Positions 1 through 64,000 of a stretch of DNA of 64,000 nt are shown here, piece after piece (position 1 is the stretch's first letter; every line of letters begins with the position of its first letter). A model generated the notes under the pieces. It was not told the DNA's origin, did no database searches, and worked only from the letters and a program-made list of their open reading frames with translations. This stretch comes from Bordetella pertussis 18323. Lineage in GTDB: Bacteria > Pseudomonadota > Gammaproteobacteria > Burkholderiales > Burkholderiaceae_B. The position numbers and the translations under genes are program-made. The stretch lies in assembly GCF_000306945.1 (NCBI RefSeq), contig NC_018518.1:3038001-3102000 (forward strand), read 5' to 3'.

Positions 1-1037
1 GGTCGAAAAGGTCGTCCGCCAGCAATGCGGCGTTGTGCCCCTGCCCAGGTTCATGTCGCGCATGGCGTAGGTCAGCCGGTTCGGCGTAGTAAAGCCCTTG
101 CCGCTCCGGTGTGGAAACAGATAGCGCCCGCCACCCGTGATGCACTGCAAATCCTTCAGCACGGCAATGGCCTGCGCCGACAACGGACTGACATGGTCGC
201 GCCGCGCTTTCATCTTCGCCGCAGGCCGACGCCACAGTGCATCCTCAAAGTCGAACTCATCCCACTCGGCATCCGCCGCTTCCCCTGGGCGGCAGGCGGT
301 CAGCGCAATCAGCCGCAGGCACAACGAGGTTTCCGGATAGCCCCGGTAGCTGCGCAACTCCTGATAGAACTTCTGGATTTGCTCTCGCGTCATTGCCGCC
401 TTGCTCTCGCTGAACGGCACGCGCAGCAGCCCGCGAAGACTGGGAATAGGATTAGCCTCGACCAGCCCCCGCACCACCGCAAACTCGAAGATGGCCGACA
501 GATCGCCTTTGACATGGATGGCCGCCCACGCACCGTGGGCCTTGCACTCTTCCAGCAGCGGACGAATCTGTTTGACCCCAATGTCGCTCATCGGCATCCC
601 ATCGAACTTGGGCGACAGGTACTTCCTGATACGGGATTCTTTCGTCCGGTAGGAACTGAGTGCAAAGACTGGCTTGATCTCGGCCAGGTACGCCTGCGCC
701 ACCTTGGCGAACGAGCTTTCCTTTGCGTGCTTGCGTTCCTCCAGCGCCTCCAGGTTGCGCTCCTTGACCTGCCGCCGCTCATGGGCAGGATGGATACCTT
801 GCTTGAGCAAGGCACGCGCTTTCTCGCGGGCAGCGCGAGCCTCCGCAAGGCTTACTTGAGGAAAGCCGCCAATAGCAAAGAGGTTCTCCTTGCCTTGCAG
901 GCGGTACTTCCACCGCCAGTGCTTGCCGCCGGTGGGCTTGACCGGCAGGAACAAGCCCCGCCGTCTGAAAGTTTCCAGTCTCGATCAGTCAGTTTGGCCG
1001 ACCTGATCTTGGCGTCAGTGAGTAGATTCTCGGGCAT
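1..1037 (-). pseudogene. P4-type tyrosine integrase, frameshifted, 3' end outside window
   Basis: Read on the minus strand from the ATG at 1037, the protein opens like a P4-family integrase (MPENLLTDAKIRSAK...LSDGG). It then loses frame in a run of four C (956-959). In the next frame it continues without a stop to the window edge for about 318 codons. Recognisable parts after the shift are the N-terminal arm-binding domain (KPTGGKHWRWKYRL, IGGFPQVSLAEARAAR), the central SAM-like domain, and the catalytic core with the first Arg in TACRPGEAADAEW and HCWR near the edge (HxxR box). Adding one G to the run restores GGGLFLPV, the usual family sequence, so a 1-bp deletion is the simplest explanation. 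The catalytic Tyr lies outside the window. Such integrases move genomic islands or ICEs; this copy is probably dead unless the reading is a sequencing error. Confidence 0.85.
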
Positions 1038-1133
1038 CGTTGGATTCCACTGCGGGGAAAAGTACCCCCACGGTTGAACACGAGTACCCCCAACGCTACC
1101 CCCGAATTTTCCAGACCTAGATGAACAATAGGA

Positions 1134-1211
1134 ACGCTCAGTAGACCGTATTGTTTATGCAACCCATTGATTTACAACGGGCCAATCTGTCCACCAAGCG
1201 CTACTGAGCGT
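1134..1211. repeat. 11-bp inverted repeat upstream of the integrase
   Basis: ACGCTCAGTAG (1134-1144) is repeated as its exact reverse complement at 1201-1211, 56 bp apart. The repeat lies between the integrase start and the 3' end of ychF. Just before it, at about 1060-1105, the pattern TACCCCC occurs three times (AGTACCCCCA, AGTACCCCCA, GCTACCCCCG). Clustered short repeats next to an integrase gene are what arm-type or core-type attachment sites look like. The rest of 1038-1233 holds no gene. The function is inferred from position only. Confidence 0.4.
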
Positions 1212-1233
1212 CACCGAGATCCAGCAAAAATCG

Positions 1234-2325
1234 TCAGACGTTGAACAGGAAGTTCATCACGTCCCCATCCTTGACCACGTATTCCTTGCCTTCGGCGCGC
1301 ATCTTGCCGGCTTCCTTGGCGCCCTGCTCGCCCTTGCAGGCGATGAAGTCTTCGTAGGCGATGGTCTGGGCGCGGATGAAGCCGCGTTCGAAGTCGGTGT
1401 GGATGACACCGGCGGCCTGCGGCGCGGTGGCGCCGATGGGGATGGTCCAGGCGCGCACTTCCTTCACGCCGGCGGTGAAGTAGGTCTGCAGGCCGAGCAG
1501 GGTGAAGGCGCCGCGGATCAGGCGGTTCAGGCCGGGTTCTTCCATGCCCATGTCCAACAGGAAGGCCTGGCGGTCTTCCTCGGGCAGGTCGACGATCTCG
1601 GATTCGATGGCCGCGCAGATGGCGACCATGGGCGCGTTGCGCGACTTGGCGAACTCGGCCAGGCGCTCGAGCAGCGGGTTGTCGGTGAAGCCGTCGTCGC
1701 TGACGTTGCCCACGTACATGGCGGGCTTGGCGGTGATGAAGCACAGCTGCGCGATCAGGGCCTGCTCTTCGTCGCTGAGGTCCAGGCCGCGCACCGGCTT
1801 GGCCTGGTTGAGCTGGGCGATGCATTTCTCCAGCACGGTCACCAGGCGCTGCGCGTCCTTGTCGCCGGAACGAGCGGTCTTGGAGTGGCGATGCAGGGCT
1901 TTCTCGGCGGTCTGCAGGTCGGCCAGCGCCAGTTCGGTCTCGATGACTTCGATGTCCGCGATGGGGTCGACCTTGCCGGCGACGTGGACCACGTTGGGGT
2001 CTTCGAAGCAGCGCACCACGTTGACGATGGCGTTGGCTTCGCGGATGTGCGAGAGGAACTGGTTGCCCAGGCCCTCGCCCTGGCTGGCGCCGGCCACCAG
2101 GCCGGCGATGTCGACGAATTCGACGGTGGCCGGCAGGATGCGCTCGGGCTTGACGATCTCGGCCAGCTTGTCCAGGCGCGGGTCGGGCACTTCCACCACG
2201 CCCACGTTGGGCTCGATGGTGCAGAACGGATAGTTCTCGGCGGCGATGCCGGCGCGGGTCAGGGCGTTGAAGAGCGTCGATTTGCCGACATTGGGCAGGC
2301 CGGCGATGCCGCATTGCAGAGCCAT
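1234..2325 (-). CDS. ychF: Redox-/ribosome-associated ATPase YchF (OLA1 family)
   Basis: This 363-residue protein is full length for YchF, an Obg-related P-loop NTPase that prefers ATP, binds ribosomes and is linked to oxidative-stress control. The G1 loop GLPNVGKST lies at residues 8-16, followed by the [10 protein letters not shown] switch-I region, the G3 DIAGLV, and the YchF signature [10 protein letters not shown] at about 80-90. The C-terminal TGS domain ends in [12 protein letters not shown]. The start is supported by AGGAAATCC before ATG. It is the last intact gene of the minus-strand block downstream of pth and the CPBP protease. Confidence 0.97.
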
Positions 2326-2397
2326 GGATTTCCTGTCTAAGTATGTGTAATCAAAGCGTTAACGGTGCAGTTTACCGCCTGTGGCGGCGCCCTGCCT

Positions 2398-3171
2398 TCA
2401 GGCGCCGGCCGGCATCAGTGTCATCAGCAGCCAGATCATCAGTACCGGGCCGCCGTTGAACAGCGCGTGCAGCGCGATCGCCGCGCCGATGCCGCGCCGC
2501 ACCCGCATCCATCCCAGCACCAGGCCGGTGGCCCATTGGGGCAGCACCAGCAGCGGCAGCAGCCACACGGGGGTCTGGCTGAGCGAGAAGTTGTTCAGGT
2601 GGACCGCGGCGAAGGTCAGCGCCACCAGATGGAACACCAGCCCGAAACGGTAGCTGTAGTAGCGGCGCCAGCTGGTGTCCCAGCCGGCCAGCGAGGCGCG
2701 TCCTCGGCGCAGCGACAGCCACGCCAGCCAGACCGCCACGGCGACGAGCGCCAGCGTCCAGCCCTGCGCGCCCCACAGGATGGCGGGCAGCACCATGGGG
2801 CAGAACCACAGCGCCTGCGCGGGCCGGCGCAGGCCGTAGCGAAACAGCAGTTCTTCGACCAGGGGCGCCCACAATATGGCGGTCAGCCAGGGGATGTTGG
2901 CCGGGTCCAGGCGATGCATGGCGCCGCCGGCGCCGGCCACGGTGACGGCGATGGGGCCGAGCGCGAACAGGTTCAGGGCCCACAGCACCGCGGCCCAGGC
3001 CAGCAGGCGCGAAGCGCTGACGCCCGGCCGCCAGTCGCTGGCCCAGCCGCTGTCGGCGCGCCGGCCGGGCAGCCGGCCGCGCAGGGTGGGCCGGCACAGG
3101 AAGCGCCAGCAATCGGCCAGGTCCTGGCGAAACGTCGTGGCGCGCGCCGCGCCCTGCCGCGCCGTGGTCAC
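2398..3171 (-). CDS. CPBP (CAAX-like) intramembrane metalloprotease
   Basis: Membrane protein of about 257 residues with the three CPBP/Abi motifs: EE with downstream R (VEELLFRYGLRR), FxxxH (FAAVHLNN) and HxxxN (HALFNGG). These form the glutamyl/His active site of Rce1-type intramembrane proteases; bacterial substrates are mostly unknown. Several hydrophobic segments surround the motifs. I place the start at GTG 3171, five bases after the pth stop, which implies translation coupled to pth. A longer open frame reaches 3300 but would overlap pth by over 100 bp and has no family similarity there. It sits between pth and ychF, so co-expression with translation genes is likely positional. Confidence 0.82.
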   Translation of the reverse strand: MTTARQGAARATTFRQDLADCWRFLCRPTLRGRLPGRRADSGWASDWRPGVSASRLLAWAAVLWALNLFALGPIAVTVAGAGGAMHRLDPANIPWLTAILWAPLVEELLFRYGLRRPAQALWFCPMVLPAILWGAQGWTLALVAVAVWLAWLSLRRGRASLAGWDTSWRRYYSYRFGLVFHLVALTFAAVHLNNFSLSQTPVWLLPLLVLPQWATGLVLGWMRVRRGIGAAIALHALFNGGPVLMIWLLMTLMPAGA

Positions 3172-3176
3172 GTCGC

Positions 3177-3773
3177 TCAAGTCCCGTTGGCGCCGTGCAG
3201 CTCGCGCGTGGCCAGCGCGAAATCGCCGGCCAGCATCGCCGGCACGACGGCGCGGCAACGGTCGATGACCGTATCGATCTGCTGCTGTTCTTCGCGGCAC
3301 GGCGGGTGCAGGACGAAGTCGGCGACTTGCTGCGCCAGGCCGAGGCTGCGGGGATGGCCGATGCCGATGCGCAGGCGCCAGAAATTGGGGCTGCCCAGCG
3401 CGGCCTGGATGTCTTTCAGGCCATTGTGGCCGGCGTGGCCGCCGCCCTGCTTGATCTTGACCTGCCCCGGCAGGAGGTCGAGTTCGTCATGCAGCACCAG
3501 CACCTGTTCGGGCGCCAGCTTGTAGAAGCACGCCACCGCGCCGACGGACTGGCCGGAACGGTTCATGTAGGTGATGGGCTTGAGCAGCACGACGTTCTCG
3601 CCCGCGTGGCGCGCCTTGGCGAGCATGCCGAAGAACCCTTTCTCCAGCGCAAACGCGGTGCGCAGGTCGTCGGCCAGGTGGTCGGCGAGCCAGAAACCGG
3701 CGTTGTGGCGGGTCGTTTCGTAGTCGGGGCCGGGGTTGCCCAGCCCGACGATCAGGCGAATGGGATCTGACAT
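3177..3773 (-). CDS. pth: Peptidyl-tRNA hydrolase
   Basis: Hydrolyses peptidyl-tRNA released from stalled ribosomes and so recycles tRNA. The protein is 198 residues from the ATG at 3773, usual for bacterial Pth. It carries the conserved GLGNPG near the N-terminus, TRHNAGFW with the catalytic His, HDELDLLPG with the catalytic Asp, and [12 protein letters not shown]. An in-frame ATG at 3824 would add 17 residues ([17 protein letters not shown]) that lie in the terminator hairpin and are not part of the family. The gene follows the rplY terminator, so it needs its own promoter or read-through. The rplY-pth-ychF order is widely conserved. Confidence 0.96.
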
Positions 3774-3810
3774 GGTGGCGTATGCATCGGGACGCGTATT
3801 TGTAAAGTAC

Positions 3811-3846
3811 AAAACCCTGCGCATGCAAATCGCATGCGCAGGGTTT
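3811..3846 (-). terminator. Rho-independent terminator after rplY
   Basis: A perfect 15-bp stem pairs 3812-3826 with 3832-3846 around a 5-base loop. On the minus strand it is followed by TTTTGTACTTT. It lies 55 bp downstream of the rplY stop and just upstream of pth, so it should end or attenuate prs-rplY transcripts before pth. Confidence 0.85.
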
Positions 3847-3901
3847 CGGGGACGTCGGGCACGAGCCCGCGGCGGACGGTCGTCGCCGCGTCCTGGCGCA
3901 C

Positions 3902-4516
3902 TCAGGCGGCAGGTTGCTCGGCGGCAGCGTCGCCTTCGTCAGCGGCACCGCCACCCTTGACGACCGCGGCAGCGATCAGGGGGTTGGTGTCGCCGCCGTG
4001 GGCGTTGAACGTCACGCCCTTGGGCAGCTTGATGTCGGCCAGGTGGATCGAACCGCCACCCAGCAGGTCGCCCAGGTTGACTTCGATGAACTGGGGCAGC
4101 AGCGCCGGCAGGCAGGTGATGTCCAGTTCGGTCAGCACGTGCGAGATGATCGCGCCGCTCAGCTTGACGGCCGGCGACACTTCGGCGTTGATGAAGTGCA
4201 GGGGCACCTTGGTGTGCAGGGCTTGGTTGGCTTCGACGCGCTGGAAGTCGACGTGCATGACTTGCGGCTTGTAGGCGTGCCATTGAACCGAACGCAGCAG
4301 CACTTCTTCGGTCTTGCCGCCCTCGATGACCATGTTCAGGATCAACGCGTGGAATTCTTCCTTGCGCAGGGCATGGTAGATCTCGTTGTGATCCAGTTCG
4401 ATGTTCAGGGGGGCAGCGGTACCGCCGTAAACGATGGCAGGCACGCGGCCCGCGCGGCGCAGGCGGCGGCTCGCACTCGAACCCTGGACGCTACGCGCAG
4501 TGGCGTTGAATTTCAT
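3902..4516 (-). CDS. rplY: 50S ribosomal protein L25 (Ctc form)
   Basis: Binds 5S rRNA in the large subunit. At 204 residues it is the long, general-stress (Ctc/TL5) form: an N-terminal 5S-binding beta-barrel ([28 protein letters not shown]) followed by a C-terminal beta domain ending in a low-complexity Ala-rich tail. The start is set at ATG 4516 because GGAG stands 6-7 bases upstream. The alternative ATG at 4528 would lie on top of that ribosome-binding site. It is downstream of prs, the usual gamma/beta-proteobacterial order. Confidence 0.95.
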
Positions 4517-4586
4517 GGAAAACTCCAAACAATCTGGCGAATGGATCGCCGGTTAAAACACGCGGCGCGACATGCGCTGCGTGGTT

Positions 4587-4618
4587 TTTGCGCGCCGCCG
4601 CGACCAGCGGCGCGCAAA
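4587..4618. repeat. GC-rich hairpin between prs and rplY
   Basis: A perfect 12-bp stem (TTTGCGCGCCGC at 4587-4598 with 4607-4618) surrounds an 8-base loop. It lies in the gap between the prs stop and the rplY ribosome-binding site. No T-run follows on the minus strand, so it is not a standard terminator. It could slow polymerase, protect an mRNA end after processing, or tune prs:rplY ratio. Role unknown. Confidence 0.55.
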
Positions 4619-4638
4619 TTCGGGAATACGGGCGCCGA

Positions 4639-5589
4639 TCAGTCGGCAAACAGCGAGCTGACCGACTCGGCGTTGGAAATGCGCAGAATGGTCTCGCCCA
4701 GCAGCGCGGCGCACGACAGCTGGCGGATCTTGCCGCAGGCCTGGGCTTGCTCGGACAGCGGGATGGTGTCGGTGACGACCAGCTCGTCCAGCGAGGAGGT
4801 CTCGATGCGCTCGATGGCGCCGCCCGACAGCACCGGGTGCGTGCAATACGCGTAGACGGCGCCGGCGCCGCGGTCTTTCAGGGCCTGGGCCGCCTTGCAC
4901 AGCGTGCCGGCGGTGTCGACCATGTCGTCCATGATGATGCAGGTGCGGCCGTCGACTTCGCCGATGATGTTCATCACTTCCGACACGTTGGCGCGCGGAC
5001 GGCGCTTGTCGATGATGGCCAGGTCGGCTTCCAGCTGCTTGGCCAGCGCGCGGGCGCGCACCACGCCGCCGATGTCGGGCGACACCACCACCAGGTTCGA
5101 GAAATTGCGGCGCCAGATGTCGCCCAGCAGGATCGGACCGGCATAGATGTTGTCGACCGGGATGTCGAAGAAACCCTGGATCTGGTCAGCGTGCAGGTCC
5201 ATGGTCAGCACGCGGTCGACGCCGGCGACCTGCAGCATGTTGGCCACGACCTTGGCCGAGATCGCCACGCGCGCCGAGCGCGGCCGGCGATCCTGGCGGG
5301 CATAGCCGAAATACGGGATGGCGGCGGTGATGCGGCCGGCCGAGGCGCGGCGCAGGGCATCGACCATCACCATGATTTCCATCAGGTTGTCGTTCGTGGG
5401 CGCACAGGTGGGCTGCAGCACGAAGACGTCCTTGCCGCGCACGTTCTCGTTGATCTCGACCATCACCTCGCCATCGGAGAAACGACCGACGGTCATTTTT
5501 CCCAGCGACATGTCGAGGTGGTTGACTACGTCCACGGCCAGCCGCGTGTTGGCGGTACCCGTGAAAATCATGAAGCTGTCGTTTGCCAT
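4639..5589 (-). CDS. prs: Ribose-phosphate pyrophosphokinase (PRPP synthetase)
   Basis: Makes PRPP from ribose 5-phosphate and ATP for nucleotide, His and Trp synthesis; cytoplasmic. The 316-residue length matches class I enzymes. Visible motifs are [25 protein letters not shown] (ATP site), [11 protein letters not shown] with metal-binding His, the flexible-loop KRR (DKRRPRANV) and the PRPP-binding loop DDMVDTAGT. It follows tRNA-Gln and its terminator and precedes rplY. The 5' untranslated stretch between 5590 and 5653 should contain the prs promoter; I could not pick a convincing -35/-10 there. Confidence 0.97.
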
Positions 5590-5653
5590 GATGTTGATGC
5601 AGTGGTCGGTTTCAGGTCACGTACGGAGGTGCGCGCTGAAAATCTCGTAAAAC

Positions 5654-5708
5654 AAAAAAGCTGCTGAACTGGAGCCAGTGTCTGACGGGCGCGTTCAACA
5701 GCTTTTTT
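5654..5708 (-). terminator. Terminator behind tRNA-Gln (possibly bidirectional)
   Basis: A 16-bp stem with one mismatch pairs 5654-5669 with 5693-5708 around a 23-base loop. On the minus strand the stem ends in TTTTTTGTTTTA. It lies 11 bp past the encoded CCA end of tRNA-Gln and upstream of prs, so it closes the lolB-ispE-tRNA unit. The opposite strand also ends in six T. Confidence 0.8.
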
Positions 5709-5719
5709 ATGTATTGGTT

Positions 5720-5796
5720 TGGCTGGGGAGGAAGGATTCGAACCTTCGCATGCCGGAATCAAAATCCGGTGCCTTAACCAGCTTGGCGACTCCCCA
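5720..5796 (-). tRNA. tRNA-Gln (anticodon UUG)
   Basis: The minus strand folds as a 77-nt tRNA including an encoded CCA. The acceptor stem is TGGGGAG/CTCCCCA with discriminator G. The anticodon arm is CCGGA-TTTTGAT-TCCGG with TTG at positions 34-36, and the T-arm contains GGTTCGAATCC. It is the usual tRNA-Gln between ispE and prs. Its 5' end is one base from the ispE stop codon, so it must be cut by RNase P from a joint mRNA-tRNA transcript unless it has a promoter inside ispE. Confidence 0.97.
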
Positions 5797-5797
5797 A

Positions 5798-6697
5798 CTA
5801 GCTTGCAATCCAGTTCCGCAACGGATGCTCAGTCAATCCAGTACTAGCCTGTACCAACCGGAACCCGGGATGCGTATGGCTGGTTGTTTTTCCAGCGACG
5901 CGCATTGTAGCGGTTATTTCCTCTTGTGCCAAAACGGCTTCCGGCAGGGTGGGAAATTCGGCGAAAAGACACGCCCCAGATCCCGACATCCGAACACGCA
6001 AACCGTGCTCGAAAAGCCAGCGAACAGCCCCTGAAACCTCAGGATACCGCCGCAACACCACCGGCTCCAGATCATTCCTGCCAAAGCAGGAAGTTGGCAA
6101 AGCAAGAAAGTCCGCTATTGTGACCGAAGCGCAATCCCTTGTCAAATCGGGGTCGGAAAAAATGACGGCAGTGGGCACGCCGGCGTCGGGCTGCACCACC
6201 AGATAGGCCGCCGGCGACAGCGCCACGGCCGTCAGGTCTTCGCCCACGCCCTGCGCGAAGGCCGACTGGCCGAAGACGAAGACCGGAACGTCGGCGCCCA
6301 GCGGCAGCGCCAGTTGCATCAACTGGCTGCGCGACAGGCCGGTGCCCCAGAGCCGGTTCAGGGCGATCAGGGTGGTGGCGGCGTCGCTCGATCCGCCGCC
6401 CAGGCCGCCGCCCTGCGGGATGCGCTTGTGCAGGCCGATCTGCGCGCCCTGGCGGGTGCCGGTGGCGCGCTGCAGGCTGCGCGCGGCGCGCACGACCAGG
6501 TCGTCGGACTCGGCCACGCCAGGCAGTTCGTACGCGCGGCCGATGGCACCGTCGGCGCGCGCTTCGAAATGCAGGGTGTCGGCCAGGTCGATGAAGCGGA
6601 ACGCGGTCTGCAGCAGATGGTAGCCGTCGGCGCGGCGGCCCACCACGTGCAGAAACAGGTTCAACTTGGCGGGTGCGGGTACGTCGTAGAGCGTCAC
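5798..6697 (-). CDS. ispE: 4-diphosphocytidyl-2-C-methyl-D-erythritol kinase
   Basis: GHMP kinase that phosphorylates CDP-methylerythritol in the non-mevalonate isoprenoid pathway. The 299-residue protein shows the substrate-binding PAPAKLNLFLHVVGRRADGYH near the N-terminus, the ATP loop PQGGGLGGGSSDAATTL, and the C-terminal MSGSGACLF. The likely start is GTG 6697; its ribosome-binding site is weak. The 3' third (about 5850-6180) is visibly lower in GC than the rest of the gene. The stop codon abuts tRNA-Gln with a one-base gap. Confidence 0.95.
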   Translation of the reverse strand: MTLYDVPAPAKLNLFLHVVGRRADGYHLLQTAFRFIDLADTLHFEARADGAIGRAYELPGVAESDDLVVRAARSLQRATGTRQGAQIGLHKRIPQGGGLGGGSSDAATTLIALNRLWGTGLSRSQLMQLALPLGADVPVFVFGQSAFAQGVGEDLTAVALSPAAYLVVQPDAGVPTAVIFSDPDLTRDCASVTIADFLALPTSCFGRNDLEPVVLRRYPEVSGAVRWLFEHGLRVRMSGSGACLFAEFPTLPEAVLAQEEITATMRVAGKTTSHTHPGFRLVQASTGLTEHPLRNWIAS

Positions 6698-6745
6698 GGC
6701 GGAAGCGAGGGGCTGGGGATGCCCCTATTCTAGACCGCCGCCCGC

Positions 6746-7345
6746 CTAGGGCTGGGTAATCACCAGCCGCACCAGGATGCGGCGGCCGGGCTCCTGGCGC
6801 TGCAACACCAGCAGTTGCGGGCCTTGCGCGTCGTAGCGGCTCAGGCGCGCGTTCCAGCCGTCCTGCTCGAAGGCCGTGGGGCGGCCTTGCGCGTCGCGCT
6901 CCAGGCCATCCGGGGCCGCGCCGGCCATCAGGCGGCCGCGCAGCCAGTCGCGCAGCCCCGTCACCGGCACCGGGCTGCCCAGGGCGTCCTCGGCCAGCGC
7001 ATCGGGATGCTCGGCCGCCAGGCGCTCGCCATTGGCGCGTGTCAGGACGGCCATGCCGGGGCGCCCTTCGACGCGCGCCTCGGTCGAGCCCAGCGGATTG
7101 GTCAGGTCCAGCAGATAGCTGCCGCCATCGTCGCGCCACGCGAAACCGCCCTGCACGGCCTGCTGCTTGCCGTCGGACTCGGTGACGGTGATGGCGAACC
7201 GGCCCACCCGCGAGAACACGTCCTCGCCCGCGCCGGCCATGGGCTTGGGCACGCTGACGCAGCCGGCCAGCACGGCCAGCAGCAGGAACAGCGTGAATGC
7301 GTGCAGCCAGCGGACGGGCGAGCGCGGCGCCGGGCAGGCGCTCAC
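6746..7345 (-). CDS. lolB: Outer-membrane lipoprotein receptor LolB
   Basis: Accepts lipoproteins from LolA and inserts them in the outer membrane. The 199-residue precursor has a signal peptide with lipobox LAGC (cleavage before Cys at about residue 27) and the LolB beta-sheet domain (GRFAITV, FAWRDDGGSYLLDLTNPLG). The start is GTG 7345, which overlaps the stop of the upstream TPR gene as GTGA, indicating coupled translation. The lolB-ispE neighbourhood is the standard one for this gene. Confidence 0.9.
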   Translation of the reverse strand: MSACPAPRSPVRWLHAFTLFLLLAVLAGCVSVPKPMAGAGEDVFSRVGRFAITVTESDGKQQAVQGGFAWRDDGGSYLLDLTNPLGSTEARVEGRPGMAVLTRANGERLAAEHPDALAEDALGSPVPVTGLRDWLRGRLMAGAAPDGLERDAQGRPTAFEQDGWNARLSRYDAQGPQLLVLQRQEPGRRILVRLVITQP

Positions 7346-9171
7346 GGGCGCACCTCCAGGCGGCGCATCGTGTCGAGCAGGGCGCGGTTCTTGGGATCCT
7401 TGGCGTAGGCGGTGCGCAGCAGTTCGGTGGCGCTGTCGCGCTCGCCCTGCACCCACAGCACTTCGGCCAGGTGGGCGGCGATGTCGGCCTCGGGGCGCAG
7501 CGCATAGGCGCGCTTGAGGTACTCGATCGCAGCGGAAGGCTCGCCCATGCGGAATTTGACCCAGCCCATGCTGTCGAGGATGAAGGGATCCTCGGGCGAC
7601 AGCTCGAGCGCCTGGGTGATGAGGTCCAGCGCCTCGGGCAGCCGCTGGTTGCGGTCGGCCAGCGTGTAGCCCAGCGCGTTGTAGGCATGGGCATGGTCGG
7701 GGTCGAGCGCGATGACTTCGCGCAGCAGGCGCTCGAGCTGGTCGATGCGCCCCTGGCGCTCGTACAGCATGGCCAGTTCGTACTTGATCTCGACCGTGTC
7801 GGGCATGGCCTTGTCGGCCGCCACCAGGATAGCCACCGCGCGATCGACCTGGTCGGCGTCGCGCAGGATCTGCGCCTTGGTCAGCACGCCCAGCGTGCGC
7901 TCTTCGTCGTCCTGCGGATCGGCCCGGTCCACCATGGCCAGCGCGTCGTCGATGCGCCCCTGGCGCGCCCGCAGCGTGGCCTGGCGCATGTGCGCCGAAT
8001 AGCGCATGGCCGGGTCGTCGATGCGGCCCAGCTCGCGGATGGCTTCGTCGTAGCGGCCCTGGTCTTCGGCGATGCGCGACAGCAGCACGTGGGCGTCGGC
8101 CGCGGCGGCGCCGGCGTCGGTGGCGCCCGGCGCGGTGGCCATCTGGCGCTGGTTCTGCACGTCGAGGTATTGCTGCAGGTAGCCGCGCGCCTGGTCCAGG
8201 CGTCCCGCCTTGTAGGCCAGCTGGGCCTGCATGAACATCAGGTCGAAATCCTCGGGCGAGCGCCGCGACATCGCCTGCAGCTCGGCCAGCGCGCCGTCGT
8301 AGTCGCCGCCGTCGGCGATCTGGCCGGCCAGCATCAGGCGCAGCTTGCGCGCGTCCGGATTGCGGTTGATGAAGGCGCGCGCCTGGTGCTGCGCGCGCGT
8401 GGCGTCGACCTTGGCGCCGTATTCGAGCACGCGCTGCGCGGCGGCCTCGGACTTGGGGTCGGCGGCCAGCGCGGCGTAGGCTTCGTTGGCGGCGCGCGGG
8501 TAGTCGCCGGCGGCCTGCGCCACGTCGGCCAAGGCCAGGTGGGCGGCGGGCAGCTTGCGGGCGCTGTCGCTGAGCGATTCGTCCAGGATGCGCAGCGCCA
8601 GGCGGCGGTCGTTCAGGCGGCTGAGCACGCCCATGGCCTGCACGATGGCCGCCGGCTTGTCGCGCGCCATGTCGATGCGCTTGCGCAGCGCCGTCGCCAG
8701 CCCCGAGGTCTCGCCGTTGGCGGCGGCCAGCGCCAGCTCGGTGGAGCTGGCCTCGATATCGTTGGGCGCCAGGCTGGACCAGGCGCGCGCCGCATCCAGG
8801 GCGCCCGGCAGATTGCCCCCGGCAAGCTGGAACTCCAGCCCGCGGCGGGCCAGGCGCGGATCGCCCGTCTCGCGCGCCAGCGTCACCAGCGTGGCGGCGG
8901 CGGTGCCGTACATGCCGCGCTGGGCGGCCAGTTCGGCGCCGACGATGCGATAGAAGATGTCGGCGGTAAGCGAAACATAGGGCAGTTGCCCCGGCCGCAG
9001 GCGGATGACTTCGGTCTCGGGCTGCTTGCTCGGCTGGATCAGGCGCGGGCCGGTGGCATCGCGCGGACGCACCTCGGCGGCCTGCGCGGGTAGGGACTGC
9101 AAGCCCGCCAACGCCAGCGCCAGCGCCAGCGCGGCTACTCCGAAATTAATGTGTTTGAGCGACAACTTCAC
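7342..9171 (-). CDS. Exported tetratricopeptide-repeat protein
   Basis: A 609-residue protein with a clear Sec signal peptide (Leu/Ala-rich core, cleavage near AQA/AEV at residues 31-34) followed by many TPR helices. Canonical repeats are clearest in the C-terminal half ([40 protein letters not shown]). It is most likely a periplasmic or outer-membrane-associated assembly scaffold; its exact role is unknown. I chose GTG 9171 because the signal peptide begins there; the open frame extends further upstream but would run into mutM. It is translationally coupled to lolB, which hints at envelope biogenesis. The promoter should lie in the 61-bp gap shared with mutM. Confidence 0.88.
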
Positions 9172-9232
9172 GCGGCCCGTCCGGTTGATGGCACAATCTT
9201 CGTACACGCAATTGATGATCTTACACTGGCTC

Positions 9233-10060
9233 ATGCCGGAACTGCCTGAAGTCGAGACCACCCGACGGGGAATCGACACCGTCATAACGGGCCGGACGCT
9301 ACGCCGCCTGGTCGTGCGCGAAGCGCGCATGCGCTGGCCCATTCCACCCGCCCTGCCCGATCTGCTGGCCGGCCGCACCGTGCTCGAATGCGGGCGGCGC
9401 GGCAAATACCTGCTGCTGCGCTTCGACCATGGCGTGCAGATCGTGCACCTGGGCATGTCCGGATCGCTGCGCCGGGTGCCCGAGCAGGAGGCGCCGCGCA
9501 AGCACGACCACGTCGACTGGGTTTTCGACCACGCCGTCCTGCGGCTGCACGATCCGCGCCGCTTCGGCGCGGTGCTGTGGCACCCCGACGAGGCCGGCCC
9601 GATCGCCGCCCACCCGCTGCTGGCCCGCCTGGGCATCGAACCGTTCGACCCGCGCTTTGACGGCCGCTGGCTGCACGCCTACTTCCGCGGACGCCGGGTC
9701 GCCATCAAGCAGGCCCTGCTGGCCGGCGACGCCGTGGTGGGCGTGGGCAACATCTACGCATCGGAAAGCCTGTTTCGCGCCGGCATCGATCCGCGCACGG
9801 CCGCCCAGCGCGTCTCGGCGGCGCGCTGCGACCGGCTGGCGGCCGCCATCCGCGCCACCCTGTCGGACGCGCTGGATTCCGGCGGCAGCACGCTGCGCGA
9901 CTACGTCGGCGCCAGCGGCGAGCCGGGCGCGTATTTCGCCATCCACGCCGCCGTCTACGAGCGCGCCGGCCTGCCCTGCCGCGTGTGCGGCACGCCGATC
10001 CGCCGCCTGGTGCAGGGCCAGCGCGCCACGTATTTCTGTCCGAGCTGCCAGAAACGCTAG
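9233..10060 (+). CDS. mutM: Formamidopyrimidine-DNA glycosylase (Fpg)
   Basis: Removes 8-oxoguanine and formamidopyrimidines and cuts the AP site. At 275 residues it is full length. Key features are the N-terminal catalytic PELPEVET after the initiator Met, the Lys in [11 protein letters not shown], the helix-two-turn-helix [18 protein letters not shown], and the C-terminal zinc finger CRVCG...CPSC. The start is ATG 9233, since the mature enzyme must begin with Pro-Glu. It is divergent from the TPR gene. Confidence 0.98.
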
Positions 10061-10083
10061 GGAATTCGTCTATAGCAAACGTA

Positions 10084-10113
10084 TTGCACAAAAAACAAAC
10101 GCCGCGCTATATT
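10084..10113 (+). promoter_or_regulatory. Candidate sigma-70 promoter for the 10151-13106 operon
   Basis: TTGCAC (10084-10089) and TATATT (10108-10113) are separated by 18 bp in the mutM-10151 gap. Transcription would begin near 10120, giving a leader of about 30 bases before GTG 10151. Confidence 0.5.
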
Positions 10114-10143
10114 TCCTTCCACGCATTCGTATAAGTGGAAGGA
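10114..10143 (+). promoter_or_regulatory. Inverted repeat that includes the ribosome-binding site of the 10151 gene
   Basis: TCCTTCCAC (10114-10122) pairs perfectly with GTGGAAGGA (10135-10143). The right arm contains the ribosome-binding site GGAAGGAG (10137-10144) for GTG 10151. In RNA this would hide the site. If the promoter at 10084-10113 is right, however, most of the left arm is untranscribed and the repeat may act as DNA. Confidence 0.45.
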
Positions 10144-10150
10144 GCCCACC

Positions 10151-11104
10151 GTGAGCAAACAATTCGCCTCGCATGCCGACCTGGAAGACAAGGTCGTTTC
10201 GTTCGAAAAACTCTCCGACAACGCCTACGCCTATACGGCCGAAGGCGACCCCAACACCGGCATCATCGTCGGCGACGACGCGGTCATGGTGGTCGATACC
10301 CAGGCCACGCCCGTCATGGCCCAGGACGTGATCCGCCGCGTGCGCGAAGTCACCGACAAGCCCATCAAGTACATCCTGCTGTCGCACTACCACGCCGTGC
10401 GCGTGTTCGGCGCCTCGGCCTACGGCGCCCAGGAAATCCTGGCCAGCCGCGACACCTACGACCTGATCGCCGAGCGCGGCGAACAAGACAAGGCCAGCGA
10501 GATCGGCCGCTTCCCGCGCCTGTTCCGCAACGTCGAATCGATCCCGCCCGGCCTGGTGTGGCCCACCATGACGTTCAAGGGCGAAATGACGGTCGACCTG
10601 GGCAACCTGGAAGTCAAGCTGCTGCAGGTCGGCCGCGGCCATACCAAGGGCGACACCATCGCCTGGCTGCCCGAGCAGAAGATCCTGTTCGCCGGCGATC
10701 TGGTCGAGTACCAGTCCACCCCGTACTGCGGCGACTGCTATTTCCGCGAATGGCCGGCCACGCTGGACGCGCTGGCGGGCTTCGAGGCCGAGAAAATGGT
10801 CCCGGGCCGCGGCCCGGCGCTCAAGAGCGCCACCGAAGTGCGCCAGGGCCTGGCCGGCACGCGCGCCTTCCTGACCGACCTGTACGCCGCCGTCAACCGC
10901 GGCGTGGCCGATGGCAAGGACCTCAAGACGATTTACCGCGAGGTCTACGATTTCATGAAGCCGCGCTACAGCCAGTGGGTGATCTTCGACCACTGCATGC
11001 CGTTCAACGTCTCGCGCGCCTACGACGAGGCAACCGGCCACTACGATCCGCGCATCTGGACCGACAAGCGCGACATCGAGATGTGGCAGCAGCTCGAAGG
11101 CTGA
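10151..11104 (+). CDS. Metallo-beta-lactamase-fold hydrolase, atypical metal motif
   Basis: A 317-residue MBL-fold protein. The core is recognisable: GIIVGDDAVMVVDTQATP, YILLSHYHAVRVFGAS, VGRGHTKGDTIAWLPEQKILFAGDLVE. The usual HxHxDH becomes HYHAVR, so the Asp and third His of the metal box are absent, while the later His (GHTKGD) and Asp (AGDLVE) remain. This points to a mono-metal or altered active site. The start is GTG 10151 with a strong GGAAGGAG. It heads a likely operon with a flavin monooxygenase and a DUF2783 protein, beside homogentisate genes, so a role in aromatic-acid breakdown (ring-cleavage product or ester hydrolysis) is possible but unproven. Confidence 0.8.
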   Translation: MSKQFASHADLEDKVVSFEKLSDNAYAYTAEGDPNTGIIVGDDAVMVVDTQATPVMAQDVIRRVREVTDKPIKYILLSHYHAVRVFGASAYGAQEILASRDTYDLIAERGEQDKASEIGRFPRLFRNVESIPPGLVWPTMTFKGEMTVDLGNLEVKLLQVGRGHTKGDTIAWLPEQKILFAGDLVEYQSTPYCGDCYFREWPATLDALAGFEAEKMVPGRGPALKSATEVRQGLAGTRAFLTDLYAAVNRGVADGKDLKTIYREVYDFMKPRYSQWVIFDHCMPFNVSRAYDEATGHYDPRIWTDKRDIEMWQQLEG

Positions 11105-11205
11105 TCGCCCCGCCGCATCGATGGGCCCGGCCGGCGGCCTTTGCGCCGGCCGCGCGCCCTGCATGAACAAAAGACCAAGACATACCCGCCACGCAGGAGA
11201 CAGTC

Positions 11206-12885
11206 GTGGGAGACATCGACTACCAGGCGATCGAGTTCGCCTATACGAAATGCGCCGACCAGCAGCGCGACACGCCGGCCCGGCACTGTGTGATCGTGGT
11301 GGGCGCGGGCCCGGTGGGCCTGACCACGGCGCTGGACCTGGCGCGGCAAGGCCTGCGGGTCGTGGTGCTGGATGACGACTACCGCCTGTCGACCGGCTCG
11401 CGCGCCATCTGCTTCGCCAAGCGCACGCTGGAGATCTGGGACCGCCTGGGCGTGGGCCAGCGCATGGTCGACAAGGGCGTATCGTGGAACGTCGGCAAGG
11501 TGTTCTTCCGCGACCAGGAAGTCTGGCGCTTCGACCTGCTGCCCGAGCCCGGGCACCGGCGCCCGGCCTTCATCAACCTGCAGCAGTATTACGCCGAGGG
11601 CTACCTGCACGAACTGGCCAGCGCCCAGCCGGGCATCGAGCTGCGCTGGAAAAGCAAGGTGGTGGGCGTGGCGCAGCAGGCCGATGGCGTGCAGGTCACG
11701 GTCGACACGCCCGACGGCGCCTACGCCCTGCATGCCGACTGGCTGGTCGCCTGCGACGGCGCGCGCTCGCCGGTGCGCAAGCTGCTGGACCTGGAAACCC
11801 ATGGCCGGGTATTCAAGGACCGCTTCCTGATCGCCGACGTGAAGATGGCGGCCGATTATCCCGCTGAGCGCTGGTTCTGGTTCGACCCGCCCTTCCACCC
11901 CAATCAGTCGGTCCTGCTGCACATGCAGCCCGACAATGTCTGGCGCATCGATTTCCAGCTGGGCTGGAACGCCGACCCTGTCGAGGCCGTCAAGCCCGAG
12001 AACGTGCTGCCGCGCATCCGCGCCCTGCTGGGCCCGGACGCCGACTTCGAACTGGAGTGGGTGAGCGTCTACACCTTCGCCTGCGAGCGCATGGACCATT
12101 TCCGCCATGGGCGCGTGGTGTTCGCCGGCGATTCGGCCCACCGCGTCTCGCCGTTCGGCGCGCGCGGCGCCAATAGCGGCGTGCAGGACGCCGAGAACCT
12201 GGCCTGGAAGCTGAAGCTGGTGCTGGCGGGCCACGCCCCCGAATCGCTGATCGACAGCTACGCCGCCGAACGCGAATACGCCGCCGACGAGAACATCCTG
12301 AATTCGTCGCGCTCGACCGACTTCATCACGCCCAAGAGCGAAGTCAGCCGCACCTTCCGCAACGCCGTGCTCAACCTGGCGCGCCAGCATCCGTTCGCGC
12401 GCACGCTGGTCAACAGCGGCCGCCTGTCGGTGTCGGCCGCCTACGCCGACTCGCCGCTGAACACGCCCGACAGCGACCCCTATGCCGGCACGATGCGGCC
12501 GGGCGCCGTGGCGCTGGACGCGCCCGTACGGGCGGACGCGCAGCCCGGCTGGTGGCTGTCCCAGCTCGATGGCGGGTTCGCGCTGGCGCTGTTCTGCGGC
12601 GCCGAGACGCCGCGGGCCGATATGCTGGACGCGCTGCGGGCACTGCAGCAGGACGAGGTGCCCGTGCAGCCCATCCTGGTCTGCGACGCGGGCGCCGCGC
12701 CGGCCGCCGCGCCCGCAGGGGTGCGCGTGGTCGAGGACAGCGAAGGCTGGCTGGCCCGCCGCTACGACGCCCGGCCCGGCACCTGCTACCTGATCCGCCC
12801 CGACCAACACATTGCGGCGCGCTTTCGCGCCTTCGACGCCCAGGCCGTCCGGCGGGCGCTGGCGCGCGCCATCGGCCGCGCGTAA
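11206..12885 (+). CDS. FAD-dependent aromatic monooxygenase (PheA/MhpA/MhaA-like)
   Basis: A 559-residue class A flavoprotein hydroxylase. It has the FAD beta-alpha-beta motif VIVVGAGPVGLTTA at about 28-42, the DG motif VACDGARSPVRK, and the GD motif FAGDSAHRVSPFGARGANSG, with a C-terminal thioredoxin-like domain. It would hydroxylate a phenolic ring using NAD(P)H and O2. The start is GTG 11206 after a purine-rich site (AGGAGA). The next gene is a DUF2783 protein, and hmgA lies 1.3 kb away. In Pseudomonas putida the flavoprotein MhaA with the small MhaB makes homogentisate from 3-hydroxyphenylacetate; this pair may be the counterpart. The substrate is inferred. Confidence 0.85.
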   Translation: MGDIDYQAIEFAYTKCADQQRDTPARHCVIVVGAGPVGLTTALDLARQGLRVVVLDDDYRLSTGSRAICFAKRTLEIWDRLGVGQRMVDKGVSWNVGKVFFRDQEVWRFDLLPEPGHRRPAFINLQQYYAEGYLHELASAQPGIELRWKSKVVGVAQQADGVQVTVDTPDGAYALHADWLVACDGARSPVRKLLDLETHGRVFKDRFLIADVKMAADYPAERWFWFDPPFHPNQSVLLHMQPDNVWRIDFQLGWNADPVEAVKPENVLPRIRALLGPDADFELEWVSVYTFACERMDHFRHGRVVFAGDSAHRVSPFGARGANSGVQDAENLAWKLKLVLAGHAPESLIDSYAAEREYAADENILNSSRSTDFITPKSEVSRTFRNAVLNLARQHPFARTLVNSGRLSVSAAYADSPLNTPDSDPYAGTMRPGAVALDAPVRADAQPGWWLSQLDGGFALALFCGAETPRADMLDALRALQQDEVPVQPILVCDAGAAPAAAPAGVRVVEDSEGWLARRYDARPGTCYLIRPDQHIAARFRAFDAQAVRRALARAIGRA

Positions 12886-12896
12886 AGGAGCCCATC

Positions 12897-13106
12897 ATGC
12901 CCCTGATCACCACGCCCAACCTGGCGGGCCCCGACAATTTCTACGAAGCGCTGATCGACACGCACCGCGACCTCAGCGACGAACAGAGCCGCGAGCTGAA
13001 CGCGGCGCTGATCCTGCTGCTGGCCAACCATATCGGCGACATGGCGGTGCTGCGCGCGGCCCTGGAGCACGCGCGCCAGTCCGTCGTCGCCCCGCCGGCG
13101 CCCTGA
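12897..13106 (+). CDS. DUF2783 small protein, possible coupling subunit
   Basis: A 69-residue acidic protein (LITTPNLAGPDNFYEALIDT, DLSDEQSRELNAALILLLAN) that fits DUF2783. It starts at ATG 12897 after AAAGGAG, 11 bases past the monooxygenase stop. DUF2783 genes regularly sit directly behind FAD monooxygenases. By analogy with the small MhaB protein it may couple hydroxylation to NADH use; this is inference. It ends 9 bp before the convergent LysR gene. Confidence 0.8.
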   Translation: MPLITTPNLAGPDNFYEALIDTHRDLSDEQSRELNAALILLLANHIGDMAVLRAALEHARQSVVAPPAP

Positions 13107-13115
13107 GCCGGCCGT

Positions 13116-14024
13116 TCAGGGCGCGTCGGCGAACGCCTGCACGATCAGCGCACGCAACCACTGGCTGCCGCTGTCGCGCTGGAAGCGCCGATGCCAGTAC
13201 AGGTTGGTCTGCAGCGTGGGCATGCGCAGGGGCGGCGTCAGCAAGCCCAGGCCGAAATGCGGGGCGGCGCTGGCCGCCAGTTTCTGCGGCACCGTGGCCA
13301 GCAGATCGGTGGTGCTGACGATGTACGGCACCGCCGCGAAATGCGGCACGCTGAAGTGCTCGCCCAGCGTCACGCCGGCGCGCTCCAGCGACTGGTTCAC
13401 CTGCCCGTAAGGGGTGGCGTGCGACACCACCAGATGATGCGCGGCCCGGAACGCCTTCAGGCTCATGCCCTCGTGCGCGCTGGGATGCCCCTGGCGATAC
13501 AGCGTGGCGTAGCCCTGGCGAAACAGCATGCGCTGCATGACGGCGCCGCCCAGGTCGGCGAACGCGCCGATCGCCAGGTCGACCCGGCCGGCGTCCATCT
13601 CGCGCTGCAGGTCGGCGCCCTGCAGACGCAGCGAATCGATGCGCACGCCCGGCGCATGGCGCGCGCACTGGTCCATCAGGCGCGGCATGAAATGAATTTC
13701 CCCGACATCCGACATGGCGATGCGAAAGCGCCGTGTGCTGGCCCGCGGCTCGAAGTCCTGGGTGGCGTCCAGCGCATGCGACAGCAGCGCCAGCGCCTCG
13801 CCCACCGGCCCGCCCAGGCGCTCGGCATGCGGCGTGGGCTGCATGCCCTGCGCCGTGCGCACGAACAGATCGTCGCCGCAGGCCGCGCGCAGGCGCCGCA
13901 GCGCATTGCTGACCGCCGGCTGCGACAGGTCGAGCTGGCGCGCCACGGCGGAGATGCTGCGCTCCTGCAGCAGGCGCTGGAAGATCACCAGCAGGTTGAG
14001 ATCGATGTTGCGCAGTTCCGCCAT
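13116..14024 (-). CDS. LysR-type transcriptional regulator
   Basis: A 302-residue LTTR. The N-terminal winged helix-turn-helix ([47 protein letters not shown]) is followed by the effector-binding domain. It is divergent from hmgA and convergent with the monooxygenase operon, so it most likely controls hmgA-fahA and perhaps the monooxygenase genes in response to an aromatic acid. The effector cannot be read from the sequence. Confidence 0.93.
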
Positions 14025-14206
14025 GGAGCACCATTATTCACGAAATTTATAGCCACTATTTTTGCATTCCCGTAGTCATAGCGGGCAATTTTGCGCAGAA
14101 TGGCTCGAACGCGCTTTTTCCACGGCCGCTTCCCGCGCGCCGCCCCCACGAAAAAAAGCCCGGACGGCCACCGCGCCGAACCAGGCTGCACCGCCAGGAG
14201 GCATCC
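14025..14206. promoter_or_regulatory. Divergent regulatory region lysR / hmgA
   Basis: This 182-bp gap is AT-rich at 14030-14100. It holds several T-N11-A-like candidates, for example around ATTCACGAAATTTATAG (14036-14052) and CTATTTTTGCATTCCCGTAG (14055-14074). These are where an LTTR would bind. I cannot choose one site. The hmgA ribosome-binding site is CAGGAGG (14196-14202). Confidence 0.4.
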
Positions 14207-15505
14207 ATGTCCTTGCACTATCAGACCGGCTTCGGCAACGCCTGCGCCACCGAGGCCCTGCCCGGCGCCCTGCCCGCCGGCCGCAATTCGCCGCAGATCT
14301 GTCCCTACGGCCTGTACGCCGAGCAACTGTCCGGCACGGCCTTCACCGCCCCGCGCGCCGAGAATCGCCGCTCCTGGCTGTACCGCATCCGTCCGGGCGT
14401 GCAGCACCTGCCGTTCGCGCCGTTCGCCGGCGCGCAGCGCTGGCTGAGCGACTTCGGCCGCCAGCCGGTCACGCCCAACCAGTTGCGCTGGAGCCCGCTG
14501 CCGATGCCGGACGCGCCCACCGATTTCATCGACGGCATGCACACCTGGGGCGGCAACGGCGGCCCCGAGGAGCAAAGCGGCGTGGGCATCCACCTGTACG
14601 CGGCCAACCGCTCGATGCAGGGGCGCTTCTTCTACAACGCCGACGGCGAAATGCTGATCGTGCCGCAGCAGGGCCGCCTTCGCCTGGCCACCGAGCTGGG
14701 CCTGATCGACATCGAACCCTATGAAATCGCCGTCGTCCCGCGCGGCGTGCGCCTGCGCGTCGAACTGCTCGACGACGTGGCGCGCGGCTACGTGCTGGAG
14801 AACTTCGGCACGGCCATGCGCCTGCCGGAACTGGGCCCCATCGGCTCGAACTGCCTGGCCAACGCGCGCGACTTCCAGATCCCGGTGGCCTGGTACGAAG
14901 ACGTCGAGGGCGATTTCGAGCTCATCGCCAAGTTCACCGGCGGCTTCTGGCGCGCGCCGATCACCCATTCGCCGCTGAACGTGGTGGCCTGGCACGGCAC
15001 GCACGCGCCCTACAAGTACGACCTGCGCAACTTCAACACGGTCGGTTCGATCAGCTACGATCACCCCGATCCGTCGATCTTCACCGTGCTGACGTCGCCC
15101 TCGGACACCCCGGGCACCGCGAACATGGATTTCGCCATCTTCCCGCCGCGCATCCTGGCGATGGAGAACACGTTCCGTCCGCCCTGGTTCCACCGCAATA
15201 TCGCCAGCGAATTCATGGGCCTGATCCACGGCGTCTACGACGCCAAGGCCGAAGGCTTCGCGCCGGGCGGCGCCAGCCTGCACAACTGCATGAGCGGCCA
15301 TGGCCCGGACGCCGATACCTTCGAGAAAGCCAGCCACGCCGATACCAGCCAGGCCCACTACATTCGCGATACCATGGCCTTCATGTTCGAGACGCGCCGC
15401 GTGATCCGCCCCACGGCGCAGGCCCTGGCTTCGCCCCAGCGCCAGGATGACTACTATCAGTGCTGGCAGGGGTTGCAGAAGCACTTCGACCCCGAACAGG
15501 CCTGA
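14207..15505 (+). CDS. hmgA: Homogentisate 1,2-dioxygenase
   Basis: Fe(II) dioxygenase that opens homogentisate to maleylacetoacetate in Tyr/Phe catabolism. The 432-residue length is normal. It begins [20 protein letters not shown]. The iron ligands are visible in the C-terminal half: His and Glu in [14 protein letters not shown] and His in [19 protein letters not shown] lies 5 bases upstream of ATG. It is followed by fahA after 108 bp. No maleylacetoacetate isomerase gene is in the window. Confidence 0.97.
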
Positions 15506-15613
15506 GCCCGCGACGCCCCGGCGCCGGCATGCAGCGGCGATGAGCGCGATGTTCATCGCCGTTGGGCATTGCGGCCCGGCCATTTTCCGATTCAAAAGCA
15601 GAGACAAGCAGCC

Positions 15614-16927
15614 ATGAGCAAGCTCAACGAAACCCACGATCCAGCCCTGCAAAGCTGGGTTGCCAGCGCCAACGCCGCCGACACCTCGTTCCCGATCCAG
15701 AACCTGCCGTTCGCCGCGTTCCGCCGCAAGGGTACGCAGGACCCGTTCCGCCCCGGCGTGGCGATCGGCGACGCCATTGTCGACCTGGCGGCGCTGGCCG
15801 CCCAGGCGCCGTTCGACGGCGCCGCCGCGGCCGCGCTGGCCGCCTGCCAGGGCGAACGGCTCAACGCGCTGATGGCGCTCGACCAGGCGCACTGGAGCGC
15901 GCTGCGCCTGGCGCTGTCGCGCGCGCTGCGCGCGGGCTCGGCCCTGCAGGCGCGCATCGAGCCGCTGCTGGTGGCGCAGGCCGAGGCCGAATACACCACG
16001 CCGGCGCACATCGGCGACTACACCGATTTCTACATCTCGGTGCACCACGCCACCGCCGTGGGCAAGCAGTTCCGCCCCGACAACCCCCTGCTGCCCAACT
16101 ACAAGTGGGTGCCCATCGGCTATCACGGCCGCGCCTCCAGCATCGGCGTGGACCAGCGCTTTGCGCGCCCGGTCGGCCAGACCCGTCCGGCGGCCGAAGG
16201 CGAGGCGCCGCAGTTCGGCCCGTGCCAGCGGCTGGACTACGAACTGGAGCTGGGCATCTTCGTGGGCCGCGGCAACGCGCAGGGCGAGCGCATCGCGCTG
16301 GGCGAAGCCGAATCGCACGTGTTCGGCCTGTGCATCCTGAACGACTGGTCCGCGCGCGACATCCAGGCCTGGGAATACCAGCCGCTGGGCCCCTTCCTGG
16401 CCAAGAACTTCGCCTCCACGATTTCGCCCTGGATCGTCACGCTGGAAGCGCTGGAGCCCTTCCGCGCCGCGTGGACGCGCGACGCCGCCGACCCGCAGCC
16501 GCTGCCGTACCTGGAATCGGCCGAGAATCGCGCGCACGGCGCGTTCGACGTGCAGATGGAAGTGCTGATCTCGACCGAGCAGTCGCGCGCCAAGCATGCG
16601 CAGCCGGCACTGCTGTCGCGCAGCAACTTCCGCGACGCCTACTGGAACATCGCGCAGCTGGTGGCCCACCACACGGTCAACGGCTGCAACCTGCAACCCG
16701 GCGACATGATGGGCACCGGCACGCTGTCCGGCCCGCAAGCCTCCGAGGCAGGCTCGCTGCTGGAGCTGACCAACGGCGGCAAGCAGCCGCTCGACCTGCC
16801 CTGGGGCGAACAGCGCACCTTCCTGCAGGACGGCGACCAGATCATCATGCGCGCCGAATGCAGCAAGCCCGGCTATCCCCGCATCGGCTTCGGCGATTGC
16901 GTGGGAACCGTGCTGGCCGCCAAGTAA
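15614..16927 (+). CDS. fahA: Fumarylacetoacetase
   Basis: Hydrolyses fumarylacetoacetate to fumarate and acetoacetate, the last step of Tyr degradation. The 437-residue protein has the N-terminal SH3-like domain (FRPGVAIGDAIVDL) and the FAH catalytic domain (DYTDFYISVHHATAVGKQFR, GYHGRASSIG, ELGIFVG, NDWSARDIQAWEYQPLGPF, MGTGTLSG). ATG 15614 is preferred over the in-frame ATG at 15569, which adds 15 residues not seen in the family. It ends 81 bp before a strong terminator. Confidence 0.97.
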   Translation: MSKLNETHDPALQSWVASANAADTSFPIQNLPFAAFRRKGTQDPFRPGVAIGDAIVDLAALAAQAPFDGAAAAALAACQGERLNALMALDQAHWSALRLALSRALRAGSALQARIEPLLVAQAEAEYTTPAHIGDYTDFYISVHHATAVGKQFRPDNPLLPNYKWVPIGYHGRASSIGVDQRFARPVGQTRPAAEGEAPQFGPCQRLDYELELGIFVGRGNAQGERIALGEAESHVFGLCILNDWSARDIQAWEYQPLGPFLAKNFASTISPWIVTLEALEPFRAAWTRDAADPQPLPYLESAENRAHGAFDVQMEVLISTEQSRAKHAQPALLSRSNFRDAYWNIAQLVAHHTVNGCNLQPGDMMGTGTLSGPQASEAGSLLELTNGGKQPLDLPWGEQRTFLQDGDQIIMRAECSKPGYPRIGFGDCVGTVLAAK

Positions 16928-16935
16928 TCCCCTCC

Positions 16936-17042
16936 GGTGCCTGGCTCCCCGGGCACCATCTCCCGCAGGCCCACAATGCCCCACGGGTGCCAGGCTCCGG
17001 CTTGCCGAAGGTGCCTGTCCCAACCGGGACAGGCACCTTTTT
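16936..17042 (+). terminator. Terminator of hmgA-fahA, with GTGCC-type repeats
   Basis: A perfect 14-bp stem (17008-17021 with 17026-17039) and 4-base loop is followed on the plus strand by TTTTTCCTT. Upstream lie two related pieces: GGTGCC...GGGCACC (16936-16957) and GGTGCCAGGCTCC (16986-16998). All share the GGTGCCTG core, a sequence that recurs in intergenic hairpins of Bordetella and relatives as far as I recall. Confidence 0.85.
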
Positions 17043-17052
17043 CCTTGCGGGC

Positions 17053-18948
17053 CTACTTCGGCAGCTTGTAGCGCTCTTCGCGGTACGCCCAGCTGGGCCA
17101 CAGGGCGAAGGCCAGCGCCTCGTCGCGCAACGCCGGGTCGAGGTCGATGGGGACGTACTTCTCGTCGCGCATGGACGCCGCCGCCGTATAGCGGTACTCG
17201 CGCGGGTCCTTGCCGGGCTCGATGACCAGCAGCGAATCGCCCTTCAGGTAGCCGAAGTTGTCGCCATACTGCATGATGGCCCGGTTGGGGTCGCGCTGGG
17301 TCAGGTCGCTGCCCAGCATGGGGTTGACGTTGTCCAGGCCGATCAGCGACAGCAGGGTCGGCCCCATGTCGATCTGGCTCACGATGCGATCGTCGCTGCG
17401 CGGCGGGACCGTGCCGCCGAGGATCAGCGCCGGGATCTGGAAATGCCGCACCGGCACCAGGTTGGCGCCATACACGCGCGAATCGTGGTCGGCGATCACC
17501 AGGAACACGGTGTTGTCCCAGTACGGCGCCTTCCTGGCCTTGTCGAAGAACTGGCCCATGGCCCAGTCGGCGTAGCGCACGGTGTTGTCCACCGAGGCCG
17601 GGTCGCCCACCGGCTCGATGCGTCCTGCCGGATATTCCCACGGCGAGTGGTTGCTGACCGAGAAGGCCAGCGTGAAGGTGGACTTGCCGTCGTCGGCGCG
17701 CAGCAGGCGATCGAGCTGGTTGAACATGTCCTCGTCGGACGCGCCCCACGACCCCACGAACACCGGATCGACGAACGACTGGCGGTCGATCACCTCGTTG
17801 AAGCCGTTGCCCAGGAAGAAGCCGCGCATGTTGTCGAAGTGCGCTTCGCCGCCGTAGATGAAGCGCGAATGGAAGCCGTGGCGGCCCAGCAGGTCGGCCA
17901 GGGTGAAGAAGCCGGTCTGCGAGCGCGGCAGCTTCAGCACCGCCTCGGCCACGGTGGGCAGGAAGCCCGCGGTGACCGCCTCCAGGCCGCGCACCGAGCG
18001 CGTGCCGGTGGCATAGGCGCGGTTGAACATCCAGCCGTCCTTGGCCAGGCGATCCAGCTGGGGCGTGAGGTCGCGCCCGCCCAGGCTGCCCACGTACTGC
18101 GCGCCCAGGCTCTCCTGCAGGATGATCACCAGGTTGAGCGGCTTGTCGCGGCGCACGGTGGCCGTCTGCTTGTGCAGGCTGGGGTAGCGGGCGTCCAGCG
18201 GCGGATCTTCCAGCCCGGCCGCCGCCCGCACGATGCGGTTCATCTCCTCGGTTTTCATGGGCGGATACAAGGCGGCCGACGAGCGCTCGTCCTGCATGCG
18301 ATAGGCCGCGTCCAGCACGTTGCCCAGCGAATTGAGCGGCAGCGTGTTGACCATGGCGTCGCTGCTGAAGGCCACCATGGAGGCATTGATGGGCCGGTGC
18401 TGCAGGGTGCCGCGCGCGGCCAGCACCACCACGGCCAGCACCGCCAGGGTGACGAAGGGGCGCTTCCACCACTTCATGAAGCCGTCCTGGCGGCCGGTGG
18501 GAAACAGCCGCACGGCCAGCCAGGCGGCCAGCACCAGCACCACGAAGGATGCCAGCAGCACGCCCTTGTAGCCTTCCCACAGCATGGAGGCGACTTCGCG
18601 CGGATGCACCAGGTACTCGAAATACAGGCGGTTGGGCCGGGTGTCGTATTCGGCGATGAACTGCGGCGTGGATACTTCCAGCAACACAAACAGCATCCAC
18701 CAGACGCGATACCACCATGCCGTGGCGCTGGCGGCCCAGGCGCGGTGCCCGAACCACGGCGCCAGCACGGCCGGCAAGGCCAGGACCAGGGCCAGCAGGC
18801 GCAGGTCCATGCGCAGGCCGCCGAGCATGATGGGGCCCAGGCCGCCGGCGGCCTGGACGCGTTCCCATTGCCAGGCGGACAGGCCCAGCCGGCTGAGTGT
18901 CAGCAGAACCAGGATAGCGATCGCGAAACGTATGGTCAGCCTGCGCAC
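17053..18948 (-). CDS. LtaS-type membrane sulfatase / phosphotransferase
   Basis: A 631-residue protein with about five N-terminal transmembrane helices and a C-terminal periplasmic alkaline-phosphatase-fold domain. Active-site landmarks are the metal Glu in IILQESLGAQYVG (about residue 279), the nucleophile loop ATGTRSVRGLEA (about 313-324), and VIADHDSRV. Gram-negative homologues transfer phosphoglycerol or phosphoethanolamine to glycans or lipids; this substrate is unknown. GTG 18948 is chosen because GAGGAATCCC precedes it; a TTG at 19014 would add 22 unconserved residues. It lies downstream of, and in the same direction as, a two-component system. Confidence 0.85.
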   Translation of the reverse strand: MRRLTIRFAIAILVLLTLSRLGLSAWQWERVQAAGGLGPIMLGGLRMDLRLLALVLALPAVLAPWFGHRAWAASATAWWYRVWWMLFVLLEVSTPQFIAEYDTRPNRLYFEYLVHPREVASMLWEGYKGVLLASFVVLVLAAWLAVRLFPTGRQDGFMKWWKRPFVTLAVLAVVVLAARGTLQHRPINASMVAFSSDAMVNTLPLNSLGNVLDAAYRMQDERSSAALYPPMKTEEMNRIVRAAAGLEDPPLDARYPSLHKQTATVRRDKPLNLVIILQESLGAQYVGSLGGRDLTPQLDRLAKDGWMFNRAYATGTRSVRGLEAVTAGFLPTVAEAVLKLPRSQTGFFTLADLLGRHGFHSRFIYGGEAHFDNMRGFFLGNGFNEVIDRQSFVDPVFVGSWGASDEDMFNQLDRLLRADDGKSTFTLAFSVSNHSPWEYPAGRIEPVGDPASVDNTVRYADWAMGQFFDKARKAPYWDNTVFLVIADHDSRVYGANLVPVRHFQIPALILGGTVPPRSDDRIVSQIDMGPTLLSLIGLDNVNPMLGSDLTQRDPNRAIMQYGDNFGYLKGDSLLVIEPGKDPREYRYTAAASMRDEKYVPIDLDPALRDEALAFALWPSWAYREERYKLPK

Positions 18949-19093
18949 GGGATTCCTCGTCGGCGGCGGGAGGGCCAGGGCCTCGTCCGCCTCGTTGCAA
19001 AAAAAGACGCGCAAGCATACCTGTTGGGCGTCAAATCGATGTCAAATTTTGTGTAGCCAAGATCGTCCACCAAATGGACGAATGCAATCCGGA

Positions 19094-20416
19094 TCAGGTA
19101 AAGCGCAGCACGAACCGCGTGCCGCGCGCCGGGCCGTCGCGCTCGGAATCGACCGAAAGCTGCCAACCCTGCATGTCGCACACGCGCTTGGCGATGGCCA
19201 GCCCCAGGCCGCGCGGCAATTCGTTCGAACCGTTGTCCGCGCTATCGCGCAACCGCCCGCTGTAGAAGCGCTGGAACACGAACGGCAGCTCTTCGGCGGC
19301 GATGCCGCGGCCATCGTCGCGCAATTCGAGGGCGCCATCGGGGCGCAGCGCCGCCGTGAGCGTGGCCGGGGCCGCGTGTTCGATGGCGTTGCGCACCAGG
19401 TTGCGCAGCACGGTCAGCATGGCGTAGCGGTCCAGCACGTGCGCGCTGCCGGCCGGAATGCGGTTGGCGAACGCCAGGCCGGCCGCTTCGGCGTTGACCT
19501 CCAGCCCGCGCCAGGCGTCGTCCATGCAGGCGGCCAGATCGACGCGCTCGGGCGCGCGCGGCTCGTCGCGCGCCATGGCCCGGGCGCTCTCCAGCGCCGT
19601 CGACACGTTGTCCACGTTGGCCACGATGCGCACCAGCCGGGTGCGCTGGCCCTCGTCCAGCCCGGCGGCCAGCAGCATCATCTCGCTGTCGGAGCGGATC
19701 GCCGCCAGCGGCGTGCGCACCTCGTGGCTGACGTTGACCGAAAACTCGCGCTCGCGCGCAATCGAACGGTCGACCTGGTTCTGGACCCGGTTGAACGCCT
19801 CGATCAGGCGGCCCGCCTCGTCGTCGCGGGTGAAGGCCAGGTCGGGCGCGCCCGGCGCCCAGTTGGCCAGGCGGCGGGTCAGCTCGACCAGCGGGCCGAC
19901 CGCCACGCCGGCCACCCGCCGCGAGATGCCATAGGCGGCCACGATGCAGATGGCGCCCACGCCCAGCACGAACAGGCCGAAATCATGGACCCGGGCCTCG
20001 TTGTCGGTGGCGTCGTAGAGCACGTAGATACGCGCGTCCTCCACATCGGCCACCATGACGTGCCAGGTTTCGGCGCCGGGCTCGAGCAGATGCATGCCGA
20101 CGCCCAGGCCGTGCAGCGGCGGCGGCAGGTCGGACTGCGCGGCGCCCGCGCGCACCAGCCAGGCGCGCATCGCGCCGCCCAGTTCGCGCGCCCCGCGGTC
20201 GGGCCGGAAGTGGTCGTCGGCGGCCACGTGCTGGATCAGGCGGTCGGTCTCGGTGGACAGGATGTCGTTGACGAGATCGTCTTCCATCTTGTCGAACGTC
20301 AGGTACGACAGCAGCACCAGGGCGGTGACGAACAGCGCCACGCTGCCGGTCAATGCCCACACGACGCGCTGCGTCAGCGATCCCGATCCATTGCCGGAAA
20401 CAGGCCGTGCACTCAT
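19094..20416 (-). CDS. Membrane sensor histidine kinase
   Basis: A 440-residue kinase. Two transmembrane helices (about 18-38 and 146-163) flank a periplasmic sensor of about 105 residues. HAMP and DHp domains follow, with the phosphorylated His in NVSHEVRTPLAAI (His231). The ATPase domain has LRNLVRNAIEH (N box), DDGRGI (G1) and RGLGLAIAKRV (G2). It starts at ATG 20416, overlapping the response-regulator stop by 4 bases (ATGA). The signal is unknown; the periplasmic domain shows no metal-binding motif I recognise. Confidence 0.94.
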   Translation of the reverse strand: MSARPVSGNGSGSLTQRVVWALTGSVALFVTALVLLSYLTFDKMEDDLVNDILSTETDRLIQHVAADDHFRPDRGARELGGAMRAWLVRAGAAQSDLPPPLHGLGVGMHLLEPGAETWHVMVADVEDARIYVLYDATDNEARVHDFGLFVLGVGAICIVAAYGISRRVAGVAVGPLVELTRRLANWAPGAPDLAFTRDDEAGRLIEAFNRVQNQVDRSIAREREFSVNVSHEVRTPLAAIRSDSEMMLLAAGLDEGQRTRLVRIVANVDNVSTALESARAMARDEPRAPERVDLAACMDDAWRGLEVNAEAAGLAFANRIPAGSAHVLDRYAMLTVLRNLVRNAIEHAAPATLTAALRPDGALELRDDGRGIAAEELPFVFQRFYSGRLRDSADNGSNELPRGLGLAIAKRVCDMQGWQLSVDSERDGPARGTRFVLRFT

Positions 20417-21123
20417 GCGCCACCCGCCGGCAGCGCCAGCCGCCAGCCCGTTCCGTGCACGGTTTCGATGCCGTCGAACCCGGCATCGGCCAGCGCGCGG
20501 CGCAGCAGATGCACCTGGCTGCGCAAGGCGTCCGAGGACGGCGGGTCGTCGCCCCACAGGGCGTTTTCGAGCTGCTCGCGCGAGACCACCCGGCCGGGAT
20601 CGCGCAGCAGCACCTCGACGATCATGCCGCACTTGCGGGTGAGGTGCACCGGTTTGCCGTGCACCGCGACCTCGCGCGTGGCGCTGTCGAACTGCAGGGG
20701 GCCGAAGCTGCGCAGGCTATCAACCACGGCGCCGCGCGAGCGCTGGATCAGGGCCAGCAGGCGCGCCTCGACCTCGGCCAGCGCGAACGGCTTGGTCAGG
20801 TAATCGTCGGCGCCATGCGCGAAGCCGGCCAGCTTGTCGTCCAGGCCGTCGCGGGCGGTGAGCATCAGCACCGGCAAGGCGGCGCGCCGCTCGACGCGCA
20901 GCGCGTGCAGCACGGCATGGCCATCCATGCCGGGCAGCCCGACGTCCAGCACCATGGCGTCGAAAGGGTGTTCGTCCAGCAGGGCCAGCGCCGAGCGGCC
21001 ATCGTAGGCGGCGTCCGGCACGAAGCCGCGCACCTGCAGGTAGTCGTACAGGTTGGCCGCGATGGTGAGATCGTCCTCGACGATCAGGACGCGGAAATGC
21101 CGGTTGGCGGGCGCGGCGGTCAT
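20413..21123 (-). CDS. OmpR-family response regulator
   Basis: A 236-residue regulator. The receiver domain has acidic Asp17/Asp18, phospho-acceptor Asp60 in MVLDVGLPGMDG and Lys111 in DDYLTKPF. The C-terminal winged helix ends in SDALRSQVHLLRRAL and TVHGTGWRLALP. It is the partner of the overlapping kinase gene. Target candidates by proximity are the downstream sulfatase at 17053-18948 and the operon itself. Confidence 0.95.
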   Translation of the reverse strand: MTAAPANRHFRVLIVEDDLTIAANLYDYLQVRGFVPDAAYDGRSALALLDEHPFDAMVLDVGLPGMDGHAVLHALRVERRAALPVLMLTARDGLDDKLAGFAHGADDYLTKPFALAEVEARLLALIQRSRGAVVDSLRSFGPLQFDSATREVAVHGKPVHLTRKCGMIVEVLLRDPGRVVSREQLENALWGDDPPSSDALRSQVHLLRRALADAGFDGIETVHGTGWRLALPAGGA

Positions 21124-21140
21124 GGCGGCGGCGGGGCGCG

Positions 21141-22556
21141 TCAGGCCTGCAGGACCTTGCCGGGATTGAGCAGGCCGCGCGGATCGAGCGCCACCTTGAG
21201 CCGCTTCATCAGGGCCAGCTCGACGGCGCTCTTGTAGCGCGGCAATTCATCGCGCTTGAGCTGCCCCACGCCATGCTCGGCGCTGATCGAGCCCGCGAAC
21301 GCCTGCACGCTGTCGTGCACCACGTCGTACACCTGCGACTGCAGCCCCAGCAGGTCGGCTTCGGTCTGGCCCGGCCCGCGCGCCACGTTGTAATGCAGAT
21401 TGCCATCGCCCAGGTGGCCGAAGATCACATTGCGCACCCCGGGAAAACGCCCCTGCAGCAGGCCGTTGGTCTGGTGCACGAAGGCGGCGATGGCGGAGAT
21501 GGGAATGGACACATCGTGCTTGATCGACTTGCCCAGTTCGGCCTCGGCCAAGGGAATGCTCTCGCGCAGGTGCCAGAGCGCCTGGCTTTGCGCCAGGTTC
21601 TCGGCGATGGCCGCGTCGGCGACCAGCCCGTCCTCGATGGCCGCGCCCACCACCGCCTCGAAGCGCGCGCGGGCATGCGCTTCGCTCTCGCTGTCGGACA
21701 GCTCCAGCAAGGCAAACCAGGGCGAGTCCGCGCTGGCGCCGTCGAACGGCAGGCGCTGTTGCGGAAACAGCCGGGTGACGGCCTGCAGGCAATCGGCCGC
21801 CATCAGTTCGAAACCGGTAAGCGAAGCGCCAAAGCCGCCGCGCGCGCGCGACAGCACCTCGACCGCCGCATCGATGCTGTCCAGCGCCAGCAAGGCGGTG
21901 CAGGTTGCCACCGGCAAGGGAAACAGCTTGAGCGTGGCGGCGGTGATGATGCCCAGCGTACCTTCGCTGCCCACGTACAGGTCGCGCAAATCGTAGCCGG
22001 TGTTGTCCTTGCGCAGGCCGCGCAGGCCGTTCCAGATCTCGCCTTCGGCGGTCACCACTTCCAGGCCCAGCGTCAGTTCGCGCGCATTGCCGTAGCGCAG
22101 CACCTGCGTGCCGCCCGCGTTGGTGGCCAGGTTGCCGCCGATGGTGCAGCTGCCCTCGGCGGCCAGGCTGAGCGGAAACAACCGGCCGGCCTGCTCGGCC
22201 GCCTGCTGCACGGCCTGCAGCACGCAACCGGCTTCCACCGTGATCGTGTCGTTGTCGGTATCGATGGCGCGCACGCGGTTCAGCCGCGTGGTGGACAGCA
22301 CCACGGCGCTGCCGCTGTCGTCCGGCGTGGCGCCGCCGCACAGGCCGGTGTTGCCGCCCTGCGGCACCAGCGGGGCGCCATGCGCCTGGCACAGCCTGAC
22401 CACCGCCGCGACTTCCTCGGCGCTGCCCGGCCGCGCCACGGCCAGCGCGCGGCCACGATAGCGCCGGCGCCAGTCCTGCAGGAACGGTTCGGCGTCGTCG
22501 CCGGTCAGCACATGGGACGGGCCCAGCAGGGCCTGCAATTCTCTTGGCAAGGTCAT
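21141..22556 (-). CDS. FAD-binding D-2-hydroxyacid dehydrogenase (GlcD/D2HGDH-like)
   Basis: A 471-residue VAO-family flavoprotein. The N-terminal PCMH FAD domain contains PQGGNTGLCGGATPDDSG and GGNLATNAGGTQVLRYGNAR. The C-terminal oxidase domain has the metal/substrate motif GHLGDGNLHYNV and the closing SISAEHGVGQLKR...LDPRGLLNPGKVL. Family members oxidise D-lactate, D-2-hydroxyglutarate or glycolate and pass electrons to a carrier. The exact acid cannot be assigned. It lies 17 bp upstream of the response-regulator start on the same strand. Confidence 0.9.
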   Translation of the reverse strand: MTLPRELQALLGPSHVLTGDDAEPFLQDWRRRYRGRALAVARPGSAEEVAAVVRLCQAHGAPLVPQGGNTGLCGGATPDDSGSAVVLSTTRLNRVRAIDTDNDTITVEAGCVLQAVQQAAEQAGRLFPLSLAAEGSCTIGGNLATNAGGTQVLRYGNARELTLGLEVVTAEGEIWNGLRGLRKDNTGYDLRDLYVGSEGTLGIITAATLKLFPLPVATCTALLALDSIDAAVEVLSRARGGFGASLTGFELMAADCLQAVTRLFPQQRLPFDGASADSPWFALLELSDSESEAHARARFEAVVGAAIEDGLVADAAIAENLAQSQALWHLRESIPLAEAELGKSIKHDVSIPISAIAAFVHQTNGLLQGRFPGVRNVIFGHLGDGNLHYNVARGPGQTEADLLGLQSQVYDVVHDSVQAFAGSISAEHGVGQLKRDELPRYKSAVELALMKRLKVALDPRGLLNPGKVLQA

Positions 22557-22647
22557 GGTTCGGCGCGCTCGCTGCGGCGGGCCCCGCCGGGCCCGCGATA
22601 CGGAATCGGCTTATTGTAGTGGGAGGCGGCAACGGCCGGCGCGCCCC

Positions 22648-23259
22648 TCAGCTGGCAATGCGGTCCAGTTGCGAGCCGGTCAGGCCCGAGCAGAAGGCGG
22701 GCGATGCGATGCGGTCCATCAGGAAGGCGCGGTCGGCCTGGGCCAGGCCGGGCAGCTTGGCCAGCGCCTGGTAGGCGCGCCGCAGCGCCTCGCCCCGGGT
22801 CGCGCCGTAGGTAAGCAGGTGCGCGCCGCGCCGCCCGCTGTCGGCGCAGGCGCTGATGCGCACTTCGAGCGCGTGGCCGCCGGAAGCGGCATCGGCCGCC
22901 GGTCCGCCTTGCTGCAGGCCGCACAGGCGCGCCTCGATCATGCGGAACATGCCCGTGCCCACGTCCAGCGAGAACACGACCGTGCCGATGCCGCGCCAGC
23001 CGCGATCGCGGGCGATGCGCACCGCCACGCCGCGCAGGGTTGCCTCCAGGCGGGCGGACAGGCGCGGCGCCGGGCATTCGGCGATCAGCACCCGCGCGGC
23101 GCGCCAGACACAGCGCTCCCAGGCACGGCCGGCCTCGACGCTGCCGTCGATGCCCGCGTGCACGGGGATATCCAGCCGGCGTTCGCCGCCGGCAGTCAGG
23201 TCGACCCGGCCCGGCGCCATGCGCCGGCGTGTCGAGACGAACGAAATATCGGCGCTCAT
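22648..23259 (-). CDS. Biotin-carboxylase-like protein, shortened
   Basis: A 203-residue protein that I recognise only by patches of biotin carboxylase (acetyl-/propionyl-CoA carboxylase alpha chain). WRGIGTVVFSLDVGTGMFRM resembles the YxxAGTVEFxxD...FYFxE strand; HALEVRISACAD resembles HAIExRIxAED; and LLTYGATRGEALRRA with RAFLMDRIASPAFCSG resembles the C-terminal lid. The ATP-binding N-terminal half and the RLQVEH catalytic strand are missing. It is therefore unlikely to carboxylate biotin. The start is ATG 23259 with GGGAGG 6-7 bases upstream. It could be a decayed gene or a regulatory paralogue. Confidence 0.65.
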   Translation of the reverse strand: MSADISFVSTRRRMAPGRVDLTAGGERRLDIPVHAGIDGSVEAGRAWERCVWRAARVLIAECPAPRLSARLEATLRGVAVRIARDRGWRGIGTVVFSLDVGTGMFRMIEARLCGLQQGGPAADAASGGHALEVRISACADSGRRGAHLLTYGATRGEALRRAYQALAKLPGLAQADRAFLMDRIASPAFCSGLTGSQLDRIAS

Positions 23260-23537
23260 CGGCCACCTCCCGTTCAAGTCCGTCAATAACGATAAGCGTA
23301 TCACCTTCTGGCTTATGCAATTTTCGTGCCGCGCTTATTCCTACGCCGCGCCGGCCATGCGCGCCCTCGCCGAGGGCCTGGCCGGCACCGCGCCGGGGCC
23401 GGACGCACCGAAATCGGGCGCGGCGCGGGGGACGGGGCCGAAATCGGGGATAATTCCGGTCATGGCCGGCCGGCGGCCGGCGGACACAACCCGCGGCGGA
23501 CTTGCGCCCGCCGCTTCAGCATTGGACAAGGATTTCC
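23260..23537. promoter_or_regulatory. Divergent intergenic region with an 11-bp direct repeat
   Basis: This 278-bp gap separates the biotin-carboxylase-like gene and the phosphohexomutase gene. It contains CCGAAATCGGG twice, at 23408-23418 and 23438-23448, 30 bp apart (about three helical turns). GGATAATTCC follows at once (23448-23457) and could include a -10 element (GATAAT) for the downstream gene. The AT-rich stretch at 23278-23340 should carry the minus-strand promoter. Confidence 0.4.
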
Positions 23538-24920
23538 GTGGCGCACCCCTTTCCCGCATCGGTCTACAAGGCGTACGACATCCGTGGCTCGGTTCCCGAC
23601 CAGCTCGACCCGGTATTCGCCCGGGCGCTGGGCCGCGCCCTGGCCGCCAGCGCCCGCGCGCAGGGCATCGGCGCCCTGGTGGTCGGCCGCGACGGCCGCC
23701 TGAGCAGCCCCGACCTGGCCGGCGCGCTGCAGGAAGGCATCATGGAAGGCGGCGTGGACACCCTGGACATCGGCCAGGTGCCCACGCCGCTGGTCTATTT
23801 CGCGGCGCACATCCAGGGCACGGGCTCGGGCGTGGCGGTCACCGGCAGCCACAACCCGCCGCAGTACAACGGCTTCAAGATGATGATGGGCGGCCAGGCC
23901 CTGTACGGCCCGGCCGTGCAGGCGCTGCGCCCGGCCATGCTGGCGCCGGCTGCGGCGCCGGGCACCTGGGGCGAACGCCGCCAGCTCGATGTCGTCCCCG
24001 CCTATATCGAGCGCATCGTGTCCGACGTGAAGCTGGCGCGCCCCATGAAGATCGCCGTCGACTGCGGCAATGGCGTGGCCGGCGCCCTGGCGCCGCAACT
24101 GTTCCGCGCGCTGGGTTGCGAAGTGGACGAGCTCTATTGCGAGGTCGACGGCACGTTTCCCAACCACCATCCCGACCCGGCCGAACCGCGCAACCTGCAG
24201 GACCTGATCGCCCATGTCACCAGCACCGACTGCGAGCTGGGCCTGGCCTTCGACGGCGACGGCGACCGCCTCGGCGTGGTGACCAAGTCCGGCCAGATCA
24301 TCTGGCCCGACCGCCAGCTGATCCTGTTCGCCCGCGACGTGCTGGCCCGCTGTCCCGGCGCGACCATCATCTATGACGTCAAGTGCAGCCAGCACGTGGG
24401 CGTGGCCATCGAGCAAAGCGGCGGCGTGCCGCTGATGTGGCAGACTGGCCATTCGCTGGTGAAGGCCAAGCTGGCCGAGACCGGCGCGCCGCTGGCCGGC
24501 GAGATGAGCGGCCATATCTTCTTCAAGGAGCGCTGGTACGGCTTCGACGACGGCCTGTACACCGGCGCCCGCCTGCTGGAAATCGTCTCCCGCGAAACCG
24601 ATGCGTCGCGCCCGCTGGAGGCCCTGCCGCAGGCGCTGTCGACCCCCGAGCTCAAGCTGGAGATGGCCGAGGGCGAGCCGCATGCGCTGATCGCCGCCCT
24701 GCAGCAGCAGGGCGAGTTCGCCAGCGCCAGCCGGCTGGTTACGATAGACGGCGTGCGCGCGGAATACCCGGACGGCTTCGGGCTGGCGCGCGCCTCCAAT
24801 ACCACCCCCGTCGTCGTGCTGCGCTTCGAAGCGGAGACCGAGCCGGGCCTGGCCCGCATCCAGCAGGAATTCCGCCAGCAGCTGCTGCGGCTGGCTCCGC
24901 AAGCCAAACTGCCCTTCTGA
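23538..24920 (+). CDS. Phosphomannomutase / phosphoglucomutase (AlgC/ManB-like)
   Basis: A 460-residue alpha-D-phosphohexomutase that interconverts 6- and 1-phosphates of mannose and glucose for nucleotide-sugar synthesis. It shows the phosphoserine loop TGSHNPPQYNGFK, the Mg loop FDGDGDRLG, the sugar loop GEMSGHIFF and the C-terminal phosphate loop RASNTTPVVVLRF. Very similar in plan to Pseudomonas AlgC. The start GTG 23538 has AAGGA upstream and begins at the family N-terminus (AHPFPASVYKAYDIRG). It probably forms an operon with pgi (6-bp gap). Confidence 0.94.
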   Translation: MAHPFPASVYKAYDIRGSVPDQLDPVFARALGRALAASARAQGIGALVVGRDGRLSSPDLAGALQEGIMEGGVDTLDIGQVPTPLVYFAAHIQGTGSGVAVTGSHNPPQYNGFKMMMGGQALYGPAVQALRPAMLAPAAAPGTWGERRQLDVVPAYIERIVSDVKLARPMKIAVDCGNGVAGALAPQLFRALGCEVDELYCEVDGTFPNHHPDPAEPRNLQDLIAHVTSTDCELGLAFDGDGDRLGVVTKSGQIIWPDRQLILFARDVLARCPGATIIYDVKCSQHVGVAIEQSGGVPLMWQTGHSLVKAKLAETGAPLAGEMSGHIFFKERWYGFDDGLYTGARLLEIVSRETDASRPLEALPQALSTPELKLEMAEGEPHALIAALQQQGEFASASRLVTIDGVRAEYPDGFGLARASNTTPVVVLRFEAETEPGLARIQQEFRQQLLRLAPQAKLPF

Positions 24921-24926
24921 CCACTC

Positions 24927-26492
24927 ATGCCTACACCGCTGCCCTCCAGTTCCGCCTGGCTCGCGTTCGCCGACGCGGCGCGCCACTCGTCGCGCCGCGG
25001 CGCCCGGTTGCGCGTCATCGAAGCGGCGGGGCTGCGGGTGGACCTGACCGCCCAGGCGCACTCCGACGACCTCGACAGCGCCGCCGAGGACCTGCTGGCG
25101 CAGCAGGATTTCGACAACGCCCGCGCCCAGCTGTTCGACGGCGGCCCGGCCAACTGGACCGAACACCGCCCGGCCTGGCACACGGCGCTGCGCGCCGCCC
25201 GGCCGCCCACGCCGGTGGCCGGCGCCATCCTGGGCGAGCGCGACAGGCTGCGCCGCTTCGTGCAGGACGCCGACATGCGCGGCGCCTACCGCCATGTGCT
25301 GCACCTGGGCATAGGCGGCAGCGACTGGGGCCCGCGCATGGTCACGCGCGCGCTGCGCCACAACGGCCTCAAGCGCGAAGTGCGCTTCGCCTCCAACGTC
25401 GATTCGCATGCGGTCGCCGACGCGCTGCATCATCTCGACCCGCACGATACGCTGATCATCGTGGCGTCCAAGTCGTTCACCACGACCGAGCCGCTCGCCA
25501 ATGCCGAAGTCGCCATGAACTGGTTGCGCAACGCCGGCGTGGCCGACCCGGTGCGGCAGGTCGTGGCGATCACCGCCAACGTCGACGCGGCGCTGGATTT
25601 CGGCATTTCGCCGCAGCACATCTTCCGTTTCTGGGACTGGGTGGGCGGCCGCTATTCGCTGTGGTCCGCCATCGGGTTGCCGGTGGCGCTGGCGCTGGGC
25701 TGCGATGCGCTGGACGAACTGCTGGCCGGCGCCGCCGCCATGGACCAGCATTTCCTGCATACGCCGATGCGCCGCAACGCGCCGCTGCAGATGGCGCTGG
25801 CGGGCGTGGCCAACCGCAGCGTGCTGGGCTACGGCTCGCTGGCGATCACGCCCTACGATTCGCGCCTGACGCACCTGGTGCCATGGGCGCAACAGCTGGA
25901 GATGGAGTCGCTGGGCAAGGTCGCCGGCCATGACGGCTCGCCGGCCGGCGTTCCCACCGGCCCCGTGGTCTGGGGCATGACGGGCACCGACTGCCAGCAC
26001 ACCTTCTTCCAGTGGCTGCACCAGGACACGGCCGGCGCGCCGGTGGATTTCATCGTCTGCGAGCAGGCCGACCATCCCTACGACCACTTCCACAAGCTGC
26101 TGATCGCCAACTGCCTGGCGCAACGCGCGGCGCTGCTGCGCGGCAAGCCGTTCGACGAAGCGCTCAAGGAAGCGCGGCTGGTCGAGTCCGACCCGCAGCA
26201 GGCCGAGATCCTGGCGCACCACCGCGTGCATCCGGGCGGACGCCCGTCCACGCTGATCATGCTGCCGCGCCTGTCGGCCCACGCGCTGGGCGCGCTGCTG
26301 GCCATGTACGAACACAAGGTGTTCGCGCAGGGCGTGCTGTGGGGGATCAACCCGTTCGACCAGTGGGGCGTGGAATACGGCAAGGCGTTGGCGCGCAATA
26401 TCATCCGCGAGCTGGAGAACCCGTCGAGCGAGGTGAACCAGCAGGACCCCTCGACCCGCTACTGGATCGACGCGCTGCGCAAGCAGCCCTAG
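24927..26492 (+). CDS. pgi: Glucose-6-phosphate isomerase
   Basis: Interconverts glucose 6-phosphate and fructose 6-phosphate. The 521-residue length is normal. The first signature is near residues 124-130 (LHLGIGGSDWGPR), SKSFTTTEP is the phosphate loop, and GVLWGINPFDQWGVEYGK is the second signature with the catalytic Lys. It is coupled to the phosphohexomutase and so likely channels fructose 6-phosphate and hexose 1-phosphates into sugar-nucleotide synthesis, matching the polysaccharide cluster it converges on. Confidence 0.97.
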   Translation: MPTPLPSSSAWLAFADAARHSSRRGARLRVIEAAGLRVDLTAQAHSDDLDSAAEDLLAQQDFDNARAQLFDGGPANWTEHRPAWHTALRAARPPTPVAGAILGERDRLRRFVQDADMRGAYRHVLHLGIGGSDWGPRMVTRALRHNGLKREVRFASNVDSHAVADALHHLDPHDTLIIVASKSFTTTEPLANAEVAMNWLRNAGVADPVRQVVAITANVDAALDFGISPQHIFRFWDWVGGRYSLWSAIGLPVALALGCDALDELLAGAAAMDQHFLHTPMRRNAPLQMALAGVANRSVLGYGSLAITPYDSRLTHLVPWAQQLEMESLGKVAGHDGSPAGVPTGPVVWGMTGTDCQHTFFQWLHQDTAGAPVDFIVCEQADHPYDHFHKLLIANCLAQRAALLRGKPFDEALKEARLVESDPQQAEILAHHRVHPGGRPSTLIMLPRLSAHALGALLAMYEHKVFAQGVLWGINPFDQWGVEYGKALARNIIRELENPSSEVNQQDPSTRYWIDALRKQP

Positions 26493-26499
26493 GAACGGT

Positions 26500-27630
26500 T
26501 CAGCGCGCCAGCGCGCGATAGATGGCCAGGTGGCGGCGGCATACATCCTCGATGCCGAACTCGCGCTCGGCCAGCGCGCGGCCGGCCGCGCCCATGCGCT
26601 GGCGCAAGGACGCGTCCTCGGCCAGCCGGGCGATCGCGTCGGCCAAGGCCGGCGCGTCGCGCGGCGGCACCAGCAGGCCGGTGACATCGGGGTCGATCGC
26701 ATCGCGGCAGCCCGGCACGTCGGTGGTGACCACGGCGCGCCCGCAGGCGGCGGCCTCCAGCAGGGACTTGGGCAGGCCTTCGCGGTAGGACGGCAGCACC
26801 GCCATGTGCGCCGCGCCGTACAGGGCCGCGATATCCTTGCGCTCGCCCAGCACCTCGACGCAGCCTTCGTCCTGCCATTGCGCGGCCTGCTCCGGCGTGA
26901 TGGACGCCGGGTTGCCGGGATCCACGCCGCCGGCCAGCTGCATGCGCACGGACAGCCCGCGCTGGCGCAGCAGGCGCGCGGCCTCGACGAATTCCCGCAC
27001 GCCCTTGTCGCGCAGCAGGCGCGCGGCCATCAGCGCCGTCACCGGCGCCGCAGGCTCCGGCACGACGCGGTATTGGCCCAGGTCGACGCCCGAACCGCGG
27101 ATCATGACCACCTGCTCCGCGCGCACGGCGCCCAGGCGCGCCAGCACATCGCGATCGGCGGTGTTCTGGAACACGATGCGGCTGTTGCGATGACCCAGCG
27201 CCAACCGGTAGAGACGGCCGACCGCGGCCCGCAGCAGGCGCGCCTTCAGGCCGCCTGCCACGAACACGAAACCCAGCCCGGAGATGGCCGCCACCATGGC
27301 GGGCACGCCCGCCAGCCGGGCGGCGATGCCGCCGTAGAGCACCGGCTTGATGGTCACCAGATGCACCAGGCCGGGCCGCAGGCGCCGGAACAGGCGCACC
27401 AGCGCCCACACGCTGCGCAGCTCCTGCAGCGGCTGCTTGCCGCTGCGCGTCATCGGAATGACATGATGGGCAAAGCCGCGCGCCACGATATCCGGCACGC
27501 TGGGGCCGTCCATGGTCGCCACGTGCACCTCGTAGCCGTCGGCGCGCGCGGCCTCGGCCAGCGGCAGCCGGTGCGACAGGAAGAAGGCCGGGTTGTTGAC
27601 GACGAACAGCAGGCGGCGCGGCGATGTCAT
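26500..27630 (-). CDS. GT4 glycosyltransferase (last gene of polysaccharide operon)
   Basis: A 376-residue GT-B enzyme. The N-terminal domain begins LLFVVNNPAFFLSHRLPLAE, typical of Wlb/Wbp-type acetamido-sugar transferases. The nucleotide-sugar domain has MAARLLRDKG and the E-x7-E motif region SYREGLPKSLLEAAACG. It starts at ATG 27630 and overlaps the upstream transferase by 4 bases (ATGA). It acts at the cytoplasmic face on a lipid-linked glycan. Donor and acceptor are not predictable. Confidence 0.88.
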   Translation of the reverse strand: MTSPRRLLFVVNNPAFFLSHRLPLAEAARADGYEVHVATMDGPSVPDIVARGFAHHVIPMTRSGKQPLQELRSVWALVRLFRRLRPGLVHLVTIKPVLYGGIAARLAGVPAMVAAISGLGFVFVAGGLKARLLRAAVGRLYRLALGHRNSRIVFQNTADRDVLARLGAVRAEQVVMIRGSGVDLGQYRVVPEPAAPVTALMAARLLRDKGVREFVEAARLLRQRGLSVRMQLAGGVDPGNPASITPEQAAQWQDEGCVEVLGERKDIAALYGAAHMAVLPSYREGLPKSLLEAAACGRAVVTTDVPGCRDAIDPDVTGLLVPPRDAPALADAIARLAEDASLRQRMGAAGRALAEREFGIEDVCRRHLAIYRALAR

Positions 27631-28781
27631 GCGCGTTCTCCGGAAATGCGGCGCCACACGGCCTCGTACGACTCGACCATGCGGCGCAGGTCGAACTCGG
27701 CCAGGACGCGCTGGCGGCCGGCGGCGCCGGCCGCGTCGCGCCCACGCGCGGCGATCCCGGCCAGCGCGGCCTCGATCGCCGCCGCCAGCGCGGCCGGCTG
27801 CTGGGCCGGCGCCACGCCGCCGGTATCGCCGACGATGTAGGCGGCGTCACCGACATCGGTGGCCACGCAGGGCGTGCCGCAGGCCATCGCCTCGGCCACG
27901 ACATTCGGGAAGCCTTCGGCGCAACTCGACAGCACATGCAGGTCGAGCGCGTTCATGACCGCCGGCACGTCGTCGCTGGGGCCGGCCAGCAGCACGCGGC
28001 CGCGCAGGCCTTCGGCATCGATCAGCGCGGCCAGGCCTGCGTTGCCCGGCGACATGCCGCGGCCGACCAGGGCGCACTGCAGCCCGCGGTCGCGCCCCTC
28101 GCGCACCAGTCCCCCCAACGCGGCCAGCAGGTTGGCGTGGTCCTTGAGCGGATCCCAGCGGGCCACGCAGCCGACCAGCGGCGTCCCGGGGGCCACGCCC
28201 CACAGCGATCGCATGCGCTCGCGCGCTTGCGCATCGGGCGCGTAGCGCGACAGGTCATAGCCATTGGGGATCACCACCATGCGCGCGCCGTCGTAGCCAT
28301 GCTGCCGGTGGCGCGTAGCCGCATCCTGCGCCGCGCACACGATGGCCGCCGGCAGGCGCGCCGACAGCCGCGCGCACAGCTTGAGCACCAGCCGCGCGGA
28401 ACGGCTGCTGCGATCGAGATGTTCGCCGGAATTGCGGATCCCCCATGCGACCGCGCGGATGCCGGCCAGCCGCGCGGCCACGCCGCCGATCAGGTCGGCG
28501 TGGTACATCCAGGTCTGCACGGCGTCGGGACGTTCGCGCCGCAGCAGCGCGCGCAGGGCCAGCAGGCCGCCCAGCGTGACGCGGCCGCGCGGCATGCCCA
28601 GCGCATGCACCGGCACCCCGGCGGCGCGCAGGCGCGTGCCATAGACCCCTTCGTCGGTCAGCGAGATCACACTGTGGCGCACCCGCTGGTCCGGCCAGGT
28701 GGCGAGCCGGAACAGGACGGATTCGGCGCCGCCCTGGCCCAGGCCGGTGATCACGTGCATGACGCGCAGGATCCGCGTCAT
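27627..28781 (-). CDS. GT4 glycosyltransferase
   Basis: A 384-residue GT-B transferase. N-terminal MHVITGLGQGGAESVLFRL is the acceptor-domain start; VVIPNGYDLSRY, VGCVARWDPLKDH and SSCAEGFPNVVAEAMACG are GT4 donor-domain hallmarks. The start ATG 28781 overlaps the stop of the preceding transferase gene (ATGA). It belongs to the nine-gene polysaccharide operon. Confidence 0.9.
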   Translation of the reverse strand: MTRILRVMHVITGLGQGGAESVLFRLATWPDQRVRHSVISLTDEGVYGTRLRAAGVPVHALGMPRGRVTLGGLLALRALLRRERPDAVQTWMYHADLIGGVAARLAGIRAVAWGIRNSGEHLDRSSRSARLVLKLCARLSARLPAAIVCAAQDAATRHRQHGYDGARMVVIPNGYDLSRYAPDAQARERMRSLWGVAPGTPLVGCVARWDPLKDHANLLAALGGLVREGRDRGLQCALVGRGMSPGNAGLAALIDAEGLRGRVLLAGPSDDVPAVMNALDLHVLSSCAEGFPNVVAEAMACGTPCVATDVGDAAYIVGDTGGVAPAQQPAALAAAIEAALAGIAARGRDAAGAAGRQRVLAEFDLRRMVESYEAVWRRISGERA

Positions 28782-29899
28782 GCGCCGCCCCGCACGCGCT
28801 CGAACAGCGCATCCCATTGCGCCAGCACCGCCGGCAGCGCATAGCGCTGGCGCACCGACTGCGCCGCCCGCCGGCCCAGGTCGCGGCGCAGCTCCGGGTC
28901 GCGCATGAGGCGGCCCAGCGCATCGCGCAGCGCGTCGCGCTGGCCTGCCGGCACCAGCAGGGCGTCGCGTCCGCCGCGCGTCATTTCGGCCGGGCCGCTG
29001 GGGCAGTCGAAGGCGGCGCAAGGCAAGCCCAGCGACATGGCTTCCAGCAGCACGTTGGGAAACCCCTCCACCGCCGAGCTGAGCACGAATGCGTCGGCCT
29101 TGGCCAGCTCGTCCCAGGGCGCGGCGGTGCGGCCGGGCATATGGATGCGGGTGGCCAGCCCGCGCGCCGCGACCTGCGCCTGCAGGTCGTCGCGGCGCGG
29201 GCCCTCGCCCCAGATCCACAAGTCCCAGTCGGGGAATTCGTCGGCCAGGCCGGCGTAGGCGTCGATCAACAGATCGAACCGCTTGTCCGGCACCATGCGC
29301 CCCATCGCCATGAGCCGCTTGCGCGCGGCCGGCGCGGCGCCGCTGCCGGCGGCCGGCGTGGCGTCGAACAGCTCGGGCGGCAGCGGATTGGGAATCACGC
29401 ACAACTGCTTGAGGCCGGGCACCTGGCGCGCGAACGGTTCGACCGTCGCGTCGGCCTGCACCGTGACCATGTCGGCCAGGGGATACAGGACGCGGCGCAG
29501 CACGCGCCATATGCGGCCGATGCTGGTATCGACGACCGGGTTGGTGCGCTCGCACACGATCAGCGGCGTCTTCAGGCCCCGGGTGGCCAGGATGGCCGCC
29601 ACGTTGACGTTGGTCAGGAAGGACACCACCACGTCGGGCGCGCGCTCTCGCACCACGGCGCGCAACGCCCGCAGGCGCTGCCATGCCGCCACGACGCCGC
29701 CCGAGCGGGTGCCGGCCCGATCGGCCAGCCACAGCAGTTCGACATCGTCGGACAGCGGATAAAAACAAGTGCCCTTGGACGAGTAGGTGGGCATCAGCGT
29801 GATCTGGTCGCCACGCGCGGCCCAGCCATTGGCAAGCGTGGCGGCGACCCGTTCGGCGCCGCCGGCGTGCATGGAACTGACCAGCAACAATATCTTCAT
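28778..29899 (-). CDS. GT4 glycosyltransferase
   Basis: A 373-residue GT-B transferase that opens LLLVSSMHAGGAERVAATLA and carries CVIPNPLP, AMGRMVPDKRFDLLIDAY and SSAVEGFPNVLLEAMSLG. It resembles the N-acetylgalactosamine-type transferases of the PglH/GalNAc group in plan and is clearly related to the 31868-33004 protein (shared phrases PDWDL and DKxFDxLIDAY). It overlaps asnB by 4 bases (ATGA), so the two are probably translated together. Confidence 0.9.
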   Translation of the reverse strand: MKILLLVSSMHAGGAERVAATLANGWAARGDQITLMPTYSSKGTCFYPLSDDVELLWLADRAGTRSGGVVAAWQRLRALRAVVRERAPDVVVSFLTNVNVAAILATRGLKTPLIVCERTNPVVDTSIGRIWRVLRRVLYPLADMVTVQADATVEPFARQVPGLKQLCVIPNPLPPELFDATPAAGSGAAPAARKRLMAMGRMVPDKRFDLLIDAYAGLADEFPDWDLWIWGEGPRRDDLQAQVAARGLATRIHMPGRTAAPWDELAKADAFVLSSAVEGFPNVLLEAMSLGLPCAAFDCPSGPAEMTRGGRDALLVPAGQRDALRDALGRLMRDPELRRDLGRRAAQSVRQRYALPAVLAQWDALFERVRGGA

Positions 29900-31821
29900 C
29901 GGCGGCCGGCCTCATCGCCGGCTCCGGCGCGATAGCGGTCCAGCCAGGCCTGCATCATCAGCACGCCCCACAGATGGCTGTCCCAGTTGCGGTGCCCCGA
30001 CAGGTGTTCGCGCCATTTGCGCAGGATGGGCTCGGGCTCGAACCAGCCTTCCTGGCGCAGGCGCGCCGGATCCAGCAAGGCCTCGGCCCAGTCGCGCAGC
30101 GGCCCGCGCAGCCAGGCGGCCAGCGGCACGGCGAAGCCGCGCTTGGGCCGGTCCACCATGGCCTGCGGCACGTGGCGGTACAGCAGCTGGCGCAGCAGCC
30201 ACTTGCCGGTGCCGCCGCGCACCTTGTATTCGAACGGCAGTTGCCAGGCGAATTCGTAGACGCGATGGTCGATCAGCGGCACGCGCGTCTCCAGGCTGAC
30301 GGCCATCGCCGCGCGGTCGACCTTGACCAGGATGTCGTCGGGCAGGTAGGTGACCGTGTCCAGCTTCATCATGGCGTCGAAGGTGGAGCCCTCCATCGGC
30401 TGCTCGAACGGCGACAGCGGCTCCGTGCCGCCGATCACCACGCGGCCCGGATCGGCCCAGTAGGAGACGAACAGACGATAGAACTCGCCGCGCGTGTCGG
30501 CGCCGAGCAGCTCGCCCAGCTTGCCGACCTTGCCGCGCCAGGCGCCGGCGCCCGGCAGCGCGGCCGAGCCGCGCAGCGCCGCGCCCGCCAGATGGCGCAG
30601 CGGCCCGGGCATGGCGGCGCATTTGCGCCACCAGTTGTCGACGCGGAAATAGCGCGAATACCCGCCGAACAGCTCGTCGCCGCCATCGCCCGACAAGGCC
30701 ACCGTCACGTGCTGGCGCGCCATGCGCGTGACCAGCGAGGTCGGGATCTGCGACGAGTCGGCGAAGGGCTCGTCGTACATGTCTGCCAGGGACGGCACCA
30801 CGGCCAGGCCGTCCTCGGCGGTGACGTAGAGCTCGGTATGCTCGGTGCCCAGGTGCGCCGCCACCGCCTTGGCGTGCTCGGCCTCGTTATAGCCCTTCTC
30901 GTGAAAGCCGATGGCGAAGGTGCGCACCGGCTGCGCGCTTTGCGCCTGCATCAGGGCCACGACGGTGGACGAGTCGATGCCGCCGGAAAGAAACGCGCCC
31001 AGGCTGACGTCCGACAGCATCTGGCCGCGCACTGCCTGCGACACCACCTGCTCCAGCGCGTCGATCGCCTGCGCGTCGGACTCGAAGCGGCGCCGGTCGC
31101 CCAGGCCCTGGTCGGCCGCGCGGCGCGCCGACCAGTACACCTGGGGTTCGGGCAACTCGCCACGGCGCATCTGCGCCGCGTCGATCTCGACCCAGGCGCC
31201 CGGCGGCAGCTTGCGGATGCCGGCGTAGATCGACTGCGGCGCGGGAATGTAGTTGTGGCGCATGAACGAGGCTAGGGCATTGCGATCGAGCTCGCGGCCG
31301 AAGCCGGGCACCGGCATGAACGCCTTGAGTTCCGAGCCGAACAGCAGGTTGGCCTGCGAATAGCCGTAGTAAAGCGGTTTCTCGCCCATGCGGTCGCGCA
31401 TCAACGCCAGCTTGCGCTCGGCGCGGTCCCAGAGCACGATGGCGAACATGCCCACCGCGGCCTGCAGGGTCTGCTCGATGCCCCAGTCGGCGAAGCAGGC
31501 CAGCACCGTCTCGGTATCGGAGTGGCCGCGCCAGGCCGGCGCCAGCCCGTCCTGCTGCAGGCGCTCGCGCAGCTCCATGTGGTTGTAGATCTCGCCATTG
31601 AGAACGATGACGTAGCGGCCGCAGGCCGACACCATGGGCTGGTGGCCGGCCTCGGTCAGGTCCAGGATGGCCAGGCGCACATGCGCCAGCGCCAGGTCGG
31701 CCTCGGCGTCTTCCCAATAGCCATTGCTGTCGGGGCCGCGGTGGCGGATGCGCCGGCAGCTTTCGGCCAGCACATTGGCCTTGTCCCGCAAGGGACCCCA
31801 GATTCCGACAATTCCGCACAT
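29896..31821 (-). CDS. AsnB-type glutamine amidotransferase for polysaccharide synthesis
   Basis: A 641-residue protein with an N-terminal class II glutamine amidotransferase domain (nucleophile Cys2 in MCGIVGIWG, NGEIYNH) and a C-terminal asparagine-synthase domain with PP-loop FLSGGIDSS (about residue 265) and SGDGGDELFGGY. In sugar clusters these enzymes amidate uronic acids, as WbpS is proposed to do for GalNAcA in Pseudomonas aeruginosa O6. The nearby UDP-GalNAc dehydrogenase makes that the likely job here: glutamine-dependent formation of a GalNAcA amide. Free asparagine synthesis is the alternative. Confidence 0.88.
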   Translation of the reverse strand: MCGIVGIWGPLRDKANVLAESCRRIRHRGPDSNGYWEDAEADLALAHVRLAILDLTEAGHQPMVSACGRYVIVLNGEIYNHMELRERLQQDGLAPAWRGHSDTETVLACFADWGIEQTLQAAVGMFAIVLWDRAERKLALMRDRMGEKPLYYGYSQANLLFGSELKAFMPVPGFGRELDRNALASFMRHNYIPAPQSIYAGIRKLPPGAWVEIDAAQMRRGELPEPQVYWSARRAADQGLGDRRRFESDAQAIDALEQVVSQAVRGQMLSDVSLGAFLSGGIDSSTVVALMQAQSAQPVRTFAIGFHEKGYNEAEHAKAVAAHLGTEHTELYVTAEDGLAVVPSLADMYDEPFADSSQIPTSLVTRMARQHVTVALSGDGGDELFGGYSRYFRVDNWWRKCAAMPGPLRHLAGAALRGSAALPGAGAWRGKVGKLGELLGADTRGEFYRLFVSYWADPGRVVIGGTEPLSPFEQPMEGSTFDAMMKLDTVTYLPDDILVKVDRAAMAVSLETRVPLIDHRVYEFAWQLPFEYKVRGGTGKWLLRQLLYRHVPQAMVDRPKRGFAVPLAAWLRGPLRDWAEALLDPARLRQEGWFEPEPILRKWREHLSGHRNWDSHLWGVLMMQAWLDRYRAGAGDEAGRR

Positions 31822-31867
31822 GATGTTCAGTTTCCCACGATGATCGTGACGACGACGGGAGCGGCGG

Positions 31868-33004
31868 CTACTTCGCCTGACTCAGCGCATCATCGAATAG
31901 TTGTTGCCACAGGTCCAGCACATGGCGCGCCGAGAAGCGTTCGCGCACGTCGATGGCGCGGGCGGCCATGGCGCGCCGGCCCGGCTCGTCGTCGATGGCG
32001 GCGGCCAGCGCTTGGGCCATGGCCCCGGCGTCGCCCGCCGGCCGCACCAGCACGCCGTCCACGCCGGGGCGCACGATCTCGCGCGGCCCGGTGTCGCAGT
32101 CGAAGCTGACCGGCATCAGGCCGCTGGCCATCGATTCCAGCAATGTATTGGACAATCCCTCGAAACGCGAGGTCAGCACGTACAGGGCGGCGCAGGCGTA
32201 CCAGTCGCCCACGTTGCCGGCCCGCCCGGGCAGCGCCACCCGCTGCGCCAGGCCGGCCTCGTCGACCCGGCGCTGCAGCGCGGCGCACTCCTCGCCCTCG
32301 CCCAGGATCACCAGGTCCCAATCGGGGTATCGCGGCGCGATGCGCGCATAGGCGTCGATGAGCACGTCGAAGCCCTTGTCCGGATGCAGGCGGCCGACCG
32401 CCAGCAGGCGCGGCCGGCCGTCGGCGGGCGGCACGAGCACGGGTTCGGTGCGCGGCAAGGGCCAGTGCACCGGATTGGGGATCACCGCCAGCCGCGAACC
32501 CGGCACATGCGTGCGCAGCCAGTCGGCGGTGCCGCGCGTCAGCGCCACCACGCGCGCGGCGCGCGGATAGGTCCAGCGCCGCAGGCGCAGCCACATGCCC
32601 GAGAGCGCCTGCGACGGCGGATGGGTATGTTCGGTGGCCACGACACGGCAACCCAGGCCGCGCGCGGCCAGCACCGCCAGCACCGAGGCCGTCGTCATCA
32701 TGCCCAGCACGATATCGGGCTGGAAATCCTTGATCAGCGCGCGCAGGGCGCGGATCCGCCGCAGGTTGGCCAGCACCCCGCGCCAGCCGCCGCCCTCGCC
32801 CGCCGTATCCAGCGTACGCCGCAGGACCTGCGGATGCAGCGGGTAGACGTCGCCCGACGCATCGGTCTGCGTCACCAGCATGACCGCGCGGCCATCGCGC
32901 GCCCAGTGGGCGCTGAGATCGGCGGCCACGCGCTCGGCGCCGCCGCCGTGCAGAGAGTGGATGAAGATCAGTACGCGCAAGGGACGTTCGGCGGGCCCGG
33001 ACAT
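31868..33004 (-). CDS. GT4 glycosyltransferase
   Basis: A 378-residue GT-B transferase. FIHSLHGGGAERVAADLSAH, LAVIPNPVHW, AVGRLHPDKGFDVLIDAY and TSRFEGLSNTLLESMASG mark the GT4 family. It starts directly after the flippase stop codon (TGA ATG with no gap). It is a paralogue of the 28778-29899 transferase, suggesting two steps with similar sugars. Confidence 0.9.
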   Translation of the reverse strand: MSGPAERPLRVLIFIHSLHGGGAERVAADLSAHWARDGRAVMLVTQTDASGDVYPLHPQVLRRTLDTAGEGGGWRGVLANLRRIRALRALIKDFQPDIVLGMMTTASVLAVLAARGLGCRVVATEHTHPPSQALSGMWLRLRRWTYPRAARVVALTRGTADWLRTHVPGSRLAVIPNPVHWPLPRTEPVLVPPADGRPRLLAVGRLHPDKGFDVLIDAYARIAPRYPDWDLVILGEGEECAALQRRVDEAGLAQRVALPGRAGNVGDWYACAALYVLTSRFEGLSNTLLESMASGLMPVSFDCDTGPREIVRPGVDGVLVRPAGDAGAMAQALAAAIDDEPGRRAMAARAIDVRERFSARHVLDLWQQLFDDALSQAK

Positions 33005-34375
33005 TCAGCGTTTCTCCCTGTCGTCGTCGCCGCCGTCCGCGCCTGGCGCCGGCCGCAGGGCCACGACCGTATAGCAGGCGAACGACAGCAGATACATCAG
33101 GCTGGTGGCGAGCATGATCCCCGCGGTGCCCATGCGCGGCGCCAGCACCGTATTGAGCACCGCCTTGAGCAGGAAGTTCGCCACGGCGATGAGCGCCATG
33201 ATGCGGTAGCGGTTCTGGCTGGCCAGCAACTGCACCAGGATCAGCACGCCGAAATAGAACGGCAGCTGCAGCAGGCCCCAGCGCAGCACCTGCGCCACGG
33301 CCTGGGTATTTTCGGCGGTGAAGGCGCCGCGCTCGAACAGCAGCGCCACGCCCCAGGGCGCCAGCAGCCAGCCCACCACCACGGCGGCCGCGCCGGCGCC
33401 GACCATCAGCGCCGACCACTTGAGCGCCATGGCGCGTGCGCGCGCGCCATCGCCGCGGCTTTGCACATCGGCCAGCACGGGCAGCGCGGCGCGCCCCACC
33501 GACACCGCGCCGATGCCCAGCACCAGCGACAGCAGGCGGCTGGCGTAGCCCAGCGTGGCGTTGGCGTTGGAGCCCAGATTGGCCGCCGCGTATTGGTCGA
33601 GCGGACCGACGAAACTCATGGCCACCTGCCCGACCAGCATGACGCCGGCGGCGGCGGCCAGCTCCGGCCAGTGCGGCGAACGCAGCGTGAACGCCGGCCA
33701 GCCCCAGAATCCGCCGTCGGCGCGCGCGGCCAGCCAGGCCAGCCAGGCGGCCTGGATCGCGTAGCCCACCAGGGTGCCCCACAGCAGCGGGCCCACGCTG
33801 TCGGCCGAGGCCGCCAGCATGACCCAGGCCAGCGTCGTCACGGCCGGCACGCTGTCGAGCAGGGTATTGACGTGGCGCTCGTGCGAGCGCAGGCGCGCCG
33901 CGCTGATGCCGGCCATCAGCAGCAAGGCGGCCACCGGCGCGAAGGCCAGCAGCAGCTCGTGCGTCATGCCGTCGACGGTGCCCGACAGCCCGCCGCCCAG
34001 CCAGTCGAGCACATGGGGCCAGGCCATCCAGGTCAGCAGCGCCAGGGTCAGGCCCGCGGCCAGCGACCAACCCTGCAGTTCGCGCACGAACCGGTCGCGC
34101 TCGTGTCCGCCCGCGCGGCGCAGCCGCACCAGCACGGGGATCAGCACGACAGACAGCGCGCCCACGATGGTGACCGGCAGCCAGGTGGCCATGGTCATGG
34201 TGAACTGGTAGGCGTCGACGGCGTCGCTGACGCCATAGCGGTACGCCACCGCCATCTCCTTGATGGCGCCGGCGGCCTTGCCCAGTATCAGGAAGACGGC
34301 CACCCGGAACGCACCCTTGAAAATGCGTTGGTGGTCCGGATGGATCGCGTCGAGTTTGCGGCGGATGGCTTTCAA
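33005..34375 (-). CDS. MurJ/Wzx-type lipid-linked glycan flippase
   Basis: A 456-residue membrane protein with about 12-14 hydrophobic segments in the MATE/MviN fold (GKAAGAIKEMAVAYRYGVSD near the N-terminus, ALLFERGAFTAENTQAVAQV in the C-terminal half, the typical MurJ phrase). In this setting it should move the undecaprenyl-linked oligosaccharide to the periplasmic face. It lies 1 bp after wbpP and abuts the next transferase. A second MurJ for peptidoglycan is expected elsewhere in the genome. Confidence 0.88.
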   Translation of the reverse strand: MKAIRRKLDAIHPDHQRIFKGAFRVAVFLILGKAAGAIKEMAVAYRYGVSDAVDAYQFTMTMATWLPVTIVGALSVVLIPVLVRLRRAGGHERDRFVRELQGWSLAAGLTLALLTWMAWPHVLDWLGGGLSGTVDGMTHELLLAFAPVAALLLMAGISAARLRSHERHVNTLLDSVPAVTTLAWVMLAASADSVGPLLWGTLVGYAIQAAWLAWLAARADGGFWGWPAFTLRSPHWPELAAAAGVMLVGQVAMSFVGPLDQYAAANLGSNANATLGYASRLLSLVLGIGAVSVGRAALPVLADVQSRGDGARARAMALKWSALMVGAGAAAVVVGWLLAPWGVALLFERGAFTAENTQAVAQVLRWGLLQLPFYFGVLILVQLLASQNRYRIMALIAVANFLLKAVLNTVLAPRMGTAGIMLATSLMYLLSFACYTVVALRPAPGADGGDDDREKR

Positions 34376-34376
34376 A

Positions 34377-36688
<2,312 letters not shown>

Positions 36689-36793
36689 GATAAATCTCCC
36701 TATCAACCGTGTGACGGCTACGGAATTGTATGTAGTTTGAACGTGTTTGTAGCGTTGTAGCACCCCGCGCGCGGGCGCGGGGGCCACGATGGA

Positions 36794-37897
36794 TCAGTGC
36801 GTTCGAATGACGGACGGCAGCAGCAGCCAGCCGGGGCGGCGCCAGGACACCAGCCGCATGTACAGCCACGTGTAGACCGCGGCAAACACGACCAGGCTGG
36901 CGCACAGGAACCAGGCGTTGTCCCACCAGATGGTGGCGGGCACCAGGCCGATGAGCGCCAGCACCCACATGTAGGGCGAGGCCAGGGCATTGCACAATGC
37001 CGGCACCGCATGGCGGCGGCCGCGGCTGAACGTCACGCGCACCAGGCGGCGGAACACCAGCTGGTGCAGGTGCAGGGCATCCGGCTGGTCGACCGGCACG
37101 CCGCGCTTGAAGCGGCGCCGCCAGATCGAAAAGCCCGTTTCGAACACCGGATAGAACAGCACCGCCAGCGCGTAGAACGGCGACACCGACGGATTGCGCA
37201 CCACCAGCAGCACGGCCAGCTCCGCCAGCATGAAGCCGAGGAAGTACGCACCGCCATCGCCCAGGAACACCCGTCCGAACGGGAAGTTCCAGACCAGGAA
37301 CCCCAGCGTGGCCGAGGCCAGCGCCGCGGCGATCATGAAAATGGGCATGTCGCCGACCTGCAGCGCCACCAGGCTGATCGACACCGCCATCAGGGTGGCG
37401 ATCATGCCGGCCAGCCCGTTCATGCCGTCGACGATGTTCAGCGCGTGCGTACAGCCGCCCACCGCGAACATGGTGAAGATCAGCGACACCGGCCAGAACG
37501 ACAGCACCCAGTCGACCGGCGCGATGCCCACGCGGCTCACCCCGCCCAGCAGCCACCAGGCGATCGCCGCCGAGGCGAACGCGGCGAGCAGGCGCTTGCT
37601 GGCGCCGATGTCCTTGGTAATGTCTTCGAGCAGGCCGGCCACGAACACGGGCAGCGCCGCCACGAACAGCGCCGGCCACAGCCAGGTCAGCGTCATGTTG
37701 CTGGGGCCGAGCACCAGCAGGCCGGCCAGCGAGCCGGCCAGGACCGCCAGCCCGCCCACGCGCGGCGTTGCCCGCGTGTGCGAAGCCTGCGGCTTGTTGA
37801 GGTCGCTATCGCCGGTAAACGCGCCATGCCAGCGCTCCGACGCCACGATGAGTCCCCCCACCATGAATGCGACCACGCATATGTACAGCCAGGTCAC
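36794..37897 (-). CDS. Undecaprenyl-phosphate sugar-1-phosphate transferase (WecA/WbpL family)
   Basis: A 367-residue polytopic membrane enzyme of the PNPT family, with about 11 helices. It shows RVGGLAVLAG, the metal/catalytic NIVDGMNGLAG, NFPFGRVFLGDGGAYFLGF, and the HxH-like cytoplasmic loop PDALHLHQLVFR. It starts glycan synthesis by moving an N-acetylaminosugar phosphate to undecaprenyl phosphate. The start is GTG 37897. It is first of the nine minus-strand polysaccharide genes; a 105-bp gap (36689-36793) without a recognisable terminator separates it from wbpO. Confidence 0.9.
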   Translation of the reverse strand: MTWLYICVVAFMVGGLIVASERWHGAFTGDSDLNKPQASHTRATPRVGGLAVLAGSLAGLLVLGPSNMTLTWLWPALFVAALPVFVAGLLEDITKDIGASKRLLAAFASAAIAWWLLGGVSRVGIAPVDWVLSFWPVSLIFTMFAVGGCTHALNIVDGMNGLAGMIATLMAVSISLVALQVGDMPIFMIAAALASATLGFLVWNFPFGRVFLGDGGAYFLGFMLAELAVLLVVRNPSVSPFYALAVLFYPVFETGFSIWRRRFKRGVPVDQPDALHLHQLVFRRLVRVTFSRGRRHAVPALCNALASPYMWVLALIGLVPATIWWDNAWFLCASLVVFAAVYTWLYMRLVSWRRPGWLLLPSVIRTH

Positions 37898-38153
37898 AGA
37901 GTCACCTTAGGTTGGTCTATGGAGACGAGTCCGCCATTATCGGCCGCAGGTGTAACGCCCATATATGGCAGCAATAATGAAGTGCAAGTCGCCAGTACAG
38001 AAAGTAACGTCTCGGCCCGCCCGGCTTCCCGGTCTTGAACCGTCCAGGCGATTGTAGAACTTTCCGCCCTGGTGCAGCGGGGAAAGTTCAGGGAAAACAC
38101 CAATAAGCCGGGTGAACGCCCGGCCTGCCCCCTGCGCGCCGCGCGTCGCGGCG
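37898..38153. promoter_or_regulatory. Upstream region of the polysaccharide cluster, with hairpins
   Basis: No gene is supported here. A perfect 9-bp inverted repeat (GAACTTTCC 38057-38065 with GGAAAGTTC 38081-38089) and a smaller GCCGGG/CCCGGC hairpin (38107-38124) lie about 160-230 bp ahead of the first polysaccharide gene. They lie in the likely 5' untranslated or promoter region on the minus strand. Operators or mRNA structures are both possible. Confidence 0.35.
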
Positions 38154-38187
38154 AAAAAAAAAGCCCGAGATCTTGCGATCTCGGGCT
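38154..38187 (-). terminator. Terminator of the candidate small RNA
   Basis: A perfect 11-bp stem pairs 38162-38172 with 38177-38187 around TTGC. Eight to nine T follow on the minus strand (38154-38162). Strong intrinsic terminator. Confidence 0.88.
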
Positions 38188-38344
38188 AAATCCACCAAAG
38201 GAGGAGGGTGGAGGAGACAACCGTGGCATGTCGGGATTGCGTCAGGCCTTGCGGCCCGGAAATCGCGGCAGTCGGGGTATCCATGCTTGCTGGCCTTGGG
38301 CCGGCGGTTCTGGCACCGCACCGTCTGCGTTTCAACATCCGATG
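38154..38344 (-). ncRNA. Candidate small RNA with CCUCC-loop hairpin
   Basis: A free-standing minus-strand transcription unit of about 190 nt. It has a promoter (38350-38378), a predicted start near 38343-38345, and an intrinsic terminator (38154-38187). Just before the terminator, TCCACC (minus strand, 38212-38207) pairs with GGTGGA (38196-38191) and displays the loop CTCCTCCTTT, with another CTCCTC just upstream. CU-rich loops of this kind base-pair with ribosome-binding sites in known CCUCC-type small RNAs of proteobacteria. A 50-codon frame (38338-38186, ending LLLWWI) fills the transcript but begins only 5-7 bases after the start and shows no family. I favour an RNA; a small peptide is the alternative. 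Confidence 0.6.
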
Positions 38345-38349
38345 TGCAA

Positions 38350-38378
38350 ATAGTAGAGGATTCTTTTGTGCGATGCAA
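38350..38378 (-). promoter_or_regulatory. Sigma-70-like promoter of the candidate small RNA
   Basis: On the minus strand TTGCAT (38378-38373) and TACTAT (38355-38350) are separated by exactly 17 bp. The -35 box overlaps a near-palindrome (ATGCAAGAAA/TTTTTTGCAT, 38373-38392) that could be an operator. Confidence 0.6.
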
Positions 38379-38392
38379 GAAATTTTTTGCAT

Positions 38393-38625
38393 TGCCCGGA
38401 TCCGGCGCCCGGTCGTTGGATTTTTGCCGCACCGCCTGGGCGGCTCACGGCGAAACCCGCGTCGATATTGGGCTGCAGCGTGAAGCGGGTTAATGCCGAA
38501 AGGGAAAACCCTTGCGGGATTACCCTAGAGATTTCAAGCATTTAGAAGCGGCAGGGGCGCGCCGCCCCAGGCCTGGCCGACGCTTTTTGCCGCAATGCAC
38601 CATAAATGGGCAGATTGTCCCCATT
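38393..38625. other. Gene-free stretch downstream of coq7, with paired short palindromes
   Basis: I see no credible gene. AAGGG-AAAA-CCCTT (38500-38513) and GGG-ATTA-CCC (38516-38525) lie next to each other about 100 bp downstream of the coq7 stop. There is no T-run that would make them a terminator. Small plus- and minus-strand frames here lack ribosome-binding sites and family similarity. Confidence 0.4.
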
Positions 38626-39294
38626 TCAAAGCCAATAGGCGGTGGACGTCATGACCTTGGACATCGCCCGCATCGCGCCGCGCACCGGCGCGGGCAGCGG
38701 CACGCCGCCGGCGCGCTCGGCGCTGGCGCGGTGCTGCGCTTCGTCTTCCTTCATTTTCTGGACGATGTCGCGCGAGCGCTGGTCCTGCACCGGCAAGGTG
38801 CGCAGGTGCCCGTCCAGGTGCGCCTCGACCTGGCGCTCGGTCTCGGCCATGAAGCCCAGGTTGCGCGGCACGCCGGCATAGCTGGCCAGCACGCCGAGCG
38901 CGAACGAGCCGGTGTACCAGAACGGGTTGAGCAGGCTGGGGCGGCTGCCCAGTTCCCGCAGGCGCTCGTGGCACCACGCAAGGTGGTCCACTTCCTCGGC
39001 CGCGGCCTCGCGCAGCAGCGCGCGCGCGGCCGGCTCGCGGCAGGCGGCCGCCTGGCCGCGATACAGCGCCTGCGCGCACACCTCGCCCACGTGGTTGACG
39101 CGCATCAGGCCGGCGGCATGGCGCTTCTCGCGCTCGGACAACGCATCCGGCGCCTCGGGCGCCTGGGCGGGATACGGCCGGGCGGCGGTGGCGGCGCCCG
39201 AAAGCACGCGCAAGGCGCGGTCGATTTCGCCGATCAGGCCATCGAGCGGGCCGGCGCGGCGGCCGAGCGCGGAAGCGGAACTGGAGGTGGACAT
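38626..39294 (-). CDS. coq7: Demethoxyubiquinone hydroxylase
   Basis: Di-iron ferritin-like enzyme of ubiquinone synthesis (5-demethoxyubiquinol hydroxylation). The 222 residues carry the paired metal motifs: Glu/His in [18 protein letters not shown], EExxH in [19 protein letters not shown], Glu in [16 protein letters not shown], and ExxxH in [14 protein letters not shown] 39294 has GGGAG upstream; the much longer open frame beyond it is spurious. It is divergent from the OsmC-like gene. Confidence 0.94.
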
Positions 39295-39417
39295 ATGGAT
39301 ACTCCCTGGAAAGTCGCGCCGCCCTGTCGGCGGGCGGGGTTCTCCGCCAACCATTGTACGCAACGGGTATGATCGCTTTTTGATGGCGCGCAAGGCCGCG
39401 CCCACCGCTACAGGACT

Positions 39418-39855
39418 ATGCAGATGGAATGCACGATCGATTGGGGCGGCCCTGCGGGCATGCTGTTCACGGCCAGCACGGGCAGCGGCCACGTGGCCGT
39501 GATGGACGGCGCGGTCGATGGCGGCGGCCATGACCTGGCGCCGCGCCCGATGGAAATGCTGCTGGCCGGCACCGGCGGCTGCACCGCCTATGACGTGGTG
39601 CTGATCCTCAAGCGCGGCCGCCACGCCGTGACCGGCTGCAGCGTCAAGCTGCAGGCCGAACGCGCCGACGCCGATCCGAAGGTTTTCACGCGCATCCATT
39701 TCGCGTTCACCGTCACCGGCAGCAAACTGCCGCGCGCCGCGGTCGAACGCGCCGTGCAGCTGTCGCACGAGAAGTACTGCTCGGCCTCGGCCATGCTGGA
39801 AAAAACCGCCGAGCTCAGCTTCTCGGTGGACATCGTCGATACCCAAGCCGCGTAA
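39418..39855 (+). CDS. OsmC/YhfA-family protein
   Basis: A 145-residue OsmC-fold protein with the two redox-type cysteines of the family: [11 protein letters not shown] (about residue 58) and [10 protein letters not shown] (about 121). [13 protein letters not shown] is the hallmark. Osmc/Ohr members reduce organic peroxides; the YhfA branch has no settled function. An alternative start is ATG 39424. It is divergently arranged with coq7 and precedes thyA by 52 bp. Confidence 0.88.
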
Positions 39856-39907
39856 CCCAAGCCGCAAACCGGGCCGCGCAGACACCCCGCGGCCCGCCGT
39901 CACCACG

Positions 39908-40879
39908 ATGAAACAATATCTAGACCTCGTCCAATCCATTCTCGACCAGGGCGCCTGGCAGGAAAACCGCACCGGCGTGCGCACGCTCTCGCTGCCCGGC
40001 GCGGCGCTGCGCTTCGACCTGCAGCAGGGGTTTCCCGCCGTCACCACCAAGAAGCTGGCGTTCAAGTCCGCCATCGGCGAAATGGTGGGCTTCCTGCGCG
40101 CCACGCGCAGCGCCGCGCAGTTCCGCGCGCTGGGTTGCAAGGTCTGGGACCAGAACGCCAACGAGAACGAGCAATGGCTGGCCAACCCGTACCGCGAGGG
40201 TCCCGACGACCTCGGCCCGGTCTACGGCGTCCAATGGCGCCATTGGCCGGCCTACAAGCTGCTGCCGAGCAGCGCCGGCGGCCAGGTGGCCGACGCGCTG
40301 GCGCGCGGCTACCGACAAGTGGCCGAGGTCGACGAAAACGGCGCGCCGCACGTGCTGCTGTACAAGGCGGTGGACCAGTTGCGCCAGTGCCTGGACACCA
40401 TCCGCCAATCGCCGGGCGACCGCCGCATCCTGTTCCATGGCTGGAACTGGGCGCAGATCGAGGAAATGGCCCTGCCGCCCTGCCATCTGCTCTACCAGTT
40501 CCTGCCCAACGCCGGCACGCGCGAAATCTCGCTGTGCCTGTACATCCGCTCCAACGACGTCGGCCTGGGCACGCCCTTCAACCTGACCGAGGGCGCGGCG
40601 CTGCTGCACCTGGTCGGCCGCCTGACCGGCTACAAGCCGCGCTGGTTCAGCTATTTCATCGGCGATGCGCACGTCTACGAAAACCACCTGCCGATGCTGC
40701 GCGAGCAACTGGCGCGCGAGCCCTATCCGGCCCCGCAGCTGGTGCTGTCGGACCGCATTCCCGATTTCGCCGTGACCGGCAAGTACGAGCCGCAATGGCT
40801 GGAGCAGGTCGAGCCGGGCGATTTCACGCTGAGCGGCTACCAGCACCACGCGCCGCTGACCGCCCCCATGGCGGTCTGA
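39908..40879 (+). CDS. thyA: Thymidylate synthase
   Basis: Methylates dUMP to dTMP with methylene-tetrahydrofolate. The 323-residue form is longer than the 264-residue E. coli enzyme because of an insertion in the small domain (about residues 88-140), as in Lactobacillus casei. The catalytic Cys lies in [10 protein letters not shown], the phosphate Arg in [11 protein letters not shown], and [13 protein letters not shown] and DAHVYENH are the folate/dUMP sites. It is followed by folA with a 30-bp gap, the usual pairing. Confidence 0.97.
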
Positions 40880-40909
40880 GCGGCCCGACGACGCCTCACG
40901 CCCTTGCCC

Positions 40910-41407
40910 ATGTCCGCCACTCCCCTGCTCAGCCTGGTCGTCGCCTATTCGACCAACCGCGTCATCGGACGCGACAACGCCCTGCCCTGGAAGCTGCCCG
41001 GCGACCTGGCGCACTTCAAGCGCACGACCCTCGGCCATCCCATCATCATGGGCCGCAACACCTGGGAATCGCTGGGCCGCCCGCTGCCGGGGCGCACCAA
41101 TATCGTGATCACCCGCAACCCGGCCTATGACGCCGCCGGCGCCGTGGTGGTGGGCTCGCTTGCCGCCGCCATCCAGGCCTGCGGCGACGCCGCCGTGGCC
41201 TGCGTCATCGGCGGCGCGCAGATCTACGCCCAGGCCCTGCCGCTGGCGCAGCGCGTGGTGGCCACCGAGGTGCATGCCGAGATCGAGGGCGACGCTTTCT
41301 TCCCGCCGCTGCCGGCCGGGCAGTGGCGCGAAACGCAGCGCGCGGCGCAACCGGCCGAGAACGGCCTGCGCTACGACTTCGTGGAATACGAGCGCGTGGC
41401 GGGCTGA
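40910..41407 (+). CDS. folA: Dihydrofolate reductase
   Basis: Regenerates tetrahydrofolate consumed by ThyA. The 165-residue enzyme has VIGRDNALPWKLPGDLAHFK with the catalytic acid, MGRNTWESLGRPLPGR, and CVIGGAQIYAQALP (NADPH site). ATG 40910 is the start. The last 37 bases overlap the 3' end of the convergent MocR gene, so the two messages can pair. Confidence 0.96.
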   Translation: MSATPLLSLVVAYSTNRVIGRDNALPWKLPGDLAHFKRTTLGHPIIMGRNTWESLGRPLPGRTNIVITRNPAYDAAGAVVVGSLAAAIQACGDAAVACVIGGAQIYAQALPLAQRVVATEVHAEIEGDAFFPPLPAGQWRETQRAAQPAENGLRYDFVEYERVAG

Positions 41408-42828
41408 GCGCTCGCCCCCGCGCCGCGCAGAAACCGCCACAGCGCCGCGGCGTCCGAATACGCCACGTTGAAGCGCAGCCACGGGATGTCCGCGTCGGCC
41501 GCGTCGAAATAGGATCCCGGCGCCAGCCAGATACCGTCCTTGAGCGCCAGCTCGGCCAAGGCATTGGCGCCGCGCTCGCGCCAGGCCCCGCCGGGCCGCG
41601 CCCACAGGAACAGGCCGGCCTGGGGACGGGCGCACAGTTGCAGGCCATGCTCGTCCATCGCCTGCACGACCTGCGCATGCGCCTGTCCCAGGCGCTCGCG
41701 GGTGCGCAGCACATGGGCGCGGTAGCGCCCCTCGCGGATGACCTGGTGCACCACGCGCTCCATGATCTCGGGCGAGGTCAGCCCGGCGGCCATCTTGGTG
41801 CGCGCCAGGTCGCGCACCAGGTCGCGGTGCGCCACGATGTAGCCGACCCGCACCGACGGGCTGATGGCCTTGGAGTAGCCGCTCAGGTAGACCACGCGCT
41901 GCGCGCCGTCCAGCGCCGCGAGCAAGGGGGCAATGGCGGGCATCAGCTCGCGCGAAATATCGTCTTCCACGATCCACAGGCCGTGGCGCTCGGCCGCCTG
42001 CAGCACGCGGAACGCGTTGGCCATGCCCAGGCTGGCGCCGCTGGGGTTCTGCAGCACCGTGTTGACGAACAAGGCGCGCGGACGGTGCGCCAGCGCGGCG
42101 GCGTCGAGCGCCTCGCAGTCGATGCCGTCGACGCCGCGCGGCACGCTGACCACGCGCATGCCCACCAGCCGCAGCAACTGCAGCAGATTGGCGTAGCAGG
42201 GCTGCTCGACCAGCACCGTATCGCCGGGGCGCAACAGGGTGCGCATGACCAGGTCCAGCCCGTGCGTGACGCCTTGCGTCAGCAGCACCTGGTCGGCCTC
42301 GGCCGGCATGCCGGCCGCGCCCAGGCCGGCGGCGATGGTCTCGCGCAGCGGCGCGTAGCCATAGGGATGCCCATAGCCGGCGATGCGCAGCGCCGGCACC
42401 CGGCCCAGGTGCCGCAGCGCCTGGTGCAGGCCCTCCTCGTGCAGCCATTCGGGCGGCAGCCAGCCGCAGCCCGACTTGATCGGGATGGAGTGGTCGGCAT
42501 AGATATCGGACAGCAGCCAACTGTCGTTGAGCCGCGGCGGCGACCATTGCCCCGGGGTGCCCGCGCGCGGCGCGGCCGCCTGCGGCGAGGCGGCCCGGTA
42601 GCCCGACCCGGGCCGGGCAACCAGCCAGCCCTGCGCGGCCAGACGGCTATAGGCGCTGGCCACGGTAAAGGTGCTGATGCCGTGCTGGCGCGCGAACTCG
42701 CGCACCGACGGCACGGGCATGCCGGGCCGCAACACTTGCCGGGCGATGGCGCTGCTGAACGCCTGCACGACCTGCTCGACCAGCGAAGGCGCCTGCGCGC
42801 GGCCGCGCACGGGTTGGAAATCGATCAC
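41371..42828 (-). CDS. MocR-type (GntR/aminotransferase) transcriptional regulator
   Basis: A 485-residue protein. The N-terminal GntR winged helix (PSVREFARQHGISTFTVASA) is linked to a class I aminotransferase-fold domain with the PLP-binding Lys in SGYSKAISPSVRVGY, Asn in LQNPSGAS and Arg in the C-terminal strand. Such regulators sense amino compounds through PLP. It is divergent from a beta-alanine:pyruvate aminotransferase and likely controls it. Its 3' end overlaps folA by 37 bp. Confidence 0.92.
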   Translation of the reverse strand: MIDFQPVRGRAQAPSLVEQVVQAFSSAIARQVLRPGMPVPSVREFARQHGISTFTVASAYSRLAAQGWLVARPGSGYRAASPQAAAPRAGTPGQWSPPRLNDSWLLSDIYADHSIPIKSGCGWLPPEWLHEEGLHQALRHLGRVPALRIAGYGHPYGYAPLRETIAAGLGAAGMPAEADQVLLTQGVTHGLDLVMRTLLRPGDTVLVEQPCYANLLQLLRLVGMRVVSVPRGVDGIDCEALDAAALAHRPRALFVNTVLQNPSGASLGMANAFRVLQAAERHGLWIVEDDISRELMPAIAPLLAALDGAQRVVYLSGYSKAISPSVRVGYIVAHRDLVRDLARTKMAAGLTSPEIMERVVHQVIREGRYRAHVLRTRERLGQAHAQVVQAMDEHGLQLCARPQAGLFLWARPGGAWRERGANALAELALKDGIWLAPGSYFDAADADIPWLRFNVAYSDAAALWRFLRGAGASAQPATRSYSTKS

Positions 42829-42853
42829 GGAAGGCCTGCCAGGTAGATTTCTG

Positions 42854-42884
42854 TACAGTTAACCAGAATCCAACTATACAGTTA
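42854..42884 (+). promoter_or_regulatory. Candidate MocR operator: direct repeat TACAGTTA
   Basis: TACAGTTA occurs at 42854-42861 and 42877-42884, 23 bp start to start, in the gap between the MocR gene and the aminotransferase gene. Each is embedded in a similar block (CTGTACAGTTAACC and CTATACAGTTAGCG), and the second overlaps an inverted AACT/AGTT. Direct repeats about two turns apart are typical of MocR sites. TTGTATATTTTC (42900-42911) may be promoter sequence. Confidence 0.55.
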
Positions 42885-43010
42885 GCGGTATTTACATCGA
42901 TTGTATATTTTCATTCCCTGATGGGCGGGCCAGAATCGATCTCGTCCCCTGCCCGGCCACCGCACGCGCGGTCGGCGCACACCGCAGGCGTTACCTCTGG
43001 AGCGACCCTC

Positions 43011-44336
43011 ATGAATGCCCCCGCCAGCCCGCCCGACCTGTCGCATCTCTGGATGCCGTTTACCGCCAACCGGCAGTTCAAGTCCCAGCCGCGCCTGCTG
43101 GCCCGTGCCGAGGGCATGTACTACACCTCGACCGATGGCCGCCAGATCCTCGACGGCACGGCCGGCCTGTGGTGCGTGAACGCCGGCCACTGCCGCCCGG
43201 AGATCGTGCAGGCCATCGCCAGCCAGGCCGGCGAGATGGATTACGCGCCGGGCTTCCAGCTGGGCCACCCGCTTGCGTTCGAGGCGGCCACCGCGGTGGC
43301 CTCGTTCATGCCGGCCGGCATCGACCGCGTGTTCTTCACCAACTCCGGTTCCGAATCGGTCGACACCGCGCTGAAGATTGCGCTGGCCTACCACCGGGCG
43401 CGCGGCGACGCGCAGCGCACCCGCCTGGTCGGGCGCGAACGCGGCTACCACGGCGTGGGCTTCGGCGGCATTTCGGTGGGCGGCATATCGGCCAACCTCA
43501 AGACGTTCTCGGGCGCGCTGCTGCCCGCGGTGGACCACCTGCCCCATACGCACAGCCTCGAGCACAATGCGTTCTCCAAGGGCCAGCCGGCCTGGGGCGA
43601 GCACCTGGCCGACGAGCTGGAACGCATCGTGGCGCTGCACGACGCGTCGACCATCGCCGCGGTGATCGTCGAGCCCATGGCCGGCTCGACCGGCGTGCTG
43701 GTGCCGCCCAAGGGCTACCTGCAGCGCCTGCGCGAAATCACCGCGCGGCACGGCATCCTGTTGATCTTCGATGAAGTGATCACCGCCTATGGCCGGCTGG
43801 GCTCGCCCACCGCGGCCGAGCACTTCGGCGTCACGCCCGACATCATCACCATGGCCAAGGGCGTGAGCAACGCCGCCGTGCCGGCCGGCGCCGTGGCGGT
43901 CAAGCGCGAAGTCCACGACGCCATCGTCAACGGCGTGCAGGGCGGCATCGAGTTCTTCCACGGCTACACCTATTCGGCCCACCCGCTGGCGGCGGCCGCC
44001 ATCCTGGCCACGCTGGGCATCTACCGGCGCGACGACCTGTTCGGCCGCGCCCGCGACCTGTCGCCCGCTTTCGAGAAAGCGGCGCATGCCCTGCAAGGCG
44101 CGCCGCACGTCATCGACGTGCGCAACATCGGCCTGGTGGCCGGCATCGAGCTGGCCTCGCGCCCCGACGCGCCGGGCGCGCGCGCCGCCGAAGCCTTCCG
44201 CAAATGCTTCGACAGCGGGCTGATGGTGCGCTATACCGGCGACATCCTGGCCGTCTCGCCGCCGCTGATCATCGACGAGGCGCAGATCGGCGAGCTCTTC
44301 GAGGGCATCGGCAAGGTGCTTAAGGAAATCGCCTGA
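43011..44336 (+). CDS. Beta-alanine:pyruvate (omega-amino acid) aminotransferase
   Basis: A 441-residue class III aminotransferase. It starts [16 protein letters not shown], the family opening, and has [14 protein letters not shown] (PLP phosphate), [21 protein letters not shown] and the PLP Lys in [11 protein letters not shown]. It would convert beta-alanine to malonate semialdehyde, which the next gene product can oxidise to acetyl-CoA. ATG 43011 has GGAG upstream; the open frame begins 90 bp earlier without support. BauA/AptA are the usual names. Confidence 0.92.
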
Positions 44337-44367
44337 CCCGGCACCCGCCACGCAACAGACCATACCC

Positions 44368-45861
44368 ATGAAGACCATTCCGCATTTCATCAACGGCCAG
44401 CCGTACGAAGGCCGCAACGGCCGCTACACGCAAGGCTTCAACCCCGCCACCGGCGAGGTCTCCAGCTCGATTCCGCTGGCTTCGGCGCAGGACGTCGACA
44501 CCGACGTGGCGGCCGCCGCGGCGGCGTTTCCGGCCTGGTCGGAAACGCCGCCGCTCAAGCGCGCGCGCATTCTGTTCAAGTTCAAGGCCCTGCTGGACGA
44601 GCACCAGGACGAGCTGGCCGCGCTGATCACCGCCGAGCATGGCAAGGTGTTCTCCGACGCCAAGGGCGAGGTGACGCGCGGCATCGAGGTGGTGGAGTTC
44701 GCCTGCGGCATCCCGCACCTGCTCAAGGGCCAGTACACCGACCAGATCGGCGGCGGCATCGACAACTGGAGCATGCGCCAGCCGCTGGGTGTGGTGGCGG
44801 GCATCACCCCGTTCAACTTTCCCATGATGGTGCCGTGCTGGATGTTCCCGGTGGCGCTGGCCTGCGGCAACACCTTCGTGCTCAAGCCGTCCGAGCGCGA
44901 CCCCTCGGCCGCGCTGCGCCTGGCCGAGCTGCTCAAGGAGGCTGGCCTGCCCGACGGCGTGTTCAACGTGGTGCAGGGCGACAAGCAGGCGGTGGACGCG
45001 CTGATCGCGCATCCGCAGGTCGAGGCGCTGTCGTTCGTCGGCTCCACGCCGATCGCCGAATACATCTACGCCGAGGGCACGCGCCGCGGCAAGCGCGTGC
45101 AGGCCCTGGGCGGCGCCAAGAACCACATGGTGGTCATGCCGGACGCCGACCTGGACCAGGTCACCGACGCCCTGATGGGCGCGGCCTATGGCTCGGCGGG
45201 CGAGCGCTGCATGGCGATCTCGGTCGCGGTGGCGGTGGGCGAGGTGGCCGACGAGGTGGTGGCCCGCCTGGCGCCGCGCGTGCGCGCCCTGGTGGTCAAG
45301 GACGGCATGCAGGCCGACGCCGAGATGGGGCCGCTGGTGACCGCGCAGCACCGCGCCAAGGTTACCGGCTACATCGAGGACGGCCAGGCCTGCGGGGCCA
45401 CGCTGGTGGTCGACGGGCGCGGCCTGCAGGTGCCCGGCAACGAGGGCGGGTTCTTCCTGGGCGGCACGCTGTTCGACCACGTCACGCCCGCCATGAACAT
45501 CTATCGCGAGGAGATCTTCGGCCCGGTGCTGTGCATCGTGCGCGTGCCGGACTTCGCCGCCGCGGTGGAACTGATCAACGCCCATGAATTCGGCAACGGC
45601 GTGTCCTGCTTCACGTCCGACGGCGGCGTCGCGCGCGCCTTCGCGCGCCAGATCAAGGTGGGCATGGTCGGCATCAACGTGCCCATTCCGGTGCCGATGG
45701 CATGGCACTCGTTCGGCGGCTGGAAGCGCTCGCTGTTCGGCGACCACCATGCCTACGGCGAGGAAGGCGTGCGCTTCTATTCGCGCTACAAGAGCGTGAT
45801 GCAGCGCTGGCCCGACAGCATCGGCAAGGGCGCCGAGTTCACCATGCCCGTGGCCAAGTAG
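44368..45861 (+). CDS. mmsA: Methylmalonate-semialdehyde dehydrogenase (CoA-acylating)
   Basis: A 497-residue aldehyde dehydrogenase. Family-specific residues are seen in [32 protein letters not shown], and the catalytic Cys in [14 protein letters not shown], with [17 protein letters not shown] near the C-terminus. It oxidises malonate or methylmalonate semialdehyde to acetyl- or propionyl-CoA. It lies 31 bp downstream of the aminotransferase, completing beta-alanine use. Confidence 0.95.
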
Positions 45862-46148
45862 GCGCGCCGCGGCCCGGGCCCTCGAACGGGCATGCGGGTA
45901 TTCCCGAGGCCGGGCCCGCCGGCGGGCCGGCCTCGCCGCCATGCGCCGCCCCTCCCCCCGGCGCGCGCGGACGCAAGAAAACAACCATGGACAGGCCCGC
46001 CACCGGGCATCAGAATGGGGCCTTGTGGACCCGCGTCCGACGCCGGCCCACGGTCACAGCTTGATCCTCGCGCGCCCCCGGCGGCGCGTTTCCGACGACA
46101 ACGGCGGCGCCCTGGCGCCGCCGGCTTCACTCAGAAAGGGGAACATCC
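45862..46148. other. Gap with a long GC palindrome and a leader hairpin
   Basis: CGAGGCCGGGCCCGCC (45905-45920) pairs with GGCGGGCCGGCCTCG (45921-45935), a near-perfect 31-bp palindrome with one unpaired base. It lies 44 bp after mmsA and probably acts as its transcript end, though no T-run follows. A second hairpin (46102-46111 with 46114-46123) stands just before the AAAGGGG ribosome-binding site of the next gene. No gene is visible. Confidence 0.5.
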
Positions 46149-47714
46149 ATGCTGAAGTCCGTCCGCATCGCCGCGCTGGCCGGCGCCATGCTCCTGGCAG
46201 CCCAGGGCGCCGGCGCCGAAACCGTCATCAAGGCGGTCATGCACTCGCCCCTGCGGCTGACCGACCCCCACGCCACCACGGCATACATCACGACGTGGCA
46301 CGGCTACATGATCTACGACACGCTGCTGGCCACCGACGCCGACAACAAGATCCAGCCCCAGATGCTCGAAAAGTGGGAAGTCTCGCCCGACGGCAAGACC
46401 TACACCATGACGCTGCGCCCCGGCCAGAAGTGGCACGACGGCAAGCCCGTGACCGCCGAGGACTGCGTCGCGTCGATCAAGCGCTGGGCGGGCGGCGACG
46501 GCATGGGCCGCACGCTGATGAAGTTCACCGACAGGATCGAGGCCGTCGACGACCAGACCTTGCGCATCGTCATGAAAGAGCCCACGGACCTCGCCTTGCG
46601 CGCGCTGTCCAAGCCCACGGGCACGGCCGCCTTCATGATGCCCAAGCGCATCGCCGACATTCCCATCGGCCAGCCCATTACCGACATGACCGGGTCGGGC
46701 CCGTTCAAGGTGGCCGAGTTCAAGCCCGGGGTGAAGACCGTATACGTCAAGAACGCCGACTACGTGCCGCGCCAGGAGCCGGCCAGCGGCCTGGCCGGCG
46801 GCAAGGCGGTCCACATCGACCGGGTCGAGTGGAACGTCATGCCCGACGCCCTGACCACGGCCAACGCCCTGCTGGGCGGCAAGATCGACTTCGTCGAGCA
46901 GTTCCCGTACGACCTGCTGCCCATGGTGGAAGGCAATCCGGAACTGAAGGAGGAAGCGCTCAGTCCGGTGGGCTACTTCACCATGTACCGGTTCAACTTC
47001 AAGTACCCGCCCTTCGACAACAAGAAGATCCGCCAGGCCGCCATGTACGCCATCGGCCAGGAAGACGTGATGAAGGCGCTGGTGGGCAACCCGAAGTACT
47101 GGCAGACCTGCGCCTCGCTGTGGGGCTGCGGCACGCCGTTCGAGACCGACATCGGCAAGGACATGGTGGTACCCTCCAACATCGAGAAGGCGCGCGCCCT
47201 GCTCAAGGAGGCCGGCTACGACAACACGCCCATCCTGGTGATGCACGCCACCGACGTCGGCACGCTCAGCGCCCAGCCCGTGGTGATGGCGCAGGCGCTG
47301 CGCAAGGCGGGCTTCAACGTCAACCTGGCGGCGATGGACTGGCAAAGCGTGGCCACGCGGCGCGCCTCCAAGGCCGCGCCGGCGCAAGGCGGCTGGAACA
47401 TCCACAACACCAACTGGTACGCCACCGACATCATGGACCCGGTGCGCTCGGCCCCGGCGGCGGCCAATGGCGACAACGCCTGGTTCGGCTGGCCCGACAT
47501 TCCGGAAATCGAGGCGCTGCGCACCCGGTTCGCCCTAAGCTCCGACCCCGCCGAGCAGAAGAAGCTGGCCGAGGAGGCGCAACGCATCGGCATCGACGAG
47601 GGCCTGTACGTGCCGCTGGGCCAGATGTCCGTGCCCACCGTCTACACCACCAAGCTGAGCGGCCTGGTGCACGCGCCGGTGTTCGCCTTCTGGAACGTCA
47701 AGAAGGCGCCTTGA
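46149..47714 (+). CDS. Periplasmic peptide/opine-type ABC substrate-binding protein
   Basis: A 521-residue cluster C (SBP_bac_5) binding protein with an N-terminal signal peptide (cleavage near GAGA/ET, about residue 23). The family pattern is visible: LTDPHATTAYITTWHGYMIYDTLL, WEVSPDGKTYTMTLRPGQKWHDGKPVTAEDCV. It delivers a small peptide or similar ligand to the two permeases that follow. Close family members include glutathione- and D-peptide-type carriers. The ligand is unknown. Confidence 0.93.
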   Translation: MLKSVRIAALAGAMLLAAQGAGAETVIKAVMHSPLRLTDPHATTAYITTWHGYMIYDTLLATDADNKIQPQMLEKWEVSPDGKTYTMTLRPGQKWHDGKPVTAEDCVASIKRWAGGDGMGRTLMKFTDRIEAVDDQTLRIVMKEPTDLALRALSKPTGTAAFMMPKRIADIPIGQPITDMTGSGPFKVAEFKPGVKTVYVKNADYVPRQEPASGLAGGKAVHIDRVEWNVMPDALTTANALLGGKIDFVEQFPYDLLPMVEGNPELKEEALSPVGYFTMYRFNFKYPPFDNKKIRQAAMYAIGQEDVMKALVGNPKYWQTCASLWGCGTPFETDIGKDMVVPSNIEKARALLKEAGYDNTPILVMHATDVGTLSAQPVVMAQALRKAGFNVNLAAMDWQSVATRRASKAAPAQGGWNIHNTNWYATDIMDPVRSAPAAANGDNAWFGWPDIPEIEALRTRFALSSDPAEQKKLAEEAQRIGIDEGLYVPLGQMSVPTVYTTKLSGLVHAPVFAFWNVKKAP

Positions 47715-47759
47715 AGCCCAGGGCGGGCCTGGCCCGCCCGCGCAACCCGAGGGAGTTCC

Positions 47760-48701
47760 ATGCTGGCATTCATCGCGCGCCGGCTGTTGGCCACCATACC
47801 GGTCCTGATCATGGTGGCGGTCGTGGTCTTCGCGATCCTGCGCGCAAGCCCCGGCGATCCGGCCATCATCATGGCCGGCGACGCCGCCACGCCCGAACGC
47901 ATTGCCCAGATCCGCCAGGTCATGGGACTGGACCAGCCGCTGGTCAAGCAATTCTTCATCTGGACCGGCAGGCTGGTGCGCGGCGACATGGGCACTTCGC
48001 TGATGTCCGGCGTGCCGGTCACCCAGTTGATCGGCCAGCGCCTGGAGCCCTCGCTCAGCCTGGCGGTGATCACGCTGGTGTTCACCCTGGCGGTCGCCAT
48101 TCCATTGGGCATCCTGGCGGCGTGGCGGCGCGGCCGCCTGCTCGACCGCGCCGTGATGGGCTTTTCGGTGCTGGGGTTCTCGGTGCCGGTGTTCGTGACC
48201 AGCTACGTGCTGATCTGGGCCTTCGCCATCAAGCTGGGCTGGTTCAACGTGCAGGGCTACACGCCGCTGGCGCAGGGATTCTGGCCTTACCTGCACCGCC
48301 TCGTCCTGCCCTCGCTGGCGCTGTCCACCGTGTATGTGGCGCTGATCGCCCGCATCACCCGCACCAGCATCATCGAAGTCATGGGCGAGGATTTCATCCG
48401 CACCGCGCGCGCCAAGGGGCTGGGCGAAACCGGCGTGCTGCTGGGCCACGCCCTGCGCAATGCCGCGGTGCCCATCGCCACGGTGATCGGGGTGGGCGTG
48501 GCGCTGCTGATCAGCGGCGTGGTGGTGACGGAGTCGGTGTTCAACATTCCCGGCCTGGGCCGCCTGGTCGTCGAGGCCGTGATGGCGCGCGACTACCCCG
48601 TGATCCAGGGGCTGACGCTGTTCTTCGCGTTCGTCTACGTGTTCATCAATCTGGTGGTCGACTGCGCCTATACGGTGTTCGACCCGCGCATCAGGTATTG
48701 A
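47760..48701 (+). CDS. ABC peptide permease, DppB type
   Basis: A 313-residue inner-membrane protein with six helices. The N-terminal LLATIPVLIMVAVVVFAILR is typical of DppB, as is the EAA loop EDFIRTARAKGLGETGVLLG. It pairs with the next gene to form the channel. It starts 45 bp after the binding protein with GAGGGAG upstream. Confidence 0.94.
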   Translation: MLAFIARRLLATIPVLIMVAVVVFAILRASPGDPAIIMAGDAATPERIAQIRQVMGLDQPLVKQFFIWTGRLVRGDMGTSLMSGVPVTQLIGQRLEPSLSLAVITLVFTLAVAIPLGILAAWRRGRLLDRAVMGFSVLGFSVPVFVTSYVLIWAFAIKLGWFNVQGYTPLAQGFWPYLHRLVLPSLALSTVYVALIARITRTSIIEVMGEDFIRTARAKGLGETGVLLGHALRNAAVPIATVIGVGVALLISGVVVTESVFNIPGLGRLVVEAVMARDYPVIQGLTLFFAFVYVFINLVVDCAYTVFDPRIRY

Positions 48702-48703
48702 CG

Positions 48704-49591
48704 ATGCCCACGCATAGCGATGCCGTCGCCGACGGCGCCCTGCCCGAGAACGGACCGCCCCAGGCAGGCGCGTGGCGGCGCGTGCGCCGCGAATTCTCCG
48801 GCGCGCCCGTGCTGGCCGCGCTGGCGGTGCTGGCCCTGGTGGTCGGCGCGGCCCTGCTGGCGCCGTGGCTGGGCACCGTGGACCCGACCGCCATCGATCC
48901 GGGCGCGCGCCTGAAGCCGCCTTTCGGCGACTACCTGTTCGGCACCGATGCGTTCGGGCGCGACATCTGGTCGCGCGTGGTGTATGGCGCGCGCGTATCG
49001 CTGGTGGCCGGCCTGGGCGCGGCGCTGGTCAGCGTGACGCTGGGCCTGGTGATAGGCGTCATCGCCGGCTGGTTCCGCACGCTCGACGGCCTGATCATAC
49101 GCACCATGGACGCCGTCATGGCCATCCCCGGCATCCTGCTGGCCATCGCCCTGGTGTCGGTGACCGGCGCCAGCCTGGCCACGGTGCTGGTGGCCATCAC
49201 CATCCCGGAGATTCCCCGCGTGGTGCGGCTGGTGCGCGGCCAGATCCTCAGCGTGCGCGGCGAACCCTATGTCGAAGCCGCGCTGGCGCTGGGCACGCCG
49301 CTGCCCCTGCTGCTGTGGCGCCACCTGGTGCCCAGCACGGTGGCGCCGCTGACCGTGCAAGGCACCTATGTGTTCGCCTCGGCCATGCTGACCGAGGCCA
49401 TACTCAGCTTCCTAGGCGCCGGCATCCCGCCCGAGATCGCCTCGTGGGGCAACATCATGTCCGAGGGCCGCATGTACTTCCGCATGCTGCCGGGCCTGAT
49501 CCTGTTTCCCGGCCTGTTCCTGTCGCTGACCGTGCTCAGCGTCAATATCCTGGGCGACGCGCTGGACCCGAAAATGACGCGGAGGACCTGA
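48704..49591 (+). CDS. ABC peptide permease, DppC type
   Basis: A 295-residue inner-membrane protein. HPF-like LFGTDAFGRDIWSRVVYGAR and the EAA loop EPYVEAALALGTPLPLLLWR identify a DppC permease. It starts at ATG 48704, 2 bases after the DppB stop. The frame is open far upstream (to 45941), but those codons are antisense to family features and belong to other genes. Confidence 0.94.
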   Translation: MPTHSDAVADGALPENGPPQAGAWRRVRREFSGAPVLAALAVLALVVGAALLAPWLGTVDPTAIDPGARLKPPFGDYLFGTDAFGRDIWSRVVYGARVSLVAGLGAALVSVTLGLVIGVIAGWFRTLDGLIIRTMDAVMAIPGILLAIALVSVTGASLATVLVAITIPEIPRVVRLVRGQILSVRGEPYVEAALALGTPLPLLLWRHLVPSTVAPLTVQGTYVFASAMLTEAILSFLGAGIPPEIASWGNIMSEGRMYFRMLPGLILFPGLFLSLTVLSVNILGDALDPKMTRRT

Positions 49592-49594
49592 GCG

Positions 49595-51135
49595 ATGCCC
49601 TACGCCCCCTACCCTCCGGCCGGCGACACCAGCGCCGCGGTGCTGGCGATCCGCAACCTGTCGGTGAGCGTCTGCGGCGCCGGCAACCGCGTGGTCCGCA
49701 ACTTCAGCCTGGACGTGCACGCCGGCGAGACGGTCTGCGTGGTGGGCGAATCCGGGTCGGGCAAGTCGGTCACGTCGCTGGCGGTCATGGGATTGCTGCC
49801 CGAGGGCATCCTGGAGGTTTCCGGCGGCTCGGCCCGCGTGCTGGGCGAGGACATCGTCACGGCCAGCGCGCGGCGGCGGCGCGAACTGCGCGCCACGCGC
49901 ATGGCCATGGTGTTCCAGGAGCCCATGACCGCGCTCAACCCGGTGCACCGGGTGGGCAGCCAGGTCGACGAAGTGCTGCGCCTGCACCGCCGCATGCCGC
50001 GCGCGCAACGGCGCGCCAAGGTGCTCGAGATGTTCCGCTCGGTGCACCTGCCCGACGTGGAGCGCATCTACGACGCGTATCCGCACCAGCTCTCGGGCGG
50101 CCAGCGCCAGCGCATCGTCATCGCCATGGCGCTGATCCTCGAACCCAAGCTGCTGATCGCCGACGAACCCACCACGGCGCTGGATGTCACCACGCAGAAG
50201 CAGATCCTGGCGCTGATCCGCGAACTGCAGGACAGGCACCAGACCGCCGTGCTCTTCATCACGCACGACTTCGGCGTGGTAGCCGAGATCGCCGACCGTA
50301 TCGTCGTCATGAACCGCGGCGACCTCACCGAGACCGGCACGCGCGACGAGATCCTGGCGCGGCCGAGCCAGAACTACACCCGCCGCCTGGTGTCGTCGGT
50401 GCCCAGCCTGGTGCCGACGCAACGCGAGGCGCCGGGCGGCGAACCGGTGCTGCGCATCACCGGGCTGGGCCGCACCTACGCCGAGCGGCGCTCGCTCTTC
50501 GGCGCGACGCGCACGGTGGTGGCCGCCAGCGAGGTGGACCTGACCCTGCGGCGCGGCGAGATCCTCGGCATCGTCGGCGAATCGGGTTCGGGCAAGTCCA
50601 CGGTGGCGCGCTGCATCGTGCGCCTGATCGAGCCCAGCGCCGGCCGCATGCTGCTGGGCGAGACCGACATCGCGCGCCTGAGCGGCGCGGGCCTGCGCCC
50701 GCTGCGGCGCAAGGTGCAGATCGTGTTCCAGGACCCCTACCGCTCGCTCAACCCGCGCCGCGCGGTGGGCGAGTCCATCATCGAGGGCCTGCTCAACTTC
50801 GGCATGCCGCGCGCGCCCTGGTCATGGACCCCGAAGTGCTGGTGGCCGACGAAGCCGTTTCGGCGCTGGATGTATCGGTGCAGGCGCAAGTGCTGGAGCT
50901 GATCGAGCAGGTGCGCGAACGTACCGGCGTGAGCGTGCTGTTCATCACGCATGACCTGCGCGTGGCGGCGCAGGTATGCGACACCATCGCGGTCATGCAG
51001 CATGGCAAGGTAGTGGAGACCGGCGCGGCGCAGACGGTGCTGACCCGGCCCGGCCATGCGTATACCCGCGCCCTGATCGACGCCGCGCCGGGCCGCGGCT
51101 GGGACTTCCGCAATTTCCGCCCGCTGGCCGCCTGA
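49595..51135 (+). pseudogene. Fused DppD-DppF type ABC ATPase, broken in the second domain
   Basis: The first ATPase domain is intact: [34 protein letters not shown]. The second has its Walker A (GESGSGKSTVARCI) and reaches LLNFGMPR. It then jumps straight to ALVMDPEVLVADEAVSALD, in another frame. Related proteins have about 38-40 residues between these points, including the LSGGQ signature. So about 115 bp, not a multiple of three, are gone at about 50806-50820, inside a CGCGCGC run. Translation from 49595 would stop at 50902 after 29 unrelated residues. The remaining frame runs to the stop at 51135. The importer probably lacks full ATPase function. Confidence 0.88.
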
Positions 51136-51178
51136 CCGGGGCGCGCCGCCAGGAATTGCGCACGACAAGGAGCACACC

Positions 51179-52654
51179 ATGCGTTGGCTGTTGGCGATGA
51201 TCAAGCACGAGACCAATACGTTCTCGCCCGTTCCCACCCCGCTGGAGCGGTTTTTCCGCGGCAGCCCCGAGATCCTGGCCGGCGAGCGCGCCATACGCGC
51301 CTACGAGAACACCGACAGCGGCCTGGGCGGCTATATCGAGGTGGCGCGCCGCGAAGGCGCCGAGATCGTCGTGCCGGTGGCGGCGGAGTCCTGGCCCAGC
51401 GCGCCGACCGACCGCGCCACGTACGAGCGCCTGTGCGGCCTGGTGCTGGACGAGGCGCGCCGCGGCGGCTTCGACGTCATCCTGCTGGACCTGCACGGCG
51501 CCATGGTGGCCGAAGGCGTGGAAGACGCCGAAGGCGATCTGCTGCGCCGCCTGCGCGATATCGCCCCGGCCATCCCGGTGGGCGTGACGCTGGACATGCA
51601 CGCCAACATCTACGACGACATCGTGCGCCACGCCACCGTCATCTCGGGCTTTCACACCTATCCGCACGTCGATATCCGCGCCGCCGGGCTGCGCGCGGCC
51701 AACGCCATCGCCCGCACGCTGCGCGGCGAGATCAAGCCCGTCATGAGCTGGGCCAACAAGCCGATGCTGCCGCACATCATGCGCCAGGGCACGCATGCCG
51801 AACCCAACAAATCGCTGCAGGCGCGCTGCAAGGCGCTGGAGTCCGAAGGCGTGATCGCCGCCTCGGTGTTCGTCGGCTTTCCGCATGCCGACATCCGCGA
51901 GGCGGGGCTGAGCGCGGTGGTGTGCACCGATGCCAACCTGGCGCAGGCCGAGCAGTACCGCGACGAGCTGCTCGAGACCGCCTGGCGCGGACGCGCCGAC
52001 TGGGTGTTCCACGCCGAGCCGCTGGCGCCCACCATCGCGCGCGCCAAGGCCATCGAGAACGGACCGGTGGTGCTGCTCGACCACTACGACAATACCGGTT
52101 CGGGCGGCACCATGGACACCACCGCGGTGCTGGCCGAGATCCTGGACCAGGGCCTGGAGAACGTGGCGTTCTACGCCATCTGCGACCCGCAGGCCGCGCA
52201 GCAGGCCGCGGCGGCCGGCGTGGGCGCCACCGTGACCTTGCCCCTGGGCGGCAAGGTGGCGATGCCGGCGCTGCGCCAGGCCAGCCCGCTCCTGCACCTG
52301 ACCGCCCGGGTCAAGCTGCTGTTCGACGGCGTATACCTGAACCGCGGCCCCATGTACCGCGGCGTGCGCAACGACACGGGCCTGACCGTCGTGCTCGACA
52401 CCGGCAAGGTCGAGATCGTGGTGGTGTCGCGCCACCAGGAGCCTTTCGACATCAATTGCCTGCTGTCGGCCGGCATCGACCCGCTGCAAAAGCGCTACGT
52501 GGCGTTGAAGTCACGCGTGCATTGGCGCGCCGGCTTTGCCGATATGGCCGCCCATGTCATCGAATGCACCGGTGTGGGCGTGACCACTTCCGACTATGGC
52601 CAGGTCGAGTTTCGGCATGTGCGCCGGCCTGTCTATCCGCTCGACGCCATCTAG
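51179..52654 (+). CDS. M81 family metallopeptidase (MlrC-like)
   Basis: A 491-residue protein similar throughout to microcystinase C: IKHETNTFSPVPTPLERF at the N-terminus, ILLDLHGAMVAEGVEDAEGD, LDMHANIYDD, GFHTYPHVD, and the C-terminal DHYDNTGSGGTMDT. The Asp/His-rich motifs suggest a metal site. Members often sit beside peptide importers, so this one may process the imported peptide. AAGGAG precedes ATG 51179. The TAG stop lies in the IS481 target site. Confidence 0.9.
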   Translation: MRWLLAMIKHETNTFSPVPTPLERFFRGSPEILAGERAIRAYENTDSGLGGYIEVARREGAEIVVPVAAESWPSAPTDRATYERLCGLVLDEARRGGFDVILLDLHGAMVAEGVEDAEGDLLRRLRDIAPAIPVGVTLDMHANIYDDIVRHATVISGFHTYPHVDIRAAGLRAANAIARTLRGEIKPVMSWANKPMLPHIMRQGTHAEPNKSLQARCKALESEGVIAASVFVGFPHADIREAGLSAVVCTDANLAQAEQYRDELLETAWRGRADWVFHAEPLAPTIARAKAIENGPVVLLDHYDNTGSGGTMDTTAVLAEILDQGLENVAFYAICDPQAAQQAAAAGVGATVTLPLGGKVAMPALRQASPLLHLTARVKLLFDGVYLNRGPMYRGVRNDTGLTVVLDTGKVEIVVVSRHQEPFDINCLLSAGIDPLQKRYVALKSRVHWRAGFADMAAHVIECTGVGVTTSDYGQVEFRHVRRPVYPLDAI

Positions 52655-52655
52655 G

Positions 52656-53698
52656 TGTGAAGATTCAATAGGTTGTATGCATGGTTCATCCGAACCGGAT
52701 TTGAGAAACTGGAAATCGCCGATCCCCCAGTTCACTCAAGGAGCCCGGCCGGATGAACACCCATAAGCATGCCCGATTGACCTTCCTACGTCGACTCGAA
52801 ATGGTCCAGCAATTGATCGCCCATCAAGTTTGTGTGCCTGAAGCGGCCCGCGCCTATGGGGTCACCGCGCCGACTGTGCGCAAATGGCTGGGCCGCTTCC
52901 TGGCTCAGGGCCAGGCGGGCTTGGCCGATGCGTCCTCGCGCCCGACGGTCTCGCCCCGAGCGATTGCGCCGGCCAAGGCGCTGGCTATCGTGGAGCTGCG
53001 CCGCAAGCGGCTGACCCAAGCGCGCATCGCCCAGGCGCTGGGCGTGTCAGCCAGCACCGTCAGCCGCGTCCTGGCCCGCGCCGGTCTGTCGCACCTGGCC
53101 GACCTGGAGCCGGCCGAGCCGGTGGTGCGCTACGAGCATCAGGCCCCCGGCGATCTGCTGCACATCGACATCAAGAAGCTGGGACGTATCCAGCGCCCTG
53201 GCCACCGGGTCACGGGCAACCGACGCGATACCGTTGAGGGGGCCGGCTGGGACTTCGTCTTCGTGGCCATCGATGACCACGCCCGCGTGGCCTTCACCGA
53301 CATCCACCCCGACGAGCGCTTCCCCAGCGCCGTCCAGTTCCTCAAGGACGCAGTGGCCTACTACCAGCGCCTGGGCGTGACCATCCAGCGCTTGCTCACC
53401 GACAATGGCTCGGCCTTTCGCAGCCGCGCCTTCGCCGCGCTGTGCCATGAGCTGGGCATCAAGCACCGCTTTACCCGACCTTACCGCCCACAGACCAATG
53501 GCAAGGCCGAACGCTTCATCCAGTCGGCCTTGCGTGAGTGGGCTTACGCTCACACCTACCAGAACTCCCAACACCGAGCCGATGCCATGAAATCCTGGCT
53601 ACACCACTACAACTGGCATCGACCCCACCAAGGCATCGGGCGCGCTGTACCCATCTCCAGACTCAACCTGGACGAATACAACCTATTGACAGTTCACA
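52656..53698 (+). mobile_element. IS481 insertion element
   Basis: The ends are 23-bp imperfect inverted repeats, 52656-52678 and 53676-53698, matching at 20 positions (TGTGAA then TCAATAGGTTGTAT). The element is flanked by TCTAGG (52650-52655) and GCTAGG (53699-53704), fitting the known NCTAGN target duplication of IS481, with one differing base. It carries one transposase gene. It is the high-copy IS of B. pertussis and drives its rearrangements. Confidence 0.96.
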
Positions 53699-53703
53699 GC
53701 TAG
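52753..53703 (+). CDS. IS481 transposase
   Basis: A 316-residue DDE transposase of the IS481 family (integrase core). The N-terminal helix-turn-helix (VPEAARAYGVTAPTVRKWLG) is followed by a second HTH (RIAQALGVSASTVSRVLA). The catalytic triad appears as LLHIDIKKLG, TDNGSAFRS and QTNGKAERFIQ. AAGGAG lies 9 bases before the ATG at 52753. The stop codon TAG (53701-53703) is outside the element, in the duplicated CTAG. Confidence 0.97.
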   Translation: MNTHKHARLTFLRRLEMVQQLIAHQVCVPEAARAYGVTAPTVRKWLGRFLAQGQAGLADASSRPTVSPRAIAPAKALAIVELRRKRLTQARIAQALGVSASTVSRVLARAGLSHLADLEPAEPVVRYEHQAPGDLLHIDIKKLGRIQRPGHRVTGNRRDTVEGAGWDFVFVAIDDHARVAFTDIHPDERFPSAVQFLKDAVAYYQRLGVTIQRLLTDNGSAFRSRAFAALCHELGIKHRFTRPYRPQTNGKAERFIQSALREWAYAHTYQNSQHRADAMKSWLHHYNWHRPHQGIGRAVPISRLNLDEYNLLTVHS

Positions 53704-56159
53704 GCCGGCGCGTCCGGCTCGCGCAGCTGCAGCCAGACGCGCCGCATGGTCGGATCCTCGGGGTCGGCGTCGTTGGTAAAGCCCAGCCGCGTCATCAGTG
53801 TCAGCATCGGCCGGTTGGTCGACAGCACCAGCCCGTCTATGTATTCCAGCCCCTGCTCGCGCGCCGCGTCGATGAGCGCGCTCATCAGCTGGCCGCCCAG
53901 CTTGCGGCGCTGCCAGTCGTCGCCGATGACCAGCGCGTACTCGGCGCCGCGCCCGTCCGGGTTGCGCAGGTAGTGCGCGAAGCCGATGATGACTTCGCGC
54001 GGGTGGCCCCGGTTGGCCGGATTGGGCACCTGCGTGGCGGCCACCAGGGCCAGTTCGCGGTGATAGTCCACCTGGGTATAGCGCGCCACCATGCGCGGCG
54101 TCAGCTCGCGCATCATCGAGACGAAGCGCATGTAGCGCGAGCGCTCGGACAGCCCGCGGATGAACTCCTGCAGCGGCTCGCCGTCCTCGGGCCGGATCGG
54201 GCGGATGACCCAGGGCGTGCCATCGTCGAAACGGCGCGCCTGCACCAGGCGCGCCGGATAGGGGTGGATCGCCATGTGGGCGTAGCCGCTGAGCTGCGGC
54301 GACACGGTGGCCTCGCGCTCGCACAGCACGATGCGCAAGCCGCCGGCGCGCAGCTGGGTTTCCCCGGCGTACAGGGGATCGATATCCACCGACTCGATAT
54401 CGGGCAGTTCGGACACCATCTCCGAGACCTGCACCAGCGCGTGCTGCAAGGCCTCGGCGGCGGCGTTGGTGACCTGCGGCGCCAGCACGCGGCGCCACAG
54501 CCGGCTGCGCTCTATCATCTGGCGCGCCAGGAAGCCGTTGAGCGGCGGCAGGTCCATGCCCCGGTCGGCGCCCGACAGGACCGCGTCGGGCCCGCCCGCG
54601 CCGAAGCGGATGACCGGGCCGAAATGCGGATCGCGCCGCACGCGGATCGCCATCGGGCGCGATTCGGCCTCGATCGGGCGCACGCCCAGCGGGCCTTCGC
54701 GCAGCGGCACGTAGAAGGCGTCGAGCAGCGCGCGCGCCTCGATGGGATCCAGCTCGCGCCGCCCTTGCGCGCGCGCTTGCCCCATGATGTCGCGCGCGCC
54801 GGCGCTGTCGGGCAGCAGGCCGGGCGGCTCGGGCGGCTGGGTCTGCAGCAGCAATTGCTGGTTGTAGTGATGGGTGGCCAGCACGCCGAATGCGTCGGCG
54901 GCCGATTCGGGCGTGCGGAACGCCGAGGTGCCGGCATCGTCGAGCATGCGGCGCAACGGCCGCATGCCCGCGTCGCCCATGAAACAGCTGACCACCGGCT
55001 TGCGCGCGCGCGGCGCCAGCTGCGCCAGCTGGCGCGCCACCGCCGGCATGTCGGCCAGCGCGTCGGGCGCAAGCAGCACCAGCACGCCATCCACGCCGGC
55101 GTCGTCGAGCAGGCAGTCCAGGATGGCCTGGATGCGCTCGGGCGTAAGCGGCGTATAGGTAATGACCGGATTGGCGGTGGCGGCGTCGGGTTCCAGCATG
55201 TCGGCCAGCGTGCGCTGCGTCGCCGGCGACAGCTTCGCCTGCAGCACCGCGGCGTCCGGGCCGATGAGGTCCAGCGCCAGTTGCGGCGGGCCGCTGCCGT
55301 TGGAGAACAGCGCCACCCGGCGGCCGCGCGGACGCCGGGTATAGCCCAGCACCTTGACGGCCGAGAACAGCTGCACGAAGTAGCGCACCCGCACCGCCCC
55401 GGCGCGCCGCAGCGCGGCATCGAACACGGCATCGGCGCCGTTGGCGTCGGCGCGGCCGGCCTTGAGCACGATGACGGGCTTGACGCTGGCGGCGGCGCGC
55501 AGCGCGCTCATGAACTCGCGCGCCGGCCCCACGTCCTCGATATACAGCACGATGCTGTCGGTGCGGGAATCGCTGGCCAGGTAATCGAGCACCTGCGACA
55601 GCCCCACGACCGCTTCGTCGCCCAGCGATACCGCGATGGAAAACCCGATGTGCACGTCTTCGGCCCAGTCCATCACCGCCGCCATGATGGAGCGCGACTG
55701 CGCCACCAGCGCCACCCGCCCGGCGCGCGCCAGCGACGGATGCTGGCTGAGGTTCAGGCCGGCGTGCGGACGCTGCGCCCCGAACGAGCGCGGCCCGAGC
55801 AGTTCGCAGCGGTTTTCGGCCGCCCAGGCGCGGCACAGCGCCTGGGTACCGCGCGGATACGGGTCGGGCAGCTCGTGGGGCAACAGGATCACGGCCCGCG
55901 GCGCCAGGGCCGCCAGGCGCCGCAGCGTCTCGGGCAGCACCCCGGGGGCCACGCATACCAGCGCCAGGTCGGGGCGCAGTCCCTCGGCCACCCCGGCACA
56001 GGCCGCCGGCAGCTCGGGCGCCGCCCCCGGCGCAGCCTGCACCACCGTGGTACGCGCCCGCAGGGCCGACGGCAGCACCGAGGTCACGGGCAACAGGCGG
56101 TCGGCGATGACCACGAGCGAAGCGGGCTCGAACATCGGGGCGAGAACGTGTCGCAGCAT
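53700..56159 (-). CDS. Pat/YfiQ-like protein acetyltransferase (acyl-CoA synthetase-like + GNAT)
   Basis: An 819-residue protein. The N-terminal two-thirds resemble an NDP-forming acyl-CoA synthetase (CoA-binding domain, flavodoxin-like domain GRVALVAQSRSIMAAVMDWA, then a degenerate ATP-grasp region). The C-terminal ~180 residues are a GNAT domain (VIRPIRPEDGEPLQEF, RYMRFVSMMRELTP, ALVIGDDWQRRKLGGQLM). This order matches YfiQ/PatZ, which acetylates Lys of acetyl-CoA synthetase and other proteins. The start ATG 56159 leaves 135 bp to gltX on the other strand. Its TAG stop uses the same CTAG that flanks IS481. Confidence 0.88.
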   Translation of the reverse strand: MLRHVLAPMFEPASLVVIADRLLPVTSVLPSALRARTTVVQAAPGAAPELPAACAGVAEGLRPDLALVCVAPGVLPETLRRLAALAPRAVILLPHELPDPYPRGTQALCRAWAAENRCELLGPRSFGAQRPHAGLNLSQHPSLARAGRVALVAQSRSIMAAVMDWAEDVHIGFSIAVSLGDEAVVGLSQVLDYLASDSRTDSIVLYIEDVGPAREFMSALRAAASVKPVIVLKAGRADANGADAVFDAALRRAGAVRVRYFVQLFSAVKVLGYTRRPRGRRVALFSNGSGPPQLALDLIGPDAAVLQAKLSPATQRTLADMLEPDAATANPVITYTPLTPERIQAILDCLLDDAGVDGVLVLLAPDALADMPAVARQLAQLAPRARKPVVSCFMGDAGMRPLRRMLDDAGTSAFRTPESAADAFGVLATHHYNQQLLLQTQPPEPPGLLPDSAGARDIMGQARAQGRRELDPIEARALLDAFYVPLREGPLGVRPIEAESRPMAIRVRRDPHFGPVIRFGAGGPDAVLSGADRGMDLPPLNGFLARQMIERSRLWRRVLAPQVTNAAAEALQHALVQVSEMVSELPDIESVDIDPLYAGETQLRAGGLRIVLCEREATVSPQLSGYAHMAIHPYPARLVQARRFDDGTPWVIRPIRPEDGEPLQEFIRGLSERSRYMRFVSMMRELTPRMVARYTQVDYHRELALVAATQVPNPANRGHPREVIIGFAHYLRNPDGRGAEYALVIGDDWQRRKLGGQLMSALIDAAREQGLEYIDGLVLSTNRPMLTLMTRLGFTNDADPEDPTMRRVWLQLREPDAPA

Positions 56160-56294
56160 CTGATCCCGGGCGCTAATCTAAAATAGCACTCATCGTATCA
56201 ATACCGCCCGCCAACATCCATGGCCGGCGCATGTTTCGCCACTTCTTTTATGGAGATGGCGCAGTCCGCCGAGCGGCCGCGCCCCTATGCCTTT

Positions 56295-57701
56295 ATGACA
56301 GCCAACGCTACGCGTCCCGTGCGCACCCGCTTCGCGCCCTCGCCCACCGGTTTCCTGCACCTGGGCGGCGCCCGCACCGCCCTGTTCTCCTGGGCCTTCG
56401 CGCGCCATCACCAGGGCGTATTCGTGCTGCGCATCGAAGACACCGACGTCGAACGCTCCACGCCCGAGGCCGTGCAGGCCATCCTCGACAGCATGGACTG
56501 GCTGGGCATGCAGCCCGACGAGGGCCCGTTCTACCAGATGAAGCGCATGGACCGCTACGCCGAGGTGCTGGCCGGCATGCTCGAGGCCGGCACGGCCTAC
56601 CATTGCTATTGCTCGCCCGAGGAGGTGGACGCCATGCGCGAAGCCGCCCGCGCCAAGGGCCTGAAGCCGCGCTACGACGGCACCTGGCGCCCCGAGCCCG
56701 GCAAGACCCTGCCGCCGGTGCCGGCCGACCGCAAGCCCGTGATCCGCTTCCGCAACCCGATCGACGGCGCCACCAGCTGGAACGACATGGTCAAGGGCCC
56801 GATCAGCTTCGACAACGGCGAGCTCGACGACCTGATCATCGCGCGCCCGGACGGCACGCCCACCTACAATTTCTGCGTGGTGGTCGACGACTGGGACATG
56901 GGCATCACCCATGTGCTGCGCGGCGACGACCACGTCAACAACACGCCGCGCCAGATCAACATCCTGCGCGCGCTGGGCGCCACCCTGCCCGAATACGGCC
57001 ATGTCCCGATGATTCTCGGGCCGGACGGCGAAAAGCTGTCCAAGCGGCACGGCGCGGTCAATGTCATGGAATACGACGCCCAGGGCTACCTGCCCGAAGC
57101 CATGGTCAACTACCTGGCCCGGCTGGGCTGGAGCCACGGCGACGATGAATTGTTCACGCGCGAACAGCTGGTCGAGTGGTTCGACACCCGCCACCTGTCG
57201 AAGTCGGCCTCGCAATGGGACCCGAAGAAGCTGAACTGGGTCAACGCCCATTACATCAAGGGCATGGACGACGCCGAGCTGGCCGGCCGCGTGGCGCCGC
57301 GCGTCGAACGCCGCGGCGGCAAGCCGCAGGCCGCCGACCTGCCGGCCATCATGGGGCTGCTGAAAGACCGCGCCGAAACCCTGGAGCAACTGGCCGAGGA
57401 CGCCATGCTGTTCTGCGGCGAATACCAGCCCGCCCCCGCCGAGCTGGCGGCCCAGCACCTGACCGAAACGGCGCGCGCCGCCCTGGCCGATTTCGCCGCC
57501 CGCGCACGCGACACCGAATGGAACCGCGCCGCCATCTCCGCCCTGATCAAGGCCGTGCTGGCCGACCGCGGCCTGAAGATGCCGCAACTGGGCATTCCGC
57601 TGCGCGTCGCGGTGACGGGCCGGGCCCAGACCCCGGCGGTCGACGCCGTGCTGGAACTGCTGGGCAAGGAAACCGTGCTGGCGCGCCTGCAGGCGCTCTG
57701 A
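56295..57701 (+). CDS. gltX: Glutamyl-tRNA synthetase
   Basis: Class I synthetase charging tRNA-Glu. The 468 residues include the HIGH-like motif [16 protein letters not shown], the KMSKS-like KLSKRHG, and the discriminating-type C-terminal domain. ATG 56295 is chosen because [14 protein letters not shown] follows at the family N-terminus; upstream ATGs add 25 residues without match. Its end is 3 bp from the convergent MFS gene. Confidence 0.97.
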
Positions 57702-57704
57702 CGC

Positions 57705-58892
57705 TTATGCCGCCTGCGCCGTCTGCGCCGCCGCGTGGCGGCGCAGCGCCCAGGCGAATCCGCAACCCAGCAGCGGCAGCAGCAGCGCGGTCATGCCGAA
57801 CAGCATGGCGGCGCCCGCTGCGTCCACCACCAGGCCGGCCAGGGCCACGCCGGCCGCCTGGCCCATGAACAGGCACGACGCGAACCAGGCCACCGCGGTG
57901 CCGCGCGCGGCCGGCACCATCTGCGTCGCGTTGGTCTGCAAGGTGGCGTGCAGCAGGTAGTAGCCGAATCCGGCCAGCACGCCGGCGGGCAGGCTCCACA
58001 GCCACTGCGGCCCGAGCCAATAACAGAGGAACGCCGCGCTCAGCACCAGGCCGCCGGCCAGCGCCAGTCCGCGCTCGCCCAGCCGCCTGAGCACATGCCC
58101 GGCCACCAGCGTGTAGAGCAGGCCGCCCAGCGCATAGGACGCCACCAGTGCGCCGGCGGCGGTCAGCGAAATGCCGAAGCGCGCGTGCAGGTAGGACGGC
58201 GCGAAGGCCAGGGTGCCGAACACCAGCAATCCCTCGAAAAACACCGTGGCCAGCACGACACGCGCCCACGGGGTGCCCAGCACCAGGCGCGCCTGGGCCA
58301 CGAATCCGGTACGCGCCGCGCCGGCCGCGCCCGTCTGGCCGCTGGCCGCCTGGCGGCGCAACTCACGGTACAGCAGCGTGCCCACCACCAGGTAGATGAC
58401 CACCAGGACCGCGAACGCCCAGCGCCAGCCCACCGTGTCGGCGAACAGGCCGGCCGCCATGCCCAGGATGGTGCCGGTCAGGAAGCGCGCCAGCGTGGCC
58501 TGGCGCCGCTCGTAGGGCACGTTGTCGCCGATCCAGGCCATCGATAGCGGGACCACGCCGGCGCCGGCCGCGCCCGACAGCGCCCGCGCAGCCACCAGCG
58601 CGTCCAGCGAACCGGCCAGCACGGCCGCGGCGCTGCCCAGCGCGCACGCGAAGGTGGCGATGCACACCACGCGGTACTTGCCATAACGATCGCCCAGCGG
58701 GCCGAAGAACATCTGCAGTACGCCATACGCGATGGCGAACGCGGTCACCGCGTAGGCGGCCTGCCCCGTCGTGGTGGCGAAATCCGCCGCCAGCTGGGGC
58801 AGCATGGGGTCGCAGATGCGGAAAGCGGTGGAACTGGCGAAGGCGGCCAGCGCCAGCAGCAGGATGGCTCGACTTTCGGACGACAACGACAT
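57705..58892 (-). CDS. MFS drug/metabolite exporter
   Basis: A 395-residue protein with 12 predicted helices. The loop 2-3 signature GPLGDRYGKYR and the antiporter motif region GAAGAGVVPLSMAWIGDNVP place it in the DHA1-like major facilitator group. The substrate is unknown. It is convergent with gltX and upstream of a lipoprotein gene that runs the same way. Confidence 0.9.
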   Translation of the reverse strand: MSLSSESRAILLLALAAFASSTAFRICDPMLPQLAADFATTTGQAAYAVTAFAIAYGVLQMFFGPLGDRYGKYRVVCIATFACALGSAAAVLAGSLDALVAARALSGAAGAGVVPLSMAWIGDNVPYERRQATLARFLTGTILGMAAGLFADTVGWRWAFAVLVVIYLVVGTLLYRELRRQAASGQTGAAGAARTGFVAQARLVLGTPWARVVLATVFFEGLLVFGTLAFAPSYLHARFGISLTAAGALVASYALGGLLYTLVAGHVLRRLGERGLALAGGLVLSAAFLCYWLGPQWLWSLPAGVLAGFGYYLLHATLQTNATQMVPAARGTAVAWFASCLFMGQAAGVALAGLVVDAAGAAMLFGMTALLLPLLGCGFAWALRRHAAAQTAQAA

Positions 58893-58960
58893 GGCGGGTA
58901 GCGGCGGCGACGTGGGAAGTCCGCCACCTTACCCGAATGGCGCGCCGCTGGCGACAATCC

Positions 58961-59470
58961 TCAATAGGGCAGGCGGTAGCCGGGCTGCATGCGGCGGGCC
59001 GTGACGGCCTGCCCGTTGCGCTTGAGTTCGCGCAGCGTCAGCTTGCCGCTGTCGACCTTCTCGACGCGGTAGCGGTTCTGGTAGATGGGATCGGACGCAT
59101 CGACGGGCTCGCCGTTCGATTGCATGGTCTGCATGGTGTAGATGCCATCGGCCACGTGCCAGCAGCCGGTTTCACGCAGGGCCGGCCGGGTCTTGCGGCC
59201 AACTTTCAGTTGCGTTTCATAACGCATCGTTCCGTCGGCGGACAGCACCGTCAATGCCTGGAAGTCGCCGGCAAAACCGCGCTGGCGCGATACCGAATAC
59301 CAGGTTCCCACCATCGGATCGCCGGCCTGGGCCGGCGTGCATGCCACCGCCTCGGGCGCCTCGGGCGTCGCGCGCGGCGCGGTGGCGGCAGACTCCTTGC
59401 GGGCGGCACAGCCGCCCAGCATCAGCGCCACGCCCAGGGCGCCGACCAGCGATATAGACACACGACTCAT
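58961..59470 (-). CDS. Small lipoprotein, function unknown
   Basis: A 169-residue protein with a lipoprotein signal (LMLGGC at about residues 16-21; Ala at +2, so outer-membrane sorting). A Pro/Ala-rich spacer precedes a compact beta-rich domain (PMVGTWYSVSRQRGF, GTMRYETQLKVG). I do not recognise the family. The start ATG 59470 has GAGGAAG upstream; an in-frame ATG at 59500 would add ten residues and spoil the signal peptide. Confidence 0.8.
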   Translation of the reverse strand: MSRVSISLVGALGVALMLGGCAARKESAATAPRATPEAPEAVACTPAQAGDPMVGTWYSVSRQRGFAGDFQALTVLSADGTMRYETQLKVGRKTRPALRETGCWHVADGIYTMQTMQSNGEPVDASDPIYQNRYRVEKVDSGKLTLRELKRNGQAVTARRMQPGYRLPY

Positions 59471-59671
59471 GACTTCCTCGGAACCACGCAAAACAAACAC
59501 GACAGCGCCGCGTGCCGGACTGCCGACGCGACGACAGCACGCACTCTAAAGAGCGGCGACAGACCAAGCAATGGCGCGCGGGGCCTTGTGCAATTGCGCA
59601 ACAGTTACACCGTGTCCAGATGCTTCCGACAGTCACCCGAGGGGCCCTGTCCATATGGAGATGCGGCCCGC
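59471..59671. promoter_or_regulatory. Gap between Lrp and lipoprotein genes with a near-palindrome
   Basis: This 201-bp gap holds no gene. TTGTGCAATTGCGCAA (59586-59601) is a 14-of-16 palindrome centred on AATT and may be an operator for the lipoprotein gene. The lipoprotein promoter must lie here; a weak TTGCTT / TTTAGA pair (about 59547-59572, minus strand) is the best I can see. Confidence 0.35.
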
Positions 59672-60124
59672 CTACAGCGGCAGGCGGACCTCGTGCTTGA
59701 GTTCGCGCAGCACCACGATGGTGCGGGTCTGGCGGATGCCGGGCAAGTTGAACAGGAAACGGTGCAGGAAGCGGTCGTAGGCCTCCGGGCTCTCGACCAG
59801 GATCTTCAACAGGAAATCCGAATCGCCGGTCACGGCATAGCATTCGAGGATTTCCGGCGCATCGCGCACCGAGCGCTCGAACGTTTCCACCGTGCCGGCC
59901 GAATGCCGTTCCAGGCTGATCTGCGCGAACATGCAACCCTGCAGGCCCACCTTGCTGCGGTCGACCTGCGCGCTGTAGCCGGTGATGACCTTGTTCGCCT
60001 CCAGCGCCTTGACGCGCCGCCAGACCGGCGCGGCCGACAGCCCCACCGTCTCGGACAGCTGTTGCGCCGAGGCCCGCCCGTCCTCCTGCAGCGCCTTCAA
60101 AATGCCGATATCGGTCTTGTCCAT
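59672..60124 (-). CDS. Lrp/AsnC-family transcriptional regulator
   Basis: A 150-residue regulator: N-terminal HTH (DIGILKALQEDGRASAQQLS, VGLSAAPVWRRVKALE) and C-terminal RAM ligand-binding domain (EILECYAVTGDSDFLLKI). It is divergent from the indolepyruvate ferredoxin oxidoreductase gene, and such pairs are common; an aromatic amino acid or its keto acid is the likely effector. Confidence 0.94.
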   Translation of the reverse strand: MDKTDIGILKALQEDGRASAQQLSETVGLSAAPVWRRVKALEANKVITGYSAQVDRSKVGLQGCMFAQISLERHSAGTVETFERSVRDAPEILECYAVTGDSDFLLKILVESPEAYDRFLHRFLFNLPGIRQTRTIVVLRELKHEVRLPL

Positions 60125-60139
60125 CGGGTTGCCTCCTGT

Positions 60140-60167
60140 TTTCGCCGCAAACGAAATATTTGTTTCG
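60140..60167. promoter_or_regulatory. Candidate Lrp operator with three TTTCG half-sites
   Basis: TTTCG (60140-60144), CGAAA (60152-60156) and TTTCG (60163-60167) alternate in orientation about 11-12 bp apart, one helical turn each. They lie between the divergent Lrp and oxidoreductase genes. The sequence CGCATTATAGGG (60166-60177) behind them could hold the -10 of the oxidoreductase gene, which would place the half-sites over its promoter. Confidence 0.55.
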
Positions 60168-60252
60168 CATTATAGGGATTACACGATCCGAAAACGCAAT
60201 GAATGCCGGGCTCCACGCACCTATCATGGTCGAAAGAACTGGAGCAGACGCC

Positions 60253-63200
60253 ATGGACGGCACCTCCGCGGTCGACCCGCATATCGACCTCGACTATCAA
60301 CTCGGCGACAACCTCACCCGCACCAGCGGGCGGGTGTTCCTGACCGGCACGCAGGCGCTGGTGCGCATGATGCTGACGCAGCGCCGGCTCGACCGCGACC
60401 GCGGCCTGAACACCGCCGGCTTCGTCTCCGGATATCGCGGCTCGCCGCTGGGCGGCGTCGACATGGCCATGTGGAAGGCCGGGCAGGCGCTGGCGGACAA
60501 CCAGGTCAGCTTCCTGCCCAGCATCAATGAAGACATGGCGGCCACCGCCGTCATGGGTACGCAACAGGCCGGCGTGCGCACCGACCGCAAGGTCGATGGC
60601 GTGTTCGCCATGTGGTACGGCAAGGGCCCCGGCGTGGATCGCGCCGGCGACGCGCTGCACCACGGCAACGCGGCGGGCGCCTCGCGCCATGGCGGCGTGC
60701 TGGTGGTGGTCGGCGACGACCATACCGCCGTTTCCTCGTCCATCCCGCATGCCAGCGAGGCATCGCTGATCGGCTGGCACATGCCCATCGTGCACCCGGC
60801 GTCCATCAACGAATACGAGACCTTCGCGCTATGGGGCTGGGCGCTGTCGCGCTACAGCGGCGCATGGGTCGCGTTCAAGGCGGTGTCGGAAACCGTGGAA
60901 TGCGGCCAGTCGTTCGTGCTCGAGCCGCCGGCCGCCTACGAGATGCCCGACGACCCGGAACTGCCCGCCGAACAACTGGAATACACCGCGCGCGACTTTC
61001 TGTCGCCGGCGGTCGAACTGCGCATGCACCGCCGGCTGCGCGCGGTGCGCGCGTTCGCGCGCCGCCATTCGCTGGACCGGCTGGTCTGCGCGGCCCCGCG
61101 CGCCACGCTCGGCATCGTCACGGTGGGCAAGGCGCACCTGGACACCATGGAGGCCCTGCATCGGCTGGGCCTGGACACCGTCGGCGCCCAGGCGCCGGTG
61201 CGCATCTACAAGCCCGGCCTGACCTGGCCGCTGGACGGACCGCGCCTGATCGAATTCGCGCAAGGCCTGCGGCACATCCTGGTCATCGAGGAAAAAGGCG
61301 CGGTCGTCGAAAGCCAGATCAAGGACCTGCTGTTCAACCTGCCGCAACGCCCCAGCGTGGCCGGCAAGACCGGGCTGGATGGCGCCGAGCTGATTCCGGC
61401 CGCCGGGCAATTGCGGCCGTCGCTGCTGGCCGCCCCGCTGGCCGCGTGGCTGCGCCGCGCGGGCCATATGCCGGGCGGCGCCGCGCCCGAAGCGTTCGCG
61501 TGTCCGGCGCCGCTTTCCAATGACGCCGACGGCATGCGCCGGCGCCCCTACTTCTGTTCGGGCTGTCCGCACAGCACCTCCACCAAGGTGCCCGAAGGCA
61601 GCCAGGCGCTGGCCGGCGTGGGCTGCCATTACATGGCGGCCTGGATGGACCGCGACACCGGCGGCCTGACCCAGATGGGCGGCGAAGGCGCCGACTGGAT
61701 CGGCCTGTCTCCCTATATAGAGATGCCGCACGTGTTCCAGAACATGGGCGAAGGCACGTATTACCACTCGGGCTACCTGGCGATCCGCCAGGCCGTGGCC
61801 GCGCGCGCCAACATCACCTACAAGATCCTGTTCAACGACGCCGTGGCCATGACCGGCGGCCAACCGGTCGACGGGCCGATATCGGTGCCGCAGATCTGCC
61901 AGCAGCTGCGCGGCGAGAACGTGGCGCGCATCGTCGTCACCACCGACGAGCCGGAAAAATACCGCGGCGTCGCCCTGGGCGCCGGCATCGAGGTGCACCA
62001 CCGCCGCGACCTGGACGCGGTGCAGCGCGAGCTGCGCGCCACGCCCGGCGTCACCGTGCTGATCCACGACCAGACCTGCGCGGCCGAGAAGCGCCGGCGC
62101 CGCAAGAAGAACCAGTTCCCGGATCCGCCGCGCCGCCTGCTGATCAACAGCGCCGTCTGCGAGGACTGCGGCGATTGCGGCGTGCAGTCGAATTGCCTGT
62201 CGGTAGTGCCGCTGGAGACCCCTTACGGCCGTAAGCGCGCCATCGACCAGTCCAGCTGCAACAAGGACTATTCGTGCGTGGAGGGATTCTGCCCCAGCTT
62301 CGTCTCGGTCATGGGCGGCAAGCCGCGCAAGAGCGCCGCGCCGGCGGCCGACCACGAGCGCCTGCGCGCCCGCATCGCGCGGCTGCCCGAGCCGCGCCCG
62401 GCGCCGCTGGAGGCGCCGTACCGGCTGCTGGTCGCCGGCATGGGCGGCACCGGCGTGATCACCATTGGCGCCATCGTCTCCATGGCCGCGCACCTGCAAG
62501 GCCTGTCGGCCGCCGTGCTGGATCTCACCGGCCTGGCGCAAAAAGGCGGCACCGTGGTCAGCCACATCCGCCTGGCGCCGTCCGGCACGGCCACCGGGCC
62601 GGTGCGGCTGGACTGGCAGCAGGCCGATGCCGCCATCCTGTGCGACCCGGTGGCTGCCGTCGCGCCCGATTCACTGGGCGCGCTGCGCCGCGACCATACT
62701 CGCACCACCGTCAATATCTATGTGGCGCCGGTATCGGACTTCACCCGCAACCCCGACGCGCCGCTGCGCGCCGAAGCCCTGCTGGCGAAGATCCGCCACG
62801 CCGCCGGCGAGCACGTCGCAGCCCTGGACGCGCACGCGGCGGCGCAGGCCCTGTTCGGCGACAGCATCCTGTCGAACATGTTCATGCTCGGCCATGCCTG
62901 GAAGCGCGGCGACGTGCCGCTCGCGCTGGCCGCGCTGGCGCGCGCCATCGAACTGAACGGCGTGGCGGTGGCGGCCAACCGCGCCGCGTTCGACGCCGGA
63001 AGGCTGGCGGCCCACGAGCCGCAATCCATGGCGCAGGCGCTGCGCCCGGCCGCCCAGGTCGTGCAGCTGCACATTCCCGAGTCGTTCGAGCGCGCCGTCG
63101 AGCGCCGCGTTGCCGACCTGACCGCCTACCAGAACGCCGCGTACGCGCAGGCTTATCGCGGCCTGGTCGAACAGGTGGCCGCGCGCGAACGCGAGCTGGC

Positions 63201-63759
63201 GCCGGCGGCCCGCGCGCCACGCCTGGCCATGGCAGTGGCCCGCAGCCTGTTCAAGCTGATGGCCTATAAGGACGAATACGAAGTGGCGCGCCTCTACACC
63301 GACGACGCCTTCCGCGCCCAGCTCGACAGCCAGTTCGAGGGCGACTACAGCCTGCGCTTCCACCTGGCTCCGCCGCTGCTGGCCCGCAAGGACCCGCGCA
63401 CCGGCGCGCCGCGCAAGATCACGCTGGGCCCCCGCACCCTCACCCTGATGAAAGCCCTGGCGCGCCTGAAGGGACTGCGCGGCACCTGGTTCGACCCGTT
63501 CGGCCACACCGCCGAGCGGCGCATGGAACGCGCGCTGGTGGCCGAGTACCGCGCCACGGTCGTCCAGCTGCTGGCCGGGCTGAGCGTCGACAGGCTGGCG
63601 CAAGCGGCTACAATCGCCGCCCTTGCCGAAACCGTGCGCGGCTATGGCCACGTCAAGCAGGCCAGCGTGCGGAAGTATCGCGACGAACTGGAGCGGCAGT
63701 TGCGGCGCTACCAGGAACCGACCGGCTCGCCGGACGTTTCCCTGCGCCAGACCGCATAG
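60253..63759 (+). CDS. Indolepyruvate ferredoxin oxidoreductase (fused)
   Basis: An 1168-residue single-chain enzyme that oxidatively decarboxylates aryl-pyruvates to aryl-acetyl-CoA. Domains in order: TPP-dependent alpha part (FVSGYRGSPLGGVD, MWYGKGPGVDR), CxxC region (YFCSGCPHS), TPP/Mg site (FNDAVAMTGGQPVDG), 4Fe-4S binding CEDCGDCGVQSNC with CNKDYSCVEGFC, then the gamma domain (AGMGGTGVITIGAI) and a C-terminal extension. ATG 60253 is chosen because GGAG lies 8 bases upstream; ATGs at 60199 and 60226 are possible. With fahA/hmgA in the window it adds a second route for aromatic amino acids. Confidence 0.93.
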   Translation: MDGTSAVDPHIDLDYQLGDNLTRTSGRVFLTGTQALVRMMLTQRRLDRDRGLNTAGFVSGYRGSPLGGVDMAMWKAGQALADNQVSFLPSINEDMAATAVMGTQQAGVRTDRKVDGVFAMWYGKGPGVDRAGDALHHGNAAGASRHGGVLVVVGDDHTAVSSSIPHASEASLIGWHMPIVHPASINEYETFALWGWALSRYSGAWVAFKAVSETVECGQSFVLEPPAAYEMPDDPELPAEQLEYTARDFLSPAVELRMHRRLRAVRAFARRHSLDRLVCAAPRATLGIVTVGKAHLDTMEALHRLGLDTVGAQAPVRIYKPGLTWPLDGPRLIEFAQGLRHILVIEEKGAVVESQIKDLLFNLPQRPSVAGKTGLDGAELIPAAGQLRPSLLAAPLAAWLRRAGHMPGGAAPEAFACPAPLSNDADGMRRRPYFCSGCPHSTSTKVPEGSQALAGVGCHYMAAWMDRDTGGLTQMGGEGADWIGLSPYIEMPHVFQNMGEGTYYHSGYLAIRQAVAARANITYKILFNDAVAMTGGQPVDGPISVPQICQQLRGENVARIVVTTDEPEKYRGVALGAGIEVHHRRDLDAVQRELRATPGVTVLIHDQTCAAEKRRRRKKNQFPDPPRRLLINSAVCEDCGDCGVQSNCLSVVPLETPYGRKRAIDQSSCNKDYSCVEGFCPSFVSVMGGKPRKSAAPAADHERLRARIARLPEPRPAPLEAPYRLLVAGMGGTGVITIGAIVSMAAHLQGLSAAVLDLTGLAQKGGTVVSHIRLAPSGTATGPVRLDWQQADAAILCDPVAAVAPDSLGALRRDHTRTTVNIYVAPVSDFTRNPDAPLRAEALLAKIRHAAGEHVAALDAHAAAQALFGDSILSNMFMLGHAWKRGDVPLALAALARAIELNGVAVAANRAAFDAGRLAAHEPQSMAQALRPAAQVVQLHIPESFERAVERRVADLTAYQNAAYAQAYRGLVEQVAARERELAPAARAPRLAMAVARSLFKLMAYKDEYEVARLYTDDAFRAQLDSQFEGDYSLRFHLAPPLLARKDPRTGAPRKITLGPRTLTLMKALARLKGLRGTWFDPFGHTAERRMERALVAEYRATVVQLLAGLSVDRLAQAATIAALAETVRGYGHVKQASVRKYRDELERQLRRYQEPTGSPDVSLRQTA

Positions 63760-63783
63760 ACGCTCATTCAGAGCGATCACTTC

Positions 63784-63813
63784 GGCGGGCGCGCCTTGCA
63801 GGGCGCGCCCGCC
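63784..63813 (+). terminator. GC-rich hairpin behind the oxidoreductase gene
   Basis: A perfect 12-bp stem (GGCGGGCGCGCC 63784-63795 with 63802-63813) and 6-base loop is followed by GCATTTGG. It is a likely transcript end, though the T-run is short. Confidence 0.55.
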
Positions 63814-63875
63814 GCATTTGGTAACAACTAAATTTGAACTTGTATCGCTCAGTGTCTTGTCCCGGACCCGGACGC

Positions 63876-63923
63876 TCACTAGAATTAGTGCCATACGAGG
63901 GGGTGGTACACTACATCTTGTGG
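63876..63923 (+). promoter_or_regulatory. Tandem NrdR boxes (predict a ribonucleotide reductase operon downstream)
   Basis: TCACTAGAATTAGTGC (63876-63891) and ACACTACATCTTGTGG (63908-63923) both fit the NrdR box acaCwAtATaTwGtgt. They are 16 bp apart (32 bp start to start), the spacing NrdR needs. NrdR is the ATP/dATP-sensing repressor of ribonucleotide reductase genes. The rest of 63924-64000 shows no gene start, so the target should begin beyond the window. Confidence 0.75.
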
Positions 63924-64000
63924 TCGCTAAACACGCTGGACCCACCGGCCACGCACCCCGGACCATTCGTCCACGCGTAGCGATTCCCCTCACACCGAAT

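Follow-up and report, generated by a model that had tools for sequence, protein, structure and literature searches.

The locus lies on the minus strand of a 64,000-nucleotide stretch of Bordetella pertussis 18323 (the window; NC_018518.1, positions 3,038,001 to 3,102,000), between a BP3151-type glycosyltransferase gene and coq7; the published small RNA S17 of Bordetella pertussis (PMC11722255, a preprint of 2024) has the same place, between BP3151 and coq7. In window coordinates its features are as follows:

38373..38378, minus strand: -35 hexamer TTGCAT, read from the sequence; PMC11722255 gives the same hexamer
38366..38378, minus strand: TTGCATCGCACAA, predicted PhaR-type operator with a TGC-N3-GCA core overlapping the -35, from comparison and the PhbF motif
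38350..38355, minus strand: -10 hexamer TACTAT, 17 bp from the -35, from the sequence and PMC11722255
38154..38343, minus strand: S17L primary transcript, 190 nt, by computed length and by 5'-RACE, TEX and Northern blot in PMC11722255
38186..38338, minus strand: 50-codon frame, judged non-coding by frame comparison, holding the 32-residue ORF of PMC11722255 (ATG 38284)
38333..38340, minus strand: predicted leader stem, 5' arm GGATGTTG, at the start of S17L, by covariation
38225..38233, minus strand: predicted leader stem, 3' arm CGACATGCC, with one bulged G, just 5' of the processing site, by covariation
38154..38220, minus strand: S17S processed form, 67 nt, by computed length and PMC11722255
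38155..38219, minus strand: RF02278 match, model positions 1-64 of 64 (69.6 bits, cut-off 50, E 5.5e-12)
38191..38212, minus strand: 6-bp hairpin with an anti-Shine-Dalgarno CUCCUCCUUU loop, Site 2 of PMC11722255, by folding
38154..38187, minus strand: intrinsic terminator, 11-bp stem and T run, by terminator scan and folding

Elsewhere in the window a tRNA-Gln gene (anticodon ttg) is located at 5720-5796 on the minus strand.

The initial annotation, made from sequence alone, had proposed a promoter with 17-bp spacing, a body of about 190 nt, a 6-bp hairpin presenting CUCCUCC in its loop and an intrinsic terminator, and all four are present. TTGCAT-17-TACTAT agrees with the published 5'-RACE and in vitro transcription (PMC11722255); counted from a +1 at A 38343 to the final T at 38154, the RNA measures exactly 190 nt, and with a 5' end at T 38220 exactly 67 nt, the two sizes seen on Northern blots (PMC11722255). 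The hairpin arms TCCACC and GGTGGA (38212-38191, minus strand) form 6 bp around the loop CTCCTCCTTT, and the terminator stem of 11 pairs is followed by its T run. A generic promoter scan did not list the TTGCAT-17-TACTAT promoter because TTGCAT has three of the six consensus letters and the scan requires four. S17S folds at -29.5 kcal/mol, compared with -13.7 ± 2.7 for 200 dinucleotide shuffles, none of which is as good (z -5.9).

Since the neighbours, the promoter hexamers and the exact lengths of 190 and 67 nt agree, the minus-strand RNA at 38154-38378 is almost certainly S17, a trans-acting small RNA of the RF02278 family. Location, promoter hexamers and spacing, the 190- and 67-nt forms, terminator and CU-rich sites are identical to those in PMC11722255, and no difference in the RNA was found. 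The RNA itself is therefore known and ordinary for its kind, so the novelty first claimed for it falls away; the find is a blind rediscovery, and the sequence reading was accurate. Beyond the published account, the present analysis adds a conserved promoter element, a covarying leader stem and the loss of the ORF in relatives.

According to PMC11722255, S17L is made by sigma-A RNA polymerase and is processed by RNase E to the stable S17S, which binds Hfq; CU-rich single-stranded sites of S17S pair at or near ribosome-binding sites and lower expression. BP2158 is directly repressed, as demonstrated with compensatory mutations; deletion of S17 raises 91 genes, 70 of which have matching sites, and the named targets are transport and catabolic genes (PMC11722255). 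The idea of a stand-alone anti-Shine-Dalgarno repressor RNA of about 190 nt thus stands as to repression and Hfq binding, but the abundant form is the 67-nt product. S17 levels are higher in the Bvg+ mode, and a repressor of the S17 promoter that is linked to the Bvg- mode has been postulated (PMC11722255).

The covariance model of RF02278 matches over its full length and above the curated Rfam cut-off, and at the window locus a hairpin with a CU-rich loop precedes an intrinsic terminator. A single copy was found in this genome. Of 200 sampled genomes of the taxonomic family, 186 have the RNA, as do 14 of the 15 genomes of the genus; the fifteenth is 73% complete. Among the 14 family genomes without RF02278, 13 also have no PhaR match, and ten of them are 0.7 to 1.7 Mb in size. 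The suggested kinship with alphaproteobacterial CCUCC RNAs does not hold: the RNA belongs to the betaproteobacterial RF02278, and the Rfam models for SorX (22.3 bits, cut-off 46.6) and SorY (22.2 bits, cut-off 111) score below their cut-offs, so this family was rejected. NmsRb of Neisseria (RF02877) likewise has a CU-rich hairpin and terminator, but was rejected at 36.4 bits (cut-off 52). In the parts of PMC5688073 and PMC4603805 that were available, ncS03, ncS05, ncS27 and ncS62 of Burkholderia cenocepacia, all of RF02278, share the two hairpins, CU-rich stretches and terminator, and ncS27 is also processed into a short form like S17; the Burkholderia homologues are said to help shut down metabolism upon nutrient deprivation, and these passages name no regulator. 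Rfam names RF02278 "Betaproteobacteria toxic small RNA", whereas S17S causes no impairment of exponential growth (PMC11722255).

Copy number varies within the family. In two Bordetella genomes (G132, G113) a further RF02278-like match is weak and falls below the cut-off (32.5 and 31.4 bits; L041 1501-1559, L042 1501-1559), Herbaspirillum seropedicae SmR1 has four RF02278 RNAs, genomes of genus g35 have 3 to 5 copies each, and genus g43 features tandem pairs a few hundred bases apart (L021 1501-2100 and others).

The new part is the promoter element. Upstream sequences of relatives have a constant TTGCNNYGCA over the -35 box, in which the middle three bases vary; an A two bases past it is mostly fixed (95/95 in one comparison). 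The element occurs within 300 nt upstream of 96 of the 101 family copies with at least 150 nt of upstream sequence, and 94 of these 96 have a TANNNT -10 at 16-19 bp from it. Mononucleotide shuffles of 99 copies (230 nt each) gave a mean of 0.5 occurrences and the backwards pattern gave 0; the promoter copies are related to each other, and the counts and tests here treat them as independent. Part of the conservation of the first triplet reflects promoter constraint, as TGC overlaps the -35 hexamer.

A second set of copies was collected from GTDB contigs through an exact 29-nt core of S17, to which at least 120 stretches correspond. Among the matches listed, TTGCNNYGCA is present in 97/116 (shuffles 0.85, backwards 0) and, after removal of the 29 copies common to the first set, in 69/87. 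It is found in 12/12 Pandoraea and 2/2 Paraburkholderia copies among those listed, and in 1/10 Cupriavidus, 0/4 Ralstonia and 0/2 Burkholderia; the two Burkholderia copies thus have the exact core without the PhaR-like element, unlike S17 of the window. Cupriavidus necator is a classical PhaR organism, though Cupriavidus copies mostly have no such element. Copies from Cupriavidus, Ralstonia and Burkholderia without TTGCNNYGCA mostly have a different element immediately 5' of the -35, similar to ATTTCGCARTGCAAATTT (L169, L174, L193, L196, L200, L202, L206 and L211; further, L216, L228, L239, L250, L253, L260, L263 and L266).

A TGC-N3-GCA element is the core of the motif TG[N]TGC[N]3GCAA described, in the accessible part of PMC3206438, for PhbF, the Herbaspirillum repressor orthologous to PhaR, for which a footprint and repression of phaP1 and phbF are reported there. 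At the window locus, TTGCATCGCACAA matches seven of the nine specified letters of this motif, the TGC and GCA triplets included, and is the only TGC-N3-GCA site of the promoter. The genome has a PhaR gene and one phasin gene, and the phasin gene carries the same element: TTGCGACGCA lies 170 nt before its start codon and TGCAATGCA at -114. Of phasin genes, 19 of 22 loci were tested (one was incomplete and two were under the cut-off), and 17 of the 19 have TGC-N3-GCA within 300 nt upstream (12/12 in Bordetella, 5/7 outside; shuffles 1.5). Site pairs 54-57 bp apart make up 25/71 at S17 promoters and 15/25 at phasins; a second cluster of S17 pairs, mostly from Pandoraea, is near 197 bp. This resembles promoters controlled by PhaR/PhbF, which, as far as the passages of PMC3206438 and PMC9049629 go, have TGC-N3-GCA at the promoter and phasin-like paired sites; those passages mention no small RNA as a controlled product, and S17 would be one.

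Genome-wide, TTGCNNYGCAHMA has 50 occurrences, compared with 13 for the backwards pattern. Thirty of the 50 sites were made into loci, with ORFs listed near nine and proteins scanned near seven, and these gave no clear picture. PhaR-like sites that overlap on the two strands were observed next to a gene for glutamate dehydrogenase and some 100 bp ahead of a DUF3141 gene (L044 1501-1515, L058 1501-1515).

Absence of the element may in part go with absence of a PhaR match. A PhaR match is present in 181 of the 200 family genomes; TTGCNNYGCA is missing in 3/6 copies from genomes without a PhaR match and in 2/95 others (Fisher p 0.0011, with copies treated as unrelated), and p is 0.0013, again with copies treated as unrelated, after removal of the three of the 95 copies that come from genomes outside the 200-genome PhaR survey. 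The three losses are in G107 (a single contig, no PhaC match), G119 (a 91% complete assembly, no PhaC) and G057 (PhaC present, in an assembly of nine contigs). G107 and G119 retain the -35 TTGC and the -10 but have lost the GCA half, which the PhaR-positive genomes read from their genera still have. Of the three genomes that keep the element without a PhaR match, G193 and G194 have PhaC and are fragmented (310 and 290 contigs), so that PhaR may be missing from the assembly only; G186 is 86% complete and has no PhaC match. The two PhaR-positive copies without the strict motif have a one-letter variant (G172) and a second site further up (G086).

Repression of S17 transcription by PhaR (PhbF) through the predicted site over the -35 is, on this sequence evidence, the probable reading. 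Alternatively, another regulator with TGC-N3-GCA half sites may bind the promoter element with PhaR uninvolved, as PhaR binding is predicted from sequence, half of the six copies from PhaR-negative genomes keep TTGCNNYGCA, and the repressor postulated for the Bvg- mode could be a different protein (PMC11722255). This is considered rather unlikely; the phasin promoters share both the motif and the 54-57 bp pair spacing with S17 promoters, the motif decays in three genomes that all have no PhaR match, and the TGC-N3-GCA core is that of the published PhbF motif in the portion of PMC3206438 seen.

With PhaR as the repressor, the protein would bind TGC-N3-GCA over the -35 hexamer of S17 and repress transcription; nascent PHB would take up PhaR, which would then leave the S17 promoter, and S17 RNA would rise when carbon is stored. 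More broadly, it is reasonably likely that the PhaR regulon of many Burkholderiales includes the RF02278 RNA, that storage thereby sets free a broad brake on the translation of transport and catabolic genes, and that Bordetella PhaR is all or part of the missing repressor. If true, the site over the -35 would connect PHB storage with a translational repressor that is conserved. The promoter result is of greater importance than the RNA, as the S17 study left the repressor of the Bvg- mode open (PMC11722255); control by PhaR would fit that role, yet PhaR alone leaves the Bvg dependence of S17 unexplained. The term 'PhaR' has 0 occurrences in PMC5688073, PMC10987360, PMC11722255 and PMC7011215; it has two in PMC4603805, the one displayed place being 'Pharmaceutical', and none of the 12 'PhaR' places displayed, out of 48 in the PHA review PMC9049629, connects PhaR with a small RNA. 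These term look-ups, which are the only basis for the statement, suggest that a link between PhaR and S17 is absent from print.

The placement of S17 between coq7 and the glycan genes, to which the initial annotation had drawn attention, could suggest that the RNA regulates coq7 or the polysaccharide cluster, in cis or otherwise locally. This is very improbable and was rejected: the S17 terminator stands ahead of the glycan genes, between the 32 nt at the 5' end of S17S and the start regions of coq7 and of four genes in the glycan cluster no exactly complementary run exceeds 5 nt, the duplex energies to these starts do not stand out from a background of 115 mechanical ORF starts (mean -15.1, with the lowest 5% under -22.6), and the targets named in the text of PMC11722255 lie elsewhere. 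The start regions of phaP (6 nt, -20.4), phaB (7 nt, -20.5, at a position 3 nt off the ATG) and phaR (5 nt, -16.1) are also inside this background and were dropped as S17 targets.

That the transcript is instead an mRNA for a 50- or 32-residue peptide is less probable still, and was rejected: the 50-codon frame noted initially is open (ATG 38338 to TAG 38186), PMC11722255 notes a putative 32-residue ORF, and two of 23 copies examined (L027 and L003, both outside the genus) enter the core in the phase seen here, their frames being 35 and 39 residues long, but 13 other Bordetella copies, translated from this ATG, yield 8 to 61 residues and enter the core in differing phases, and past the first codons their products have little sequence in common unless the copies are closely related, and the S17S 5' end falls inside the ORF (PMC11722255). 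Codon-level conservation of the 50-residue frame, named beforehand, together with ribosome occupancy, as evidence that would refute the RNA, is hence not seen in these 13 copies. The conserved letters around the ATG belong to the covarying leader stem, which probably gives the structural reason for their conservation.

This stem is predicted from two boxes, GGAWG following the transcript start and TGCC preceding the processing site, which are both present in 74 of 103 RF02278 copies; the other 29 copies were dropped beforehand, and requiring the boxes already determines pairs 1 and 2 and, in part, other pairs. Two-sided changes are seen at pairs 4, 6, 7 and 8. With one copy for each of 30 genera, 98.75% of cells are paired, compared with 94.35 ± 0.58% when the 3' arms are swapped (0/5000 as high). 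The duplex energy is no better than that of shuffles (-12.1 vs -11.8), and the free minimum-energy fold of S17L in this species omits the stem (-76.9 free, -76.2 forced), forcing it costing only 0.7 kcal/mol. The support for the predicted stem is therefore the covariation test, the energy test being negative, and the pairing is put forward less firmly than control by PhaR. If formed, it would pair the sequence just after the start of S17L with that just before the cleavage site; the leader would be a structured, removable part of the RNA and not an ORF. In genus g24 (L076-L079) no more than about 60 bases separate the promoter from the core, and the RNA there approximates the short form without the long leader.
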